This document shows, one piece after another, positions 1 through 64,000 of a stretch of DNA of 64,000 nt (position 1 is the stretch's first letter; every line of letters begins with the position of its first letter). The translations under genes were made by a program, and so were the position numbers. The DNA is taken from NCBI RefSeq assembly GCF_003023845.1, contig NZ_PYFT01000001.1, positions 5,146,001-5,210,000 on the forward strand. The letters run 5' to 3'. The DNA is from Adhaeribacter arboris (GTDB lineage: Bacteria; Bacteroidota; Bacteroidia; Cytophagales; Hymenobacteraceae). The notes under the pieces are model-generated. The model saw only the letters and a list, made by a program, of their open reading frames with translations, did not search any database and was not told the origin of the DNA.

Positions 1-2
1 AC

Positions 3-389
3 CCGTTTTTCAAAAGCTGTGTTGCGCCGAAGACGATAACCTTCATTAGGGGTGCAATCCCGAAACCTGTTGAAATTCACTTATTCGAAGGCTTCATGGA
101 TTACCTTTCGGCTGTAGCTTCTTGCAAACAAGAGCAGTTGAACGGCGATAGCATTGTTCTGAATTCTCTTTCCTGTTTGCCGGAAGCATTTCCTTATATC
201 AAAGGCTACGGTTACCGTATACTCTTTAGCTGGATGGATAATGACGCACCCGGAAAAAAAGCGACAAAAGCATTAGCCGAATTTGTGCGCACGGAAGAAA
301 ATCTCCAGCACAAGCCCGTGAACGCCACATTTACACCGCACAAAGATGTGAATGCCTGGCACATGCATGCCCTCGGACTTTCAACATAG
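3..389 (+). CDS. Toprim-domain DNA primase, C-terminal fragment (5' end outside window)
   Basis: The reading frame is open from base 3, with no stop before the first ATG at 96, so the gene starts outside the window and only about 128 C-terminal residues are seen. They form a Toprim domain: an acidic motif in 'LFEGFMDYLSA', a conserved 'LNSLS' strand, then 'WMDNDAPGKKA', which is the DxD metal site of Toprim enzymes, and a final 'HKDVNAW' that ends many mobile-element primases. In that family an N-terminal CHC2 zinc finger would precede this part. The likely role is priming DNA synthesis on the transferred element. It is followed by an antirestriction gene and a mobilization group, which fits a conjugative element. 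The family call is firm; the exact subfamily is not. Confidence 0.75.
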   Translation, partial: PFFKSCVAPKTITFIRGAIPKPVEIHLFEGFMDYLSAVASCKQEQLNGDSIVLNSLSCLPEAFPYIKGYGYRILFSWMDNDAPGKKATKALAEFVRTEENLQHKPVNATFTPHKDVNAWHMHALGLST

Positions 390-766
390 ATGATAAATCG
401 CCCCGATAGGTAAGTGCAATTAAAAAATAAGCTCATTTTCTTGATCTCGCTTGTCTTGAGCTAATGCTTCGGCACAAGCAACCAACCTTTGATCTTTAAA
501 TATCAAACCACCTTAGTATATCCGCTTAGGAAGGCATTTGCCTAAGAGGGCTAGCTGAGATGATCCAGTTGATCCTTGTCCTGTCTAGATTGGACTTCTG
601 GTTTCAAGGACAGGTGATTAACCGAAGTCGCTCCCGCCACCAACAATAATTTTCTCCAGCCCTAACGGGCTTTCCTCGCCCCTCCAAAATTACAGCCGGT
701 TTGGTCGCTCAAACTTCGGTTGCTTCATCCCCTGTAACCATCACCCAAACAGGAAAGGAACCTGCC
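390..766. other. Intergenic region, no gene seen
   Basis: This stretch lies between the primase fragment and the ArdC-like gene. I see no coding frame with family features and no convincing terminator. A TTG codon at 701 is in frame with the downstream gene but would add 22 residues of low-conservation sequence, so I left it out of that gene. A purine-rich GGAAAGGAA (752-760) lies just before the chosen ATG at 767. Confidence 0.5.
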
Positions 767-1684
767 ATGTCCCACACAACAAACGCCTCAGCAAGAGGAC
801 AAACATCTCAACGCCGGGATATCCATCAAGAAGTAACGGATACTATTATCAAGCAATTGGAAAAGGGCACCGTGCCGTGGCACAAACCCTGGCAAGGAGA
901 AGAAACGAAAGCCTTCGGTCTTCCTTACAACAGCATTACCCAAAACCATTATCGCGGTATCAACATCGTCCTGCTTTGGAGTTCTGCTATCGAGAAACAA
1001 TTTGCTTCTGCCGAATGGGGAACATTCAAACAATGGGCGGACAAAAAGGAAATGATCCGTAAAGGCGAAAAGGGGGCAATGGTCGTTTACTATGACGTCT
1101 TGGAAAAGGAAGAAGATGACGAAATTCGCAAAATACCTTTCCTGAAAACTTCCTATGTCTTCAACAGATGCCAATTAAGCAGCTATCAGCCAACCAATAC
1201 GGATGATACCCAACAACCTAAGCAGTCCCTAGTTGAGAGAATCCAGACAATGGATTGTTTTATAAACAATACGCAGGCGATTATCGAACACAGTCAACGA
1301 GGAGCCTGTTACAGCCCTAAAGAAGATAAAATCTATATGCCTTTTACCGAAGCTTTCATTGATACGGAAGCTTGTACCGCCACAGAAGGTTATTATTCCA
1401 CATTATTACACGAACTGGTGCATTGGTCTGGAGCACCTAATCGGATCGACCGCGCTAAGTGCAAAAAGTTTGGCGATCAGAATTATGCTACCGAGGAATT
1501 AGTAGCCGAGCTTGGGGCGGCCTTCCTTTGTGCGGAATACGATATAACCTCAGCCGAAAAAGGCGATCACGCCAACTACATCGCTAGCTGGTTGAAAGCG
1601 CTTAAAGATAACAAGCATTGTATTATCACCGCAGCTAGTAAAGCATCCAAAGCCGTGCATTATCTAAGAGGATTGCAGCCTTAG
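767..1684 (+). CDS. ArdC-like antirestriction / zincin protein
   Basis: This 305-aa protein starts at ATG 767, where a GGAAAGGAA tract sits 6 bases upstream. It has the two-part layout of ArdC-type plasmid proteins. The N-terminal ssDNA-binding domain (DUF1738) runs over about residues 10-130, with 'KGTVPWHKPW' and 'PYNSITQNHYRGIN'. The C-terminal zinc peptidase-like domain has HELVH at about residue 215 and a downstream 'EELVAELGAAFL' that should give the third zinc ligand. Family members protect incoming single-stranded plasmid DNA from host restriction during conjugation. It lies between primase and relaxase genes of the island, as expected for a transfer-lead gene. A strong terminator follows. 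Family is certain; protection of this particular element is inferred. Confidence 0.85.
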   Translation: MSHTTNASARGQTSQRRDIHQEVTDTIIKQLEKGTVPWHKPWQGEETKAFGLPYNSITQNHYRGINIVLLWSSAIEKQFASAEWGTFKQWADKKEMIRKGEKGAMVVYYDVLEKEEDDEIRKIPFLKTSYVFNRCQLSSYQPTNTDDTQQPKQSLVERIQTMDCFINNTQAIIEHSQRGACYSPKEDKIYMPFTEAFIDTEACTATEGYYSTLLHELVHWSGAPNRIDRAKCKKFGDQNYATEELVAELGAAFLCAEYDITSAEKGDHANYIASWLKALKDNKHCIITAASKASKAVHYLRGLQP

Positions 1685-1707
1685 TAAGGGCTAATGAAAT
1701 AAAACTA

Positions 1708-1736
1708 AATGCCCCAACAAATATTGGGGCATTTTT
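1708..1736 (+). terminator. Rho-independent terminator after the ArdC-like gene
   Basis: An 11-bp perfect stem (AAATGCCCCAA / TTGGGGCATTT) with a 5-base loop is followed by T residues, 24 bases after the stop codon. This is a classic intrinsic terminator on the plus strand. The A-run on the other side could let it work in both directions. Confidence 0.85.
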
Positions 1737-1957
1737 CGTGACAATCTCCCGGTTTAAATGCTTGGCTTTAGCTAATTTCTTGGTTACCTCTTATCTCCAA
1801 CTTAAACAAGAAATGGCTTTAATTAGCTAAACCTTCTTATTAGCATTCAAAGAATAAATTTAATGTAGAAGTAAAAGAAATATCTTCAAAAGACATCTAA
1901 TCGTTGGATATACAGTAAATTACAGTTATTCTTCATAGGCTAAATATAAACTATTCT

Positions 1958-2950
1958 ATGTTTAATTTTTTAACAACGTTACCAGCAATCCTAGGAATTA
2001 TTGGTTTTGTAATATATTTAATACTAAAGAAAAGCATTACCGAAGATCCAATTATCAAATCTATTCTAGAAAAATTAAGGTACAACGAACCAGGGTTTTA
2101 CAACCAACTAGACAAGCTTTCTGATTCAGAAAAAGTTAAAATCTTAAAAACTGACTATAGATTACGAGATAAAATTTCTGAAGGTGACCGGAAACTTTTA
2201 GATAAATCACTAACTAACCAATATAGAACAAACTTATTTGTTTACTCGCTTTGTGCGATTTTACTACTTGTTGGAATTTATTTATTTACTAGACCGGTAC
2301 CTCTTCAAATAGATAATATTCAAGTTCAGAATACCGATAGCAGAGATAATAATCAAATAGTTGATCTTGATCCTATTACAGTAACTTGGACATCTAGTGG
2401 GAAAAATGGAGATATATTAGTTGCGTTAGAGAATATTGAAACTGGAAAACAAACAAAGCGATATAGAGCTTTGGCATCTGATGGTGAAATAATCTTCAAA
2501 TCTGACAATTATGATAATTATGATAAAATATTAAGTAATAGATTTCCGAACGAGAGTAATAAAATACGAGCAATCGTTTATTCGGGTCAGGAATCTTTTA
2601 AATCAAAGCCCTTCGAAATTAAGGTAGGAGTAAAAATTATCTGCTTACCGGAAGAGTCAGATAAACTGGTATTTAACGCTATTATTGATCAAAGAATAAT
2701 CGATAACTTTCATTTTGCGCCAAGATTAACTTTATTTAAGGACGAACATTTTAATAATAAGGAGACATTTGAAGCTCCTGAATTTTCATCACGACCAACA
2801 CTTGTAATCAGGAATACCAAAGATTTTACGATAAGTAATTTTGCCCTTTCAGTTAATCCTAGAGACATTGTAAATACTAAGGTTTACAGGACAGATGTTG
2901 AGTCTTTGAAAGTTGCATTTATGGAATTAAAAAATAAGCAAAATAAATAG
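1958..2950 (+). CDS. Unknown protein with two membrane segments
   Basis: A 330-aa protein I do not recognise. Two hydrophobic helices are visible: residues about 5-25 ('AILGIIGFVIYLIL') and about 88-108 ('LFVYSLCAILLLVGIYLF'), separated by a charged segment of about 60 residues. The remaining 220 residues are hydrophilic and rich in beta-prone stretches; after the second helix they would probably lie on one side of the inner membrane as a soluble domain. The gene is much richer in A+T than the ArdC-like gene and has no neighbour on its strand, so it looks like an independent cargo gene of the island. No functional motif is seen. A role in membrane sensing or defence would be a guess. Confidence 0.6.
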   Translation: MFNFLTTLPAILGIIGFVIYLILKKSITEDPIIKSILEKLRYNEPGFYNQLDKLSDSEKVKILKTDYRLRDKISEGDRKLLDKSLTNQYRTNLFVYSLCAILLLVGIYLFTRPVPLQIDNIQVQNTDSRDNNQIVDLDPITVTWTSSGKNGDILVALENIETGKQTKRYRALASDGEIIFKSDNYDNYDKILSNRFPNESNKIRAIVYSGQESFKSKPFEIKVGVKIICLPEESDKLVFNAIIDQRIIDNFHFAPRLTLFKDEHFNNKETFEAPEFSSRPTLVIRNTKDFTISNFALSVNPRDIVNTKVYRTDVESLKVAFMELKNKQNK

Positions 2951-2996
2951 CACTTATCTTAGTAGTCCTTTTAAGCTCAAAGCAGTCAATTAAAAC

Positions 2997-3392
2997 TTAG
3001 TCGTCTTTTTGCACTACCATATCAGTCACTAACACATCTTTCATATTGTCGGATAAAGCATATCGGGAGTCTATTGCCACAATCATCCGGGGTAGATGAT
3101 CAAGTAGAGCCATAAAAAGCGGTTGAAGGCCGAAGCCTTTTAAAATGACTTTATAAGAAGAGAAAGTAAGAGTAATCACATTCTTATCTCCATCTAGCTT
3201 GAACTCACCGGAGACTAGATAGGAGTAGCTTAAAAATACCCGTCTACCATCCGGCCATACCAAGCACAAGCTTCTAGAGTTACCCGGTGAGTCATAATAG
3301 TCATTTTTATGGCTTACCTTTGAATCCGTATCAACCTTAGTGGGGTCATTTTCCCGCATTTGGTCGTAGCGAAGTTTAAATCCTTGGCTCAT
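2997..3392 (-). CDS. Small unknown protein, 3' end of the relaxase operon
   Basis: A 131-aa protein with no recognisable family. It is hydrophilic with alternating beta-type strands ('GRRVFLSYSYLVSGEFKLDG') and no signal peptide or membrane helix. Its ATG overlaps the end of the relaxase gene by 17 bases, so the two are almost certainly co-transcribed and translationally coupled. That suggests an accessory role in mobilization, but nothing in the sequence proves it. Confidence 0.55.
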   Translation of the reverse strand: MSQGFKLRYDQMRENDPTKVDTDSKVSHKNDYYDSPGNSRSLCLVWPDGRRVFLSYSYLVSGEFKLDGDKNVITLTFSSYKVILKGFGLQPLFMALLDHLPRMIVAIDSRYALSDNMKDVLVTDMVVQKDD

Positions 3393-6120
3393 AGTCCCGG
3401 TCTTTTTGCAGTGAGGAAGGCTCTTTGTCTCTGGATTTATCTATTTGTGAAGAACCCCAATTTATATCTTCTCTGATTCGTTGGTGCGTTATATCCTTGG
3501 TTTGGCTTCGCTTCCCGACTAACTCTAGGGCGGATTGCCGTTCGCCTAACTCGGAAGCGTGTTCCAGCAATTGTTCTTTGTCGTCTGTGTAAATGCGGGC
3601 ACGTTCCCGCCCACGCGAGACAGAAACATAGAACTGTTTAGAATCTGTGGCGGGAAAGGTTGCTGCCGGTTGCGAGATAAAGACTTCATCGACCGTTTTG
3701 CCTTGCGAAGCATGAGAAGTGATGCAATGCGCATGCGCTAAATGCCCGTAATCTTGTTTTAGCTCATAAGTGCCTTTGCTGATATTGTTGCGAAGGAGTA
3801 AACTGCCATTCTTGCGGACAGATACGACTTCCAAAGTTTGCCCGTTATTCAGCCGTTTCTTTTCTTCATCAAAGCCGTTGCGGGTTATGCGGATCGTGTC
3901 CCCCTTCGCCAGAGCGATTTCATCTTTGCGGTAAAGGTCATAGTCACCGCTTTTCTGCATCGGCAAGGGGAGTACTTTTCCCTCCTGATTTTTAATGGTC
4001 ACTCCCTTTTCTGAACTGCTATCGACCGTCCACATACTGCCTCGCTTAATGCCAGGCGCGTTCTGATTGAACTGAACGACTTGACCTTTTTGAAGATTTC
4101 GCCAGTCGCTTTTTTGCGCTTCCGTTAGGTTAAGGTTGGCAAGGCGGGTCGCTGAAATTTCTTTTTTGCCTATTAATCCGTTTGCTTTGAGTTTCTGGCG
4201 GATGTCTTTTGTGACTTGGTCGCCTTGCTCATGCGTCGGGGAAACCACTAAAGCCGATTTTCCTTTCTTGATCGATTCAACGTAATCATCCACTAAAGCT
4301 TTATTGGGTTTTAACGGATCAATGCTTTGGATCGAGCCGATACTATCCAGTTTCTCGAAAGCGTCCTTCACCTCACCTTTGGATAAATCTTGCACGGCGG
4401 CGCGGTAATGTTCATTTCTTTGCCGGTAGATTTTGCTTACCTCAGCCGTTTTAATTCCGCCGACTGTATTGAGAATGCGCAGGGCATCGCCTCTGATCAC
4501 ACTGGCGTGCTGACGCGTATCGCCCCCTAAGATTAGCCGAGCATTTTGCTTAGTAGCCAAATCGAGCAATGCCTTCATATCCTTCGTGCCCAGCAGCCCG
4601 GCTTCATCTACCCAAAGGACTTGGTTCTTTAATTGTTGCTGTAATTTTTCGTCGGTTAGTAATTTGGCAACCGTTTCCGCTTTACTGAACCCTTCTTCCC
4701 GTAATACGCCGCGAGAAGCCTGAGCGGTAGGAGCAACAACGGTGACCTTTTTACCGGCTTTTTCCATGTGGGCAACGGCTTCTTTCATCAGGGTGGTCTT
4801 GCCCGTACCGGCAGCACCGCGGATGATCGAAACCCGGTGGGGGGTGGTAAGCACATGCTGAACAGCAGCGGCTTGCTGACCGTCCAGTTGCAGTTTAGGC
4901 GTATTGGTATAAAGAGGCTTGAGTTTACCTTGTCCTAGCCGGGCTAAATCAACCATTTCCTTTTCTTCGGATAAAACTTGGCGGGTAGTGCAAAATGTTC
5001 GTGACTTTTCCTTTACCTGAATAATGCGTTCATCCGTGCGAAAGCGTTCCGTAATGGCCTCAAGGGAAATCGTGGTGCTACCTAAACTATGGCGATAGGC
5101 AGTTTCCAGTAAACGGCGATCCGGCATAACAGAAGCTCGCTCAAAGCCGTGCAATAAAGCATGGTCGACGCATTGAGAAGGAGAAAGCGTAACTTTTTCT
5201 TTTTCCGGGGCAAAACGGATAATGCGCTCACCTTCGCCTTGCTCATTCGGAACCAGTTCTTTGATTTGTCGCCGCCATTCGGCTTTCAGTTCGGTCATGC
5301 TCCTACCCTTTTGCTTTTTTGCGCGGGTACGTGCGCCTAATTCACTAAGCTCTTTGGCATCGGTAATCCCTTTCTCTTTGGCAATGCGCCCGATTTCATC
5401 CGTCCGCTTGGAAAAAAGATCAATGGCTTTCTGCGGCACACCTTCCACTTCAAATGATTTTTCAGTGCGGCGTACCTGGTAGCCCAATTTGATTAAACGG
5501 TCGGAAAGTTGCTTGTGAAAACGAGCCTGGTAATAGGGCATGTCACGTTTAATATCGCGGAATTGGCCGGCTTTGATTTGCTTTTCCTGCTCATCCCAAG
5601 TAGCGTTGAAGACAAAGCAATGAGCATGTAAATGGGGATCGGGGACAGAACCATCGACAGGCCGAGCGGTTTGATGAACGAACTCTGCCCACATTAATTC
5701 ACCGGTGTTCCGATCATCGTACTTGCCTTCTTTCCGTACCCGCGTTTTACTATCTTGTTCCATGTCGTGCATTGTTGCCTGAACACTTTCTTCAAATGCT
5801 TTTAACAAATGATCGTCCTTAGAAAGTGCGTGGATGATGGAGACGGATTTGGGACAATGAAAATTAATATCGTAGCCAATCGTGCGCTCTTCTTTGGTGC
5901 GCGGGGTGATTGGTTCACCAGTTGCAGGGTTGATATTTTCACAAAGGGCAAAGAAGGATTCCTTGTTGGCCTGCCCAGTCAGATTTAAACGTTCAGCGAG
6001 GCGACCGTGCATGCTACCTTGGAGTTCCTGATCGTCTATGTAGTAATCCGAACGGGAGAGGGCATCGGAAAAATACGCCTTGGCGTGACCGGCTGAGTTG
6101 CTTTGAATCATACGAATCAT
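3376..6120 (-). CDS. MobF-family relaxase with helicase domain (TrwC/TraI type)
   Basis: This 914-aa protein should nick the element's oriT, stay bound to the transferred strand and unwind it. The N-terminal 300 residues are the TrwC relaxase: an early tyrosine pair ('SDYYIDDQE'), a conserved 'GYDINFHCPKSVSI', and the metal-binding HxHxH in 'PHLHAHCF' at about residue 163. An SF1 helicase follows: Walker A 'GAAGTGKTT' at about 435, Walker B 'WVDEAGLLG' at about 505, and a UvrD-like C-terminal motif 'TSHASQGKT' and 'YVSVSRGRERARIY' near 800-850. Length fits short TraI/TrwC proteins, and no extra C-terminal domain is seen. It lies downstream of the coupling ATPase on the same strand. A second in-frame ATG lies at 6111, three codons in. 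Confidence 0.92.
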   Translation of the reverse strand: MIRMIQSNSAGHAKAYFSDALSRSDYYIDDQELQGSMHGRLAERLNLTGQANKESFFALCENINPATGEPITPRTKEERTIGYDINFHCPKSVSIIHALSKDDHLLKAFEESVQATMHDMEQDSKTRVRKEGKYDDRNTGELMWAEFVHQTARPVDGSVPDPHLHAHCFVFNATWDEQEKQIKAGQFRDIKRDMPYYQARFHKQLSDRLIKLGYQVRRTEKSFEVEGVPQKAIDLFSKRTDEIGRIAKEKGITDAKELSELGARTRAKKQKGRSMTELKAEWRRQIKELVPNEQGEGERIIRFAPEKEKVTLSPSQCVDHALLHGFERASVMPDRRLLETAYRHSLGSTTISLEAITERFRTDERIIQVKEKSRTFCTTRQVLSEEKEMVDLARLGQGKLKPLYTNTPKLQLDGQQAAAVQHVLTTPHRVSIIRGAAGTGKTTLMKEAVAHMEKAGKKVTVVAPTAQASRGVLREEGFSKAETVAKLLTDEKLQQQLKNQVLWVDEAGLLGTKDMKALLDLATKQNARLILGGDTRQHASVIRGDALRILNTVGGIKTAEVSKIYRQRNEHYRAAVQDLSKGEVKDAFEKLDSIGSIQSIDPLKPNKALVDDYVESIKKGKSALVVSPTHEQGDQVTKDIRQKLKANGLIGKKEISATRLANLNLTEAQKSDWRNLQKGQVVQFNQNAPGIKRGSMWTVDSSSEKGVTIKNQEGKVLPLPMQKSGDYDLYRKDEIALAKGDTIRITRNGFDEEKKRLNNGQTLEVVSVRKNGSLLLRNNISKGTYELKQDYGHLAHAHCITSHASQGKTVDEVFISQPAATFPATDSKQFYVSVSRGRERARIYTDDKEQLLEHASELGERQSALELVGKRSQTKDITHQRIREDINWGSSQIDKSRDKEPSSLQKDRDYEPRI

Positions 6121-6291
6121 AGCTGAAATATTACAGGCGTTTACAAGGTAATGGCGGCTGTTTGTGCTCTCGTTACTGTTAGTGCATAAGGGATAAACCG
6201 GTAGGAAAAAGGAAGCAGTGCAAAGGGATCAGATAGGCTGGTTAAAGAAAAATCATCAGACTTCTTCCCTAAGCACTGCTTAGGACAATTA

Positions 6292-7053
6292 CTAGCGGGC
6301 TTCTACTAGATCGTCTTCTTCTATAAAGGCCTTGGCAAGCTGCCGCCGTGTTCCTGGATCGGCAGGTTTGTGACCGTAAAAATGAACTCCGCGCGTTTGA
6401 CTGGCATCAAGCTCATCGACAAAGGCAGAAACCAACTCCTCATTACAAATCATCTCATCTATCTTATCCATTATAAAGTCGTCGCCTTTATGGTAAGCAG
6501 CTATGTAACTTAGAGAGTACACGATACTAGATGTTATTAGCAACATACCGACCCGTTGATCCATCCATAAGAGAAGCAAGCCAATTAAAAAGAAAGGGGC
6601 GGGTTCCAATATTATTTCAATGCCCCGTTTATCAACGGGTTTGCCGCCGATGCGTATCGCATAAAAGATCGGATGAATTCTGCCGGCAGAGAGACTATAG
6701 CGGGCAAAGTCAAAAACGGAAGGTAGACGGATAACTTCCTGCCAACGAAAAAAACAGCCAGCGGCATATGCGGCTAAAAATAAGTACCAGCTTACATTAT
6801 CTTTTATAATCTCAGGTAACGTATCTCCATACGAGCCAAACATACCACCCATGGCGTAAGGGAAGAAAAAGAATACAACAAATACAAAGCTCGCTACAAA
6901 AGGAGAGAAATATCTCTCGCCCATATTTTTCCGGAGAAACACTTCCAGCAAAAGGCGTGGCATGGAGGCCACGGAGAGGAAAAAATCCAGCAGCAATTCT
7001 TTAATGTAGTTCCTGCGCCGGAAGACTTGACGGTAATACAGATTTTTTTTCAT
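6292..7053 (-). CDS. Conjugation-associated membrane protein, unknown family
   Basis: A 253-aa protein starting at ATG 7053, 40 bases after the stop of the coupling ATPase gene. An upstream in-frame start would overlap that gene and add unlike sequence, so I rejected it. Hydrophobic segments occur near residues 52-75 ('FVASFVFVVFFFFPYAMG'), 88-106 ('WYLFLAAYAAGCFF') and 150-190 ('FFLIGLLLLWM', 'GMLLITSSIVYSLSYIAAY'), followed by a soluble tail of about 60 residues. In other conjugative systems a small membrane partner anchors the coupling ATPase, and this position between T4CP and relaxase fits that, but the link is by context only. Confidence 0.6.
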   Translation of the reverse strand: MKKNLYYRQVFRRRNYIKELLLDFFLSVASMPRLLLEVFLRKNMGERYFSPFVASFVFVVFFFFPYAMGGMFGSYGDTLPEIIKDNVSWYLFLAAYAAGCFFRWQEVIRLPSVFDFARYSLSAGRIHPIFYAIRIGGKPVDKRGIEIILEPAPFFLIGLLLLWMDQRVGMLLITSSIVYSLSYIAAYHKGDDFIMDKIDEMICNEELVSAFVDELDASQTRGVHFYGHKPADPGTRRQLAKAFIEEDDLVEAR

Positions 7054-7093
7054 AAGTGATAAAAGGTTAAAGTGAAACAAATGGTTTAAATAA

Positions 7094-8602
7094 TTAAGGT
7101 TGATAATTTTGGTTAAAAGCCATTTTTGTATGGTTGAGACCTTTGCGGATGGTATCGCCTTGCTGGTGGAAATAACCTTCCACGCGGTAGTTGTTTTTAG
7201 AACCACCCGTTTTAAGGCGAATAAATTCTTCGGGTCGCACCAATTTTTCTAGCCTAAGCGATTGGGTTCTACTTTGAGAGAAATTCTCCCCTACGTTAAC
7301 CGTACCCGACTGATCTTCAAAGAAAGCCTCTCCAATGAGTTCCGAGGCATAACGGTTTGTTTCTATATCCGCGTTAGCATGAAAAATCTTGGTGCCCAAA
7401 GTGCCCAAAAAGCTTTTTACCCGGTAATCGGCCTTATGGCCGCCCATGTTGGCATAGTAATTTGGCAAGTTCTGCGATATATAGACAGTGGCAATGCGGC
7501 TGCTTCTAGCTGTAGCTTGATAATCCGCGTCATGCTCATGCAAAAAGTTCTGCGCTTCATCTGCCCACAAAAACATGGGACGCGAATTCTGAACCACGTT
7601 GCGTTTTTCCATCGCCCTTTGCCAGATGTATTTGAAGAGGATCTGACAATCCCGTCCTACCTTGTGGTAAAGCTTTACCGGTAGATTAACCAAGATAATC
7701 TTACCTTTCAGACTATCCTCCGGCGTGACGGTGGAGCTATTCCGGCAAAACAGGGAATAAATCGGCTCACGTAGTAATCGGAACAGGAAGCCCGAAAATG
7801 TAAAATCAATGATCGACCGTGTTTTATCACTTAAGGATATAAAGTTGTCTACAAAGAACTGATCTAAAAACTTGAACAGCCGTGCATCCGGGAGCGCTTC
7901 TAGCATGGCCGCTTCGTAAACGGCCTCATCTTCGAAATCTAGTTTTTCAATCTCAGGAAGATCTAATGTCCAGGCATCAACTTGTGACATCACTTTCTTC
8001 CGTGCCTCCTCAAAGGCTTGGTGAAAAGGCTTAGCATCCTCCGGTGAGTTGATTTTTAATCCCTCTTTATTTTTCGGTATTGTTTGGACAATGTCGAACA
8101 TTAGCTGCACCGACACTGTGCCATAAGCCAACTTACACAGATCAATAACATTAAAGATGAGCATGTCCAAGGCGGTTTCCCAAAAAGCATCGTCGCTTTT
8201 TCCTTCCCCTTTTTCTTCACCGGCTCGTATAACAGTCTTGAGAACTTCAACAATGTTTTCGGTAATAGCTTCACTGCCATCCGCTTGAGTAGATTCATAT
8301 TCAAGAAAATTGAAGCTATGAGCACCGCCTGGTTCAAGAATAATCAGATCGTTTTCACGATTGATAATTCGGCAGTATTCCTGCCAAGCTTGTTTTTCAT
8401 CCGGCTTTACAGTGAGCACTAGGCCACCAAAACCGGCAGCTAGATATTTCAAGGCTAACATGCGGCCTGAACCGGAAGTTTTACCGGAACCAATGCCACC
8501 GAAGATTTGTGTTCCTTCTACGGCATGACGTATCGTCCAATAGCTTCGCTCCGTTCCCGAAGCAAGCTCTATAATCGGCATCTCTAAATCAAACGAGTTC
8601 AT
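7094..8602 (-). CDS. Type IV coupling protein (TraG/TraD-like ATPase)
   Basis: A 502-aa protein, starting at ATG 8602; an earlier start at 8659 would add 19 poorly structured residues. It lacks an N-terminal membrane domain and begins almost directly with the ATPase fold: Walker A 'GGIGSGKTSGS' at about residue 36, an acidic Walker B 'FLWADEAQNF' at about 347, and a following 'SSRIATVYISQNLPNYY' typical of the TraD/TraG recognition region. Family members bring the relaxase-DNA complex to the secretion channel. It is followed by a membrane protein and the relaxase. The missing transmembrane anchor may be supplied in trans by the 253-aa protein. No mating-pair channel genes are seen here, so full self-transfer cannot be judged. 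Confidence 0.85.
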   Translation of the reverse strand: MNSFDLEMPIIELASGTERSYWTIRHAVEGTQIFGGIGSGKTSGSGRMLALKYLAAGFGGLVLTVKPDEKQAWQEYCRIINRENDLIILEPGGAHSFNFLEYESTQADGSEAITENIVEVLKTVIRAGEEKGEGKSDDAFWETALDMLIFNVIDLCKLAYGTVSVQLMFDIVQTIPKNKEGLKINSPEDAKPFHQAFEEARKKVMSQVDAWTLDLPEIEKLDFEDEAVYEAAMLEALPDARLFKFLDQFFVDNFISLSDKTRSIIDFTFSGFLFRLLREPIYSLFCRNSSTVTPEDSLKGKIILVNLPVKLYHKVGRDCQILFKYIWQRAMEKRNVVQNSRPMFLWADEAQNFLHEHDADYQATARSSRIATVYISQNLPNYYANMGGHKADYRVKSFLGTLGTKIFHANADIETNRYASELIGEAFFEDQSGTVNVGENFSQSRTQSLRLEKLVRPEEFIRLKTGGSKNNYRVEGYFHQQGDTIRKGLNHTKMAFNQNYQP

Positions 8603-8771
8603 AAAACAGCTATTTGCGTTGTGTGATACAAAGGAGCAAACAACTGATCGTGAGTGCAATAGACAACGATTATATTGCCATTAAAGCGATTTCCATTAGA
8701 TTTACACAATTTCCACGTCAATTTGGAAATCAGGAAATTTGGAAAATAAGATAATCTAAACTTTACAAACT

Positions 8772-9875
8772 ATGGAGTTGCTGGTTTCTGTAGCATCAAA
8801 GCTGTATGATCAAGTAAAAGCTAAATTTGAAAAGGATATCAAACAAAGGACTAGCAAACTATCGAACAATAAACTACCGGATACGGAAGAAGCCATTTGG
8901 AACTATCCTAATAATACGCAGTCTCTTTTTAGAGAATTAATCGGGGATTTTGAACCGCTGTATTTAAGGAATAAAGTCAAATATAAAACGGAGAGGCGTT
9001 ACAAGAAATCAGGCGAAGCGTTGTTAAACTTCAGCAGACCAGATAAATTAACCGCTTTCCTTATTTATCTAGATTATCAAGGAGAAGACCTTAAAGATAA
9101 ATTAAATGCATTTTTGGAAACGGTAGATTCCAAAGAACGATTGTTTCACCATACCCACCTGAACCAATCTCGTCCTACAATAAAAGCAGAGAAACCTCGG
9201 GAAGATGTTGAATTTTATCTCGAACAAACTGCCAAATTACTCTCTAAACGCTATACGCCCCGGCTATTAGGGAAGAGATTTTGGCTGTATTTTTATGGTT
9301 ACGATAAATTCATTTATGGTAACGATGACTTGCCAGATGCAGCAGAAGACAAGTGGTCACTGGTAAAGGTGGAATTTGCCTTTACGGATATGTCCGGATT
9401 TGATCTGAAAGTGACGTTAACAAATACGGGTGCGATAGAGCATTACAATTATGTCGGTAAAACCGACTTTTTAACTTCTTCGGAGCAAGTACTCGTGATC
9501 AATTGCCGTACCGAGCCGGATTTAACCAGGCAACTGAATATCAAGCTACACATTGGCACGGGTAACGGAGATATATTTATCGGGCAGTATTTAAATTATG
9601 AAACAGAAGGCAGAATAATTAGCGGTAGCTTACTGCTCCAAAAAATACCGGACGCGGAATCGGACATACAGCCTAAGATTTATCGGGTTCCAAATTTACT
9701 GCCGGGTATAAAATTTTATACAGAGGATTTTGAAGGTGTAGATAAAAATATTTTGCAATACCTCCACGACGAAAGGCTGAATTATAGGCGTACATCTATC
9801 AAAGCCGGTCATACTTTAAGAAGCCTTGAAAAATGGCTTAAAGAGTATGAAAAAATCCATCGAGAAAGTATTTAA
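8772..9875 (+). CDS. Unknown island protein
   Basis: A 367-aa soluble protein I cannot place. The N-terminal half is charged and helical ('YDQVKAKFEKDIKQRTSK'), with a lysine/arginine-rich stretch near residues 70-85. The C-terminal third (about 190-310) looks like a compact beta domain with 'GKTDFLTSSEQVLVINCRT' and a Gly-Gln-Tyr 'IGQYLNYETEGRIISG' that resembles a repeated strand-turn pattern seen in several Bacteroidota accessory proteins, but I cannot name the family. It is monocistronic and divergent from the coupling ATPase gene, with 170 bases between their starts. A regulatory or defence role is possible; there is no catalytic motif to support one. Confidence 0.5.
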   Translation: MELLVSVASKLYDQVKAKFEKDIKQRTSKLSNNKLPDTEEAIWNYPNNTQSLFRELIGDFEPLYLRNKVKYKTERRYKKSGEALLNFSRPDKLTAFLIYLDYQGEDLKDKLNAFLETVDSKERLFHHTHLNQSRPTIKAEKPREDVEFYLEQTAKLLSKRYTPRLLGKRFWLYFYGYDKFIYGNDDLPDAAEDKWSLVKVEFAFTDMSGFDLKVTLTNTGAIEHYNYVGKTDFLTSSEQVLVINCRTEPDLTRQLNIKLHIGTGNGDIFIGQYLNYETEGRIISGSLLLQKIPDAESDIQPKIYRVPNLLPGIKFYTEDFEGVDKNILQYLHDERLNYRRTSIKAGHTLRSLEKWLKEYEKIHRESI

Positions 9876-9919
9876 TGAGGTGAGTTGAATAAAAAATTTG
9901 GTTGAAGCCTATGGCTAGA

Positions 9920-10621
9920 CTACTTTATAATGGCTGACTCGAAACCGTAAAGAGGCGAGGCGTCGGCAATTTCTTTCCCGTATTCCAGTAACGCTTCGCG
10001 GTATTTAATCAAAGTGATTACTTTAAAATCAACCGGTGTTATGTAAGAGGGTAGCTGAAATGTATCTTGAGACATAACTTCGCGCATCCAAATTTCTCCC
10101 ACAACCGAATGTTCCAACTTCGGTTCATATTTTAGAAAGGAGATAAGTCTAGCTTTTACATCGGCCTCGTAATGATTCAAATAAGTTTTATATTGTTCGT
10201 AAACGTATGGCTTATAAGTAAGGCAAGCATTTTCAGTCATTTCAAAATTACGTATCAATTTGACGTGCTCTTCCGCTTGTTTAGTAAAAGCCTCATCGCT
10301 TAACATGCCTTGCTCATGGTTTTGAATAAGAACGCGCAAGAATGGCTCATACTTCAGCACAATGCAATCATGGGGAAAATAGCCTAAAAGTCGCTCAATT
10401 AAATCCCGTGCTTTAACTTCGTACTCAGGCAGGGTAATGGCTGCGTCAGCAATATCTTGCCATTTGATAGCATAGCGGCGTCCTTCAGCTACAGCGAACG
10501 CGTATGCTTCCTTAAATTGCTCCACATCACCGTTATATACTTCATCAATTGTTTTTTGGCGCCAATCCACTTTTATTAAACCTTTGTTCGGCGTAAATAA
10601 CTTTATTTCGTATATTATCAT
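9920..10621 (-). CDS. Unknown protein, divergent from next gene
   Basis: A 233-aa acidic, mainly helical protein without signal peptide or membrane segment. I chose ATG 10621 ('MIIYEIKLFTPNKG') over a TTG at 10639, because the latter lies inside the palindrome between the two divergent genes. Repeated tyrosine-lysine-glutamate helices ('ACLTYKPYVYEQYKTYLNHYE') suggest a helical bundle. No family is recognised. The gene sits in the conjugative half of the island and converges with the 367-aa gene. Confidence 0.5.
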   Translation of the reverse strand: MIIYEIKLFTPNKGLIKVDWRQKTIDEVYNGDVEQFKEAYAFAVAEGRRYAIKWQDIADAAITLPEYEVKARDLIERLLGYFPHDCIVLKYEPFLRVLIQNHEQGMLSDEAFTKQAEEHVKLIRNFEMTENACLTYKPYVYEQYKTYLNHYEADVKARLISFLKYEPKLEHSVVGEIWMREVMSQDTFQLPSYITPVDFKVITLIKYREALLEYGKEIADASPLYGFESAIIK

Positions 10622-10622
10622 A

Positions 10623-10636
10623 ACTGAATTTTCAGT
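10623..10636. promoter_or_regulatory. Palindrome between divergent genes (possible operator)
   Basis: The sequence ACTGAATTTTCAGT is a perfect 6-bp inverted repeat around TT, placed directly before the ATG at 10621 and 21 bases before the ATG at 10657. A dyad between two divergent starts is where a repressor could control both. No regulator is assigned; the HTH protein at 11589-11858 is one candidate. Short palindromes also arise by chance in AT-rich DNA. Confidence 0.3.
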
Positions 10637-10656
10637 CAAACAAAATCAAAAAGGAG

Positions 10657-11295
10657 ATGGAAAGTCCTGACGAAATAGAAAATGCATTCCCACCTGAATA
10701 TTCCCATGTCGGTGAAAGGGTGCGCGAGGCGCAAGAGCGTATCCAACAGATTGAGGAGCAAATTAAAAATGTCCCCAGTGATCGGGGAACAGCACCGCAA
10801 TATAATCCACCCGTATTTTTACGGCCTAGACAGCCGGGAGACCATAACCAAACGGTAAAAAGCCTAGAAAAACAGATAAGTCAGATAAAAGACGATGTGA
10901 TGCGTTCGGTAGACAAAGAAATAGTCGACGCTGACCCACAAACTGCCAGAACGGTACGCGATAAAACGCGTGAAAGCCTATATCCCAATCCATATAAAAA
11001 AATGGATGCGACGAAAATGGAGGCGGCTAAAAGCCAATCAAGGGATTTGGATGCTTCACAAGACTATAAAGACGCCCAATTGAACCGCGAACCAGCCCCT
11101 GATCTTCCAGAAAGGGAGCAAGACGCACCTGACCAAGCAAATCCGCAACCAACTCAGCAAGAGAAAAAACCACTCTCAATGTCCGCCCGATTTTCACAAT
11201 CATTAAGCTCCACGAAAGTAATAGAAAAAGATGATAAAGCGCCAGATAAAACACCAAACCCAGAAAAAGGTAAAGAGGAAAAAGATAAAGACTAG
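10657..11295 (+). CDS. Unknown highly charged, disordered protein
   Basis: A 212-aa protein that is very hydrophilic and rich in E, K, D, P and Q. Residues about 20-40 and 65-85 form short amphipathic, coiled-coil-like helices ('REAQERIQQIEEQIKN', 'QTVKSLEKQISQIKDDV'). The C-terminal 90 residues are low complexity and end in a Lys/Asp-rich tail. AAGGAG immediately precedes the ATG. It converges with the small operon at 11310-11858. Such proteins are common on conjugative elements; no activity can be inferred. Confidence 0.5.
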   Translation: MESPDEIENAFPPEYSHVGERVREAQERIQQIEEQIKNVPSDRGTAPQYNPPVFLRPRQPGDHNQTVKSLEKQISQIKDDVMRSVDKEIVDADPQTARTVRDKTRESLYPNPYKKMDATKMEAAKSQSRDLDASQDYKDAQLNREPAPDLPEREQDAPDQANPQPTQQEKKPLSMSARFSQSLSSTKVIEKDDKAPDKTPNPEKGKEEKDKD

Positions 11296-11309
11296 TGAAA
11301 GAAAAAAAG

Positions 11310-11585
11310 TTACCGCTCCGGTTCAATATCCTTGTCTTTATCCATCGTTTTAGTTGGTTCGTTCTCCCCCTTGCTAGTACGCTCTCCGGTCAGCCAGGAC
11401 GGATAACGTTCCTTCGCCTTTTCAGATAAAAACTGGTTCCGTCCTTCTTGAAAACCATTCCCGCGTAAGTTTTCTGCCGTAGCCTTGGCTAACTGTTCGG
11501 CAAGTTCAGGGAGGTGTTTAGCAATGGTATAACCTTCATTAAAGCCTTTCTGATAGTCCGGCTCCGGTTTGTGCGCTTCTTCCAT
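11310..11585 (-). CDS. Small unknown protein in operon with HTH gene
   Basis: A 91-aa hydrophilic protein with a central amphipathic helix ('KGFNEGYTIAKHLPELAEQ') and a charged C-terminus. Its ATG lies 3 bases after the stop of the HTH gene, so the two form an operon. No family is recognised. Its place next to an excisionase-like gene in a mobile element suggests an accessory function in mobilization. Confidence 0.5.
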   Translation of the reverse strand: MEEAHKPEPDYQKGFNEGYTIAKHLPELAEQLAKATAENLRGNGFQEGRNQFLSEKAKERYPSWLTGERTSKGENEPTKTMDKDKDIEPER

Positions 11586-11588
11586 ATA

Positions 11589-11858
11589 TTAAAAAGGATT
11601 TCGGGCGTTTTTCTCTAAATAAGCGTCAATGGAATCCCGGTCATATAGAATAATTTTCTTCTGTGGCTGAGAGTAGCGAATTTTCCCTTCATCCCGCAGC
11701 TTCTGCAAGGTTGTCTTGGATTTAATATTCAGGAGTTGCATAGCTTGCTCATCAGAAACCCATTTTTCTTTTTCTTCGTTATGCTTTTCTTTCAGCCGGG
11801 CAACTACCTGCTCGACCAAAGCATAGAAAGCTGATTCTTCAAGGCAAATGACTTGCAT
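11589..11858 (-). CDS. Helix-turn-helix (excisionase-like, HTH_17) DNA-binding protein
   Basis: An 89-aa protein. Residues about 37-80 fit the MerR-like/excisionase HTH domain found in many Bacteroidota mobile elements: 'VSDEQAMQLLNIKSKTTLQKL' forms the helix-turn-helix, and 'DEGKIRYSQPQKKIILYDRDS' the wing, followed by 'IDAYLEKNA'. The first 30 residues are an amphipathic helix. Proteins of this type regulate excision or transfer operons. It is first in a two-gene operon, with AT-rich upstream DNA. Confidence 0.75.
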   Translation of the reverse strand: MQVICLEESAFYALVEQVVARLKEKHNEEKEKWVSDEQAMQLLNIKSKTTLQKLRDEGKIRYSQPQKKIILYDRDSIDAYLEKNARNPF

Positions 11859-12066
11859 ATATAATTATAAAAAATTGGCTACTACAATTTGTCTATAGTT
11901 AATTGATTTCATTTTGCATTAAATGCTTCAATCGAAAGAACATAAAAAGTAAAGTCTTATACTTTCAAGCTTTATTTTAGTGCTCAGGAGGAATTTAAAT
12001 ATTTTTTTAATTATATTGATATTTAACTGTTTGTTTTGCTCCAAGAATTTGAAATTCTATGAGATA

Positions 12067-12486
12067 TCATTTATTTGGTGTATTAAGAAACTTAGTAAAT
12101 GTATTTATTACTGATTCCAAATTTTTTTCAATTTCACATTCCCAAATTATAAGTACTCTCCAACCTAACTTCTTACAAGTTTCTTGATGCTTTTTATCCC
12201 TTTCTATATTCTTATATAACTTTTCTTTTCAAAACTTTGTATTCGTATTTGGAATTCTTCCTTCACGACAATCTTGATGATAATGCCAGAAACACCCATG
12301 AACAAAGATTATAGTTTTATATTTTGGCAGAACAACATCAGGTTTTCCAGGTAAGTCCTTCTTATGGATTCGGAATCTATACCCAAGTTGATGCAGAATT
12401 GTCCTAAGGATTTTTTCTGGCTTTGTATTTTTGCCCTTAATACGGCTCATTACAAAACTACGCTTTTCACTTGACCATATATCCAT
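12067..12486 (-). pseudogene. vsr: Vsr T:G mismatch endonuclease, interrupted by one in-frame TGA
   Basis: Vsr nucleases nick next to T:G mismatches that arise when 5-methylcytosine is deaminated, so they accompany cytosine methylases. The first 85 codons encode a normal Vsr start: 'SSEKRSFVMSRIKGKNTKPE', the catalytic Asp in 'KPDVVLPK', and 'FVHGCFWHYH' with the active-site His. Translation then meets TGA at 12231-12229. Reading through it gives the expected remainder in the same frame ('KEKLYKNIERDKKH', 'LGWRVLIIWECE') to a stop at 12069-12067. A Trp (TGG) is usual at the TGA position ('TKFW'), so a single G-to-A change explains it. The truncated product lacks about 40% of the fold. The gene begins 9 bases after the methylase. 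A sequencing error cannot be excluded. Confidence 0.85.
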
Positions 12487-12495
12487 CTTAATATT

Positions 12496-13611
12496 TTAAG
12501 AAATACTTTCAAGAAAATCACTAAGGCTTTTACCTACAGCCTTTGCTAAAGGGACTGGAACCCCATTGCCTATCATTTTAAATTTTTTTGTTAAGGAAAG
12601 TTTTGCAGGAAGAATGTACGAATCTTCGACTCCTTGTATACGCAACGATTCTCTTACAGATAATCTTCTGTTTAAAAATGGATGTAAGTGTACTTCATTA
12701 TTGCCGTAACATGTAGTAGGACTATACTTGTAACGGTGTAATCTTTTAAATGAAGGCCTATTAGTCTCTCCTTCCTTTATTTTATCAAGCCTATCAAGGT
12801 GTATAAGAATGTTGAAAAACTCTGAACTATTTGCAATATTATTTTCCTGCTCAGGCGAAATCAAACAAGATTGGACACATAGTTCTAATGGTATGTTTTT
12901 TGGTGCTTCTACATTTGAACCAAATGAAATTGGGTCAGGCCATTTATATTTTGTAGAAGAATTAGAATAAATTTTATTTACAGGAAAGGGAAACCACCTT
13001 CCATCGATCCCAATGTTAATTCTATTTATATCAAATTTGTATTTATTTATTCCAATAACAAAAACTCTTTCTCGAAATTGAGGAACTCCGAAATCAATAC
13101 TATTTAAAATTGCAAAATCTATAAGAAATTGCTCTTTCATAACTTCTAAGAGCTCTAAAAAGTGCTTTGCGCTTTTTTTTACTTTTAAAAGTCCTGTAAC
13201 ATTCTCCATTACGAAAAATGCAGGTTGTAATTCTATTATCTTATATAAAAAAGCATCAGTCAAAGATCCCTTGTCGCCCTTAAAGCCATCCAAATTCCCA
13301 TTTAAGCTAAAATCCTGGCAAGGTGGACCACCTATAACCCCAAAACAACTTGGCTTTTTCCCATTGAATGCCTCTTTGATAATAGTTTCTGGATGAATAT
13401 CTTTTATTGAATTAGTATTAGATATTTTAAAATTCCCATCTATACCTTTACTCTTTTTCCATGATGTTATTCCAGAAGCATATAAATCTGCGAATATTAT
13501 ATCTAACTCATTTGTCCAAACAATATTAAATCCAGCATCTAAAAAGCCCATATCCATGAACCCTCCTCCTGTAAAAAAAGATATAACAGGAAGTTTTAAC
13601 TCCTCACTCAT
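12496..13611 (-). CDS. C5-cytosine DNA methyltransferase (DruM-like)
   Basis: A 371-aa enzyme that should transfer a methyl group from S-adenosylmethionine to cytosine in host DNA. The ordered motifs are visible: I 'FFTGGGFMDMGFLDAGF' at residues 10-26, IV 'GGPPCQDFS' with the catalytic Cys near residue 98, VI 'MENVTGL', VIII 'FRERVFVIG', and IX-X 'SVRESLRIQGV' and 'MIGNGVPVPLAKAVG'. Length is standard. It overlaps the upstream nuclease-like gene by 8 bases, so it belongs to the defence operon and probably marks self DNA. The target site cannot be read from sequence. Assignment to Druantia type II DruM rests on the neighbours. Confidence 0.9.
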   Translation of the reverse strand: MSEELKLPVISFFTGGGFMDMGFLDAGFNIVWTNELDIIFADLYASGITSWKKSKGIDGNFKISNTNSIKDIHPETIIKEAFNGKKPSCFGVIGGPPCQDFSLNGNLDGFKGDKGSLTDAFLYKIIELQPAFFVMENVTGLLKVKKSAKHFLELLEVMKEQFLIDFAILNSIDFGVPQFRERVFVIGINKYKFDINRINIGIDGRWFPFPVNKIYSNSSTKYKWPDPISFGSNVEAPKNIPLELCVQSCLISPEQENNIANSSEFFNILIHLDRLDKIKEGETNRPSFKRLHRYKYSPTTCYGNNEVHLHPFLNRRLSVRESLRIQGVEDSYILPAKLSLTKKFKMIGNGVPVPLAKAVGKSLSDFLESIS

Positions 13612-14665
13612 AAATCGTAGTTGTCTTAGTCGCAGAATAAACGTTACTAAGGATTCCTTTTCTTAAATTAAAAATATTAATAAGTCGATTCCTCTTACTA
13701 ATAAAATATTCAGGATTAGTATTTGTAAATCCAGTAACTGTAACGGAATGACATCCATTATCCAGTAAAACTGTTATATTTCCATTTGAATATTGGACTA
13801 CATTTTTAATAAAACCACTAACATCATTATAAACATTATTTAAACTTAGGTTTTTTAAATAAAATGAGCAGGCAGGTCTATATAAACAATAAATGCAATT
13901 CTTCTCATTTACATTCGCATTATAAAACCCAGTACTAATACTTTTGTTTGTTTCTGCCAAAACCTTTTTAGCATCATCAAAAGCTGCTTTACATTCTTCT
14001 AATGAGAATTCTATCGAAATTTTTTGTTTGGCTAAATCTACTAAACTTAATCGCGTTGGGAACCTGCTTGTACACTCATAGAAAAGATAGGCGTATAGTT
14101 TCAGTTGTTCCAGATATTCATCTTTTATCTCTGTACTTATCTCACCATTTTCGTTTAGCGTATCCTGTGTTATAGCCCCTGTCTTAAAATCTATAATCTC
14201 TATATCTTGCCCAATCTCTAGTATTAAATCAATTTTTCCACCTATCAAGCCGTCTTTTGATTCAAACCACTTCTCAGCTATGGCCTTCGATTCAACTATT
14301 TTTCTAGGTAAATTACTTAAATGCTTTTTTAATTGAATCTTTTTTATACCATAATCTTTAACACTTTTCTGAAGGGGGGTAATGAAGCCATTCCCTTCTT
14401 GGAGCAATCTTTTTTCCAATGAATTAATTTCAGCATCAAATCTTGTTTCAAGTTCAAAATCTGTTTTTATTTCTTTGATTGAAATTAGTTCTAATATTTT
14501 ATGCAATACTGTTCCTAAATATGCATTTGGAGAAACTGGCAATAATGGTTTTTTTTCGAATGCTTCAGCAAGAATAGATTTATATGCACAACTTTTTATA
14601 GAATAAAACTGGCTTGGAGAAATCCTTTTGATTTCTTTATATTCGATTTTACCAATTTTATTCAT
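13604..14665 (-). CDS. PD-(D/E)XK (RecB/Cas4-like) protein of the defence operon
   Basis: A 353-aa protein with a RecB-type nuclease fold. An N-terminal 'RISPSQFYSIKSCAYK' matches the start of PDDEXK_1 proteins and holds one Cys. The active site is 'GGKIDLILEIG' followed by 'EIIDFKTG' near residues 140-160 (D, then D-x-K), then 'QLKLYAYLFYE', the conserved QxxxY motif. Near residue 245 'NCIYCLYRPAC' gives three more cysteines, enough with the first for an iron-sulfur cluster as in AddB and Cas4. The last 90 residues are an OB-like strand-rich extension. It overlaps the helicase gene by 4 bases (ATGA) and the methylase by 8. In a Druantia type II scheme it takes the DruG slot by position; that match is my inference. 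Confidence 0.75.
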   Translation of the reverse strand: MNKIGKIEYKEIKRISPSQFYSIKSCAYKSILAEAFEKKPLLPVSPNAYLGTVLHKILELISIKEIKTDFELETRFDAEINSLEKRLLQEGNGFITPLQKSVKDYGIKKIQLKKHLSNLPRKIVESKAIAEKWFESKDGLIGGKIDLILEIGQDIEIIDFKTGAITQDTLNENGEISTEIKDEYLEQLKLYAYLFYECTSRFPTRLSLVDLAKQKISIEFSLEECKAAFDDAKKVLAETNKSISTGFYNANVNEKNCIYCLYRPACSFYLKNLSLNNVYNDVSGFIKNVVQYSNGNITVLLDNGCHSVTVTGFTNTNPEYFISKRNRLINIFNLRKGILSNVYSATKTTTIYE

Positions 14666-17600
14666 AATCTACTTCCTAGTTTTTCGTAACACCATCCTGG
14701 CCTGCGATGCAAATTAAATGAATCAATAAAGTTTAAATTACCATCTAGATTATTTGTATACTCTCTTAACTCATAAACAATTTCAGTTAACCAATTAGCT
14801 ACTCTCATATTTTTCAAATCCCAATAAGGATGAATAATTAAAATTACATTCTCATGATTTTTCCCAAATTTTATGAGGGGAAGTCCATTAATTTCACCTT
14901 TTAATTTTTTTCGAAATGAAAAACTTTCAAAGAAATTATCCCTTAATTTGGTTGCAAATTCAGGCCAACCATTGAGTTCTATATAATTATTAAAATTGTT
15001 ATCTGTACCGCAAACATACTGTGCATCATTGAAAGTTCTCAGCAAGGAAAAACCTAATCGCCAATCAAGCAAGCTGTGATAATTCATATTGCGGTAAACT
15101 TTTAAACACTCATAACAGGCATCTTTACAATTTTCTTGGTGCTTATGTAGATGTATTTTTCCTAAATACGAGTTAGGATTAGCTGGTAACATTGCTTCAT
15201 TTAATACTTCTTGGAAGTTATTATATAAATATCTTACAAAGCCAGAGCCATTAGGCAACTCATCTGTCAAGATAATTTCTGCTACTTTTCGTCCTGTTTC
15301 ATCATCAAGAGATTTCATAGAGATATCAGCAATTTCTATTTCAGCAGGATCAACGTCAAGTTTATCAGCTAAAATTCTTTGCAATAAGAATGCTGCCGAG
15401 TAATAACCAGAACGAACTCCATTTGCTTGTGCCTTTACGAAATGAGGCTCACTGTCCATTGAGAACATATTTAAATCTAATTCTAATGGAACAGATGCTG
15501 GAACAATTCTTAATATTTCAGTATTCTTATGATTTCCAATACAAATTGTTTCACTTACAACACTGTTAAGTACCATTTGCAAATTCATAGCATAACCATT
15601 ATTATCAGAATAATTATTAGCAAATTCATCTACTATCCATTGATTTACAAATTTGTATCCTTGACTTAGCCCAAATGGAAATCCATTTCTTATTTCATAT
15701 AAACGCCCTGAAAAAAAACGGTCAGAATTAGTATTAACTCGCCATGTTATATCTCTATCACTTATTGATATAATTGCATTCCCAGTTTTAGTAAAATCAA
15801 TCTTGCTGTCTTCCCGGTTTGTTTCTGCAAAGATTGGTGGTCGGGAAAGTATTATTTCACTATCATCTCTCATATCACTGCCCTGCGATAAATTTGTTCT
15901 ATATGCTTTTGGAGCTTTAAGAATAACAGGCCTTTGGTAGCTATCACCTTGTTCGCCGCAATTCTGACAGGCCAAAAGCGCATCATTTACCTCATTGTTA
16001 CTATTATAGGTTTTAAAAGCTCCGCAACTTCGGCATCTTGACATCCATTTGTTTATCGAAAAAGGATTTCCATCCCAGTTATGATTACCAAATTGATTTA
16101 GCTTATTTTTAATCTCTGTTGTAAAACCAATTACTTGATGAATTGCCTTATCCTTTGTCTTCTGAGATCCAGGTGCAAATTCATATATCGCCATTGATTG
16201 GGCTCGATCAATCGTTAGAGTTTCTAAATGTTGGTTGATACCGTGATATAAGTTTTTTACAGTCGTAGGCATGCCAAACATTGGAAGGACGCCACCTTCC
16301 GCTAGTTTTTCTGAAATATCATTAGTAGAAATCTCTTCATTATAAACTACGGTTTGAATTTTTTCTATTAAGCCATCATTGCTTGTTATATCACAAACCC
16401 AATTTATAAACTTATCACGATTTGGTTTTAATTCCTGTGTAAGTAAAGCATCTACAACTTCCTCAACCTGTTTTGAACTGCTTCTAATCCAATTAATAAT
16501 TTGAGTTTTATAATCAATCCAATTATCTACTGTGCCAAATTCTCCATGTACGCTGGATTTACCTTCATTATTATTCACATTAGGTTGTATTGTTAAGTAT
16601 ATTCTTCGCAATATTTCTTTAGAAAGTAATCGTTTAAAAATCCTTTCCTGCCCCATTGTAAGAAAAGGAGTGGGTGGAGCATCTCCTGTAATTTTATGAG
16701 GATTTGAAAAGTAAAACTCATCATGGCTTCTACCTCTGCAAAAAGTTAAGACAACAGAATATGCTTGACCCCTACGACCTGCCCGCCCAACTCTTTGTTG
16801 GTAGTTAAATCTTTGTGGGGGCATATTCCCTAACATTACTGCCTGTAATGCCCCTATATCAACACCAACTTCCAATGTTGTTGTTACACTTAATAAGTCA
16901 ATTGTTTTTACTTGTTTATAACCTTCATCCGGCAAAATAATATTTCTGAAATGTCTTTGTCTCTCAAATTGATCGTCAGTTTGACCAGTAAGTTCTTCAC
17001 AATGCAAGCGAATTGGAGATCTTTGTTCTTCTATAGCATTGTATGATAAATAATTCTTCTTCCATACATCGCTACAAACTTTATCTGGTTGAGTGTTAAG
17101 TGGCGTAAGTGAGTAGGTACAAATGCCCCCACTAAAATGCAGGTGAGGTCTGTTGCCTCTCAAGCTAGTCCAAACATTATCTGTTCTGGTGGCAACCTTA
17201 ATAAACAACTCTTCAATAATGATTCCATTTGCCCCATCAAGAAGGCCGCTTGACGAAAGAATACTAAAAATGGAATTCCCTAACTCAGTTTCAGACTTAG
17301 ATAATCTATTTGCAACTGCTCTAATATATCTTCTAACTTGGCTTGGAAACCTTGTGTAATCAATTAAATTGAAGGGATCTGAATCCTCAACTTTATCATG
17401 TTTAAACTTATCTCCCAAAATTCTTATTGTTGAATTTATTATCTGCAGAAGGTCCTGTTGCCTCATTGCTAAAGTATTTGCTTCTTGAGATATACTTTGT
17501 AAATCTGGATTTATAGTTACAAATCCAAGTGCAGAAGATTCAAAAGAATAAAACAGTGAACCAAAAAACATTGACGCAAGATTACTGAAGGTACCTTCTT

Positions 17601-20600
17601 TCAAGTTATATATAAAAGCTTGGTCTGCTCCAGCTTGCCACTTAAAACTTGTAAAATCTATTAATTCATACCAAGGAGCAAATTTAGAATTTAATAACCG
17701 AGATTGGATAGCAATATCATTACCTCCTGGATTAATTCCCAGTTCAATAAAATGACGAATCAATGGTGCAAGATTTACTGAATTAGTTATATCTACAAGT
17801 TCTCTCACGCTGAAAATCTTTTGACGAATTTTTTCAACCTGTTTTTTTGCATTATTCCTTTGTTCTACTATTAAGGGAAGGCTTCCAGGTAAAGCTGATA
17901 ATGAAATTAGCCCTTCAACTTCTTCAACTTCCGAACTGCTTCTAACTTTAAAGCCCTCAATCTTATCAAGTTCATCGGCTTCATAAGCTTTTAAAATATT
18001 ATGTTTTGTTAATACTTTTTTATGCAGTTCATCAACTAAAATCTCCCTAAGTAAATCGGTGAAATGGTTTCTTTCGATTCCATTTGCTATTTGAGCAGCA
18101 TCCTCTCGGCTGTCAGAGAATACAACTAACTTTCTTTCAGCCTCACTATTTGGCAATTGGTACATTAACTCCTTCGCAAACATCTGTGTAGTCTTAGCAA
18201 AACCTGTTCGGAAACCTCTTATTGATGTAAATTTTCTTTTAGGTCTGTCTTGCCTTCTATTCTGATGGTTTACTCCACAGCATGGACAAACATTAGGAAG
18301 TGCTTTATGGGTTTCATCAGCACTTATTTCACCATTCGCGTCTGGCAGAGCAATATCTCTTCCTGAACTATTTATAATCGTAAAATAGTAGCCTTTTATC
18401 CAATCATTCGGGATTTCATCTGATTTTTCATGTCCTGAGGAGCCAAATTCTATATCTCCAGAAAGGTTATTAAGTGATGCAGGAACCCATCTCGCTTCAA
18501 AATCTATCTGATTATAGCCGTTTAATGTAACCTGTCTCCAGTAGTTTGCAGGGATTCCATGTTCTTTATCATGTGGTGTGAATTGTTGGTTTCCACAAGG
18601 CCAAAACACAGCATATTCTTGAAAACTACGTCTTTCTACAAGTTTGGCAGGTGTTTTTTCTGGGATACCTTCAATATTAGGACTTATAGGAAGTAATTCA
18701 AATGAACTAATTCCTGAAGCATTTCTTGTTATTAACCGACTACCACCAAACAAAGTAGTTCCACAATTATCACAATACAGTAATTCTAAAACCCGGTATC
18801 CATTCTCTGAGTTAATTCTTGTCGTTGAATAAAGCTTGCCGGCTGTTCTTTCTTTATCTGCAAATTTAACTTCAACATCATCTGATTTTATAGAAGCCCA
18901 CATACCTTCTATGTTTCTAAAAAAATAATGGAATCTATATCGGGGCAACTTTCTTTGATCTGGGATTATATCAGCAATGATTTTAAACCTAGGCTCATCA
19001 AGCATCGCTCTTACTATTAACAGTCCCCTTAAAGCCATCTGCAACTCTTCATAAGAAATTACGCTATTGAAAATTGTATCGGCAAAACAGGGATTATTAT
19101 TATCATCTCCGTCTGCTTTTATTGAGCAAACTGCCTTGTAAGCTATTTTATCGTTATCACTTATTTCACAGGCATTATATAATCTTTCCTTTAGCTTTAG
19201 TGCAGGATTTGAAATTGCATTTAAAAGCCTTTCGATCCCAGTTGAGCGCCTATCTATTTTATATATTCCTTCAAGATTTTTTGCAGAATTTTCGCAAATG
19301 TCTATAAAATTATCATGGGTAATATTACCTTTTACAGTATCATACGCTTCAGCAATTTTTATAAATGGTCCTGTTGGAAGCTTTCTCTCAGTCTCACTAA
19401 GAGAATGAACAATATTATTTTTGCCTTCTATAATTTTGAATGGCTTTATATCGCTATCAATTCCAAAAAAATCTTCAAGAAATTTTTTACTTTTTTTACC
19501 TTCTTCATTGTCGCCTGCTTCTAACGAAGCACTTGATGCTAGTATTCGAAGCTGATCGTGATGTGGATGTAACCCTAAACGGTTTAAAACTAACTTTAAT
19601 AAATAAGCTACTTCCGTTCCTTGAGTGCCTCTGTATAAGTGTAATTCATCAATTATTAAATGGAATATTCTATTTTTCTTTTCTGCTTCCCTTTGTTCTT
19701 CTGGCAAATCGCTACAAGCCAACCAACTTTTTGTTCGTTCAAAGATCCCTGAATCAACTGCCCTCATGAGCATGATACTCAACATAGAGTAATTTGTAAT
19801 TAAAATATCAGGTGGAGCTAATTGCATATCAAAGCGACATCGCATTTCTGAACCATCGAGCCGTTGAAAAAATGATTTTAGCTCCTTCGCTTCATCTGCG
19901 GTACGTCTTTCTTGTCGAATATATTGTGCAACTCGTTCAGCATCTTTTTCCATCTGTTTCAACTGTGCGGTTAATTGCTCAACTTTGCTTTTATTTATGG
20001 TTGATGTTCCATCAGTTTTAATTCTCCTCAGTTCACCTGCTACTGGTGAGCTTCCATTATACCTGCCAAAAAAGATTGCATTACCTTTAGCATTTTCATT
20101 TAGCCAAGCTCTTGTATCATCGGAATCTAATGCTTTTCTTAATCGGCTCATTTGATCTTCAACTAAAGCATTCATTGGATAGAGAATTAAAGCTCTAACA
20201 CCAGACGGTCTGGTTTCGTGATGCCTTTGCCTAACATTATTTGCTAGACTAAAGTCGTTAGCGTTAACAATTTGTGCCTGAGTTAAGCCTCCTTGAGTTG
20301 TATCTTTCCACCAATTATCTACAGATTCAGGCTTTGTGCCAGGAGCGCTCCAATTTGAAAGCTCTTTTGAAAGTTGCGCAAATAATGGAAGAAGAAAAGA
20401 TTCCGTTTTTCCGGAACCAGTTCCTGAGGTAATAATACAATTATTACCCTTCAAACTTTCTTTCAGCATTTCTGCCTGATGAGAGTGTAACTTTGCATAC
20501 GAAGGAAATAGCCCTGTTTGTACAAGGGCTTTAAATGTATTTTTTTCTATTCGATTTAAGGCATTACCTAAATCCTCAAGTGTTAAATCTTCAATGTGTT

Positions 20601-20781
20601 TATTACTTGATATATAATCAGGAAGCACTTCAATCCAAGGCTTACGGTATAAGACTTTATCATAGTTTAATAAAGCATATCGTTCTTTTTCGATACTTTC
20701 AAATTTGGTTCCGAACGCCGTTTCAACATACCTGATAAAATTTTCTTTTATAGTTTCAAAGGCACCTATTGGATCTTTCAT
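14662..20781 (-). CDS. Giant DUF1998-type superfamily 2 helicase (DruE-like)
   Basis: A 2039-aa protein with the layout of the large helicase of Druantia/DISARM-type anti-phage systems. Domain 1 is a DEAD-like ATPase with Walker A 'ITSGTGSGKTES' near residue 120 and a DELH box in 'IIDELHLYRGTQG' near 377. A long insertion follows with zinc-like pairs 'YCDNCG' (about 667) and 'CPCCG' (about 833). The helicase C domain has 'DIGALQAVMLGNMPPQRFNY' and 'RVGRAGRRGQ' near 1330. Another Cys pair set ('CRSCG', 'CQNCG') lies near 1580. The C-terminal DUF1998/MZB region has 'CKDACYECLKVYRN' near 1890. It starts 3 bases after the 944-aa gene. Of the known systems, size and context fit DruE best. The role would be ATP-driven movement on or sensing of phage DNA. 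Confidence 0.82.
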   Translation of the reverse strand: MKDPIGAFETIKENFIRYVETAFGTKFESIEKERYALLNYDKVLYRKPWIEVLPDYISSNKHIEDLTLEDLGNALNRIEKNTFKALVQTGLFPSYAKLHSHQAEMLKESLKGNNCIITSGTGSGKTESFLLPLFAQLSKELSNWSAPGTKPESVDNWWKDTTQGGLTQAQIVNANDFSLANNVRQRHHETRPSGVRALILYPMNALVEDQMSRLRKALDSDDTRAWLNENAKGNAIFFGRYNGSSPVAGELRRIKTDGTSTINKSKVEQLTAQLKQMEKDAERVAQYIRQERRTADEAKELKSFFQRLDGSEMRCRFDMQLAPPDILITNYSMLSIMLMRAVDSGIFERTKSWLACSDLPEEQREAEKKNRIFHLIIDELHLYRGTQGTEVAYLLKLVLNRLGLHPHHDQLRILASSASLEAGDNEEGKKSKKFLEDFFGIDSDIKPFKIIEGKNNIVHSLSETERKLPTGPFIKIAEAYDTVKGNITHDNFIDICENSAKNLEGIYKIDRRSTGIERLLNAISNPALKLKERLYNACEISDNDKIAYKAVCSIKADGDDNNNPCFADTIFNSVISYEELQMALRGLLIVRAMLDEPRFKIIADIIPDQRKLPRYRFHYFFRNIEGMWASIKSDDVEVKFADKERTAGKLYSTTRINSENGYRVLELLYCDNCGTTLFGGSRLITRNASGISSFELLPISPNIEGIPEKTPAKLVERRSFQEYAVFWPCGNQQFTPHDKEHGIPANYWRQVTLNGYNQIDFEARWVPASLNNLSGDIEFGSSGHEKSDEIPNDWIKGYYFTIINSSGRDIALPDANGEISADETHKALPNVCPCCGVNHQNRRQDRPKRKFTSIRGFRTGFAKTTQMFAKELMYQLPNSEAERKLVVFSDSREDAAQIANGIERNHFTDLLREILVDELHKKVLTKHNILKAYEADELDKIEGFKVRSSSEVEEVEGLISLSALPGSLPLIVEQRNNAKKQVEKIRQKIFSVRELVDITNSVNLAPLIRHFIELGINPGGNDIAIQSRLLNSKFAPWYELIDFTSFKWQAGADQAFIYNLKEGTFSNLASMFFGSLFYSFESSALGFVTINPDLQSISQEANTLAMRQQDLLQIINSTIRILGDKFKHDKVEDSDPFNLIDYTRFPSQVRRYIRAVANRLSKSETELGNSIFSILSSSGLLDGANGIIIEELFIKVATRTDNVWTSLRGNRPHLHFSGGICTYSLTPLNTQPDKVCSDVWKKNYLSYNAIEEQRSPIRLHCEELTGQTDDQFERQRHFRNIILPDEGYKQVKTIDLLSVTTTLEVGVDIGALQAVMLGNMPPQRFNYQQRVGRAGRRGQAYSVVLTFCRGRSHDEFYFSNPHKITGDAPPTPFLTMGQERIFKRLLSKEILRRIYLTIQPNVNNNEGKSSVHGEFGTVDNWIDYKTQIINWIRSSSKQVEEVVDALLTQELKPNRDKFINWVCDITSNDGLIEKIQTVVYNEEISTNDISEKLAEGGVLPMFGMPTTVKNLYHGINQHLETLTIDRAQSMAIYEFAPGSQKTKDKAIHQVIGFTTEIKNKLNQFGNHNWDGNPFSINKWMSRCRSCGAFKTYNSNNEVNDALLACQNCGEQGDSYQRPVILKAPKAYRTNLSQGSDMRDDSEIILSRPPIFAETNREDSKIDFTKTGNAIISISDRDITWRVNTNSDRFFSGRLYEIRNGFPFGLSQGYKFVNQWIVDEFANNYSDNNGYAMNLQMVLNSVVSETICIGNHKNTEILRIVPASVPLELDLNMFSMDSEPHFVKAQANGVRSGYYSAAFLLQRILADKLDVDPAEIEIADISMKSLDDETGRKVAEIILTDELPNGSGFVRYLYNNFQEVLNEAMLPANPNSYLGKIHLHKHQENCKDACYECLKVYRNMNYHSLLDWRLGFSLLRTFNDAQYVCGTDNNFNNYIELNGWPEFATKLRDNFFESFSFRKKLKGEINGLPLIKFGKNHENVILIIHPYWDLKNMRVANWLTEIVYELREYTNNLDGNLNFIDSFNLHRRPGWCYEKLGSRL

Positions 20782-20784
20782 TCT

Positions 20785-23619
20785 TTATATTAGTTTGGCA
20801 GTTGTTTCTATATTCATATGAAGTTTGAATTTGAAGAAATTATCGATAAAAGCCGAAGGTACATGCTGGTAAACGTTGTACCATCTTTTTTCGCCCCCTA
20901 ATGGAAATTCTTCAAACTCAGGAAGTTTTCCACTAATTTGTAACAAAATTCTTGACATTACTTTGGGCAAAGGTAGGCTGGCTGGAATTTCAAGAGTAGT
21001 GTTATTACTAAAAATTAAACCCGGCTTTGAGAACAACTCTTTGGAAAATCCCTTTTGTTTCTCAGCATAATGGTTCAACAATAAATATTTACCCCAATTT
21101 TTATCTTCGACTTTGTAATATTGCCCATCTATCCATAAGCCATATTCTTTCCAGTATGTTGTGTAAGTATATTCAACTAAAGAATAACTCTTCGAAATTT
21201 CAATTGTTTGTTCGAATTTTAAAGTAGATAGATTAAAAACTTTTCTTGCCCAATCATTACCTTCTTGTGAAGGTGAAAGTTTATTGTCTAGAATAAATTT
21301 CTCATATTCATTTAAAGAAGGAATAAAGGATTTTAATTTAAGAATGTACCATTCATCAAAGATAATATTTAATTCTTCTGCAAGTTTTACAAATTCCTCC
21401 ACATTATTGCTCTCAAGAAAAATAGAGTCTGGAATAAGTAATTGTAACTTCTCTGATATATTTTTTACAATTTTAATCGTAATTACAGATTCTTTTTTTG
21501 AGCAATAAGCAAGAAGTTGTTTGATTAACTTCTCATCCCTGCCTCCAATCAATGAAGCCCTCTTTCCACAATCGCTTGGTATTAAGATTAATTTTGGGGG
21601 AAGAGTTGAGATAGTATTTCTTGAGTAATTGTAATCAACAAACCCCAAATTATCAATTAAATTTAGTGTTGATACTCTATTTTGCTGAATATTTCCGACT
21701 TTCTCACAAAAACATTTAATAGATATAGTTTCAAAAACCTCATTATATTCTTGAATATTACATTGTTTTTTGGCTACCAGCCATTTCAATAATTCATTTT
21801 CTTCTCTATTATACTGATTAATTGGCGAAATTCTAAGTATTTGATTATTTACAAAAGATTGCCTATCTCCAATATTATTACCTGGATTAGAAGCAATGTA
21901 ATTTCCCTGTATATAGCCGTCCTCCAAATTGATTGACGAATCAAATTTGTTATACTTTTCTAATATATTATTTGACAATCTTCTATAGTCAGCCTCTATA
22001 ATTCTATAAGCTTGCTTATTGCTGGCATTTTCTTCACCATCAATATTTATATAGAAATCATAATCTAAATAAATGCTGTTCGGCAACAACCATCTATTGT
22101 TATTTGCAACTGCCTTCTGTAACCAAATTCTTTCATCCCTTCCTATATATTGCAAGTATATAACTTCTTGACCGTTCGAATTTAATATTTCAATTTCTGG
22201 GAGTAGGGCTAATAAGTAGGTTCTAAAATTAATTTTCAGCCCACCAATAAGTCGAATTGATTTTTCTGTGTGTACGGTAAGTAATGGTATTTTATTAAGT
22301 GATTGAACCGGATTAAGGAATTTAAATAATGAGTAGTCTTCAGGCAAATTATCATATTCATTAGAAAAATTTAAAAAGTTGCCGACTTTAAATGTATTTC
22401 CCCATTCTTCTATTTCATTCCTTATATTATTTTGACAAAGCAAAAACATCCAATCCGTTTTTGACAAAACATCAGTCTCAATCCAATACCCTGTGCTTAG
22501 TTGAAAAAAGCCACCACTTATAAAAAGCCTTACTTCCCTTTCTGGAAATTTCACAATCCATTTATTAAACTCGTCTTTTAGTTCAAAAGAGTTAAGGGTA
22601 ACTCTTTTTGGTAAATCAATCTTTTTAGAAAAACCTGCTCTTTCATATAAATTCTCATATCCACCTATTGTGAAATCTTCAGGATAGTCGATAGACGAAT
22701 ATATTCTATATGAGAAATCAATTATACCTTCATCTTCGTTAAACTTAAATTGTAACAATAAAGGGGCTACAGTATATTGCCGTCTCTCACTTTCATGTCG
22801 TCCTACAAAAAATCGTTTATTTGATTCTCCCGTCCATCTGATATATTCTCTCTTTGCTATATCAATTAAAGATTGGCCTAATTCATTCTCATCACTATTT
22901 TTAATTAGGTCTATAACATTACTTCTCAACTTGAGAATGGTTGGACCATAATTAAGTAAGTGTCGTTTAAATTCTTGAACACTATAATTCGAATTTGGAA
23001 CCATTCCTGCCTCATAAAATAACTTGGAAAAGTTTACCAATGATTTCGGCGATAAAATGCATTGTGAAAAGGGCTTTCCAACGTAAACCCAATGTAAATT
23101 AATGAAAGGCCTAATTGTAAACGTACCTAAGTCACTATTTTTTTTGTTCTTTGACCAGTTTGCTAACTCAGTCCATAGTTCATTAATATTATTATTCTTG
23201 AAATCCTTAGTATATATTTCCTGCTGTATTCCATTTTTAAAAAGAAAAGAATTTAGTCTACCAAAGTAGTTATTAGTACTAAAGGCATTATCCACCTCTT
23301 CAATGAGAGGTAATACAAAAAATACCAAATAGGTAATATAAAGGGGAAACTTTATATTAATAGATGCAATACTAATAGCTCTACGTTTATCATAGCAATC
23401 CTTGGCTTTTTCAGTTAAATTGCCTTTCGAGCCAGGAAGCCCTGATTTAATTGCTAATATAAAGTCAGCCCAGACTTCTTTATTAGATTTTCCGTGCAGA
23501 TATTCCTTGCCAAGATTAATAATCTCTTCTCTTGTAATATATAAATAAACCTCTTTACCACCATTCCCAGGATTAAAAAAATGTTCTGAAATAATATTAT
23601 TCCATTCAATAAATTTCAT
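20785..23619 (-). CDS. 944-aa protein of the Druantia-like operon, unknown fold
   Basis: First gene of the five-gene operon. I find no nucleotide-binding or nuclease motif. The protein is soluble, AT-rich in coding and rich in N, I and K, with an N-terminal helical part ('REEIINLGKEYL', 'KDCYDKRRAISIASINIK') and a very long beta-rich remainder. Large DNA-recognition or scaffold proteins of about this size accompany DruE in Druantia types II and III, so DruF (type II) or DruH (type III) are the candidate names. The methylase favours type II, but I cannot confirm the match by sequence. Its stop is 3 bases before the helicase start, so translation is coupled. No clear promoter is seen upstream. 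Confidence 0.65.
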   Translation of the reverse strand: MKFIEWNNIISEHFFNPGNGGKEVYLYITREEIINLGKEYLHGKSNKEVWADFILAIKSGLPGSKGNLTEKAKDCYDKRRAISIASINIKFPLYITYLVFFVLPLIEEVDNAFSTNNYFGRLNSFLFKNGIQQEIYTKDFKNNNINELWTELANWSKNKKNSDLGTFTIRPFINLHWVYVGKPFSQCILSPKSLVNFSKLFYEAGMVPNSNYSVQEFKRHLLNYGPTILKLRSNVIDLIKNSDENELGQSLIDIAKREYIRWTGESNKRFFVGRHESERRQYTVAPLLLQFKFNEDEGIIDFSYRIYSSIDYPEDFTIGGYENLYERAGFSKKIDLPKRVTLNSFELKDEFNKWIVKFPEREVRLFISGGFFQLSTGYWIETDVLSKTDWMFLLCQNNIRNEIEEWGNTFKVGNFLNFSNEYDNLPEDYSLFKFLNPVQSLNKIPLLTVHTEKSIRLIGGLKINFRTYLLALLPEIEILNSNGQEVIYLQYIGRDERIWLQKAVANNNRWLLPNSIYLDYDFYINIDGEENASNKQAYRIIEADYRRLSNNILEKYNKFDSSINLEDGYIQGNYIASNPGNNIGDRQSFVNNQILRISPINQYNREENELLKWLVAKKQCNIQEYNEVFETISIKCFCEKVGNIQQNRVSTLNLIDNLGFVDYNYSRNTISTLPPKLILIPSDCGKRASLIGGRDEKLIKQLLAYCSKKESVITIKIVKNISEKLQLLIPDSIFLESNNVEEFVKLAEELNIIFDEWYILKLKSFIPSLNEYEKFILDNKLSPSQEGNDWARKVFNLSTLKFEQTIEISKSYSLVEYTYTTYWKEYGLWIDGQYYKVEDKNWGKYLLLNHYAEKQKGFSKELFSKPGLIFSNNTTLEIPASLPLPKVMSRILLQISGKLPEFEEFPLGGEKRWYNVYQHVPSAFIDNFFKFKLHMNIETTAKLI

Positions 23620-23939
23620 TGTAAATAATATTTTACTAGGATGTGTCTTCCATCGTGAAGGATAAAACTTCCTCCCACTTGCCTCGCAACCTAACGTCGG
23701 TTGAAAATTAGTGAGACAGGTAACCTATTTAGTTTTTGCAAAAACAGCTAGACCTTTAATTAACAACTTGATTGAATCTCTCATAATCTTACTGTTAAAA
23801 GACAAGAAATAAATTTGAGCCTATTTCTAATCTGATTTTAAAGTAAAATATAAGTTTTTGTAGGACGGAAAATAATTAATTTTCCTGTAATTGGGGTACA
23901 AATGTTTTGCCTAAGTTAGCCAATGGAAGCTTAAAAAGC
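23620..23939. other. Intergenic right shoulder of the island, no gene seen
   Basis: AT-rich DNA between the defence operon and the tRNA-derived repeats. It must hold the operon's promoter on the minus strand, but I find no clean TAnnTTTG box. No integrase gene or fragment is present here, although this is where a tRNA-targeting element often keeps one. Confidence 0.45.
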
Positions 23940-24023
23940 AAAAAAGCCGCTTTCTAGCGGCTTTTTAAGTACTAGGGGAAAGACTTAAACCCGCACGAAC
24001 TAATGTTTATAAGATTTTAAGCC
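23940..24023 (-). repeat. Degenerate second copy of the tRNA-Leu 3' half plus terminator (att remnant)
   Basis: These roughly 85 bases align with 24245-24330, which covers the terminator and 3' half of the intact tRNA-Leu. The hairpin GCCGCTTTCTAGCGGC matches GCCGCTTTATAGCGGC, 'ACCCGCACG' of the T-arm is kept, and the anticodon-loop stretch 'AAGATTTTAAG' is identical. Scattered changes break the acceptor pairing and the 5' half is absent, so it is not a working tRNA. Duplication of a tRNA 3' end is the mark left when an element integrates at that tRNA. It sits on the island side of the intact gene. Confidence 0.75.
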
Positions 24024-24131
24024 TGAGATGAAGATCAAACTTTTAAACTGACAAAGAAACAATGTTGTATTATTGTTGTAGTAATAAAAAAGACAGCTAC
24101 AACATTGTGTCATAACTGCCTGATTATAAAT

Positions 24132-24180
24132 GTGGTGATGATTGGAATCGAACCAACGACACAAGGATTTTCACTCCTAA
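24132..24180 (-). other. tRNA-like 3' half fragment
   Basis: On the minus strand this reads as the second half of a tRNA: an anticodon arm with loop GTGAAAA (anticodon GAA if real), a short variable loop, a good T-arm (GTTGG TTCGATT CCAAT) and an acceptor-like CATCACCA end. No matching D-arm or 5' acceptor strand lies upstream, so it is not a full gene. A 3' tRNA half between an att remnant and an intact tRNA suggests another integration scar, carried in by a different element. The identity is tentative. Confidence 0.45.
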
Positions 24181-24244
24181 ACATGCTTCTAACGCCATTT
24201 TATAATTGTTGTCCAAATGTTGTCCTGTTAATTTTAGGAAAAAA

Positions 24245-24270
24245 GAAAAAGCCGCTTTATAGCGGCTTTT
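24245..24270 (-). terminator. Terminator of tRNA-Leu
   Basis: A perfect hairpin AAAAAGCCGC-TTTATA-GCGGCTTTTT lies directly after the 3' end of tRNA-Leu (minus strand). The A/T flanks make it a standard intrinsic terminator. It was copied together with the tRNA 3' half at 23940-24023. Confidence 0.8.
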
Positions 24271-24275
24271 TAGTG

Positions 24276-24359
24276 TACCAGGGGCGGGACTTGAACCCGC
24301 ACGTCCTAATGGACACAAGATTTTAAGTCTTGCGTGTCTACCAGTTTCACCACCCCGGC
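24276..24359 (-). tRNA. tRNA-Leu (anticodon UAA)
   Basis: An 84-nt class II tRNA. The 7-bp acceptor is GCCGGGG/CCCTGGT with two G-T pairs, the D-arm has the usual GTGAAACTGG form, the anticodon loop is CTTAAAA (UAA), a long variable arm (GTGTCCATTAGGACG) marks a leucine tRNA, and the T-arm is GCGGGTTCAAGTCCCGC. The discriminator is A, and CCA is not encoded. Its 3' end faces the island, which makes it the likely integration target. Confidence 0.95.
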
Positions 24360-24437
24360 AGGGCCAACTTGCGTTGTGCCAATTCTATAAAGAAAAGACG
24401 TTGCGGGCGCAACGTCTCTTGAAGGATTTCTTCTTCG

Positions 24438-24510
24438 AGCGAAAGACGGGGTTCGAACCCGCGACCTCGACCTTGGCAAGGTCGCGCTCTACCAACTGAG
24501 CTACTTTCGC
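24438..24510 (-). tRNA. tRNA-Gly (anticodon GCC)
   Basis: A 73-nt tRNA with acceptor GCGAAAG/CTTTCGC, D-arm GCTCAGTTGGTAGAGC, anticodon arm GACCTTGCCAAGGTC (anticodon GCC) and T-arm GCGGGTTCGAACCCCGT. The discriminator is T and no CCA is encoded. It lies 78 bases upstream of tRNA-Leu on the same strand and is probably co-transcribed with it. Confidence 0.95.
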
Positions 24511-25340
24511 GTTTCTAACTCGTTTTATCGATTTAGTGAGGCAAATTTAAGCACTAATTTTCATTTGTCAAGTACCAAATTAAAAAAAATTTAACATTCT
24601 CTTCTTCTTCCTGATTATCAGCCTTATTATTTCTTAACTGCTGCAACAAAAAACCCGACTAACACTGATGGTAACCTGTAAACTTATTAAAATAGATTTC
24701 AAAACCGGAAAGCTTGTACAATCACCTTACCACTGCTTTTTCTACGAAATAGAGAGCTTTTTTCGCCCTTAGTGAAGTCAACCACCCCTACCCTCCTCAT
24801 CTTAGGCTCCAATTAGGACGCTTCTTTTCTTATCAAACCCTATTTCCAGTTTTCAGCGGGGAACTACTCATCGCTGCCCGTTTGCCACTGGCAGGAGGAG
24901 CAAAACACGTTGTTAGGCGAACAGGCGAGTATAAATTCCCGTTCCGCCAGTTACAAACGGGAAGCAGCAAAACGCAGGAAAAGTACTTATTCTTATTACG
25001 TGTTTTAATCGAATCCTAAGATGAGAAGGGGAGCTATACAGCCAAATTTCACCCAATTAAAAAAGTAAATTTACAAAGAGAGGCACCTACCGTAATTTCA
25101 CCCATCTGGCTTTTGAGCGCCTTGTAGACTTTCGGTCTCGACAGGTGTCGGGATTCCGCAGCGGAGCGAGGAAAGAAAGGATACACCGCGCGAAGAAGCC
25201 AAACGAGGCCCATCGGTTTTGAGGCTATACCGCTTATAGAAAGTAATAACTTGCGAGAGTCTCGCCAGACAGGTTCAGATACAGAAATACTTAAAATTTA
25301 CTCTTCAAAAGTTAGCATTCAACCTTCCAAAAACAAAAAA
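24511..25340. other. Long intergenic region between tRNA-Gly and mutS
   Basis: 830 bases without a supported gene. The middle third holds a large imperfect inverted repeat, described separately. The rest shows short AT-rich stretches and no frame with family features. The tRNA promoter must lie near 24511-24560. Confidence 0.5.
24790..25031. repeat. Large imperfect inverted repeat (about 240 bp), MITE-like
   Basis: Outer arms: 24792-24806 (CCTCCTCATCTTAGG) against 25014-25028 (CCTAAGATGAGAAGG). Inner arms: 24873-24892 (GCTGCCCGTTTGCCACTGGC) against 24946-24968 (its degenerate complement, GCCAGTTACAAACGGGAAG then CAGC). Nested complementary arms around a 50-base centre are typical of a decayed MITE or of a structured RNA. 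No coding frame is seen within. Confidence 0.55.
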
Positions 25341-27974
25341 CTACTTTTTACCGGGTGCTTTCTGCGCGTCTACCAACAACTTCAACTCATTTAATTTAAG
25401 CAAGGCTTCTACGGGCGTAATCGTATTAATATCCAGTTTTTCAAAAATCTCGCGCAGACGCTTCATAGCCGGATCGTTGAGCTCGAACATATTCAACTGG
25501 TACTGCTGCTTGGGTATGGTTTTCAGGTGGTTTTTATCTGGTTGCTGGCGGATTTTATCTTCCTCGAGGTGGTGCATAATATCGCTGGCGCGTAAAACCA
25601 CCGTGTTGGGCATACCGGCCATTTGCGCCACGTGAATCCCGAAGCTGTGTTCGCTCCCGCCCGGTTTGAGTTGGCGCATAAACAAAATTTTACCCCCAGT
25701 CTCTTTCACGCTCACGTTAAAATTGTGTACTCGCGGCAGTTCCTCGGCCAGTTGGTTTAGTTCGTGGTAATGGGTAGCAAACAAAGTTTTCGCGCGGGCT
25801 CTGGGGTGATTATGTAAATGTTCCACAATGGCCCAGGCGATGGAAATACCGTCGTAGGTGCTGGTGCCGCGGCCAATTTCGTCCATTAAAACCAAACTGC
25901 GCTCCGAGAGATTATTTAAAATACTGGCCGTTTCCGTCATTTCTACCATAAACGTACTCTCGCCCCGGCTTAAATTATCCGAAGCGCCTACGCGGGTAAA
26001 TATTTTATCAATAATGCCTACTTCTGCCGCTTCGGCGGGTACAAAAGACCCAATTTGTGCCATGAGCACAATTAAAGCCGTTTGGCGCAGCAAAGCACTT
26101 TTACCCGCCATGTTCGGGCCGGTAATAATGACAATCTGCTGCTCGTCGGTATCCAGGAAAATATCGTTAGGAATATAGCTTTCGCCGGGGGGTAATTGCC
26201 GTTCAATTACCGGATGACGCCCCTTTTTAATATGTAAAGCGTTTAAGTTACTTACCTGCGGTTTTACGTATTTATAACTTACGGCGGCGCAGGCAAAAGA
26301 TGCCAGACAATCTATCACACCTAACACCCGGGCATTCTGCTGAATCTGACCCACGTATTCAGTAGTGCTTAAAACTAATTCATTAAACAACTGCTGCTCA
26401 ATGGTGTAAATCCGTTCTTCGGCGTGCAGAATTTTTTCTTCGTAGGTTTTCAGTTCTTCGGTAATGTAGCGCTCGGCGTTTACCAAAGTCTGCTTTCTTA
26501 TCCATTCTTTCGGCACTTTGTCTTTGTGGGCGTGCGTTACTTCCAGGTAATAGCCAAAAACTTTATTGTATGCTATTTTCAGTGAGGTAATACCGGTATT
26601 TTTTACTTCGCGCTGTTGCAATTGCAGTAAATAATCTTTACCGGAAAAAGCAATGGCCCGCAAATCGTCCAGTTCGGCATGTATACCCGGTTGAATAATA
26701 TTGCCCAGATTCGTGAGCATGGGCGCATCCGGCTTTACTTTATATTTAATTTCTTCGCGTATCTCGTCGCAGAACGCCAGCTGGTCGGCCAGCTTTTTTA
26801 AAGCCGGGATGTTACTAAAGCCTAGTAATTCTTTAATCGGCACCGTGGCTTCCAGGGCTTTGCTCAGTTGCAGCATTTCGCGGGGATTAATGCGTTTTAC
26901 CGCTACTTTCGAGATAAGCCGCTCCAGGTCATTAATTTGTTTGAGATAATGCGTAACATCCTGCAAAAGATCATTATTACCAATTAAAGCTTCAACGGTA
27001 TCCAAACGTCTTTGAATTTGCGATACTTCCTTGAGCGGCAGCACTACCCATTTTTTAAGTAATCGGGCTCCCATAGGCGTAACTGTTTTATCCAGAATCT
27101 GAATCAGCGGTACGCCTTCGGTGTGCTGCGGAAAAATGAGCTCCAGGTTGCGAATGGTAAACTTATCCAGCCACACGTACTTATCTTCTTCGAGCCGCGA
27201 AATAGTGCGGATATGGCTAATATCGTGGTGCTGGGTTTCCGATAAATAATGGAGAATACAACCGGCGGCAATAATACCTTCCCGCAAATTTTCAATGCCA
27301 AATCCTTTTAAAGAGGTAGTACCAAAATGGCGGAGCAAGCTCTCGTACGCGAAATCGTAGCCAAACACCCATTCGTCGAGCGCGTACTGGCAAAAATCCG
27401 GACCAAAGGACAAGTAAAATTCTTCCTTTACTTTTTTGCAGAACAATACTTCGGCGGGCGCGAAACTTTGCAGTAACTTTCCGATATAAGGCCGATCGCC
27501 TTGGGCGGTAATAAATTCGCCGGTAGAAATATCCAGGAAAGCAATGCCGGTTTCGTTTTTGGTGAGGTGGACCGCCGCCAGGTAATTATTGCTTTTTCTC
27601 TCGAGTACCTGGTCGTTAAACGATACACCGGGCGTTACCAATTCGGTTACGCCGCGCTTTACAATGCCTTTTACCGATTTGGGATCTTCGAGCTGGTCGC
27701 AGATAGCTACGCGTTCACCGGCCCGAACCAGTTTAGGTAAATACGTATCCAGAGAATGATGCGGAAAACCAGCCAGAGCTACTTCCGAAGCCGTGCCATT
27801 GCCCCGTTTCGTGAGCACAATATCCAGAATTTTGCTCGCCTTAATAGCATCTTCTCCAAAGGTCTCGTAAAAATCACCCACCCGGAAAAGCAATAGCGCT
27901 CCGGGATGCTTCGCTTTAATGGCGTAGTACTGTTTCATTAAAGGCGTTACAGAAATATCAGCTGTGGTACTCAA
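25341..27974 (-). CDS. mutS: DNA mismatch repair protein MutS
   Basis: 877 aa, full length for MutS. It binds base mismatches and small loops and, with ATP, starts methyl-independent repair. The N-terminal mismatch-binding domain is intact: 'PLMKQYYAIKAKHPGALLLFRVGDFYETF', with the Phe-x-Glu (F-Y-E) mismatch wedge near residue 31-34. The ATPase has Walker A 'GPNMAGKS' near residue 619, the signature 'SRGESTFMVEM', Walker B 'LVLMDEIGRGTST' and the dimer region 'ATHYHEL'. The C-terminus is short. It is a single gene on the minus strand, and nothing unusual is seen. Confidence 0.98.
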   Translation of the reverse strand: MSTTADISVTPLMKQYYAIKAKHPGALLLFRVGDFYETFGEDAIKASKILDIVLTKRGNGTASEVALAGFPHHSLDTYLPKLVRAGERVAICDQLEDPKSVKGIVKRGVTELVTPGVSFNDQVLERKSNNYLAAVHLTKNETGIAFLDISTGEFITAQGDRPYIGKLLQSFAPAEVLFCKKVKEEFYLSFGPDFCQYALDEWVFGYDFAYESLLRHFGTTSLKGFGIENLREGIIAAGCILHYLSETQHHDISHIRTISRLEEDKYVWLDKFTIRNLELIFPQHTEGVPLIQILDKTVTPMGARLLKKWVVLPLKEVSQIQRRLDTVEALIGNNDLLQDVTHYLKQINDLERLISKVAVKRINPREMLQLSKALEATVPIKELLGFSNIPALKKLADQLAFCDEIREEIKYKVKPDAPMLTNLGNIIQPGIHAELDDLRAIAFSGKDYLLQLQQREVKNTGITSLKIAYNKVFGYYLEVTHAHKDKVPKEWIRKQTLVNAERYITEELKTYEEKILHAEERIYTIEQQLFNELVLSTTEYVGQIQQNARVLGVIDCLASFACAAVSYKYVKPQVSNLNALHIKKGRHPVIERQLPPGESYIPNDIFLDTDEQQIVIITGPNMAGKSALLRQTALIVLMAQIGSFVPAEAAEVGIIDKIFTRVGASDNLSRGESTFMVEMTETASILNNLSERSLVLMDEIGRGTSTYDGISIAWAIVEHLHNHPRARAKTLFATHYHELNQLAEELPRVHNFNVSVKETGGKILFMRQLKPGGSEHSFGIHVAQMAGMPNTVVLRASDIMHHLEEDKIRQQPDKNHLKTIPKQQYQLNMFELNDPAMKRLREIFEKLDINTITPVEALLKLNELKLLVDAQKAPGKK

Positions 27975-28263
27975 AATGTAATGGCTTAAGCTACTCGATA
28001 AATAAATTTAAAAAGGTGCGTACATAAGGCATAAATTCATGAATCATGAATTTTCCTGACGGGCACGTTACCGGCAGGTATGCTCTTATTTCTAAAATTA
28101 AGCTAAATTTGCTTCTTAAACGATTTTAAATCGTTCTTCTAAATACTCCGGAAGAATTTTTAATTATCCGCTTTAAGGCACGGCGGTTAAGCCGGCTTCT
28201 GGAGACAATAAACAAAATTAAACAATTAGAGCACGCCTTACCGCATCTAGTATCCCCAATTTC

Positions 28264-28794
28264 ATGCGCAAATTAAAAATGGAAGAACTCAACCGGGTCT
28301 CGGTAGAAGAGTTCAAAGAACAGGAAAAATTACCGATTGTATTGGTTCTGGACAATGTGCGCTCGCTGCACAACGTTGGCTCGGCTTTCCGGACGGCCGA
28401 TGCTTTTGCCGTTAGTAAAATTTTTCTCGGGGGCATTACCGGAACCCCGCCGCACAAAGAAATAAACAAAACGGCTCTGGGCGCCACCGAATCCGTGGAT
28501 TGGGAACATACTACGCAAACCGCCGAATTAGTTCAACAACTCAAAGCCGAAGGGTACCAAATAGTTGCTATTGAACAAGCAGACCGCAGCGTTTCGTTAG
28601 CTGATTTTACGCCTGTACTTAACCAAAAATACGCCCTAGTATTTGGCAACGAAGTATTTGGCGTAGCAGACGAAGTAATGGAACTAGCGGATACCGTTAT
28701 TGAAATTCCGCAGTTTGGCACCAAACACTCCCTTAACATTTCGGTAGCGGTAGGGGTAGTTGTCTGGGATTTCCTGAGTAAGCTAAACAAATAA
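28264..28794 (+). CDS. TrmH/SpoU-family RNA methyltransferase
   Basis: 176 aa, a single SPOUT domain that should 2'-O-methylate RNA, probably a tRNA. The three SpoU motifs are present: 1 'VLDNVRSLHNVGSAFRTAD' (residues 25-43), 2 'ALVFGNEVFGV' (about 128-138) and 3 'IPQFGTKHSLNISVAVGVVVWD' (about 148-169), which build the knotted SAM site. It lacks the N-terminal RNA-binding extension of larger SpoU enzymes. A TAAATTTG box (28104-28111) about 150 bases upstream could be its -7 element. The substrate cannot be told. Confidence 0.85.
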   Translation: MRKLKMEELNRVSVEEFKEQEKLPIVLVLDNVRSLHNVGSAFRTADAFAVSKIFLGGITGTPPHKEINKTALGATESVDWEHTTQTAELVQQLKAEGYQIVAIEQADRSVSLADFTPVLNQKYALVFGNEVFGVADEVMELADTVIEIPQFGTKHSLNISVAVGVVVWDFLSKLNK

Positions 28795-28808
28795 GCTAAC
28801 CAAGCTTC

Positions 28809-28860
28809 GTTGGTAGTTGCTCGTTGTTCGACTAATCACCAAAAACAAACAACTACCAAC
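28809..28860. terminator. Bidirectional hairpin between convergent genes
   Basis: GTTGGTAGTTG (28809-28819) is complementary to CAACTACCAAC (28850-28860) with a 30-base loop that can pair further (GTTGTT with AACAAA-type flanks). It lies between the convergent methyltransferase and terC genes, so it may terminate both. It lacks a strong T-run. Confidence 0.45.
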
Positions 28861-28871
28861 CAACAACGCTT

Positions 28872-29642
28872 TTAATCATAATCCGAATCGCGCAGTTTAA
28901 CGGGCGGCGTGGTAACTTTACGCAGGCGCATATTCAGCATTTCTACGCCCAGCGAAAACGCCATGGCAAAGTAAACGTAACCTTTCGGGATGTGGCCGTG
29001 AAACGCTTCCACAATCAGCATGACACCAATCATAATCAGGAAAGATAAGGCCAGCATTTTTACCGTTGGGTGATTGTTCACAAAATCGCCGATTATTTTA
29101 GAGAAAGCCAGCATAATTCCCATCGAAATTATTACGGCTATTATCATAATGCTCACGTGATCGACCAAACCAACGGCAGTTAAAATGGAATCGAAAGAGA
29201 ATACAATATCTACGAGCACTATCTGAATAATAACTTTTTGCAGGCTGTGGTAGGCTCTCTGCGGACCATGTTCCTCCTCGCCTTCTAACTTACTGTGAAT
29301 TTCGGTAGTACTTTTAGCCAGTAAAAACAAGCCTCCGGCAAATAAAATAATATCGCGGCCGGTTACGCCAAAATCATCGAACCCAAAGGGGAAATTTATA
29401 GTAAAAAGTGGTTCTTTTAACCCCACAATCCAGGAAATAGTGAGTAGCAGCATAATGCGGAATACCAGGGCCAGCATTAACCCAATGGTACGAGCCCGCC
29501 CTTGACTTTCCGGCGGTAACTTACCCGCCACAATCGAAATAAACACAATATTATCAATCCCCAGTACTACCTCCATAAAGGTTAAGGTTAGTAAACTTAA
29601 CCAGGTATCCGGCCGGGCAAAAAGCTCAAAAAAGTCGTTCAT
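28872..29642 (-). CDS. TerC-family integral membrane protein
   Basis: 256 aa, starting at ATG 29642 ('[14 protein letters not shown]'). The in-frame upstream start falls inside a palindromic repeat cluster and was rejected. About seven hydrophobic helices are visible, with the TerC hallmarks '[14 protein letters not shown]' in the first helix and '[19 protein letters not shown]' midway, whose acidic residues are thought to handle metal ions. Family members act in manganese export or tellurite resistance. The C-terminal 20 residues are polar. The substrate is not certain. Confidence 0.88.
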
Positions 29643-29870
29643 GTTATTTAGTCGATAGTCCACAGTCCACAGACCATGGTCCATAGGTATTTTTTAGTTA
29701 ATTTATTCATAGTCCATGGACCATAGTCGATAGTCCACGGTCGATAGATTATGGTTTATGGTTATTTAGATAATCTATAAAAAATGCTTAGTTAAACAAT
29801 TTACGGTCGACCGTAGTCTGTGGACTGTCGACTATCATCTATGGACTATCGACTATGGTCCATGGACTAT
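29643..29870. repeat. Cluster of short palindromic TGGACTATGGTCC-type repeats
   Basis: The whole gap between terC and yajQ is built from variants of ATGGACTATCGACTATGG and its complement (for example 29647-29681, 29709-29745 and 29822-29868). Copies occur in both orientations and can fold on each other. The same family recurs at 36754-36798. It does not encode protein. It resembles dispersed intergenic palindromes (REP-like) rather than CRISPR, because there are no constant repeats with unique spacers. Confidence 0.75.
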
Positions 29871-30362
29871 TTACGATTTCATATTCACAAATTGCAAAGG
29901 CAAGCCTAAGTCCGATTGGCGCATTAGGGCAATTACATCCTGAAGTTCGTCGATTTTTTTACCGGTAACCCGAATCTGGTCGTCCATAATAGCCGCCTGC
30001 ACTTTTAATTTACTGTCTTTAATTATTTTAGTAATTTTTTTGGCGGTTTCCTTATCTACACCGGCTTTTAACTTCACATCTTTTTTTATCATCGGGCCAG
30101 ATGCGTATTCTTCTTCCGAAAAATCCAAGGCGGTAGCATCTAAATTTTGCTTTACCATTTTACTCATGATAATATCTTCGATGTGCTTTACCCGCATGGA
30201 GTTTTCGGTGACAATATGAATAATATTCGTTTTTTTGTCGAGTTCCACGCTGCCCTTGGTATCCCGGAAATCGTAACGGTTCTGAATTTCCTTTTTTACG
30301 GTATTCAGCGCATTTTCCAGACTTTGCGGGTCTACTTTACTTACAATATCAAATGAGGCCAT
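29871..30362 (-). CDS. yajQ: YajQ family protein (UPF0234), nucleotide-binding
   Basis: 163 aa, a standard full-length YajQ with two RRM-like ferredoxin folds. It starts 'MASFDIVSKVDPQSLENALN' and has 'NRYDFRDTKGSVELDKK' and 'VKLKAGVDKETAKKITKIIKDSKLKVQAAI' followed by 'QIRVTGKKIDELQDVI'. Homologues bind cyclic di-GMP or other nucleotides and affect regulation in some proteobacteria; the role in Bacteroidota is unclear. It is downstream of no other gene on its strand and is followed by the palindromic repeat cluster. Confidence 0.93.
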   Translation of the reverse strand: MASFDIVSKVDPQSLENALNTVKKEIQNRYDFRDTKGSVELDKKTNIIHIVTENSMRVKHIEDIIMSKMVKQNLDATALDFSEEEYASGPMIKKDVKLKAGVDKETAKKITKIIKDSKLKVQAAIMDDQIRVTGKKIDELQDVIALMRQSDLGLPLQFVNMKS

Positions 30363-30753
30363 GCGAAAAAATTTTACTGCTTAAAGAAATTAGACGTATA
30401 TGCAGGGGCAAAGTTAATATTTTTGGTAAAACTTCTTGCCTTATCACCATCTACCTGGTTATTGGCCAGCAAAGAAAAAGAATCTGCTAAACTTTTACCA
30501 CCGCAACAGGTTTAAGACAGTAAAGAAAAATTACCTGGTTTTTGGCGGAATTCAGTAATATAAAATGCTGAAGTACCTGGATCAGGTTTTAGGTGGTAGG
30601 TTTTAGGTTATACGTATTGCAGAATTTCCTTCTTTACTGGGTATTAAGTAGAAGAACAAAATGAAGGAACAATATATTTAAACGAAAAAGCTATTGGCCT
30701 GCCTTTATAAACGTGAAACGTATAATGTACTGCTTACCTAAAGATATTTGGCT
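30363..30753. other. Intergenic region, no gene seen
   Basis: About 390 bases between the divergent yajQ and lipocalin genes. I see no frame with family features and no strong hairpin. Short direct repeats of 'TTTTAGG' occur near 30585-30610. Both promoters should lie here. Confidence 0.45.
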
Positions 30754-31305
30754 ATGAATAAGAATACCCGGGAAATTTTAATTGGTGCCGGAACCGTAGT
30801 GCTGGGAAGTTTGGCATTGCGTTATTTTTCGCGAAAGCATCAGCCTCTGGAAACAGTATCCGCCGTAGATCTGAGCCGTTATGCCGGCAAATGGTACGAA
30901 ATTGCGGCATTTCCTTTAATTTTTGAACGGGGCTGCCATTGTACTACCGCCGAATACACGCTGCACCCGGCAGGCTACGTAAAGGTGGTTAATAGTTGCC
31001 GCCGTAACAGTCCGCAAGGAAAAGTAAAGCAAGCAATGGGTAAGGCTTTTCCCGTACCAGGCAGTAATAATACAAAACTAAAAGTACAATTTCAGTGGCC
31101 TTTCCGGGGTGATTATTGGATTATAGCCTTAGATGAAGATTACTCGCACGCACTGGTGGGCACCCCCGACCGACAGTATTTATGGGTATTAGCGCGTTCG
31201 CCGTTTATGGCCCCTACGCTGTATCAGAACCTGGTGCACCTAGCGCAGCAAAAAGGATTTGATACCGATCACCTGCACCTGACCAACCAGGCTTGCTTTG
31301 ATTAA
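30754..31305 (+). CDS. Lipocalin family protein (Blc-like)
   Basis: 183 aa, starting at ATG 30754; a TTG two codons earlier is less likely. An N-terminal hydrophobic segment ('EILIGAGTVVLGSLALRYF') should act as membrane anchor or uncleaved signal, with no lipobox Cys. The lipocalin barrel follows: the GxW motif in 'YAGKWYEIAAFP' (about residues 43-54), a Cys pair 'GCHCTTAEYTL', and a C-terminal 'QYLWVLARSP' arginine motif. Blc-type lipocalins bind lysophospholipids at the outer membrane. The gene is followed after 5 bases by the convergent DUF4174 gene. Confidence 0.88.
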   Translation: MNKNTREILIGAGTVVLGSLALRYFSRKHQPLETVSAVDLSRYAGKWYEIAAFPLIFERGCHCTTAEYTLHPAGYVKVVNSCRRNSPQGKVKQAMGKAFPVPGSNNTKLKVQFQWPFRGDYWIIALDEDYSHALVGTPDRQYLWVLARSPFMAPTLYQNLVHLAQQKGFDTDHLHLTNQACFD

Positions 31306-31310
31306 AGAAC

Positions 31311-31775
31311 TTACTCGCTGCGTTTTTCGTGCTGCCGCATGGGCATAGAATCAATTATGTCAAACAATACGGCGGGCGCCTGAGCATGAGCGGCCCGGTA
31401 TTTTTCGGTGCCGTCTTTTCCTACTAAAATTACGGCAAATTGCGCGGGATTTATTTTATACGTTTGGCGCAAAGATGCAGCCGGGGGCATTTCTTCCTTT
31501 ACGTGCGGATTAATTTCTACATTATTTTCTACTACTTGCACTACTAACAAGTCGCGCTCGCTGAGGCCAAGGTGCGCCTGGCGCAACATTTTATCTTGCT
31601 CCAACAAAAATTCATTCTGGCTATCGGGGGCAAATATGAGTAGAAAACGATGTTTACCTTTATCCATTAGGCCTATTTTAGAGTGGTCCGATTCGGCTGA
31701 TTGGGCTTTGCCAAGGAGCGCGCAACACAAAAAAAAGAGCACCCAACTACTAATGGACATTGTTTTTTTTCTCAT
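31311..31775 (-). CDS. DUF4174-domain secreted protein
   Basis: 154 aa. A signal peptide is clear ('SSWVLFFLCCALLGKAQSA'). The rest fits DUF4174, a thioredoxin-like fold without the CxxC pair: 'KHRFLLIFAPDSQNE' near residues 42-56, 'RDLLVVQVVENN', 'LRQTYKINPAQFAVILVGKDGTEKYR' and a C-terminal 'LFDIIDSMPMRQHEK' that ends most members. The function is unknown. It converges with the lipocalin gene. Confidence 0.8.
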   Translation of the reverse strand: MRKKTMSISSWVLFFLCCALLGKAQSAESDHSKIGLMDKGKHRFLLIFAPDSQNEFLLEQDKMLRQAHLGLSERDLLVVQVVENNVEINPHVKEEMPPAASLRQTYKINPAQFAVILVGKDGTEKYRAAHAQAPAVLFDIIDSMPMRQHEKRSE

Positions 31776-31868
31776 TCTTGATTTTCGACTAGTACAAATG
31801 AATAAAAACTTTTTAGCCCCTGTAGCTTAGTACTATATGTAAACGGTAAATACTGGTTAGTGGTTGGA

Positions 31869-32396
31869 TTAAATGCCGCCTAACCAAAAAGACATTACAC
31901 TTAGCAGCAACAAAACCGCAAACGGAATTAAAAGGTTAAAAAATAAAAAATGATTCTGCCGCTTGTGGTACTGGTTTCTTTGCGTAAACAGATACCCTAT
32001 TAAAACCAAAAAAGTAATTACCCCTAACGGTGCGGTTAGAGTTAACAGAATTCTGGCGCCCCACCATCCCTGAAAAGTAAATAAAACCGCGGTAAAACCG
32101 GTAGCTAAGGCCAGACTGCAAAAAGATCCGAGTAAAGCCACCCATAGGTTTTTCAGCATAAAAGAAAAGGAAAGCAGCATTTGCCCCAAAAACAATAGCC
32201 CTAAACTACCAAGAGTAAATACAAAAAGCTTGTCGGTAAGTTGCTGAAAATACTGCAGGTATAGCCCAATTCCGGTTAGAACCAGGTTCAGGTAAATGCA
32301 CTTCGAGTACCCGGCCATAAAGCTGCGGATATGGGAACGAATATCAGCTTCTCCGGCCGTGAAGATAGCAGGAGTTAAAAATTTAGAGTACATCAT
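31869..32396 (-). CDS. Multi-pass membrane protein, unknown
   Basis: 175 aa with about five hydrophobic helices: near residues 35-52 ('LNLVLTGIGLYLQYF'), 57-75, 82-107, 112-137 and 152-173. A short cytosolic N-terminus precedes them. No catalytic motif is seen. The overall plan is like small Yip1- or DUF-type membrane proteins, but I cannot name one. It is divergent from the mfd gene. Confidence 0.55.
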   Translation of the reverse strand: MMYSKFLTPAIFTAGEADIRSHIRSFMAGYSKCIYLNLVLTGIGLYLQYFQQLTDKLFVFTLGSLGLLFLGQMLLSFSFMLKNLWVALLGSFCSLALATGFTAVLFTFQGWWGARILLTLTAPLGVITFLVLIGYLFTQRNQYHKRQNHFLFFNLLIPFAVLLLLSVMSFWLGGI

Positions 32397-32580
32397 TTTA
32401 TCATCTAGTTACATTTAAATGGATTACAAGATTACTTTAAACTACTCGTCTGCCAAGAGCCGGCCTTCAAAGATAAAGATAAACAATTATTATTCAAGGA
32501 GTACCATTTTAAAAGTACGTTTTTTCAATTTTTTAGTTTCGTTAAATTTTGTACCCTCGCCGGTGTTTATGCGTAAGGAA

Positions 32581-32608
32581 TTTGCGAGCAGATTATTCCG
32601 TATCTTTG
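32581..32608 (+). promoter_or_regulatory. Bacteroidota-type promoter of mfd
   Basis: TTTG (32581-32584), 16 bases, then TATCTTTG (32601-32608) matches the Bacteroidota consensus TTTG-N16/19-TAnnTTTG. The start point would be near 32615. It lies inside a longer open frame in front of mfd and therefore decides the mfd start (see that entry). Confidence 0.75.
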
Positions 32609-32635
32609 CTCTTTATTATTCAAAGATTAAGAACA

Positions 32636-35600
32636 TTGAAAGTTAAGGATTTCCTGGAACTTTACCGGCTCGATCCGGTGGTTCAAACCATTGCTGAACG
32701 CCTCCGATCTTCAGAAAAAGCCCGTTTGCAACTGAAAGGCTTAGCCGGTAGTTTAGATGCCGTATTGGCCGCTGCTGTGAGCAGTTTGCAGCCTGGCCAT
32801 CACGTTTTTGTAGTGCACGATAAAGAAGAAGCCGCCTACTTTTTGTCGGATTTACAGCATTTGTTTAACGGCAAGCAAGAGGCTTTGCTGTTTCCTTCGT
32901 CCTACAAACGGCCTTACTCCTTTGATGAAACCGAGAACGCCAATATTTTAATGCGGGCCGAGGTATTAAATCAAATAAGTAATAAAGCCGCCGAAGGTTT
33001 ATTAATTGTAACTTACCCCGAAGCGCTCACCGAAAAAGTTATTAATAAAAAATCATTGGTCGCTAATACGTTCAGCGCGAAAGTGGGCGAAAAGCTGGAC
33101 GTAAACTTTTTAACGGAAGTACTCACCGAATACGATTTTGAACGCACTGATTTTGTGTACGAAGCCGGTCAGTTTGCCGTACGCGGCGGCATTGTGGATG
33201 TATTTTCGTACGCTAATGAATTACCGTACCGCATGGAGTTGTTCGGCGATGAAATTGAAAGCATCCGGACGTTTAACCCGAACACGCAGCTTTCCGTGGA
33301 AACCAAAAACAGTGTTTCTATAGTACCCAACGTGCAAACCAAACTTTTGCAGGAAACCCGCGAATCATTTTTAGAATTTTTACCCCCCCATACCCGATTC
33401 TGGTTTAAAGACGTACGCCATGCCTCGGATGTAATCGACGAATCGTTTACCAAAGCCGAACAAGCCTTTGAATATTTAATGCTCACGAGCGGCAACACTA
33501 AAGTAGTATCCAAGCCCGAAGATTTATTTGAAACCGGCAAAAGCTTTAAGAAATTACTGGAGCCTTTTACCACCGTAGAATTTGGTAAACGCTTTCATTT
33601 CAAAGCCACCGAAACCTTAACTTTTTCCACCAAGCCGCAACCTTCGTTTAACAAAGATTTTAATTTACTGGTCAGCAACCTGCACGATAACCAAACCAAG
33701 GGTTTTACGAACATTATTGCGGCCGATTCGCCGCGGCAGATTGACCGGCTAACTACTATTTTCGACGAACTCGATCACGCCGTAAAATTTCAGGCGCTTA
33801 CCATTTCCCTGCGCGAAGGCTTTATCGACGACCAGGTAAAAGTGGCCTTGTATACCGATCATCAGCTGTTTGAACGGTTTTACAAATACAAAAGCAAGGA
33901 ACGGTTTTCTAAATCCAAGGCGCTTACTTTAAAAGAACTGCGTTCGCTGCAACCCGGCGATTACGTGGTACACGTCGATAACGGCATTGGCCGTTTTGCC
34001 GGCTTGGAAAAAGTGGAAGTAGGCGGGAAAATGCAGGAAGCTATCCGGTTAGTCTACCGCGACGATGATTTATTATACGTGAGTATTCACGCGCTGCATA
34101 AAATCAGCAAATATACCGGTCAGGAAGGCACCCCGCCCAGCATGAGCAAACTGGGTTCGCCGGAGTGGGAAAACAAAAAGAAACGGGTTAAGAGCAAGGT
34201 AAAAGATATTGCTACCGAGCTAATTAAACTGTACGCTAAACGTAAATCGGCGCCGGGCTTTGCTTTTTCCCGCGATGGGTTTATGCAAGCCGAACTGGAA
34301 TCGTCGTTTATTTACGAAGATACGCCGGACCAGGCCAAAGCCACCGAAGACGTGAAAAACGATATGGAACAACCGCACCCGATGGACCGACTGGTGTGCG
34401 GCGACGTAGGTTTTGGTAAAACGGAAGTAGCCATTCGGGCCGCCTTTAAAGCCGCCTCCGACAGTAAACAAGTAGCCGTGCTGGTACCTACTACTATTCT
34501 GGCCATGCAGCATTTCAAAACTTTTCGCGACCGCTTAGAGAAGTTTCCGGTGAACGTAGAATTTATCAACCGTTTTAAAACGGCGAAAGACATAAAAGAA
34601 ACTTTACAGCGCGTAGCCGAAGGAAAAACGGATATCTTGATTGGTACTCACCGGATTGTAAGCAAGGACGTTAAATTCAAGAATTTAGGTTTAATGGTGA
34701 TTGACGAGGAGCAGAAATTCGGGGTTAAAACCAAAGAAAAGCTGAAAGAAATGCGCGTAAACGTAGATTCGCTTACTTTATCGGCTACCCCAATCCCGCG
34801 CACTTTGCATTTCTCCCTGATGGGCGCCCGCGACTTATCGGTAATTGCTACGCCTCCGCCAAACCGCCAACCCGTCCAAACCGAACTGCACGTTTTCGAC
34901 CAGACTATTATCCGTGATGCCGTGATGTACGAATTAAAGCGCGGCGGCCAGGTATTTTTCGTGCACAACCGCGTGGCCGACCTGGATGAAATGGCGAACC
35001 TAATTTTGAAATTGGTACCCGATGCCCGAATTACTTTTGCCCACGGGCAAATGGACGGGGAACAGCTCGAAAAACGCATGATGAAATTTGTGGAAGGTGA
35101 ATATGATGTCTTGGTATCCACGAATATTATTGAGTCCGGCTTAGATATTCCGAATGCCAATACTATAATAATAAACCGGGCGCACATGTTTGGGCTGAGC
35201 GATTTGCATCAGATGCGCGGGCGCGTAGGCCGCTCGAACAAAAAAGCGTATTGCTATTTGCTCACGCCTCCGGTGTCCAGCTTACCTTCCGATGCCCGCA
35301 AGCGTTTGAGTACTTTAGAAGAATTTTCGGATTTGGGCGATGGGTTTAAAGTAGCGATGCGCGACTTGGATATTCGGGGGGCAGGTAACTTACTGGGCGG
35401 CGAGCAAAGCGGCTTCATCAACGATTTGGGTTTTGAAATGTACCACCAGATTTTGGATGATACGATTAAAGAACTAAAAGAAACTGAATTCCGCGATTTA
35501 TTCCTGGGTTCTGAAAAAGATTTAAATCAATTCCTGGACGTAGTGCGCGAATGTACCGTGGAAACCGACCTGGAAATACTTATTCCGGATACTTACGTGA

Positions 35601-35998
35601 GCAATATTTCCGAACGTTTGAATTTATACAGCAAACTCGACCGGGTAAAAGATTTACCGGCTTTAGAAAAAATTCAAAAGGGTATCATCGATCGGTTTGG
35701 GCCTTTACCAGAATCGGTAGAAAAATTAATTCAGATTGTAAAGTTACGCTGGAAAGCCCAGGAAATAGGTTTTGAAAAGCTCACGATTAAGCGAGAAGTA
35801 ATGAAAGGTTATATTCCTTCGGAAAACAACGATACCTATTTTCAGTCGGAAACTTTTGGCCGGATTTTGAAATACGTGCAGCAACACTCCCGCCATTCGC
35901 GCCTGAAAGAAAGCAAAGACAAACTGACCGTTATTTTCGACAACATTAAATCGGTAAACGCCGCCTGCGATGTATTTGAGCAGTTAACGGAAGGGTAA
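32636..35998 (+). CDS. mfd: Transcription-repair coupling factor Mfd
   Basis: 1120 aa from a TTG start at 32636 ('LKVKDFLELYRLDP'). Upstream in-frame starts lie before or within the promoter at 32581-32608, so they cannot be used. Mfd pushes stalled RNA polymerase off DNA lesions and recruits UvrABC. Seen in order: UvrB-like domain ('GHHVFVVHDKEEAAYF'; 'VRGGIVDVFSYANELPYRME'), RNA polymerase-interacting domain ('LQPGDYVVHVDNGIGRFAG'), SF2 translocase with Walker A 'CGDVGFGKTEV' near residue 588, DEEQ box near 688 and 'QMRGRVGRS' near 860, then the TRCF C-terminal domain. Nothing unusual apart from the start codon. Confidence 0.95.
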   Translation: MKVKDFLELYRLDPVVQTIAERLRSSEKARLQLKGLAGSLDAVLAAAVSSLQPGHHVFVVHDKEEAAYFLSDLQHLFNGKQEALLFPSSYKRPYSFDETENANILMRAEVLNQISNKAAEGLLIVTYPEALTEKVINKKSLVANTFSAKVGEKLDVNFLTEVLTEYDFERTDFVYEAGQFAVRGGIVDVFSYANELPYRMELFGDEIESIRTFNPNTQLSVETKNSVSIVPNVQTKLLQETRESFLEFLPPHTRFWFKDVRHASDVIDESFTKAEQAFEYLMLTSGNTKVVSKPEDLFETGKSFKKLLEPFTTVEFGKRFHFKATETLTFSTKPQPSFNKDFNLLVSNLHDNQTKGFTNIIAADSPRQIDRLTTIFDELDHAVKFQALTISLREGFIDDQVKVALYTDHQLFERFYKYKSKERFSKSKALTLKELRSLQPGDYVVHVDNGIGRFAGLEKVEVGGKMQEAIRLVYRDDDLLYVSIHALHKISKYTGQEGTPPSMSKLGSPEWENKKKRVKSKVKDIATELIKLYAKRKSAPGFAFSRDGFMQAELESSFIYEDTPDQAKATEDVKNDMEQPHPMDRLVCGDVGFGKTEVAIRAAFKAASDSKQVAVLVPTTILAMQHFKTFRDRLEKFPVNVEFINRFKTAKDIKETLQRVAEGKTDILIGTHRIVSKDVKFKNLGLMVIDEEQKFGVKTKEKLKEMRVNVDSLTLSATPIPRTLHFSLMGARDLSVIATPPPNRQPVQTELHVFDQTIIRDAVMYELKRGGQVFFVHNRVADLDEMANLILKLVPDARITFAHGQMDGEQLEKRMMKFVEGEYDVLVSTNIIESGLDIPNANTIIINRAHMFGLSDLHQMRGRVGRSNKKAYCYLLTPPVSSLPSDARKRLSTLEEFSDLGDGFKVAMRDLDIRGAGNLLGGEQSGFINDLGFEMYHQILDDTIKELKETEFRDLFLGSEKDLNQFLDVVRECTVETDLEILIPDTYVSNISERLNLYSKLDRVKDLPALEKIQKGIIDRFGPLPESVEKLIQIVKLRWKAQEIGFEKLTIKREVMKGYIPSENNDTYFQSETFGRILKYVQQHSRHSRLKESKDKLTVIFDNIKSVNAACDVFEQLTEG

Positions 35999-36166
35999 AT
36001 ATAAAAAAGAGAAACTATTATTTTTGTGGTTTTTAGCCTTAAGTAAATAGCTAGGATAGATATGGAACTGTAAAAATCATTTTCAGACCTATTTTCTTAA
36101 ATTTATAGCTATTGACCTTAAAAGTATTCGTAGTCAAACCCACTTAGACAATTTAATCTTAAAAAA

Positions 36167-36330
36167 TGGTAACTATTATAAAAAGAGGCACTGACAAACA
36201 AGAGATAGAAAAAATTTTGGCTAATCTGGAAAGCACGAAGAAATTTGATGCTTATAAATATTGCGGAGTAGTTAAGCTAGATAAAGACGCACTGGATATT
36301 CAGAAAATAATGAGAGATGAGTGGAAATAG
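36167..36330 (+). pseudogene. VapB-like antitoxin remnant, frameshifted at the start
   Basis: A start at ATG 36167 gives 'MVTII' and then runs out of frame after ATAAAAG. Shifting by one base at this A-run gives 49 sensible residues ('RGTDKQEIEKILANLE', 'CGVVKLDKDALDIQKIMRDEW') to TAG 36328-36330. This is the plan of small Bacteroidota antitoxins that precede PIN toxins. One lost A in a short homopolymer explains the break. The following PIN gene overlaps its end by 14 bases, as in an intact pair. Confidence 0.7.
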
Positions 36331-36672
36331 TATTTTTATTGACGCAAATATTATTCTCTATCTGCTTGCGGGAGATACTACCATTGCTACATTACTTCAC
36401 AACAAAATAATTTTTATTTCATTCATTACCGAATTAGAGCTTTTAGGATACAAGAAATTAAGCGAATAGAAGATTTTCTAACAGAAGTAATAATAATAGA
36501 TATAAACTCAGAAATTAAGAAGGTAACTATAGGACTGAGAAAGTCTTGTAAACTTAAACTTCCTGATTCCATAGTTGCAGCATCTTCCTATTATTTAAAC
36601 CTTCCTTTTCTAACAGCAGATAAAGAATTATCTAAATTGTCAGATTTTAATATTCTGCTTTTTGAGAAATAG
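36317..36672 (+). pseudogene. PIN-domain (VapC-like) toxin remnant, frameshifted
   Basis: From ATG 36317 the frame reads 'MSGNSIFIDANIILYLLAGD', the PIN start with its first catalytic Asp, and 'SFITELELLGYK' with a conserved Glu, then stops at TAG near 36467. The other half continues in another frame: 'RIEDFLTEVIIIDIN', 'LKLPDSIVAASSYYL' and 'LPFLTADKELSKL', which holds the later acidic residues, to TAG 36670-36672. The two halves meet in the expected family order, so a small deletion or frameshift broke the gene. An intact protein would be a ribonuclease toxin. With the antitoxin also broken, the pair is dead. Confidence 0.8.
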
Positions 36673-36753
36673 TAGTTTTAAATAGTTACAGACGACTGTA
36701 CAGAATTTACAGCAAGTCAATTAATAAAGGTTCAATAGATTATAATAACCTTA

Positions 36754-36798
36754 CCGTGGACAATGGACCATCGTCGATGGACTATGGTCCATCGACTA
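36754..36798. repeat. TGGACTATGGTCC-type palindromic repeat, second site
   Basis: GTGGACAATGGACCATCG then GATGGACTATGGTCCATC are variants of the repeat family that fills 29643-29870. They fold into overlapping hairpins just downstream of the gene at 36801 (minus strand), where they may also act in termination. Confidence 0.65.
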
Positions 36799-36800
36799 AC

Positions 36801-37193
36801 TCACACATTTCCCAGCCAAACTTTTGCTTCTTCAATGTCGTCGAAAGTTTGGATGTAATCGGGATGGTGGGCGTGGGTTAAAGTTTTATCCGTGGATAAA
36901 CGGCTGAGCATACTCGGCGAATAAACCCAGGCAAAAGCCTGCAAGCCATGCGCCCGTAAATCCGGGAACCAAACATCGGCTCCCCATTTGGCGGCCCCAG
37001 ACCACATGCCTTCTACTAAGGTATTATCGTTTAAAATTTTGGTACAGGCCTCCGAAATCATATATTCCAGTATTTTACCGCAGCCATCTTTCACGGACTG
37101 CGTGGTCTGAAAACCAATCCAATTAACGTAAAGCCAGCTGTGATGCGTATCGTAAAAAATTTCGATTTGATCTGTATAGTATAGTTTCTCCAT
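36801..37193 (-). CDS. Unknown small protein, STAS/SpoIIAA-like
   Basis: 130 aa from ATG 37193 ('MEKLYYTDQIEIFYD'); an upstream in-frame start adds 8 poor residues. The pattern is alternating strands and helices: 'IEIFYDTHHSWLYVNWIGFQT', a helix 'DGCGKILEYMISEACTKIL', 'WGADVWFPDLRAHGLQAFAWVYS' and a final 'TFDDIEEAKVWLG'. This resembles the STAS/SpoIIAA-like proteins of Bacteroidota, which have 'WF' and 'EEAxxWL' at the same places. The match is by pattern only. It is monocistronic. Confidence 0.5.
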   Translation of the reverse strand: MEKLYYTDQIEIFYDTHHSWLYVNWIGFQTTQSVKDGCGKILEYMISEACTKILNDNTLVEGMWSGAAKWGADVWFPDLRAHGLQAFAWVYSPSMLSRLSTDKTLTHAHHPDYIQTFDDIEEAKVWLGNV

Positions 37194-37637
37194 TCCGTAA
37201 GAGCGGCTCGCCGGCAAGTTCTCCTAAAGACCTGACGTAGCGTATTATTCGTTAAAAAATTAAGTTAAAGCAAAGGCTAAAAACAGCAAAGTAAGTACGA
37301 ACCAGCTTTCTGCTCTAGATGAATATCCTTTGTTTTTGTTCACCCGTATTCCTTTACCCGCGCTTATTTTACTCAGGCAAAGTGAGATAGTAAAGATATA
37401 ATCCGACAGTTAGCAAACTTATTTGTTTCGACGTGGTCAAGCTTGAAAAAAGACTATTTAAATCAATCCTTGTCCACGATAGCCAGCACAATTTTAATTT
37501 AAACGGCGGAGGCTGTTATCTGGTTTAAGAAAAAAGAAGCAGGAAAGGACTAAATTTAAATTTTACCTCTATAAAATTATTAGTATTGGCCGTACAGGTA
37601 GTTAATTTTTTAATTTAGCGCCATTTCTTTTTTACGA
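37194..37637. other. Intergenic region, no gene seen
   Basis: About 440 AT-rich bases between divergent genes. No coding frame, tRNA or strong hairpin is visible. A TAATTTAG just upstream of the methionine aminotransferase gene (near 37610-37618) is a poor match to the TAnnTTTG box. Confidence 0.45.
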
Positions 37638-38780
37638 ATGATACTTCCTTCAAAATTACCCCAGATTGGCACCAGCATTTTTACGGTAATGTCGCAGTTG
37701 GCGCAGCAACACGGCGCTATTAATCTCTCGCAGGGCTTTCCTGATTTTAATTGTCCGCCGGAACTCACCGATTTGGTAAGCTACTACTTGAAACAAGGCT
37801 ATAATCAATATGCTCCCATGGCTGGAGTTTTAAAATTACGCGAACAGATAAGTAGTAAAACCGAAAAAATGTACGGGTTTTCGCCGAACCCGGATACCGA
37901 AATAACCATTACCTCGGGCGCTACCGAAGCCTTATACGCTGCTCTGGCAGCTATTTTACGTTCCGGCGACGAAGTAATTGTACTCGAACCGGCTTACGAT
38001 TCGTACGTACCGGCTATTTTGCTCAACGGTGGCAAACCCGTTTTTGTACCGCTGCAAGTGCCTTCTTTTAAAATAGATTGGCAATTAGTAAAAGCTGCGA
38101 TTACGACCCGCACCCGGGCCATTTTACTTAACTCGCCGCATAATCCATCGGGAGCCATTTTAAGCGCTTCGGATTTAACAACTCTGGCCGAGTTGGTAGG
38201 TGATACAAATATTGTAATTATCAGCGACGAAGTGTACGAGCACATGGTTTTTGATAGTCAGCCGCACTTAAGTTTGCTCACCCAGCCTGAACTGGCAGGC
38301 CGCAGCTTTGTTATTTCTTCGTTCGGCAAAACCTACCATGCTACCGGCTGGAAAGTAGCCTATTGCGTGGCTCCGCCAACCTTCACCACCGAGTTCCGGA
38401 AGGTACACCAGTATCTTACTTTTAGCACGGTTACTCCTATTCAATACGCCCTCGCCGATTTTCTGGATAATCAGGAACATTACCTTACTTTACCGGCATT
38501 TTACCAGGCTAAACGCGATTTATTTCATCACTTACTACAAGATTCCGGTTTTACTTTAAAGCCTTCGGCGGGGACGTATTTTCAGTTGGTTAGCTACGAA
38601 AATATTACTCAGGAAAGTGACCTAGAATTTGCCCGTAGGTTAACTACTGAAGTAGGTGTAGCCGCTATTCCCATTTCGGTGTTTTACCACCAGCAAACCG
38701 ACCACGGTTTGCTTCGGTTTTGTTTTGCTAAAAATGAAGACACGCTCCAAGCCGCCGCGGAAAAACTATGTCGCTTATAA
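37638..38780 (+). CDS. Methionine aminotransferase (class I/II PLP enzyme, YbdL-like)
   Basis: 380 aa. It should convert 2-oxo-4-methylthiobutanoate to methionine with an amino-acid donor, or act on glutamine like kynurenine aminotransferase II. Fold-type I features: 'INLSQGFPDFNCP' near residues 29-41, 'ITSGATEALYAAL' (about 89-101), 'NSPHNPSGAIL' (about 165-175), the 'ISDEVYEHMVF' Asp-Tyr pair, and the Schiff-base lysine in 'SSFGKTYHATGWKVAY' near residue 230. The omega-amidase gene follows after 49 bases, a pairing that supports a methionine-salvage role. Related kynurenine aminotransferases are the main alternative. Confidence 0.85.
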   Translation: MILPSKLPQIGTSIFTVMSQLAQQHGAINLSQGFPDFNCPPELTDLVSYYLKQGYNQYAPMAGVLKLREQISSKTEKMYGFSPNPDTEITITSGATEALYAALAAILRSGDEVIVLEPAYDSYVPAILLNGGKPVFVPLQVPSFKIDWQLVKAAITTRTRAILLNSPHNPSGAILSASDLTTLAELVGDTNIVIISDEVYEHMVFDSQPHLSLLTQPELAGRSFVISSFGKTYHATGWKVAYCVAPPTFTTEFRKVHQYLTFSTVTPIQYALADFLDNQEHYLTLPAFYQAKRDLFHHLLQDSGFTLKPSAGTYFQLVSYENITQESDLEFARRLTTEVGVAAIPISVFYHQQTDHGLLRFCFAKNEDTLQAAAEKLCRL

Positions 38781-38829
38781 AGTTTAACCATTCAGTTTTA
38801 CTGTGCCCAAACTATTTACCTCTTAAACC

Positions 38830-39606
38830 ATGCAGGATCTTACGATCACGTTAATTCAAACGCCCCTTTACTGGCACGAGCGGACCCTGAATCTGGAAAT
38901 GCTGGCGCATAAAATAGAAGAAATTTCTTCCCCTACGGATTTAATAATTTTGCCGGAAATGTTTACCACTGGTTTTAGCATGCAGGCGCCGGAACTGGCC
39001 GAAACTATGTACGGACCAACTTTTCTCTGGCTGCAAAATATGGCGGCAACGGCTAAAGCCGTAATTACCGGCAGTTTCATTATAAAAGAAGAACAGCATT
39101 ATTATAATCGTTTAATCTGGATGCAGCCCGATGGTACTTACTCTTATTACGACAAAAAACACTTATTTAGAATGGCCGGTGAAATGCAGGTATATGCTGC
39201 CGGAACGCGTAAAGTAATCGTTAACTTAAAAGGCTGGAATATTTGTCCTCTGATTTGTTATGACCTGCGCTTTCCGGTTTGGAGCCGTAACGTGCAAAAC
39301 GAATACGATTTACTGCTCTACGTAGCGAACTGGCCGGCGAAACGAGATATTGCCTGGAAAACAGTATTGCCCGCCCGCGCCATTGAGAACGTTGCCTACG
39401 TAGCTGGGGTAAACCGCGTGGGTGAAGATGGCAACGGCCATTTATACAACGGAGATTCGATGGTCGTTAATTTTAAAGGCGATATTTTATTTTCGGCAGA
39501 AAGTGATGAAAGTACTCGAACTATTACCCTTAGCCGCCAGGAATTAGCAGAATTTAGGCAAAGTTTTCCAGCTTATTTGGATGCGGATGCTTTTACGATA
39601 TTGTAA
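38830..39606 (+). CDS. Omega-amidase / nitrilase-family amidohydrolase (YafV-like)
   Basis: 258 aa. The carbon-nitrogen hydrolase triad is present: Glu in 'LIILPEMFTTGFSM' (about residue 43), Lys in 'YYDKKHLFRM' (about 108) and Cys in 'ICPLICYDLRFPVWSRN' (about 142). YafV-type omega-amidases hydrolyse alpha-ketoglutaramate and alpha-ketosuccinamate, products of glutamine- or asparagine-driven transamination. The gene directly follows an aminotransferase of the matching type, so together they would make an irreversible transamination step in methionine salvage. Substrate is inferred from family and context. Confidence 0.85.
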   Translation: MQDLTITLIQTPLYWHERTLNLEMLAHKIEEISSPTDLIILPEMFTTGFSMQAPELAETMYGPTFLWLQNMAATAKAVITGSFIIKEEQHYYNRLIWMQPDGTYSYYDKKHLFRMAGEMQVYAAGTRKVIVNLKGWNICPLICYDLRFPVWSRNVQNEYDLLLYVANWPAKRDIAWKTVLPARAIENVAYVAGVNRVGEDGNGHLYNGDSMVVNFKGDILFSAESDESTRTITLSRQELAEFRQSFPAYLDADAFTIL

Positions 39607-39885
39607 TAGCATCGGTAAGATTCAGTTGTTTTTTAAGATCAGTTAATAGCTTAATAACATCTTATCTTTGGAGCCTTTTCCAGTCTCCGGGGATTGGTGC
39701 TAATGCGGTGGAAAAGTACCCTGTTTGCCTCCTGGCCGGCGGTCCTCGTTTGGCTCTCTCGGACGGTCTAAGCTTGTTTTCCTCCTACGCCGGAATGCTC
39801 CGCACCACAACCTTAGAAGGCTCTCCATCGCCAAACGGGTGTCAATTATTCTTAGGGAGCTATTTTAACCAATAATAAGGTCACT

Positions 39886-40000
39886 ATGGCGCGGATTTAC
39901 TTCCGTGTCTTGCCCACAACTACCTTTGCTGCTTTGTAAAGTGTTATGATACCAATTTGTCGGCTTTAGAAGGAAAGTCACGGAAGTAAATCCGCGTCAT
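39886..40000. repeat. Inverted repeat, 22-bp arms with 71-bp spacer
   Basis: The left arm 39886-39907 contains GCGGATTTACTTCCGTG. The right arm 39979-40000 contains the exact complement CACGGAAGTAAATCCGC. Over the full 22 bp there is one mismatch. The spacer has no coding frame. The form is that of a short MITE or a pair of transposon ends. Confidence 0.7.
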
Positions 40001-40087
40001 AATGGTTTAAATTTGAAATTAATAGAAAAAGTAAATTTGCCTTACTTAAACCAAATCGCATTTATCAATTGCCATAAGGGGCTGATT

Positions 40088-40361
40088 AAACCTGGCAGGT
40101 TTTGAAAACAGGTTTGTCCGATTTGTTTTCCTTTCTTCCGTCCTCCTGAAAGGACCTAACCGGCACAAAAGAAGAACTGTACAGAAGTACTACCGGTAAT
40201 TACCTGTTGAAAATAATAAATAACCTTATAGGATGGCCCCAACCGTCGCTTTAAACCAGTTAGATCCTTTCAGGAGGACCGAATAGAGAGTGCTATGAGA
40301 GCAGTTGATTGGTTTTGAGCCGGAATTTTATACAATCCTGTTTTGAAAACCTGCCGGGTTT
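40088..40361. repeat. Nested inverted repeat (about 275 bp), MITE-like
   Basis: Outer arms 40088-40112 and 40337-40361 are complementary at 23 of 25 positions (core CAGGTTTTGAAAACAGG against CCTGTTTTGAAAACCTG). A second pair, 40139-40163 and 40256-40281 (core TCCTCCTGAAAGGA), lies inside. The two pairs would let the whole region fold into one long hairpin. No coding frame is present. Confidence 0.65.
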
Positions 40362-40467
40362 GCTTCCCTTTAGAATGCTGCTAGGATTGTTAGTAAATAC
40401 TATCTGGTATTATTTACCTTTTGGTATAGCTTTTCGGAACAGAAAACTTGTTTCGCATTTTAAAGCA

Positions 40468-40860
40468 TTAGCTATATAAATCTTTCAGATACTGAAATAA
40501 CAGTTGTTCTCCGGGATTTTTAAAAAAAGTAAGCTGCGCTCGATTAGAAAACAGCCGTTCTAAGCGTTGGTGCTCGCCATTTAAGATAACCAAGTTCTTT
40601 TGTTGACGGCGAATTAGAACTTCGACCAGGCGGATAGTAGAACCTAAAGAAATTTCCGGGTCCGGACTGTTAAAGTAAATGCCGCAACGATCAGCTTGTT
40701 CGATCAACTGGCAGGCTTGCGAAACTAAAAATTCTTCGGAATAGGCATCCACATCCAGGGAATTTACTTTTGGAAAACTGCTCTTTATTTTTGTTAAAAT
40801 TGGTTTTTGATAAGTGTAGGCTGAATCGGGCTGCAACTCCGCGTAAATAAAAACCAACAT
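40468..40860 (-). CDS. Small unknown protein coupled to the FG-GAP gene
   Basis: 130 aa, soluble, no signal peptide. The alternation 'MLVFIYAEL', 'VNSLDVDAYSEEFLVSQACQLIEQADRCGIYF', 'TIRLVEVLIRRQQKNLVILNG', 'AQLTFFKNPGEQLLFQYL' suggests a small alpha/beta (Rossmann- or TIR-like) fold, but no known family is recognised. The start lies 1 base after the stop of the large secreted protein, so the two are translationally coupled. Confidence 0.5.
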   Translation of the reverse strand: MLVFIYAELQPDSAYTYQKPILTKIKSSFPKVNSLDVDAYSEEFLVSQACQLIEQADRCGIYFNSPDPEISLGSTIRLVEVLIRRQQKNLVILNGEHQRLERLFSNRAQLTFFKNPGEQLLFQYLKDLYS

Positions 40861-40861
40861 G

Positions 40862-43111
40862 TTATTGGCTAATTAATAAGCGGTAACCCGCCGTTTTTCC
40901 CGCTGAAGTTTGTACCTGCACGTAATACAAGCCAGCTGCTAAACCCGCTACATTAAACTGATGCTCCCGGGCGTAACCGGAATGGCTGGAACGCACTTTT
41001 CTTCCTTCGGAGCTATATAAATTAACTACCATTTTCTCTGGTCCCGTAATGGTTACTTCTTGCGTAGCCGGGTTTGGAAAAACCGAAACTGCTAAAGTTG
41101 AGCTAGGTTTCTCCTCGTCTACACCTGTTCCGTTGCGTAACTGTTGGGTCAGGTAAAACAAGCCACCGCCCGAGTTGCCCGCAATAATTTCGGGCTGCTT
41201 GTCGCCGTTTAAATCGGCGGCAGCCAATGCTGTGTGAGCCCCCAGACGAGTGGCCACGGCCTGGTTACTGATGGAATTAGCCAGTAATGCCGGAGTTTCC
41301 TGAAAGGTAGCATTTAAATCAGCCATAAAATCAGCGTAGATCTTAATCACGCCCCGGTTATCTACGGTTAGTAATTCCGGCGAATTATCATTGTTTAAAT
41401 CGGTAATAAGGGGATAAAGGGTGCGGATGGCCTCTTCGCTGTACGGAATATTACCAAAACTTTCGTTTGCCAGTGTATACACCGGTTTGGCGGCCGTACC
41501 GGTATTGCGGTAAAAAAGCAAAGGTCCGCTGGTTTCTGTAATGGGCAAACTAGCCCCGATTAATACATCCTGGTCGCCGTCGCGGTCTAAGTCGTAAAAA
41601 AGAGCAATATCGCCCACATTCTCCCCTATGGACAGGGACTCTACTTTGGCTACATCAAAATTAAAAGCCTGACCCGCCTTCGCTTCATTTAAGATATATT
41701 TATTGCTGCCGGTAGGACTGTTTATAACGGTAAAAGTAAGATCCAAAGCATTGTCGCCGTTTACATCGGCAAAACGAGGCTTTATTCCCTGCAAACCCAG
41801 CGAGGACAAATTGGCATAATCATCCGATTTAAAACGAAATTCAGGTTCGGTAGCCGTACCCATATTTTCGTACAAACTCACGCTACTAATGGCATTATCG
41901 TCGCGCATGGTGGCGTAATTACCCAGTAGCAAATCTAAATCGCCATCGGCATCCACATCGGCAAAAGCCGGCGCACTGTCTTCGCCTACATCCAGAGCGT
42001 TATCTTGTAAAAAGTTATTTTGCTCAAACGAAAATACCGGGCGGGCAGTAGCGGTGGCCGTATTGCGGTACAACCACACCGATTGATTCGTGTTAATACC
42101 ATCGATATTGGCCGGCAGGTACGGCGAAACCAGTAAATCCGGAACGTTATCGAAAGTTACGTCTTCGTAGTACGCGCCCAAAAACTGGCGAAAATTGGCG
42201 GGAGTAGTGTTAGATGGAAAAATTTTTGACACCCCGGAACTACTCATTACGGCTTTAGCGGGCGTGCCCTGATTGGTAATCCGGACCAGTTCGCTGCAAG
42301 GATCGCCGCCCAGTAAAACGTCTTTATCCCGGTCATTGTCTAAATCAAGGGCCAGAATAGTAGCCGGTACGCTGTGCTTGGTGCCCGTAGTACGGCACGC
42401 CGAATTAAAAACGTAATGGCCGCAATCATCTTCGCATTTGGTTAACTTGCCCCACCAGGCATCTTCGAGTTTATACCGTAAACTGTCGGTTGCCAGCTTG
42501 TCTTCGGCCTGTAAATTTTTGTACAACTGAATGGTGTGCCCCGAAGCAAAGTCGAAACACAGAATATCTAAATCGCCGTCGTTATCCAGATCTTGAATGC
42601 CGGGCAAATCATCCCCGCTTACTTGAATGTTCACGCCATTGTTAAACCGGATAAAATCTTCGGCCAGGGTAAATTGCAGCGTACCGTTCGGGGGAGTAGC
42701 ATTTCGGTATACTTTTATACCCAAATTAGTTTTAGTAAAAATATCTTTGCGGCCATCCTGGTTGTAATCGCGTAGTACCACCCAATCCTGCAAGCTATCC
42801 GGAAACAAAACTTCGTATTCGGGTTGATGTTGCCAGGTCCATTGGCCATTTACCTGGTGCGCCAGATAAGTAGTAATTTTATTTTGGGTCCGGTCGAAAA
42901 CAAATAAGTCTTCCGTTTCGTCGTGGTTTAAATCAATCTTAGAAAAAACGGCGCTGTTCAGGCCACCCGCCCAAGGGTTAGCAAAAATTTTCGTTCCTAC
43001 GGTAATCTTTACATTATTTTGGTAACGAAATTCATAATATTGCTGTCCGAAACTTTGGCGGGTAAAAATCCCGAAACTTATTACCAAAAAGCAGAATAAA
43101 AACCTTGTCAT
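40862..43111 (-). CDS. FG-GAP/VCBS repeat protein with type IX secretion tail
   Basis: 749 aa, starting at ATG 43111 ('MTRFLFCFLVISFGIF'), which gives a proper signal peptide ending near 'SFGQ'; an upstream start at 43168 would spoil it. The body is a beta-propeller of FG-GAP/VCBS repeats with Ca-binding DxDxDGxxD loops, for example 'DLDNDGDLDILCFDF', 'DVDADGDLDLLLGNY', 'DLDRDGDQDVLIGAS' and 'DLNGDKQPEIIAG'. The last 75 residues are a Por secretion tail ('VSVFPNPATQEVTI', 'AGLAAGLYYVQVQTSAGK'), which sends the protein through the T9SS to the surface. The ligand is unknown. Confidence 0.88.
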   Translation of the reverse strand: MTRFLFCFLVISFGIFTRQSFGQQYYEFRYQNNVKITVGTKIFANPWAGGLNSAVFSKIDLNHDETEDLFVFDRTQNKITTYLAHQVNGQWTWQHQPEYEVLFPDSLQDWVVLRDYNQDGRKDIFTKTNLGIKVYRNATPPNGTLQFTLAEDFIRFNNGVNIQVSGDDLPGIQDLDNDGDLDILCFDFASGHTIQLYKNLQAEDKLATDSLRYKLEDAWWGKLTKCEDDCGHYVFNSACRTTGTKHSVPATILALDLDNDRDKDVLLGGDPCSELVRITNQGTPAKAVMSSSGVSKIFPSNTTPANFRQFLGAYYEDVTFDNVPDLLVSPYLPANIDGINTNQSVWLYRNTATATARPVFSFEQNNFLQDNALDVGEDSAPAFADVDADGDLDLLLGNYATMRDDNAISSVSLYENMGTATEPEFRFKSDDYANLSSLGLQGIKPRFADVNGDNALDLTFTVINSPTGSNKYILNEAKAGQAFNFDVAKVESLSIGENVGDIALFYDLDRDGDQDVLIGASLPITETSGPLLFYRNTGTAAKPVYTLANESFGNIPYSEEAIRTLYPLITDLNNDNSPELLTVDNRGVIKIYADFMADLNATFQETPALLANSISNQAVATRLGAHTALAAADLNGDKQPEIIAGNSGGGLFYLTQQLRNGTGVDEEKPSSTLAVSVFPNPATQEVTITGPEKMVVNLYSSEGRKVRSSHSGYAREHQFNVAGLAAGLYYVQVQTSAGKTAGYRLLISQ

Positions 43112-43154
43112 ACAAATAAAGTAACGCTGAAAGCAGTTCAATCTATACAAATAT

Positions 43155-44447
43155 ATGGCAGAAACCATACCCTTGCTTTACGAAAAATATCTGGAATGTT
43201 CGGCGGTGAGCACCGACTCAAGAGCCAGCCAAGATAACAGCTTATTTTTTGCTTTACCCGGACCCAACTTTAACGGCAACCAATTCGCCGGGCAAGCCTT
43301 AGCCAGAGGGGCCCGGTTTGCCGTAGTGGACGATCCAAGCCTGGCCAGTGAGCAGATAATAGCCGTGCCGGACACCTTGCAAGCCTTGCAGGATTTGGCG
43401 CGCTTTCACCGGCAAAAGCTCACTATTCCGGTAATTGGCATAACGGGTTCTAACGGTAAAACTACCACCAAAGAATTAATAAATGCGGTTTTAAGCCAAC
43501 GGTTTAATACGCTATTCACGCAAGGAAATTTAAATAACCACATTGGGGTTCCGCTCACTATCTTAAAGATTAAACCCGAACACCAGATTGCCATAATTGA
43601 AATGGGCGCCAACCACATCGGCGAAATTGAACAGCTTTGCCGCATTGCGGAGCCTACCCACGGCATTATCACGAACATTGGCAAGGCCCACTTAGAAGGT
43701 TTTGGCAGTTTAGAAGGCGTGGCCCGCGCGAAGAGCGAACTATACATGCACCTTTTGCAAAACCGAGGAACTGCTTTTGTTAATTCGCAGAACGAACATT
43801 TACAGCGGATGGGTAGCCGGCTTTTTACCAAAATTACCTACCCGGCTCCCGGCGATTTTTTTCATTGTAAATTAATCTCAGCCTCGCCATATGTGGTTTA
43901 CGAATCAGAAAACGGTGAAATTATTACTACTCAGATTATTGGCGAATACAATTTTGAAAACATTGCGGCCGCTTCCTGCATTGGCAAATACTTTAATGTA
44001 CCCATTTCTAAAATCAACGCGGGTGTAGCCAGCTACGTACCGACCAATAACCGCTCCCAAATTATAAAAAAAGGCAGCAATACCATATTGCTCGATGCGT
44101 ACAATGCCAATCCATCCTCGATGGCTGCTTCGGTAAAAAACTTTGCCCAAGCTGAAGCTACGCACCGGGTAGTAATTCTGGGCGACATGCTGGAACTAGG
44201 TACTGCCAGCGCCGAGGAACACGCCCAATTAGGCAAACTGCTAGCTGGTTTACCTTTTGATCAAATACTGCTGTGCGGCCCCGAAATGGAGAACGCCAGC
44301 GCCTACGCTCCGGCGGCCTGGCATTTTACTACCAAACCCGAACTGCAGCAATGGCTACAGGAAAATCCGGTACAAAATAGCATTGTTTTAATTAAAGGCT
44401 CCCGCGGGATGAGCTTAGAAACTTTAGTAGAAAGCCTTGAAAATTAG
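43155..44447 (+). CDS. murF: UDP-N-acetylmuramoyl-tripeptide--D-alanyl-D-alanine ligase
   Basis: 430 aa. It adds D-Ala-D-Ala to the UDP-MurNAc-tripeptide, the last cytoplasmic step of the peptidoglycan precursor. The three Mur-ligase domains are complete: N-terminal UDP-binding part ('STDSRASQDNSLFFALPGPNFNG'), ATP site 'GITGSNGKTTTKE' near residues 95-107 with 'NNHIGVPLT' and 'IEMGANHIGEIE', and C-terminal part 'LLDAYNANPSSM' and 'VILGDMLELG' then 'VLIKGSRGMSLE'. It is divergent from the FG-GAP gene with 43 bases between starts, and stands alone rather than in a dcw cluster. Confidence 0.95.
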   Translation: MAETIPLLYEKYLECSAVSTDSRASQDNSLFFALPGPNFNGNQFAGQALARGARFAVVDDPSLASEQIIAVPDTLQALQDLARFHRQKLTIPVIGITGSNGKTTTKELINAVLSQRFNTLFTQGNLNNHIGVPLTILKIKPEHQIAIIEMGANHIGEIEQLCRIAEPTHGIITNIGKAHLEGFGSLEGVARAKSELYMHLLQNRGTAFVNSQNEHLQRMGSRLFTKITYPAPGDFFHCKLISASPYVVYESENGEIITTQIIGEYNFENIAAASCIGKYFNVPISKINAGVASYVPTNNRSQIIKKGSNTILLDAYNANPSSMAASVKNFAQAEATHRVVILGDMLELGTASAEEHAQLGKLLAGLPFDQILLCGPEMENASAYAPAAWHFTTKPELQQWLQENPVQNSIVLIKGSRGMSLETLVESLEN

Positions 44448-44474
44448 ATGCAAATTAGAAAGGAGCCACTTTTA

Positions 44475-44834
44475 TTATTTAAAATATTGACCCTGCCGAA
44501 TATTATTTTCTTCTATTACTGTAAAAGTGTTTTGTAACTTGATTGTATTTTCTTGAACAAGTTGCTGTAATAACTTACCGGCAAAATCGGGAGTTGTACC
44601 TTTATATCTAAAGAAAACAACTGCGGGAGGACTACTCAAATTATACTTAAATATCAACTCTCCATAGTTTTTGTCGAAGGTCAAAATAATAAGACTCTCA
44701 CCTTGCGCTATCTCTATAACTTGCTTGTCAGTAATTCCAGGAGAATCTTCCGTAATGCTTTTCACCAGTAGGCCTGTTGCGCGCAATTCTCTAATGCTTG
44801 GCATTGGGAAATTCTCATTAGCAAGAAAGTGCAT
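44475..44834 (-). CDS. DUF5615 PIN-like toxin-type protein
   Basis: 119 aa from ATG 44834 ('MHFLANENFPMPSIREL'); 15 extra residues from an earlier start are poor. DUF5615/Mut7-C-type PIN features are seen: the first acidic site 'FLANENFP', 'SITEDSPGITDKQVIEIA', and 'LIILTFDKNYGELIF' with the central Asp. Members are usually toxins next to a DUF433 antitoxin. That partner is directly upstream, its TGA overlapping this ATG (TGATG), but looks truncated. The product may still be made. Confidence 0.78.
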   Translation of the reverse strand: MHFLANENFPMPSIRELRATGLLVKSITEDSPGITDKQVIEIAQGESLIILTFDKNYGELIFKYNLSSPPAVVFFRYKGTTPDFAGKLLQQLVQENTIKLQNTFTVIEENNIRQGQYFK

Positions 44835-45031
44835 CAGGCTGATTTTGGTAAAGGGAAAAACAATTCCTGCTGTATACAATCTTTTAGATAAGCAAATACG
44901 GTTTTCATACTTTGCTCGGTAAGTTGCGGATAGCTCTCCAGAATTTGTTTTTCGGTCCAGCCACTTGCCAATTCATAATCTAAAAATACGGAGTTAAAGA
45001 AAAATAAACCTAAAATTAACCTACAACTTGA
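44834..45031 (-). pseudogene. DUF433 antitoxin, N-terminus missing
   Basis: The frame ending at TGA 44836-44834 reads 'FLDYELASGWTEKQILESYPQLTEQSMKTVFAYLKDC', the core of DUF433 HTH antitoxins ('LxYLASGxTxxxILxxYPxLT'). The usual first half, about 25 residues with 'GKPxIxGTRI', is absent. Upstream the frame continues only to a stop at 45034-45032 and has no ATG. Either it starts at a rare codon or the 5' end is lost. It is joined to the DUF5615 gene by a TGATG overlap. Confidence 0.6.
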
Positions 45032-45166
45032 TTAAGTGCTTAAATGTCTTTTGAGAAAATTACTGTCCACAAAACCTTGGCGAAGTAAATCCATAGGTCA
45101 ATAATTACAAGAAATCAAGAATACTCTTACCTAGCTATTCCCATTAATTTTATTCTTATATCTAAC

Positions 45167-45709
45167 CTAAAATCCCGAATCTAAGTCCTGTAATCTGGGT
45201 AAAATCAGGTCTTTGGGGGAGAGGATGGGGTCTGTTAGATTCCAATTAATATCGAGGGCCGGATCGTTCCAGAGGAGCCCGCCTTCTGCGGCTGGATTAT
45301 AGTAGTGGCTGCATTTGTATAAAAAAATGGTATTATCGGTTAGAGCAGCAAAACCATGGGCAAATCCTTCCGGAATAAAAAACATATTATTCTTATCGGC
45401 GTCGAGTTCACAGGCGATGTGCTGGCCGTAAGTAGGCGAATTTTTGCGAATGTCTACGGCAATATCTAAAGCCCGGCCCGCCGCTACCCGCACGAGTTTG
45501 GCTTGAGCATAAGGGGGTTTCTGAAAATGAAGTCCGCGCAAAACGCCCCGCTGCGATACCGATTGGTTATCCTGGACAAATTCGGTGGAGATGCCATTTT
45601 CCGCAAAAATACGGTAGCTATACGATTCAAAAAAGTAACCCCGGGCATCTCCCAACCGGCGGGGAATAATTTCCACCGGACCATCCATCAGAAAGCGTTT
45701 AAATTCCAT
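45167..45709 (-). CDS. rfbC: dTDP-4-dehydrorhamnose 3,5-epimerase
   Basis: 180 aa, full length. It converts dTDP-4-keto-6-deoxyglucose to dTDP-4-keto-rhamnose in O-antigen or capsule sugar synthesis. Motifs: 'IIPRRLGDARGYFFESY' (residues 14-30), the catalytic His in 'QRGVLRGLHFQKPPYAQAKLVRV', 'DIAVDIRKNSPTYGQ', the 'FFIPEGFAHGFAAL' signature with a conserved His, and 'YKCSHYYNPAAEGGLLWNDP'. It lies near a glycosyltransferase on the same strand, but the gap of 128 bases leaves an operon uncertain; rmlA, B and D are not in view. Confidence 0.95.
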   Translation of the reverse strand: MEFKRFLMDGPVEIIPRRLGDARGYFFESYSYRIFAENGISTEFVQDNQSVSQRGVLRGLHFQKPPYAQAKLVRVAAGRALDIAVDIRKNSPTYGQHIACELDADKNNMFFIPEGFAHGFAALTDNTIFLYKCSHYYNPAAEGGLLWNDPALDINWNLTDPILSPKDLILPRLQDLDSGF

Positions 45710-45837
45710 AGAGCGTATTGTATGTAAAAATTGGTTTATGCTGTTTTAAAATTTGAAGGAGAAATTACGATTTATTTAAAATTGCTTTAGAAAAGCCTTC
45801 TTGGAGAACACTTGTTTCTTCCAAGTTTCCTACTTGC

Positions 45838-46965
45838 TTATTTTAGTTTACCGGCCTTGGTTGCTACCGTATTAATCACCGCCAGGTATTTATCAATCAC
45901 AAACTGCTCATCAAATTTGGTTACGGCTAACCGACGACTGGCTTTCCCCATTTGCTGTAATTGATCATCGGCTAAGGAATACACTTGTTCCATTTTAGCC
46001 GCTAAATCGGTAGCATTGCGCACTTCGCAAAGATAGCCGTTTTCGCCGTCGATGACTGTTTCTTTGCAACCCGGCACATTGGTGGCTATAATGGGTTTAC
46101 CCAAAGCCGCCGCTTCCAGTAAGGTTTTGGGAGTACCTTCGCGGTAAGAAGGCAGTACCACACAATCCGATTTTAAAATTACCGCCGCCACATCATCGGT
46201 GGTACCTAAATACTCCATAACTCCTTCGGTTACCCAAGCCATAAAGGTAGTTTTTTTAATGCCAATGTTACCCGCTTCGTCCAGCCCGCCTAGCAGTTGG
46301 CAGCGTACGTGGGGATATTTTTGTTTTATTATCCGGCTGGCTTCCACATATTCAACCACTCCTTTTTCGTAAAGCACGCGGGCAATCATTAAAAAAGTAA
46401 ATGCGGGATTGCGCGAAAATACCGGTGCGGGGACAAACTTTTTGGTATCAATGCCCGAACCGGGCAGCACATCCGTTAGGCAAAGCTTCACCAGTTTGTA
46501 ATGAACAAACAATGCTTGGTCGTCGTGATTCTGGAAAAATACTTTTACAGGAAACCGGAAGGCTAAGCGGTACAAACCTAAAGCTACTTTCGAAACCAGG
46601 TTGCGCACAATAAACACCGTACCCAACCCGGACACATTATTGATAGTAGGAATACCCGCTAATTTTGCCGCCAGAGTACCGTAAATGTTAGGTTTGATGG
46701 TGTATTGCAAAATTATATCGGGCTGCACTTTTTTATAAATAGAGTAAAACCGTTTTACTAAAAGTGTATCCTGTAGGGGACTGGTGCCTTTATTTTCCAT
46801 TTGGATAGGAACGTACCGGCAACCAGCCGCTATTAAATAATTGGAATAAGCATCGGGTGGGGCAATGGCTACTACTTCGTGCCTTTCTTGTAAAAGCGCT
46901 TGCACCAGGCTCATCCGAAAATTGTAAATATTCCAGGAAGTATTAATAACAATGGCAATCCGCAT
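45838..46965 (-). CDS. Glycosyltransferase family 4
   Basis: 375 aa from ATG 46965 ('MRIAIVINTSWNIYNFRMSL'); an upstream start adds 12 unlike residues. GT-B plan: N-terminal Rossmann domain with the glycine-poor 'WNIYNFR' loop and 'QPDIILQYTIKPNIYGTLAA', C-terminal domain with 'FTFLMIARVLYEKGVVEYVEA' and the nucleotide-sugar site 'VVLPSYREGTPKTLLEAAALGKPIIAT' (E-x7-E pattern) near residues 280-306. It resembles Pglycosyltransferases of capsule and O-antigen clusters. The sugar cannot be told. The nearby epimerase suggests surface polysaccharide synthesis. Confidence 0.87.
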   Translation of the reverse strand: MRIAIVINTSWNIYNFRMSLVQALLQERHEVVAIAPPDAYSNYLIAAGCRYVPIQMENKGTSPLQDTLLVKRFYSIYKKVQPDIILQYTIKPNIYGTLAAKLAGIPTINNVSGLGTVFIVRNLVSKVALGLYRLAFRFPVKVFFQNHDDQALFVHYKLVKLCLTDVLPGSGIDTKKFVPAPVFSRNPAFTFLMIARVLYEKGVVEYVEASRIIKQKYPHVRCQLLGGLDEAGNIGIKKTTFMAWVTEGVMEYLGTTDDVAAVILKSDCVVLPSYREGTPKTLLEAAALGKPIIATNVPGCKETVIDGENGYLCEVRNATDLAAKMEQVYSLADDQLQQMGKASRRLAVTKFDEQFVIDKYLAVINTVATKAGKLK

Positions 46966-47368
46966 ACCTGCTTTTGTTTGGCCTGTTTTAGCGCGCTGCA
47001 AAGATAGAAAGTTCCGGCCAGAGTTTCAGGTAATCCCATGGTTAAACCTTCCGGGTTTTATTATTTTAAAATTGTTCAATAGAAATATCTTGTTTGATTA
47101 CGGCATTCTCTATTTTCAAATAGAACTGATTCAAAAAAGTGGAAGAGAGACAGAGAGGAATGTTCCGGTAGAATTAGAATTAATTTATCGCCTAAGCTAT
47201 TTCATGCTAATACTATAAAATTGTTAGCCAGTTAATTAAATCAAGAACTAAAATAGCCCTTAATTTTAAAGTGCAGTTAACCAGCGTAAAATCTGCATAG
47301 TACTTACTTTAGTGGCCATTTTCCGAAAATAATCGTACACTTGTTATTTTAGTTTCAGATATTTCTCC
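46966..47368. other. Intergenic region, no gene seen
   Basis: About 400 AT-rich bases between the divergent glycosyltransferase and hflX genes. I see no coding frame with family features. The promoters for both genes should lie here, but no convincing TAnnTTTG is found. Confidence 0.4.
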
Positions 47369-48604
47369 ATGGCCAAAAAATTACATGATACCGCCAAAGT
47401 GCAGGAAACCGCCGTTTTGGTTGCCGTTCCTACTAAAACACAACCCGACGAAAAAACCGAAGAATACTTGCACGAGTTGGCCTTCCTGACGGAAACAGTT
47501 GGGGTAGAAGCCATCAAGCGTTTCGTTCAGAAACTCGAAAAGCCCGACATTCGCACGTACGTGGGTAAAGGCAAGCTCGAAGAAATTAAGGCTTTTGTCG
47601 AGGAATTTCAAATTGACATGGTGATTTTCGACGACGACCTGACTCCTTCGCAGGTGCGCAACCTGGAAAGTGAGCTGAAGGTAAAAATTGTAGACCGCAG
47701 TTTATTAATTCTGGATATTTTCGTGCAACGCGCCAAAACGGCTCAGGCCCGTACGCAGGTAGAAATGGCGCAGTATCAATACTTTCTGCCGCGTTTAACT
47801 AACCTCTGGACGCACTTATCGCGGCAGAAAGGGGGCGTGGGCATGCGGGGCCCCGGGGAAACGGAAATTGAAACGGACCGGCGGATTGTGCGGGATAAAA
47901 TTGCCTTACTCCGCGACAAGCTCGAAAAACTCGACAAGCAAAATTTTCAGCAGCGAAAAGCCCGGGCCGAAATGGTACGCGTGGCGCTGGTAGGTTACAC
48001 CAACGTGGGTAAATCCACGCTCATGAACTTGCTTTCTAAATCAGATGTTTTTGCCGAAAATAAACTGTTTGCGACCGTAGATGCTACCGTGCGCAAAGTA
48101 GTGATTAAGCAGATTCCGTTTTTGTTATCCGATACAGTAGGATTTATCCGCAAATTACCTACCCGCCTCATCGAAAGTTTTAAATCTACCCTGGACGAAA
48201 TCCGGGAAGCCGATTTGCTGGTGCACGTAGTAGATATTTCGCACCCTTCGTTTGAGGAGCACATTGAGGTAGTAAATAAAACTTTAAAAGAAATTAACTC
48301 CGCGGAGAAGCCGGTATTGCTGGTGTTTAACAAAATAGACCAGTACCGTACCCAGGAAGTAGAAGAACTAAACGATATGGGCGAAGGTGCCGAACGCCCC
48401 ACCATTGATGAACTGCGGCAAACGTACATGGCCAAAATGCACAATCCGGCTATCTTCATTTCGGCCACCGACCGAACTAATATGGCTACCCTCCGCGACG
48501 AGTTGTTCGCGCGGGTAGCCGCCATTCATTACGAACGTTACCCCAATGTATCACCTCCCTCCGAAGAAGAACTACACACCCCAGATAGGCATGAAAGGCA
48601 GTGA
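47369..48604 (+). CDS. hflX: Ribosome-associated GTPase HflX
   Basis: 411 aa. HflX splits stalled 70S ribosomes, for example after heat. The N-terminal domain has 'ELAFLTETVGVEAIKRFVQK' and 'TYVGKGKLEEIKAFV' with 'VIFDDDLTPSQVRNLE'. The G-domain linker is 'GVGMRGPGETEIETDRR' near residue 160, and the GTPase has G1 'VALVGYTNVGKSTLMNLL' near 206-220, 'FATVDATVRKV', G3 'LSDTVGFIRKLP' and G4 'FNKID'. A charged tail follows, ending 'TPDRHERQ'. It is followed by a strong terminator that separates it from the cassette array. Confidence 0.95.
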   Translation: MAKKLHDTAKVQETAVLVAVPTKTQPDEKTEEYLHELAFLTETVGVEAIKRFVQKLEKPDIRTYVGKGKLEEIKAFVEEFQIDMVIFDDDLTPSQVRNLESELKVKIVDRSLLILDIFVQRAKTAQARTQVEMAQYQYFLPRLTNLWTHLSRQKGGVGMRGPGETEIETDRRIVRDKIALLRDKLEKLDKQNFQQRKARAEMVRVALVGYTNVGKSTLMNLLSKSDVFAENKLFATVDATVRKVVIKQIPFLLSDTVGFIRKLPTRLIESFKSTLDEIREADLLVHVVDISHPSFEEHIEVVNKTLKEINSAEKPVLLVFNKIDQYRTQEVEELNDMGEGAERPTIDELRQTYMAKMHNPAIFISATDRTNMATLRDELFARVAAIHYERYPNVSPPSEEELHTPDRHERQ

Positions 48605-48680
48605 TTTAAATTTTTTCGAGGTTTTTATTAGAAATTTTTTCAGGCATCCGGCTAACGGCAATTAAGATTTGTACATAGTA

Positions 48681-48719
48681 CCGATAACCGGAACGAGTTC
48701 CGGTTATCGGTTATTTTTT
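48681..48719 (+). terminator. hflX terminator, 14-bp perfect stem
   Basis: CCGATAACCGGAAC (48681-48694) pairs completely with GTTCCGGTTATCGG (48697-48710), followed by TTATTTTTT. This ends hflX transcription just before the cassette array, so the cassettes need their own promoter. No other intrinsic terminator of this strength lies nearby. Confidence 0.88.
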
Positions 48720-48723
48720 AGGA

Positions 48724-48750
48724 GGATATATGGAATAACTCCGTATATCC
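48724..48750. other. Hairpin at the left edge of the cassette array
   Basis: GGATATATGGA pairs with TCCGTATATCC (one T-G pair) around ATAAC, ending 4 bases before the first crossover core GTTGTGG (48755-48761). It stands where an attI site or the remnant of an earlier attC would be. It lacks a recognisable R'' core and its spacing differs from the attC sites, so the identity is open. Confidence 0.4.
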
Positions 48751-48770
48751 ACGAGTTGTGGTACATTAAA

Positions 48771-49202
48771 ATGACAGAAGAACAAAAATATTTACCTTCC
48801 GAAATCATAAATAAGTCAACTTTAAACAGTCACGAATATGGCTGGAAAAGAAAAGATTTTAAAGAAGTTGTAGACTACGCTGTAAAAGCTGGACTTGGAG
48901 TAGTAGGTGGACAAGTTCAGTTTATGTTTCCTGATGGAACGTGTGAACTGTACTGGCACAAGTATGATACGAAAGAAAAACTAGCAGGTGAAAGTTGGTT
49001 AAGTTACTGTGAAAGAACTAAACAGGAATGTCTTGAGCAGTTTGAAGCTCTACCTAATAACCTAAGGTTAATAGAAGAAGGAATAGAAAAATTTAGGTTC
49101 TTAAGAGAGAAATCTGAACAAGGAGTAGAACTTGAAAACTACTTGATATTCATTCTTTACTTTGATAACTCTGAAACAGAGATAGCTAAAAAGGAAAAAT
49201 AA
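48771..49202 (+). CDS. Cassette 1 protein, unknown
   Basis: 143 aa from ATG 48771, 15 bases after the crossover core; longer in-frame starts would lie in the hflX terminator. It is soluble and acidic, with an aromatic N-terminal part ('NSHEYGWKRKDFKEVVDYAVKA'), a beta strand pair 'VGGQVQFMFPDGTCELYWHKYD' and a long helical C-terminus. The pattern recalls Imm- or SMI1-type small accessory proteins, but no family is recognised. It ends 6 bases before its attC core. Being the sole gene in its cassette, it should be self-sufficient. Confidence 0.65.
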   Translation: MTEEQKYLPSEIINKSTLNSHEYGWKRKDFKEVVDYAVKAGLGVVGGQVQFMFPDGTCELYWHKYDTKEKLAGESWLSYCERTKQECLEQFEALPNNLRLIEEGIEKFRFLREKSEQGVELENYLIFILYFDNSETEIAKKEK

Positions 49203-49207
49203 CGATA

Positions 49208-49261
49208 CCACAACAACACCTTTACGGTAGCTACGCCACCGCAAAGCCCAGAACGTTAGCG
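49208..49261 (+). other. attC-like site 1
   Basis: R'' CCACAAC (49208-49214), spacer AACAC, L'' CTTTACGG, centre, L' CCGCAAAG, spacer CCCAGAAC, R' GTTAGCG (49255-49261). L'' and L' pair with one offset base, as attC sites do. R'' with its 5' neighbours (TACCACAAC) pairs with the core of cassette 1 (GTTGTGGTA). The inner part is nearly the same as site 5. Confidence 0.8.
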
Positions 49262-49281
49262 GTTATTTAAATTTAGATAGA

Positions 49282-49689
49282 ATGAAGATTGTTTTAACCT
49301 TATTACTCCTATTATCCATTAGTAGTCTGCATGGTCAGGGATTAGATAGTTGTGGGGTTGACAATAAGCCACGTCTAAATCGCTATGAATCTGAGTTATT
49401 GAATGAGTATCTAAAGAATCATAAAGGAAACTTCGATTTCACAAATAAGAATGTAGTATTTGTGACTGGTAGCAGCGGTTCCATTATTGCAACCAAGAAA
49501 TCCTACTTTACCAATATCAAGGACTGGAATAAGAAAAACTCAAGAATTGCTACATCACTAATTGTTTTATCTGAAGAGGAAAAAGTAGAGTCTGGAGGTT
49601 ATGACGCTATGGTCACTTATTGGGTAAAGGTATTAGGTAGTAAAAGGAAAGTTATAAAGAAAATAAAACAAGCCGCTAACCACACCTAA
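49282..49689 (+). CDS. Cassette 2 secreted protein, unknown
   Basis: 135 aa with a clear signal peptide ('MKIVLTLLLLLSISSLHGQ'). The mature part has one Cys, a 'FTNKNVVFVTGSSGSIIATKK' strand-turn and a basic C-terminus. No family is recognised. The stop codon lies inside attC 2, as is common in cassettes. The start is 26 bases after the crossover core. Confidence 0.65.
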   Translation: MKIVLTLLLLLSISSLHGQGLDSCGVDNKPRLNRYESELLNEYLKNHKGNFDFTNKNVVFVTGSSGSIIATKKSYFTNIKDWNKKNSRIATSLIVLSEEEKVESGGYDAMVTYWVKVLGSKRKVIKKIKQAANHT

Positions 49690-49726
49690 AGCACACTATG
49701 GCGTGCCTTAGCCAAGTACGTTAGGC
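49674..49726 (+). other. attC-like site 2
   Basis: R'' CGCTAAC (49674-49680), spacer CACAC, L'' CTAAAGCAC, centre, L' GTGCCTTAG, spacer CCAAGTAC, R' GTTAGGC (49720-49726), a perfect GTTRRRY core. L'' pairs with L' except one base, the expected extrahelical position. R'' is complementary to the core of cassette 2 (GTTAGCG) and not to its own R'. Confidence 0.85.
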
Positions 49727-50311
49727 GTAATAGGAAAAATTTGGGCTGGGAAGGAGTGGCTAAACAACTGAAATATAGCCATAAAAGCAAAAAATTAGGA
49801 GTTTCAACCCGTCTTTGACAGCTAGGTCAAAGAAGAAAAAACAGGAAAAAATACCTTCCTTAAAACCGTTTTTAAAGACCGGATTAAAACCGTTTTTAAG
49901 GAAGGTATTTTACCTGTTTTTGGTACTTGTTAGAATAACAATACCTGGTTGAAACGAATAAAAAATGGCTTTTATTGCCTGCTAAAAAAAAGTTTAGCCC
50001 CGTTTTTACCTCTTTTGGCCAGCCCTTTATGGGTGTTTTATAAAAATAAAGGAGCGGGTGACTTCTCTTAGCCTCGCCTAAATGAAATCATCCCGCCTTT
50101 AGTTTTATTTATTCATTTTTAGGAAAACGTTTGTTTCTCTTTAAAAAGCAGAGAAACCTAAAGAAGGGGAAAGCGGTAAATTTTTCCTACTATAAAGGGT
50201 AGTTCTTAAAAAATCAGCTACTTTACCTAAAAAAAGAACTACCCCGCCTAACTACACCTAAAAGACACCAAACCCCAGCCAATTGGACAAGGCGTCTTTT
50301 AGCCTTGTTCG
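49721..50311 (+). other. Cassette 3: noncoding, built of hairpins
   Basis: 591 bases with no coding frame of useful length. Instead there are at least four inverted repeats: GTTTCAACC (49801-49809) with GGTTGAAAC (49947-49955), enclosing a long stem of AATACCTTCCTTAAAA (49849-49865) with its complement (49891-49911); GCGGGTGA with TCATCCCGC near 50054-50098; GTTTCTCT with AGAGAAAC near 50130-50158; and GGGTAGTTCTT with AAGAACTACCC near 50199-50244. The whole piece lies between two matched cassette cores. A regulatory RNA, a MITE inside a cassette or a promoter cassette are the options. Confidence 0.7.
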
Positions 50312-50317
50312 TTGTGC
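50246..50317 (+). other. attC-like site 3
   Basis: R'' GCCTAAC (50246-50252), spacer TACAC, L'' CTAAAAGAC, centre, L' GTCTTTTAG (perfect 9-bp pairing), spacer CCTTGTTC, R' GTTGTGC (50311-50317). The same 5- and 8-base spacers occur as in sites 1, 2 and 5. R'' is complementary to the core of cassette 3 (GTTAGGCG). Confidence 0.85.
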
Positions 50318-50340
50318 GTCACTTTTCAAGCCTTCAATTA

Positions 50341-50937
50341 ATGCCAGTTACCCGACAAGACCTTATTCAGATTTGTGACCAGTTTCTAAACGACGAAATC
50401 AGTAAAGAACAGATTGAAAATTATGCTTGGACGATAATAACAAGTGAAGGCGAGCTAACAGATGAAATAATTGATGAAACCTTGATTGACTGGGACAATG
50501 AGAATATGAATTTTCCTATAAATAAAGCAAATATGCAGCTTTGGAAAAAGCGACTGACTACGGGCATTGACGAACTGCCCCAGCATAACATTTGGAATGT
50601 ACATATTGACGAGCAGAAGGAGATTTGCAAGAGATATAATTCTAAGTGGACACCTATCAACAACAAACTACTTATAGGCGTTTCAGACAATTTAACTGCG
50701 GAGCCAATTCACGGTTTAAGACATCCGAGTGATAAGGGAACAACTGGTTGGTTCATATGGACAGGCGACTACTCGGAAGCAGACGACTTTTTCAAGCCAA
50801 TGTGTGCAGAACATTTGCTGCAAATCAGACCACAAATCATCAAGTATTTAGGGCTTGACATTGGCTTTCGGTTTCTCGCAGACAGCAACAGCTTCGAAGA
50901 CATTTGGTATGACGAAACTTTAAAGCAAGTTGACTAA
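50341..50937 (+). CDS. Cassette 4: Imm33/DUF2185-like immunity protein
   Basis: 198 aa from ATG 50341 ('MPVTRQDLIQICDQFLND'), 29 bases after the core; an upstream non-ATG start would cover the core. The C-terminal 80 residues match the Imm33-like (DUF2185-type) immunity family: 'LRHPSDKGTTGWFIWTGDYSEADDFFKPMCAEHL' and 'IIKYLGLDIGFRFLADSNSFEDIWYDETL'. The N-terminal half is helical and may be a separate recognition part. Such proteins protect from a polymorphic toxin; no matching toxin is nearby, so it could be an orphan immunity gene. Confidence 0.75.
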   Translation: MPVTRQDLIQICDQFLNDEISKEQIENYAWTIITSEGELTDEIIDETLIDWDNENMNFPINKANMQLWKKRLTTGIDELPQHNIWNVHIDEQKEICKRYNSKWTPINNKLLIGVSDNLTAEPIHGLRHPSDKGTTGWFIWTGDYSEADDFFKPMCAEHLLQIRPQIIKYLGLDIGFRFLADSNSFEDIWYDETLKQVD

Positions 50938-50944
50938 AGCGAAC

Positions 50945-51142
50945 ACACAACAGGCGGTTTTGCGTCAGTGGGGGGCGACGAATAAGCCTCGGCTTTTGTT
51001 CATCCTTCGACAGCAGTTCCAGCGTGATTGAACTCGCATGGGCTATTGAAAAAGTTCTGTACTTTAGTTTTCCAAGCGGCTTTAGTCCGGGGCTGACGTT
51101 TTCCAAATGTCCCGCCGAACGCAAAGCCGGTAGACGTTAGGT
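50945..51142 (+). other. attC-like site 4, unusually long
   Basis: R'' ACACAAC (50945-50951), L''-like TTTTGCGT, about 145 bases of imperfect palindrome, L'-like ACGCAAAG, then R' GTTAGGT (51136-51142). CACAAC pairs with the GTTGTG core of cassette 4. At 198 bp it is long for attC but follows the same plan. A fusion with a decayed neighbour is possible. Confidence 0.65.
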
Positions 51143-51154
51143 GTTATTAAAATA

Positions 51155-51610
51155 ATGAATATACAAGCAGTTAAACATGTAAGATTATTACTTGTCTTGA
51201 TTTTTGGAGTGGATTTTATATTTAGAATCTTCCATCTTTCTCCTAGTCTCATCACGTTCCTATTGATTCCTCTCATTTATACAATAATCTACTTAAATAA
51301 GAGTGTAATCTATTTCAGCATGCTGCAATATATAGATGGTATCCTGATGATACTTTGTATCTGCTTAGTTTTAATTATCCCATTAAAGATATACTTTACT
51401 TACTTTAATATTTACCTTTCCATTGTATTGATAAGCCTTTGCATTTATTTTTATAAAGCTTTTTCTTTAAAATTTGAGTCTGATAAGTGGAAGACAACCT
51501 TAGTATTGCTAATCACCTTTGATTTAATTTTAATTATAATTCCTAACAATTCTATATTGGCATACTTAAACTTAAAATACAACAGATGGAGCCCAAATTT
51601 ACAAAAGTAG
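51155..51610 (+). CDS. Cassette 5: small membrane protein
   Basis: 151 aa, almost entirely hydrophobic, with about four to five helices ('LLLVLIFGVDFIFRIF', 'LITFLLIPLIYTIIYL', 'YIDGILMILCICLVLIIPLKIYF', 'IYLSIVLISLCIYFY', 'LVLLITFDLILIIIP'). No motif. The start is 18 bases after the crossover core. It runs straight into a 5'-less DUF922 remnant, so its own 3' end may be altered. Confidence 0.6.
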   Translation: MNIQAVKHVRLLLVLIFGVDFIFRIFHLSPSLITFLLIPLIYTIIYLNKSVIYFSMLQYIDGILMILCICLVLIIPLKIYFTYFNIYLSIVLISLCIYFYKAFSLKFESDKWKTTLVLLITFDLILIIIPNNSILAYLNLKYNRWSPNLQK

Positions 51611-52042
51611 GATTTTAAGGGTTCCCCAAAAGACAATCAGGTATTTTCGGCCATTATTGATACTGAAATTCTATATAAAGTAAACAAAGCTTATAACTAT
51701 CCTGCAGGGGCCGTAATCTCCATTATGGATCCTTATAATTCATATGTATTGGAGCAACCTCAAAATATAGGTCCTACCTTAAGGAATTTGGCTGAAAAAT
51801 ATTTATTAAAGCACGAACAAACTCACTTTGACATCACTGAATTTTTTGCTAAAAAGATTAATGAAAAACTAGCTTCTAAATGGTTTTTAAATGAGCAGGA
51901 AGCATCCTATATAATAGAACAAGCTACAAAAGAAAATAACAAAACGCATTTACTATATGATTCTTTAACGAACCATGGCAGGGATACTGTTCAACAATCA
52001 AAATGGTCACGGGAATACAGAGAAAAATTAAAAATAAATTAA
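51611..52042 (+). pseudogene. DUF922-like zinc protease, 5' end missing
   Basis: From directly after the TAG of the membrane gene the frame is open and reads 'DFKGSPKDNQVFSAII', the DUF922 start without its usual Trp and leader, then 'PTLRNLAEKYLLKHEQTHFDITEFFAKKINE', the HExxHFDIxE zinc site of this family. An ATG at 51725 would give 105 aa without the front. The signal peptide and start codon are absent. A deletion between two former cassettes that joined the membrane gene to this tail fits best. It ends 4 bases before attC 5. Confidence 0.75.
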
Positions 52043-52046
52043 CACC

Positions 52047-52100
52047 ACCTAACCACACCTATACGGCAGCTTCGCCACCGCAAAGCTTAATCCGTTAGCG
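52047..52100 (+). other. attC-like site 5
   Basis: R'' ACCTAAC (52047-52053, fits RYYYAAC), spacer CACAC, L'' CTATACGG, centre, L' CCGCAAAG, spacer CTTAATCC, R' GTTAGCG (52094-52100). CACCTAAC pairs with the core of cassette 5 (GTTAGGTG). The inner part resembles site 1 closely, showing common descent. Confidence 0.85.
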
Positions 52101-52123
52101 GTCAGCTTAGGACGACACCCACC

Positions 52124-52180
52124 ATGACAATGAAAACAACAGTTGAAGACAAACTTGACAGAATCGCCGACATATAGAAT
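52124..52180 (+). pseudogene. Cassette 6 gene start, cut by an insertion sequence
   Basis: ATG at 52124, 29 bases after the core GTTAGCG, begins 'MTMKTTVEDKLDRIAD' and is cut after about 17 codons at the IS end near 52181. The rest of this cassette, and the R'' CGCTAAC expected for its attC, are not found on the far side of the IS, so a deletion went with the insertion. Function unknown. Confidence 0.65.
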
Positions 52181-52244
52181 TGTAAGCTTGCCCAAAAATA
52201 GAACTGTTTAGAAAGAGAAAACCTCTTAACTTAGAACAGTGTTT

Positions 52245-52547
52245 ATGAAAAGGAAAACCTTCCCAACAAATAGCCCAAATCTTCAAAGAATTTGAGGAAG
52301 GCAAAAGTGCGGCGGAAATTAGCCGGGAACACATGGTGTGAGCCAAGGGGCTTTTTACAAATGGCGGCCACGTTACAACGGCATAGATGCCACCGAACTC
52401 ACCCGGCTCAAAGAACAGGAAGAAGAGAACCGCCGGCTGAAAGCCACGTCTGCGGGTCTGAAAAAAAGCTTTAAAGCCCTGCCAAAAGCGACAGCTAGTG
52501 GATGAGGTGTACCAACAACCTCAAGCCAGCATTAACAGAGGTGCCGG
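52245..52547 (+). pseudogene. IS3-family orfA (HTH transposase part), frameshifted
   Basis: Starts 'MKRKTF' at 52245, then continues in other frames as 'QIAQIFKEFEEGKSAAEISREH', 'GVSQGAFYKWRPRYNGIDATELTRLKEQEEENRRLKA' and '[19 protein letters not shown]'. These pieces are the usual OrfA HTH, leucine-zipper and OrfB-leader parts in order. At least three frame changes separate them, more than one programmed shift would explain, so the gene is dead. Confidence 0.75.
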
Positions 52548-53306
52548 GTGTTAAACTTAAGTAAGTCGGTGTATTATTATCAAGCACAGAAAGAGGATCA
52601 GGTGGTGGAAGAGGCTCTACGGCAGAAAGCCGAGCAACATCCTCGAGAAGGCTTCTGGAAAGCTTTTAGGCGGTTGCGCCAAGAAGGACAGCCGTGGAAT
52701 CATAAACGGGTACATCGGCTCTACACCGCCCTGGGTTTAAACCTGCGGCGCAAAGCCAAAAAGCGATTACCGGCGCGTATTCAACAGCCTTTACAGGTGC
52801 CGAAAGAGATAAACCATACTTGGTCGATTGACTTCATGAGTGATGCCCTAATGAACGGGAGAAAGTTCCGTTCTTTTCATGTGCTGGATGATTATAACCG
52901 GGAAGCGCTGCATATCGAGGTAGATTTTTCCCTAAAGAGCAACCGGGTAGTTTGGGTGCTCAATCATTTAATCCAGCGCCGGGAAAAACCAAAACGCATC
53001 CGGAGGGATAATAGACCCGAGTTTATCGCCAGTTTAATGCCGGAATGGAGCCAGATACAGGGCATTGAATTTGCGTATATCCAACCCGGCAAGCCGACCC
53101 AAAATGCTTTTGTAGAACGGTTTAATGGTACTTTCCGCCGGCATGTACTGGATGCTTACTTGTTGGACAACCTCCAGGAAGTCCGGGAAATTACTTCTAC
53201 TTGGTTAGAGGATTACAACCATAAACGACCCCATGATGCTGTAGCTGGAATGGCACCCAGTGAGTACGCCAGAAAAAAACAAGTGGAATATGTATTAACC
53301 GCTTAA
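52548..53306 (+). CDS. IS3-family orfB transposase (DDE integrase core)
   Basis: 252 aa from a GTG. The retroviral-type integrase core is complete: HTH_21-like start ('[22 protein letters not shown]'), first Asp in '[12 protein letters not shown]', second in '[13 protein letters not shown]' (usually RxDNGPEF, here Arg for Gly) and Glu in '[19 protein letters not shown]'. The front normally made by frameshifting from orfA is lost, so activity is doubtful. Confidence 0.85.
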
Positions 53307-53351
53307 CCAAATTTTATACTTTTACCCAGTTCTAAAAACGGAGAGCCGACA

Positions 53352-53503
53352 CCGGCAGAATGAATTAGAAATCTTTGCCGCTATTACCTATTCATTGAGC
53401 TATCATCTTGGATAGTGCCTAGATAAAGTTTTTTAAAAGCAAAAGAGGAATATGATAGGTTCTCGAATCTGCTTCGAGACTTAAAACATCAAAGCTTATC
53501 TTC
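53352..53503. other. Junction right of the IS, no gene seen
   Basis: Short noncoding stretch between the IS right end and the next supported frame. I looked here for the missing half of cassette 6 and its attC core and found neither. Confidence 0.45.
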
Positions 53504-53761
53504 CTATTTTTTTCCGGGCAGAACGTACACCTTACTCAAAAAAGATGGATCCCAAAAAGAAACCGACAACACGGGTTCTAGCAACTTGATGTGAAATAGA
53601 CTCCTATCTGGTAACTCGCTACTATTCGGGCTTATTTTAACTTTTACAAATAAGCCAGAATAGGTTTTAATTACGATTTTATTTGGGTATGAAATTTCTA
53701 ACACCCGCCAACCATTTTCATTTATCAGGGTGTTGACTGATGGGTATTTCCCACCGAACAA
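53504..53761 (-). CDS. Doubtful small unknown protein
   Basis: 85 aa starting only at a TTG, overlapping the HxlR gene's 3' end by 37 bases. It is beta-rich ('WRVLEISYPNKIVIKTYSGLFVKVKISPN') and somewhat like a small DUF protein, but no family is named. It may be real as the second gene of the HxlR operon, or a chance frame. Confidence 0.3.
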   Translation of the reverse strand: MFGGKYPSVNTLINENGWRVLEISYPNKIVIKTYSGLFVKVKISPNSSELPDRSLFHIKLLEPVLSVSFWDPSFLSKVYVLPGKK

Positions 53762-54087
53762 GTTTTCGTGTGCTCAAATTGGGCATTCCACTCGCATACG
53801 GAATTCAATATTGGTAAAAGCGCTAGACCTTTCGCCGTTAAAGAATATTCTACCCGTGGCGGCAGTTCGCTAAACGATTCCCGGAGCAAAATACCATCTT
53901 CTTCTAATTCCTTTAATTGCTCGGTTAATACCTTTCGGGTAATTAAAGGTATTAACGCATTTAATTGCCCAAAACGGATTTTTCGGTTATTTATATTATG
54001 AATAATAATTGGTTTCCATTTGCTGCCCAGAGTAGCCATGGCCCTCGTCATGGAACAGCTTACTCCTGAAAATCTCTCGTCTCTCAT
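53725..54087 (-). CDS. HxlR-family winged-helix regulator
   Basis: 120 aa. The HxlR fold is clear: 'CSMTRAMATLGSKWKPIIIHNI' (with the conserved Cys and 'GSKW'), 'RFGQLNALIPLITRKVLTEQLKELEEDGILLRE' (recognition helix), and the wing 'LPPRVEYSLTAKGLALLPILNSVCEW'. HxlR proteins sense redox or electrophiles through the N-terminal Cys. It is divergent from the efflux operon 660 bases away and is the likely local regulator. Confidence 0.9.
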   Translation of the reverse strand: MRDERFSGVSCSMTRAMATLGSKWKPIIIHNINNRKIRFGQLNALIPLITRKVLTEQLKELEEDGILLRESFSELPPRVEYSLTAKGLALLPILNSVCEWNAQFEHTKTCSVGNTHQSTP

Positions 54088-54215
54088 TTCATCTACTTTA
54101 TTTTATCTAAACTACGGGTAATTAGTCCTAACAAAATCTACTACGCCAGTCAGAAGCTATACGTTGTTTTTAATACTAGCGTATCCTGCTTTTAACTCCA
54201 TTGCCTGCCCAAGTA

Positions 54216-54281
54216 GTTACATTTAGGTAACCACTATTTTTAGTAATTAGTTTCTTTTTGAAACTATTGATAGTATCTTTG
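54216..54281 (+). promoter_or_regulatory. Palindromes and a TATCTTTG box upstream of the efflux operon
   Basis: A dyad GTTAC-ATTTAG-GTAAC (54216-54231), then TAGTTTC-TTTTT-GAAACTA (54248-54266, perfect 7-bp arms), then TATCTTTG (54274-54281), which matches the Bacteroidota -7 box. Palindromes next to a promoter between an HxlR gene and its divergent partner are good operator candidates. The box is 470 bases from the first efflux gene, so another promoter nearer the gene may exist. A -33 TTTG is 13 bases upstream, shorter than usual. Confidence 0.45.
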
Positions 54282-54749
54282 GGTAACAAATATAATCAGA
54301 ATCACTGACAACAAAAATAAAGCAATGGAAATGAGTAAAATAAGTCGGATTAGTAACCAGCCTGGCCTAAGGTCCGATGGTTTAGTTGCCGTCAATCAAC
54401 CCAGTAATTCTAAAAATATTACCTCCATTCTTACTTACAACTTTAACTATTGTTGTCTATTCTAATCGTTACTCCCGCTCATTAATAAAGCAGTTTTTCA
54501 AATCTACTATCATGATTTGCCCATTTTATTAGAGATACCTCACGCTCTCTTAATTTCCCGAATTTTTAATTTTTCGCTGCGGAACCACCTGGTTTTCGGA
54601 TGCGCATCTATTCTATTTTAACGTAACCTTTCTTACCCCGGTTCTCTGTTTTTCAGGCTTCGGGCTTCACTTGGAGTATTCCTCTTTTATAAATTCAACT
54701 GCATGGGGCAGTTGAGAAATAGTACATTTTTCATTTATTCTTTTCAATC
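54282..54749. other. Long leader before the efflux operon
   Basis: About 470 bases without a supported gene. One 47-codon frame at 54326-54466 starts ATG but shows no family features. The rest is T-rich. It may be a long 5' leader. Confidence 0.4.
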
Positions 54750-55925
54750 ATGAAAAAACTTAAAAATTTAAATTATACGTCAGCCAGCTATTTTTTGGGG
54801 CTACTAGCTGCTTTTATCTTATCCGCCTGTGGTGCGAAAGAAGTTGCCCAAACACCTCCTCCGGTGCCTTCCTTGCCGGTTATCCGCTTAGAAGCCAATA
54901 CCGTAACCACTTACCAGGAATATCCGGCTACTATTGAAGGATTAACCAATATCGAAATTCGGCCGCAGGTGAGCGGTTACCTGGAAAAAGTTTATGTAGA
55001 TGAAGGTGCTCTTGTTACAAAAGGCCAGGCTTTGTTTAAAATAAATGATCTGCCTTATAAAGAACAACTGAACAATGCCCAAGCCGGTTTACATGCCGCG
55101 GAAGCCGAATTAATAAAAGCGCAACTGGAAGTAGATAAGTTAGAGCCACTGGTCCAAAATAAAGTGGTATCCGACATTCCGCTTAAAACCGCCAAAGCGG
55201 CTTATTCACTGGCCAAAGCCAACGTAGAGCAAGCTGCCGCCGCCGTGGCCACTGCCAAAATAAACCTGGGCTATACCGTCGTAAAAGCGCCAGTCAATGG
55301 CTATTTGGGTCGGTTGTTACGGAAACAAGGCAGCTTGGTAGCTCCTACCGACGCGCAGGCTTTAACCGAAGTGTCGGATGTGCACCTGTTACACGTTTAT
55401 TTCTCCCTCGGCGAAAGAGATTTCAATAATTTTAAAAATCAATATCCCGGCCGGAATTTAAACGAAAAGCTCCGCCTTTTGCCGCCCGTTGATTTAGTAC
55501 TAACCGACCAAAGTACTTTTGCCAACCAAGGTAAAATTGATATGATTGCTGGTCAGTTTGATAAAAATACCGGCGCAATTACCATCAGAGCCAGTTTCCC
55601 CAATCCGGAAGGTTTTCTGCGGTCTGGTAATACCGGTAAAATCCGGTTAAGTCTGAACCACAACAATGCCATTCTGGTACCTACTTCGGCTACCGTTGAA
55701 ATGCAGGATAAAGTTTTTGTTTTTGCCGTCGGCGACAGCAATAAAGTAACCCGTCAATCTATCCAGATAGCCGGAAAAAGCAACAGCGCTTACCTCGTGA
55801 AAGAAGGTTTGAAAACCGGCGACCGGATTGTTTTTAATGGCTTTGACCATTTACAGGAAGGCCAGATTATTCAGCCCGAAAAATTAACCGCAGATAGTTT
55901 AAACCGCACCTCTTTTATCAGATAA
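54750..55925 (+). CDS. RND efflux periplasmic adaptor (MFP, AcrA-like lipoprotein)
   Basis: 391 aa. A lipoprotein signal with lipobox 'FILSACGAK' is followed by the adaptor plan: beta-barrel/lipoyl start 'TYQEYPATIEGLTNIEIRPQVSGYLEKVYVDEGALVTKGQALFKI', an alpha-hairpin ('QLNNAQAGLHAAEAELIKAQ' to 'ANVEQAAAAVATAKINL') and the return lipoyl strand 'YTVVKAPVNGYLGRLLRKQGSLV'. It links the inner-membrane pump to the outer-membrane channel. The pump gene follows after 5 bases. Confidence 0.93.
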   Translation: MKKLKNLNYTSASYFLGLLAAFILSACGAKEVAQTPPPVPSLPVIRLEANTVTTYQEYPATIEGLTNIEIRPQVSGYLEKVYVDEGALVTKGQALFKINDLPYKEQLNNAQAGLHAAEAELIKAQLEVDKLEPLVQNKVVSDIPLKTAKAAYSLAKANVEQAAAAVATAKINLGYTVVKAPVNGYLGRLLRKQGSLVAPTDAQALTEVSDVHLLHVYFSLGERDFNNFKNQYPGRNLNEKLRLLPPVDLVLTDQSTFANQGKIDMIAGQFDKNTGAITIRASFPNPEGFLRSGNTGKIRLSLNHNNAILVPTSATVEMQDKVFVFAVGDSNKVTRQSIQIAGKSNSAYLVKEGLKTGDRIVFNGFDHLQEGQIIQPEKLTADSLNRTSFIR

Positions 55926-55930
55926 TTAGC

Positions 55931-58900
55931 ATGATTAAAAAATTTATTGACCGACCTGTATTAGCTACTGTAATCTCGGTGATTATGGTGCTACTGGGTA
56001 TTCTGGGTTTAACCCGTTTACCGCTTCAGCAATTTCCGGAAATAGCGCCGCCCGCGGTTCAGGTAATAGCGAACTACCCGGGGGCCAATGCGGAAACCGT
56101 ATTACGATCCGTGGCGCCTTCGCTCGAAGAATCGATTAACGGGGTGGAAAACATGACTTACATGAGCTCTACTGCCAGCAACGATGGCTCCCTCATCATC
56201 ACCGTTTATTTTAAACTGGGCACCGACCCCGACCAGGCGGCCGTGGACGTACAAAACCGGGTATCCCAGGCTACCAGCCAATTACCCGGCGAGGTTATTC
56301 AACAAGGCATTACTACTTCCAAACAGCAAAATAGCTTAATTATGGTAATAGATATGTTTTCGGAAGACCCCAACACCTACGACCAGACTTTCCTGGCTAA
56401 TTACGCGCAAATTAACATTCTTCCGGAAATTAAACGGATTCCGGGCGTGGCCCAATCGATTATATTCGGGGGCAATAAAGATTATTCCATGCGGGTTTGG
56501 CTAAATCCGGCGCAAATGGCCGCTTACCAGGTAACGCCCAAAGAAGTAATGGCCGCCATTCAGGATAAAAACCTAGAGGCCGCTCCCGGCAAATTCGGGG
56601 AAAGCAGCGCCGAATCTTTTGAGTACGTGATTAAATACAAAGGTAAATTAACCCAAACCAGTCAGTACGAAAATATTGCCATCCGGTCGAATGCCGATGG
56701 TTCGGTGTTGCGCCTGAAAGATGTAGCCCGCCTGGAATTTGGTTCTTTTAGTTACGGCAATTTTACCCGGGTAAACGGTAAGCCCGGAATTAACATTGCG
56801 GTACAACAATTATCGGGTTCCAACTCCAACGACATCCAGATTGCCGTGGCCAAATTAATGGAAAAAGCCGAAAAGGATTTCCCGAAAAATGTAAAATACC
56901 TGACCTTATATAATACCAAAGTTTCATTAGATCTCTCCATTAAGCAAGTACAAATTACCCTAATAGAAGCCTTTATTCTGGTATTTATCGTGGTATTCCT
57001 GTTTTTACAAGACTGGCGTTCTACTTTAATTCCAGCTATTGCGGTTCCAGTGGCCATTATTGGTACTTTCTTTTTTATGCAGTTGTTTGGGTTCTCCATT
57101 AACCTGCTCACCTTGTTTGCCCTGGTATTGGCCATTGGTATTGTGGTGGACGACGCGATTGTAGTGGTGGAAGCGGTGCACGCCAAAATGGAAGCGAAAC
57201 ACCTGGCGCCGAAAGCGGCTACCGTAGAGGCCATGTCGGAAATAACCGGCGCCATTATTTCGATTACACTGGTGATGGCGGCGGTGTTTGTACCGGTAGG
57301 TTTCCTGGAAGGTTCGACGGGCGTTTTTTACCGGCAGTTTGCGTATACCCTGGCCATTGCCATTGTCATATCCGCCGTAAATGCCTTAACGCTTACCCCA
57401 GCCCTTACCGCTTTATTTTTACGAAATAACCATTCCGCCGGCATCAACGGGCAAAAGAAAAAAAGCTTTAAAGAAAAGTTTTTTACCGGCTTTAATACGA
57501 GCTTTGAGGCTCTTACCCAGCGGTATATTGGCAGCATCAAATTTTTACTTCGTACCAAATGGCTCGCTTTAGGCGGCTTGGTTCTGGTCACGCTTTCTAC
57601 CGCCTGGATGGTGAACCGGACACCCACCGGCTTTATTCCTTCCGAAGATCAGGGCTTTATTGCTATTTCGCTCACCATGCCTTCCGGCGCTTCTTTAGAG
57701 CGTACCACGGCTGTGATGGCGCAGCAGGAGGCCTTATTAAACAAGCTGGAATCTAAAAAATACCTGATGGGTTTGTCGGGTTTTAATATCCTGACTCAGT
57801 CTTCCAGTCCTTCGTCCGGCATTGCTTTTATTCTTTTAAAACCCACCGAAGAAAGAGGGAAAGTAAAAGATATTAACGCCATTATGAACGAGGTACGGCA
57901 AAAGCTTTCCGCGATAAAAGGAGCCGATTTCTTTGTCTTTACTTTCCCTACCGTGCCGGGATTTAGCAACGTGGATGCCTTGGACGTGGTTCTGCAGGAT
58001 AAGACCGGCGGCCAACTGGATAAGTTTAGCGGTATTTCCCAGAATTTTATCGGGGAGCTGATGAAACAAAATGAAGTAGCGTTTGCCTTTACGGCTTTTA
58101 AAGCCGATTATCCGCAGTTTGAACTGGAAATAGACGAAAAGAAAGCCGACCAGTTAGGCGTTAGCTTAAAAGAAGTTTTGGAAACCATGCAGGTTTATTT
58201 TGGTAGCGCCCAGGCTTCGGATTTTAACAGCTTTGGCAAGTATTACCGGGTGTTGGTACAAGCCGATAAAACCAACCGGGCCGATCCTGCTTCTATTGAC
58301 CAGGTATTTGTCAAAAATAAATTAGGCGACATGGTACCGCTCAATACCTTGGTTAAACTTACCCGGGTGTACGGCTCCGAAAACGTGTCGCGGTATAATT
58401 TATTTAATTCCATTCAGATTAATGTTATTCCTAAACCTGGTTTTAGTTCGGGTGATGCCATTAACGCTATCCGGAAAGTAGCCGAAAAACAATTGCCGAA
58501 TGGGTATACCTTTGAATTTTCCGGCCAAACCCGCGAAGAAATTTCTTCGGGCGGTCAATCGGCGGTGGTGTTTATCTTGTGTCTAATATTTGTTTACTTT
58601 TTGCTTTCCGCCCAATACGAGAGTTACTTGTTGCCGCTGTCGGTTATTCTTTCCATTCCCACCGGTATTTTCGGCGTGTTTGTGGCCCTCGGTTTCACCG
58701 GCATTGCGAACAATATTTATGTACAGGTAGCCTTAATTATGTTGGTGGGCTTGCTGGCTAAAAATGCCATTCTGATTGTAGAATATGCCTTACAGCGGCG
58801 CCACGCCGGTCTTTCTTTAGCCAAAGCCGCCATAGAAGCCAGTCGGTTGCGTTTACGGCCCATTATTATGACGTCCCTGGCTTTTGTGGTGGGATTGATA

Positions 58901-59128
58901 CCCATGATGTTTGCTTCTGGTCCTTCGGCCCAAGGGAACCACTCCATCAGTATCGGGGCCGCGGGCGGTATGTTATCCGGCGTTATCCTGGGTTTATTTA
59001 TTATTCCGGTATTGTTTGTTTTGTTTCAACACTTGCAGGAAAAAATTACCGGCAAACCCGTGCGTATTTTACCGGACCAAACCAAAGAACATATTCCCCT
59101 CAATGCCCTGCAATCGGTACACAATTAA
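55931..59128 (+). CDS. RND multidrug efflux transporter (HAE1, AcrB-like)
   Basis: 1065 aa, full length for AcrB-type pumps. N-terminus 'MIKKFIDRPVLATVISVIMVLLGILGL'; 'QQFPEIAPPAVQVIANYPGANAETV' porter start; TM4 with the proton-relay Asp pair in 'ALVLAIGIVVDDAIVVVEAV'; 'SITLVMAAVFVPVGFLEG'; second half from 'LVTLSTAWMVNRTPTGFIPSEDQG'; C-terminal 'LVGLLAKNAILIVEYA' with the conserved Lys, and 'SLAFVVGLIPMMFASGPSAQGNHSI'. It exports drugs or dyes using the proton gradient. It forms an operon with the adaptor and probably with the outer membrane channel. Confidence 0.96.
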   Translation: MIKKFIDRPVLATVISVIMVLLGILGLTRLPLQQFPEIAPPAVQVIANYPGANAETVLRSVAPSLEESINGVENMTYMSSTASNDGSLIITVYFKLGTDPDQAAVDVQNRVSQATSQLPGEVIQQGITTSKQQNSLIMVIDMFSEDPNTYDQTFLANYAQINILPEIKRIPGVAQSIIFGGNKDYSMRVWLNPAQMAAYQVTPKEVMAAIQDKNLEAAPGKFGESSAESFEYVIKYKGKLTQTSQYENIAIRSNADGSVLRLKDVARLEFGSFSYGNFTRVNGKPGINIAVQQLSGSNSNDIQIAVAKLMEKAEKDFPKNVKYLTLYNTKVSLDLSIKQVQITLIEAFILVFIVVFLFLQDWRSTLIPAIAVPVAIIGTFFFMQLFGFSINLLTLFALVLAIGIVVDDAIVVVEAVHAKMEAKHLAPKAATVEAMSEITGAIISITLVMAAVFVPVGFLEGSTGVFYRQFAYTLAIAIVISAVNALTLTPALTALFLRNNHSAGINGQKKKSFKEKFFTGFNTSFEALTQRYIGSIKFLLRTKWLALGGLVLVTLSTAWMVNRTPTGFIPSEDQGFIAISLTMPSGASLERTTAVMAQQEALLNKLESKKYLMGLSGFNILTQSSSPSSGIAFILLKPTEERGKVKDINAIMNEVRQKLSAIKGADFFVFTFPTVPGFSNVDALDVVLQDKTGGQLDKFSGISQNFIGELMKQNEVAFAFTAFKADYPQFELEIDEKKADQLGVSLKEVLETMQVYFGSAQASDFNSFGKYYRVLVQADKTNRADPASIDQVFVKNKLGDMVPLNTLVKLTRVYGSENVSRYNLFNSIQINVIPKPGFSSGDAINAIRKVAEKQLPNGYTFEFSGQTREEISSGGQSAVVFILCLIFVYFLLSAQYESYLLPLSVILSIPTGIFGVFVALGFTGIANNIYVQVALIMLVGLLAKNAILIVEYALQRRHAGLSLAKAAIEASRLRLRPIIMTSLAFVVGLIPMMFASGPSAQGNHSISIGAAGGMLSGVILGLFIIPVLFVLFQHLQEKITGKPVRILPDQTKEHIPLNALQSVHN

Positions 59129-59157
59129 TAGTAGAGCTTCACAAAATAAGGAAAAGT

Positions 59158-59173
59158 CCCCCTTTGGAGGGGG
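59158..59173. repeat. Short GC hairpin (CCCCC...GGGGG)
   Basis: CCCCCTTTGGAGGGGG followed by TTGGGGGA lies between the pump and channel genes. Hairpins of this kind are often scattered between Bacteroidota genes. It may lower read-through into the channel gene. Confidence 0.5.
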
Positions 59174-59290
59174 TTGGGGGAGGATTAAAGGTATGGTACG
59201 TTCTATTTACGCACCCTAAGATAAAATCTAAAACTCCCCTGCACTTTTCAATCATAGGGCTGATTTTATAAAACATTAAGATAATTAGAC

Positions 59291-60706
59291 ATGAAAAAAT
59301 ATATAACTGGTTGGCCCGTCTTGCTGGCCGGACTCTTGTTAACTGCCTGCAAGGTATCGGAAGATACAAATAATTCCCTGGCGCCTTTGCCGGAACACTT
59401 CCGGAATGCCCCCACCAATGAAACTGCCAGCATTGCCGATTTGGAATGGAAAAGCTTTTTTACCGAAGCTACTCTACAAAATTTGATTGACAGTGCCATT
59501 GCGAAAAACTACGACATGCAAGTGGCAGTTAAGAACATCGAGGCGGCCAATCTGCAACTAAAACAAACGCGCTGGAACTATGTACCGGAGATTAATTTGC
59601 AGGTAAGCAGCAGCACTAACCGGCCTTCCGGCAATAGTGTGACCGGCTTAAATCTACGCCAGTTCGACCTGGGTACGAAACACATTAACGATTATACCAC
59701 CGGCGTTGGCTTTTCGTGGGAAGCGGATATCTGGGGTAAAATCCGGAACCAGCAAAAAAGCGCTTTGGCGACGTACCTGCAAACCCAGGAAGCCCGGAAA
59801 GCCATCCAAACCAATATTGTGGCGGCGGTTTCCAAAGGATTTTACAACTTGTTAATGCTGGATGCACAATTAAAAATCGCGCAAAAAAACATTGCCTTAA
59901 ACGATAGCACTTTGGCGATAATTCGCTTGCAATACCAGGCCGGGCAGGTTACCGCCTTGGCCGTGCAACAAGCCGAAGCCCAGCAACAAGCCGCCACTCA
60001 GCTCCTGCCGCAGTTCGAACAGAACATGGCTATTCAGGAGAATTTTTTAAAAATTTTAGCCGGAGAACTGCCGGATAAAGTAGAACGCAGTATAACGCTG
60101 GAACAATTAACCTTGCCGGAGGAAATAGCCGCCGGCGTACCTTCGGCTCTGGTTAGTCGCCGGCCCGATGTAAAAAGCAACGAATTAGCTTTAACCATAG
60201 CAAACGCCAATCTGGGCATTACCAAAGCCAATATGTACCCGGCATTACGCATTACCGCTAACGGGGGCATTAATTCTTTTAGCAGCAGTAACTGGTTTAA
60301 CGTTCCGGCCTCTTTATTCGGCGTGGTTTCGGGTAGCGTGTTACAGCCGGTCATGCAGTCCAAAAGATTAAGAACGCAATACGAAATAGCCAAAATAGCC
60401 CGAGACAAAGCAGTTATTCAATTCCGGCAAGCCGTATTGGTGGCCGTAGGCGAAACTTCGGATGCCTTGGTAAAAATAGAAAAGCTAAAATCGCAGGAAG
60501 CTACCGCCAACCAACGCGTGCAAACCTTACGCCAAGCCACCGCCAACGCCAATATGCTATTTAAAAGTGGCTTGGCTAATTACCTGGAAGTAATTACGGC
60601 GCAAAGCAATGTGCTGCAAAGTGAACTTACGCTTGCCGCCATCAAAAGGCAAAGACTAGACGCCGTTACGGATTTGTATGCTGCTCTGGGTGGCGGTTGG
60701 AAGTAA
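59291..60706 (+). CDS. Outer membrane efflux channel (TolC/NodT-family lipoprotein)
   Basis: 471 aa. Lipobox 'LLLTACKVSED' then the OEP plan of two similar halves with long alpha-hairpins: 'LQNLIDSAIAKNYDMQVAVKNIEAANLQLKQ', 'LQYQAGQVTALAVQQAEAQQQAA' and the second half with 'SRRPDVKSNELALTIANANLGITKANMYPALRI' and 'FKSGLANYLEVITAQSNVLQSELTLAA'. The 'RRPDV' signature marks NodT-type members. It completes the three-part pump, 162 bases after the transporter gene. A strong terminator follows. Confidence 0.93.
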   Translation: MKKYITGWPVLLAGLLLTACKVSEDTNNSLAPLPEHFRNAPTNETASIADLEWKSFFTEATLQNLIDSAIAKNYDMQVAVKNIEAANLQLKQTRWNYVPEINLQVSSSTNRPSGNSVTGLNLRQFDLGTKHINDYTTGVGFSWEADIWGKIRNQQKSALATYLQTQEARKAIQTNIVAAVSKGFYNLLMLDAQLKIAQKNIALNDSTLAIIRLQYQAGQVTALAVQQAEAQQQAATQLLPQFEQNMAIQENFLKILAGELPDKVERSITLEQLTLPEEIAAGVPSALVSRRPDVKSNELALTIANANLGITKANMYPALRITANGGINSFSSSNWFNVPASLFGVVSGSVLQPVMQSKRLRTQYEIAKIARDKAVIQFRQAVLVAVGETSDALVKIEKLKSQEATANQRVQTLRQATANANMLFKSGLANYLEVITAQSNVLQSELTLAAIKRQRLDAVTDLYAALGGGWK

Positions 60707-60728
60707 TTTGAAGGAAAACTATTGTACC

Positions 60729-60768
60729 AAAAAGCCGGTGTTTTTACTAGTAAAAACACTGGCTTTTT
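60729..60768 (+). terminator. Terminator of the efflux operon
   Basis: AAAAAGCCGGTGTTTTTAC pairs with GTAAAAACACTGGCTTTTT (one G-T pair) around TA, 22 bases after the channel gene stop. The A/T flanks allow function in both directions. Confidence 0.85.
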
Positions 60769-60997
60769 GCATTAATTTAATAAAACCTTATCATTAATCT
60801 AAGCCAAGATGACCAATTACATAGGTTAAACGTATATTTTTAATATTTTACGCTTCCTTTAGTAAGTTGTTAAGTAGCTTATTTAGAGAAGTGATTTTTC
60901 TATTTTTTCATGGTGTTTATTCAGTTGAAGCTCAGTTGATAAGTACAAAACCCTACCTTACATAAGTTTGAATGATAACTAGTTAAATAATTTAGGT

Positions 60998-62701
60998 ATG
61001 CCGAAAGAACTATTTGATCAGTCGCCCTTGCTTCTTCAACTGAAAGAGGCACAATATAGGCTAGAAGAGAAAAATAAGCAACTAGAGTTAATCAACCAGG
61101 TGGGTATTATGTTAACCTCGGAGCTGGAACTTGATAAACTGGTTCAGAAAGTTACCGATCTTGCTACCCAAATTAGTAAAGCACAATTTGGGGCTTTATT
61201 TTACAAAAAAGTAAATGAACAAGGAGAGGAGCACACGCTTTATACCCTTTCCGGTGCCGATAAGGAAGATTTTACGGGGATGCACGCGCTGCGTAATACG
61301 CCTTTGCTGGCTCCCACTTTTAATGGTGAAGGCATTATCCGCTCCGATGATATTACCAAGGACCCCCGTTACGGGCAGAACAAGCCGCATCACGGAATGC
61401 CCAAAGGGCACTTACCCCTGAAAAGCTATATGGCCTTGCCGGTTATTTCCCGATCGGGAACGGTATTAGGAGGACTATTTTTTGGTCATATTCAGTCCGG
61501 CGTTTTTACCCAATACGAAGAAGAACTGCTGAAAGGTATTGCTGCCCAAGCCGCGGTGGCCATTGATAATGCCCGGTTATTTGAATCAAATTTAGAAGCC
61601 GAACAGCGCACAAAGCTCGTGCTAGAGTCTATTCCGCTGTTGGCTTGGACAGCTTTACCAAACGGATATATAAATTACTTTAATAAAAGGTGGTATGAGT
61701 ATAGCGGCCTGCCGGTGGAACCGACGAAAGGCGAAGAGTGGCAAAGTATTATGCACCCGGATGATTTAGAAAATACGGGGAAGATCTGGCAGCAAGCAAT
61801 GGATACAGGCGAGACTTTTGAAATAGAAATCCGGCTAAAGCGGGCAGCCGATAATAGCTACCGGTGGCATTTAACCCGGGCTACGGTAGTAAAAGATACG
61901 GAGGGTAAAATATTATTTTGGGTAGGTACCTGTACCGATGTCGATGACGTGAAGAAAGCGCAGCAAAGCCTTATCAAAAAGAACGAGGAGTTGAGCCGAA
62001 TTAACCAGGATCTCGACAACTTTGTCTATACTGCTTCCCATGATCTCAAAACGCCGGTCATTCATATTCAGCAACTTATTCAGGTATTACATGAGCAGGC
62101 TCAGTTTCAGACGGCTGATGCGGAAATACTACAGGAGCTGCTGGACAAATCATTAAAACAATTACAGCATACCATTCAGGATTTATCTGAAATCGTGAAA
62201 GTGCAAAAGAATCAGGAAGCGGCCGTTGAGAAGTTAGAACTGGCTCAGATAATAGAGGAGGTAAAGGTAAGTTTACAGGTAGCCATATCCGAAACTGACG
62301 CTAAAATAATTACCCGACTAGAACAATTGCCCATCCTTCCCTTTAGCCGGGTAAACTTAAAAAGTATTCTTTACAATTTAATCAGCAACGGTTTAAAGTA
62401 CCGCTCAGCTAAACGAACCCCGGAGATAACAGTAACCAGTAGCCTGCAACCTGGGTATTATAAAGTTAGTGTATCGGACAATGGCCTGGGCATGGACTTG
62501 GCGCAACGGGGGCATAAATTATTTCAGATGTTCTCCCGCTTTCATGATCACGTACCGGGCTCCGGGATAGGCTTGTACATTGTTAACCGCATCATCAAAA
62601 ATAATGGCGGCTATATTGAAGTAGAAAGCAAACTTGACGAAGGAACTACTTTTAACCTGTTCTTTAAACACGGGATAGAAACGGAAGAACTTAATTCGTA
62701 A
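60998..62701 (+). CDS. Soluble GAF-PAS sensor histidine kinase
   Basis: 567 aa without membrane helices. After a short coiled coil ('KEAQYRLEEKNKQLELINQVG') comes a GAF domain (residues about 40-195, 'ISKAQFGALFYKKVNEQGEE', 'GKSYM'-like 'LPLKSYMALPVISRSGTVLGGLFFGH'), a PAS domain with PAC tail (about 207-325, 'PLLAWTALPNGYINYFNKRWYEYSG'), a coiled linker, and the kinase: phospho-His 348 in 'TASHDLKTPVIHI', N box 'ILYNLISNGLKYRS', G1 'VSDNGLGMDL' and G2 'GSGIGLYIVNRI'. No receiver domain is attached and no response regulator is adjacent. The stimulus is unknown. Confidence 0.93.
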   Translation: MPKELFDQSPLLLQLKEAQYRLEEKNKQLELINQVGIMLTSELELDKLVQKVTDLATQISKAQFGALFYKKVNEQGEEHTLYTLSGADKEDFTGMHALRNTPLLAPTFNGEGIIRSDDITKDPRYGQNKPHHGMPKGHLPLKSYMALPVISRSGTVLGGLFFGHIQSGVFTQYEEELLKGIAAQAAVAIDNARLFESNLEAEQRTKLVLESIPLLAWTALPNGYINYFNKRWYEYSGLPVEPTKGEEWQSIMHPDDLENTGKIWQQAMDTGETFEIEIRLKRAADNSYRWHLTRATVVKDTEGKILFWVGTCTDVDDVKKAQQSLIKKNEELSRINQDLDNFVYTASHDLKTPVIHIQQLIQVLHEQAQFQTADAEILQELLDKSLKQLQHTIQDLSEIVKVQKNQEAAVEKLELAQIIEEVKVSLQVAISETDAKIITRLEQLPILPFSRVNLKSILYNLISNGLKYRSAKRTPEITVTSSLQPGYYKVSVSDNGLGMDLAQRGHKLFQMFSRFHDHVPGSGIGLYIVNRIIKNNGGYIEVESKLDEGTTFNLFFKHGIETEELNS

Positions 62702-62765
62702 TATCCCAAGGTAAAGAGGTAAGACGAAAAGTTGTAAAGTCGAAAAGTTATCTCAAACTCCGGAA

Positions 62766-64000
62766 TTAAAACGGATACCCAATCGCAATATTTAAAATAG
62801 CTTTCCTGCTGGGCGAAGGGAAAGGTTTTTCGCCGGGTGCTAACTCTTCTGCTGAGCGTGTTGGGATGCGTAACGGAAAGCCCACATCAAACCGCAATAC
62901 AATTACTTGAGCATCGATTCGGATACCGGGACCGGCGCCTACGGCTAATTGCTCAAAAAATTTGTTGGCTTGGAATTTAGCCCCCGGCTTTTCGAGTTTA
63001 CCAGTTGCTTCATCGACTGCTTCGCGGGATAACCAAATATTACCGGCGTCTACAAACAAGGCACCTTTCACGTACGGAAATAAATCTACCCGGTATTCCA
63101 GGTTGGCTTCAAAGCGAATATCACCCGTTTGGTCGAAGTAACTGGTATTTGAGGAATCGCGGAAAGTACCAGGGCCTATGGCTCGTGAGCGGAAAGCCCG
63201 TAAGCTGTTCGGACCGCCAATAAAAAATTGTTTCACGTAGGGTAAAGCGCGCGAGTTTCCGTACGAAAAGCCAACTCCCGTGAGCAGGCGCATGGCAAGC
63301 ATACTCCCTTTGGTTAATTTTAAATAATAACGCGTATCTAAGTCCAGGCGGGTATATTGCGAATAGGCTTGGTTAAATAAGGTGCCGCTGTTATTTACTA
63401 AACTAAACAAATTACCGGAGGCATCCAGGTTGGCATTAAAATAAAAGTGATTGCGTAAATCGGAACGGGCCTGGTCGTTAAAATTAAAATTATAAATCCC
63501 GCCCAGAATAAACTGGTTCTGAAAACTTTGCCTTAAGTAAGCACTGGTATCTAAACGCGCCTGAAATTCGGGCGATACTTTCGCCAGGTTCACGTATTGT
63601 AAGTTAATCGGCGTAAATTCGTGGGTAACCGTTGCCCGCGGTTTCCAGATGTAACTGTAACTGGCGTTGTAGCCGGTCATCTGGAAAAAGCCTACCCGGT
63701 TCGTGTAATTGGCCCCTAAGCGGAACCGGGTTTTAGGTACAAATTCACTCCGTACATTGCGTAAACCTTTAATCGGGCTAATGATCCGGGGAACGTATAA
63801 ATCGGCGGTAACGCCAATGCTAAACGAATTTAGGGAGGCATTAGCCGTATTGTTGTCGCTGCCGGTTTGTTGTTCGTCTTTTTTACTACCGCCCACTTGG
63901 GTTTCTTGGTTGGCATTTAAACTCAATACTAATAATTCGGCTCCGCGCCCTAGGTTGCGGTGCCGGTAATTTAAATTAATTCCCGGGCCGGTAAAGTTGT
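62766..64000 (-). CDS. Omp85/BamA-TamA-like outer membrane barrel protein, 5' end outside window
   Basis: About 411 codons are visible; the frame is open to the window edge, so the listed TTG near 63926 is not the start. Upstream residues 'FTGPGINLNYRHRNLGRGAE' belong to the same barrel. The C-terminal part has the Omp85 features: 'YLKLTKGSMLAMRLLTGVGFSYGNSRALPYVKQF' then the 'FFIGGPNSLRAFRSRAIGPG' loop (VRGF/LRGF-type motif), 'LEYRVDLFPYVKGALFVDAGNIW' and a final aromatic 'LNIAIGYPF' that signals barrel insertion. Such proteins insert barrels or translocate surface proteins. POTRA domains would lie outside the window. Confidence 0.88.
   Translation of the reverse strand, partial: NFTGPGINLNYRHRNLGRGAELLVLSLNANQETQVGGSKKDEQQTGSDNNTANASLNSFSIGVTADLYVPRIISPIKGLRNVRSEFVPKTRFRLGANYTNRVGFFQMTGYNASYSYIWKPRATVTHEFTPINLQYVNLAKVSPEFQARLDTSAYLRQSFQNQFILGGIYNFNFNDQARSDLRNHFYFNANLDASGNLFSLVNNSGTLFNQAYSQYTRLDLDTRYYLKLTKGSMLAMRLLTGVGFSYGNSRALPYVKQFFIGGPNSLRAFRSRAIGPGTFRDSSNTSYFDQTGDIRFEANLEYRVDLFPYVKGALFVDAGNIWLSREAVDEATGKLEKPGAKFQANKFFEQLAVGAGPGIRIDAQVIVLRFDVGFPLRIPTRSAEELAPGEKPFPSPSRKAILNIAIGYPF

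Follow-up and report, generated by a model that had tools for sequence, protein, structure and literature searches.

We know of no enzyme other than IntI that handles folded attC cassettes. Arrays of at least two attC sites with no nearby integrase gene are referred to as CALIN, while another type of array, rAID, is said to have been first described by Ross et al. in 2019. The rAID of gut Bacteroidales are characterized, in the part of the source available, by a tyrosine recombinase and, behind it, short genes in the same orientation that have conserved motifs between them and are in part immunity-like, and the mechanism of gene acquisition is called not yet clear there (PMC12247911). For Bacteroidetes, the available part of another source gives only In0 elements as earlier finds and a single complete integron, that of Salinibacter ruber (PMC9024848). 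A literature search of partial coverage found no paper joining acquired interbacterial defence with integrons, and none on integron attC sites in Pontibacter or on the HARP domain together with a tyrosine recombinase.

The window analysed here is a stretch of 64,000 nucleotides of the Adhaeribacter arboris chromosome (NZ_PYFT01000001.1, positions 5,146,001 to 5,210,000); Adhaeribacter is a genus of soil bacteria. The first-pass annotation described five cassettes at 48755-52093, each carrying an R'' core complementary to the core at its own start, and this was borne out by a model-free test that chains such cassettes by own-core/R'' matches over 8 nt and L''/L' matches over 9 nt (Table 1). The chain comprises four cassettes at thresholds of 7 and 7, where the maximum was two in 300 shuffles of the same 3.8 kb and also two in 42 control strands of 10 kb taken from the same genome away from known arrays; at thresholds of 7 and 6 it comprises all five, with a shuffle maximum of four (3 of 300 shuffles), so that the observed chain was unmatched. 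The own-core match holds in all five cassettes, but the fourth pair is 7 of 8 rather than the 6 bp given before, and the 5-nt and 8-nt spacers are correct for the four short sites. An earlier motif scan under permissive rules returned numerous chance matches and was replaced by the chain test. The gene 5' of the array, which we take to be hflX, has a single orthologue in each of eight genomes of the genus, and the transposase beyond the interrupted sixth cassette is presumably IS3-like.

Table 1. Features of the cassette array and its flanks (positions within the window; folding energies for bottom and top strands).
Feature	Coordinates	Strand	Properties
hflX (assumed name)	47369..48604	+	chromosomal neighbour 5' of platform; landmark for comparing species
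attI-like site	48670..48754	+	GTACATAGT..GATAACCGGAAC half, inserted inverted repeat, CCGTATATC half; abuts first GTT core
Cassette 1	48755..49254	+	own core/R'' 8/8
Cassette 1 ORF	48771-49202		143 aa; weak Imm40 match, E 0.054, under Pfam cut-off
attC 1	49206..49261	+	L''/L' 8/9; R1 70.8 bits; bottom -10.9, top -5.7 kcal/mol
Cassette 2	49255..49719	+	own core/R'' 8/8
Cassette 2 ORF	49282-49689		135 aa; no Pfam family
attC 2	49672..49726	+	L''/L' 8/9; R1 64.4 bits; bottom -11.0, top -5.6 kcal/mol
Cassette 3	49720..50310	+	own core/R'' 8/8; ORFs in array orientation at most 45 aa
attC 3	50244..50317	+	L''/L' 9/9; R1 59.7 bits; bottom -13.0, top -8.6 kcal/mol
Cassette 4	50311..51135	+	own core/R'' 7/8
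Cassette 4 ORF	50341-50937		Imm33-like protein; Pfam PF24719, E 1.1e-39
attC 4, long form (~200 nt)	50943..51142	+	model-free test 7/8 and 8/9 (L''/L')
Cassette 5	51136..52093	+	own core/R'' 8/8
Cassette 5 reading frame	51155-52042		in-frame stop 51608-51610; second part DUF922-like, below Pfam cut-off
attC 5	52045..52100	+	L''/L' just 6/9; R1 68.6 bits; bottom -9.3, top -5.7 kcal/mol
Sixth cassette start	52094..52200 (end approximate)	+	GTT core at 52094; interrupted by insertion sequence
Transposase, rve and HTH_21 domains	52548..53306	+	Pfam rve_3 E 9.8e-25, rve E 2.1e-12

The sites have the R''-L''-L'-R' layout, the G^TT point and the complement to their own core that are known from integron attC sites. 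Our own covariance models matched four of the five, while attC 4 was missed by both R1 and R2. The R1 scores of the four short window sites (59.7-70.8 bits) are partly by construction, since these sites are among the 11 sites of this genome from which R1 was made, and R2 matches are not independent because R2 was built from R1 matches. Rfam at gathering thresholds matched two tRNAs alone and no attC family. Across 51 cassettes, R'' matches its own core at a mean of 7.04 of 9 positions against 5.59 for the next core, and re-dealing the own cores 2000 times gave a mean of 5.45 and a maximum of 6.02. The L'' and L' arms covary, with 90% of cells paired against at most 41% when slid and 121 cells changed on both sides against 42.9 when shuffled, in an alignment that was fitted to the model. 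In the four short window sites the bottom strand folds more stably than the top, although the fold of attC 5 is not that of a canonical attC; for attC 4 the bottom strand does no better than shuffled versions of it (z 0.66). The bottom strand is the more stable one at 69 of the 71 sites, where 20 rounds of shuffling gave a mean of 55.6 and at most 59 (letter composition alone favours it in about 56 of the 71); among sites from other loci of the phylum, the same applies to 32 of 37. A crude test on 65 of the 71 distinct sites (six were dropped as lacking a clear AAC or GTT) found no consistent extrahelical base in L'': pairing without a gap was best or tied in 52, an L'' bulge was better in seven and an L' bulge in six.

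The array was not found to be a single one, since 41 attC matches (E<=0.01) are spread over about twenty places in this genome. An attI-like motif precedes the attC matches at 14 of 15 other places, and five other arrays have the CCGTATATC-GTT half (at most one mismatch) ahead of their first core; the window site is not among the 15 motif matches because its inserted repeat interrupts the motif. When an attI HMM trained solely on recombinase-adjacent sites of other genera was scanned over 490 kb of this genome, nine of its ten best matches fell on the same strand as an attC match and no more than 3 kb 5' of it; the window site, at 48671-48706, is a weak match (rank 10, E 0.6). The CALIN label given to the window thus stands in part: by our own models and the model-free test it contains several attC sites with no integrase gene beside them, and both the TIGR02249 search and the recombinase search of this genome gave no match there. 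On the other hand, an attI-like site marks the beginning of the array, with a motif that is found again where other arrays begin, and the genome encodes a probable integrase from a different family at another location.

Copies of the cassettes have been found in several places. Cassette 1 has a copy that is 100% identical from GTT to GTT at C1:6685697-6686199 and different outside, another of 99.4% at C1:125227-125752 and one of 84% in the related genome G003. Cassette 3 has four other copies in this genome (pieces 98.8-100% identical) with different neighbours, and cassette 5 has a 96.6% copy beside other neighbours in another species (G006). In all three, identity drops at GTT. Since R'' matches its own start and copies break at GTT, the sequences directly support that cassettes circularise and reinsert at G^TT, as the first reading of the cores had proposed, and that the moves are recent, because copies reach 100% identity. 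Judged by these sequences, the window cassettes are mobile cassettes. Conservation of content in all relatives, which would have spoken against capture, was not seen: the site after hflX carries three different first cassettes in three species and is absent in five species of the genus. Pfam matches include the Imm33-like protein of the window and SUFU at the G003 site, and a scan of 104 cassette ORFs gave 42 Pfam families, of which the 25 listed each occur in one member, with many DUFs.

A present or past integron integrase had been predicted elsewhere in the genome, and a candidate indeed lies about 1.5 Mb from the window, but it is probably a tyrosine recombinase without the IntI patch rather than IntI. 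This 483-aa protein is encoded directly before a long array holding copies of two window cassettes. In six array-linked recombinases compared, the catalytic residues are intact and the IntI patch is absent from all; in a quick tree such recombinases fall outside the IntI branch. With two separate pieces matched, the protein of this genome reaches 116 and 91 bits for TIGR02249 (cut-off 265); it has two N-terminal tandem repeats that are absent from the aligned IntI proteins. Its best structural match is XerA (5hxy), with the V. cholerae integron integrase (2a3v) close behind, the model being poor there. It shares the catalytic fold and residues with XerA and XerC-XerD, and differs from them in the N-terminal repeats, the array-bound position and the attC-like partners. 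The same attI type lies 3' of the gene of about 480 aa in Pontibacter, Rufibacter and this genome, so by sequence the patch-less recombinase would have its own attI beside it, while the window site has no adjoining integrase. From this position, we infer that the recombinase would act on these sites.

Recombinase-linked arrays were also identified in other members of the phylum. Chains of 4-11 cassettes are present in seven of the 21 named recombinase loci and chains of three in two more, against a maximum of two in three shuffles per locus. In the first sample of 20 loci, several of which end shortly after the recombinase gene, eight had chains of at least three and three of these at least five. 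Among 20 further homologues of the phylum with weaker scores (157-284 bits), taken as a second sample, just one had a convincing chain, L235, with four cassettes about 7.5 kb from the recombinase, so the recombinase family is not always array-linked. A chain of three is weak evidence because the wrong strand of L207 also reaches three, as does that of L154 if a longer attC is allowed; a chain of three in L226 has T-rich cores and was counted as chance.

The arrays might be ordinary CALIN, the work of a true IntI that later decayed, with the patch-less recombinase as a passenger. IntI was counted above the TIGR02249 cut-off alone, since at E<=0.001 this model gives weak matches in all 14 control genomes, and the sole match above it in this genome is C1:1659408-1660301, which has the patch, lacks essential catalytic residues and contains an in-frame TAG. 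This homologue, which would be the relic of that IntI, also occurs in G003 with the same flanks; IntI is common in other classes of the phylum, exceeding the cut-off in 106 of 395 genomes, and of the eight genomes that have recombinase-array chains, two (G074 and G338) have an IntI match too. The explanation is nevertheless unlikely, since both Adhaeribacter copies lack the first catalytic Arg and the GKGxKDR stretch, a common defect that makes the loss old, yet cassette copies are still 100% identical. Moreover, IntI is matched in two of eight genomes of the genus and attC in all eight, R1 found no attC in the 60 kb around the homologue, and arrays behind the patch-less recombinase in G174, G140, G116 and G280 lie outside the 108 genomes with an IntI match.

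It is quite improbable that another recombinase, or housekeeping XerC/XerD, moves the cassettes and that the 483-aa gene is just a frequent neighbour. Like Xer-type sites, the attI motif is nearly palindromic, and G003 and G004 keep attI motifs and attC sites while the recombinase search gives Xer-like matches alone there (E 1.4e-28 and 2.5e-30), with no IntI match in G004; the recombinase itself is interrupted by stops, truncated or split in G001, G005 and G006. Against this, in 20 of 24 family loci (a raw count) the stop of the recombinase gene is followed, after 121-190 nt, by a core with a partner R'', and all 42 attC matches (E<=0.5), which come from 14 of the 21 named loci, share the orientation of the recombinase and lie 3' of it. 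Housekeeping Xer is expected to be general, yet two of the six genera of the recombinase family have no attC match at E<=1e-5. That no recombination is involved, and that the sites are hairpin repeats between genes, tandem or dispersed, of a REP, MITE or similar family, is scarcely credible: recurring intergenic hairpins with similar letters in different arrays would fit it, but R'' tracks the start of its own cassette though cores differ, copies end at GTT beside new neighbours, and the same site has different content between species.

An IntI-independent, integron-like system with dispersed platforms and a candidate integrase acting in trans is, on the sequence evidence, highly probable. The window would be one of about twenty platforms of this system in the chromosome, each with an attI-like site at which cassettes, mostly single short genes and some immunity-like, would enter at GTT, their 3' ends being attC-like sites able to fold as hairpins. 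The enzyme would be the tyrosine recombinase of about 480 aa, with XerA/IntI-like catalysis and no IntI patch, whose two N-terminal repeats may read folded DNA; adjoining its own attI and array, it would serve other attI sites in trans, the one after hflX included, while the dead IntI relative would have no present role. The likely benefit is a reserve of accessory and orphan immunity genes whose make-up can change. Such a system resembles integrons in the G^TT cores, the R''/R' complement restored in the circle, the L''/L' stem with uneven spacers, the more stable bottom strand, the attI-like array start and the short genes in one orientation. It differs from them in the branch, missing patch and N-terminal repeats of the recombinase, the co-orientation of its gene with the array, the platforms dispersed over about twenty places instead of one, and the lack of a consistent extrahelical base in the crude test.

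The likeness to rAID lies in architecture, a recombinase followed by co-oriented short genes, with conserved motifs between them and some genes perhaps immunity-like, as far as the accessible description of rAID goes; here, platforms also occur away from the recombinase, and attC-type cores and circles are absent from that partial description (PMC12247911). Bacteroidota may even have an integron class of their own, in which the HARP/XPB-like repeats of a patch-less tyrosine recombinase replace the IntI patch in reading folded attC, many attI sites scattered over one chromosome are served in trans and the rAID arrays of gut Bacteroidales are the same machine, a tentative reading to which we give slightly less credence than doubt. 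Within it, the class would have been overlooked because detection starts from IntI, and the shared machine would explain the gene gain of rAID. If true, these findings would add a second enzyme type with the same cassette logic, showing that tyrosine recombinases of a different branch can carry out cassette capture. They would extend integron-like systems beyond their present range in a major phylum and offer a testable mechanism for rAID arrays, while dispersed attI platforms in one chromosome would alter the picture of cassette storage and expression.

The window (C1:5146001-5210000, in a genome of 7.25 Mb on two contigs) carries five cassettes placed between hflX and an insertion sequence. 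They were assessed by a model-free chain test, in which a GTT core must be followed by a later R'' reverse-complementary to it (at least 7/8), then by pairing L''/L' arms, and then by the next GTT. The run of five consecutive cassettes described in the first-pass annotation is upheld, since the window gives chains of four (L''/L' at least 7/9) and five (at least 6/9), exceeding the maxima of two and four among 300 shuffles each, respectively, and the maximum of two among 42 control strands (10 kb each) of this genome.

Positions of the window cassettes and related features in Adhaeribacter arboris
Feature	Position	Remark
Cassette 1	window 48755-49254	
Cassette 2	window 49255-49719	
Cassette 3	window 49720-50310	
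Cassette 4	window 50311-51135	product Imm33-like protein
Cassette 5	window 51136-52093	reading frame 51155-52042 split by in-frame stop at 51608-51610
Element that we take to be IS3-like	window about 52200-53306	interrupts a sixth cassette
Other copies of cassette 3	C1:126263, 2836673, 6677815, 6686672	98.8-100% identical in pieces, window copy included
Array beside the recombinase	C1:6678-6691 kb	longest array read in this genome; chains of 12 and 5 in two stretches
Second, broken recombinase homologue	C1:6723295-6724326	39% identical, two stops
IntI homologue	C1:1659408-1660301	locus L009, 14409-15302
Paired 591-nt stretches	L026 9560-10150; L028 8038-8628	84% alike, at distant places in the genome

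Several of these cassettes recur elsewhere. Cassette 1 has a 100% identical copy at C1:6685697-6686199, in which the identity begins at GTT and ends three letters into the next core (its GTT), and the sequence outside differs between the two places. Another copy (99.4%, C1:125227) takes in 17 letters of the attI-like site, and among other Adhaeribacter species, cassette 1 has an 84% copy in G003 and cassette 5 a 96.6% copy in G006. Cassette 3 is present in five copies including that of the window, the other four with different neighbours, and stands first behind an attI-like site in two of the five. Its longest ORF in array orientation is 45 aa and it holds several inverted repeats; its content may be a promoter or a structured RNA. 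In two of its copies (L257 and L261, at C1:6686672 and C1:126263), it begins GTTAAGGCG, not GTTAGGCG; the core there is one A longer, which may reflect imprecise strand exchange at the joint. Such copies are what would be expected to remain after circular cassettes recombine at G^TT. The pairing of each R'' with its own core was compared for 98 of 108 listed attC sites, giving 51 cassettes with an assignable start. R'' agreed with its own start in a mean of 7.04 of nine letters (at least 7 in 37/51) and with the next core in 5.59 (at least 7 in 12/51), and when the own cores were redealt 2000 times, agreement averaged 5.45 and never exceeded 6.02, vs the real 7.04. Some low values are explained by undetected intervening attC sites.

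The cassettes of this genome form more than one array. The attC covariance model built from 11 own-genome sites (R1) found 50 sites at E<=1, 41 of these at E<=0.01, with 150 of 2737 first-look candidates scored; they are spread over about twenty chromosomal places, and no R1 site was found on the second contig. All eight Adhaeribacter genomes have R1 matches at E<=0.01, from 4 to 41 per genome. A second model, R2, matched 69 of 120 genomes of the family in four of six genera (E<=1e-5); its training set is 81 R1 hits (71 distinct), so R2 is not independent of R1, and the detection models are trained in part on their own hits. In the R2 training sites, with an alignment fitted to the model, the L''/L' helix has 90% standard pairs vs at most 41% after sliding, and its cells changed on both sides number 121 vs 42.9 in shuffles.

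The arrays also share their beginnings. Six own-genome arrays, that of the window included, have CCGTATATC-(4 nt)-AGTT directly 5' of the first core (at most one mismatch), preceded by a GATAACCGGAAC-like half. The pattern GATAACCGGAAC-NNN-TCCGTATATC (at most three mismatches) was found 15 times in this genome, 10 times each in G003 and G006, nine times in G004, once each in three other genomes, and not in G005, and the reversed control pattern was absent from all genomes searched. The window site, interrupted by an inserted inverted repeat, is for that reason not one of the 15. An attC match (E<=0.02) lies on the same strand within 3 kb 3' of the pattern in 14 of the 15 (own genome only); none was found by the models 3' of the match at C1:720261. 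A motif HMM built solely from 19 recombinase-adjacent sites of other genera was run against 490 kb of this genome, mostly selected for its arrays, and nine of its ten best matches (L127, 2.8e-8; L023, 1e-6; L131, 1.4e-6; L030, 7e-5, among them) sit at most 3 kb 5' of a same-strand attC match. Only L122 (the C1:720261 site) does not, and the window site ranks tenth (E 0.6). This genome, G003, and G006 have the attI-like site downstream of hflX, each with a different first cassette, and another gene follows hflX directly in five other species.

The array at C1:6678-6691 kb holds copies of cassettes 1 and 3 and begins 146 nt past a 483-aa tyrosine recombinase. An alignment of this protein with two homologues, used as query, led to 21 named loci in Pontibacter, Rufibacter, and Adhaeribacter, in 14 of which R2 gave 42 matches (E<=0.5), all on the recombinase strand and 3' of the recombinase. 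In six of the remaining seven, the sequence 3' of the gene extends for about 1.1 kb or less, and the last one gives a chain of three in the model-free test. Chains of 4 to 11 cassettes were found in seven of the 21 (P. indicus 11, P. virosus 10, A. soli 8, P. aquaedesilientis 8, P. diazotrophicus 5, P. fetidus 4, and A. aerolatus 4) and of three in two more, and the recombinase-array unit is also carried on plasmids of Rufibacter tibetensis (chain of 7) and Pontibacter kalidii (chain of 6). In 20 of 24 family loci, the distance from the recombinase stop to a core that has its partner R'' is 121-190 nt, and in 10 of the 13 phylum loci examined (20 fetched) it is 40-102 nt, both as raw counts. 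In many of the loci L148-L168, a CTATATTAG-like stretch about 8 nt past the stop precedes the attI-like site and is possibly a cassette promoter. Judged from these sequences, the recombinase is probably the integrase of the cassette arrays. Relatives of it also occur in 88 plasmid records, 50 of them from Acinetobacter; the rows listed for these have about 36% identity and overlap an IS26 transposase.

Some points weaken the assignment of the arrays to this recombinase: the platforms of G003 and G004 are kept without a recombinase of the 483-aa type, the recombinase is broken in several of its copies, only one of 20 weaker homologues has a convincing array, and IntI may have had a past role. 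IntI was found above cut-off in 106 of 395 phylum genomes, and the own-genome homologue scores 297 bits vs the TIGR02249 cut-off of 265. In it, the first catalytic Arg is replaced by Lys, the GKGxKDR stretch is missing, and TAG stands at the catalytic His; R1 found no attC in the surrounding 60 kb. The G003 homologue (G003:C2:4434734-4435630) is orthologous, with the same flanks, the same Arg and GKGxKDR losses, and two further changes. Both are without essential catalytic residues, one retains an open frame of 346 aa, and either old decay or a new role would account for them. Aligned with five IntI proteins from the phylum, six array-linked recombinases keep the family Arg, Lys, His-x-x-Arg, His, and Tyr, and the IntI patch is absent from all six; in a quick tree, a branch with a support of 100 sets 12 IntI proteins and the G003 homologue apart. 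Among the 108 genomes listed with an IntI match (E<=1e-55), only this one and G095 are of the same class, and genomes outside the 108 also carry recombinase-array units, their chains 3 to 7 cassettes long: G174 (7), G140 (6), G116 (5), G280 (4), and G132, G167, and G397 (3 each), of which G132 and G167 are listed as unmatched and the other five are presumed among 267 unlisted genomes. G074 and G338 have chains of three with IntI elsewhere in the genome; chains of three can be chance.

The closest known kinds are integrons, CALIN, and rAID. IntegronFinder 2.0 describes Bacteroidetes as previously known only for In0 elements and contributes a single complete integron, from Salinibacter ruber (PMC9024848). 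The rAID is described as having a tyrosine recombinase, co-oriented short genes, and conserved intergenic motifs, with an acquisition mechanism that is not yet clear (PMC12247911). No paper joining "acquired interbacterial" with "integron" was found in the literature searched. The present system is filed as one that would work like an integron; strict membership fails because of the IntI criterion. As for cargo, 104 cassette ORFs of this genome and the named relatives matched 42 Pfam families, the 25 shown having one member each and many being DUFs, and the first cassette at the hflX site of G003 encodes a SUFU-domain protein. The predicted content would be in keeping with a reservoir of immunity and accessory genes.
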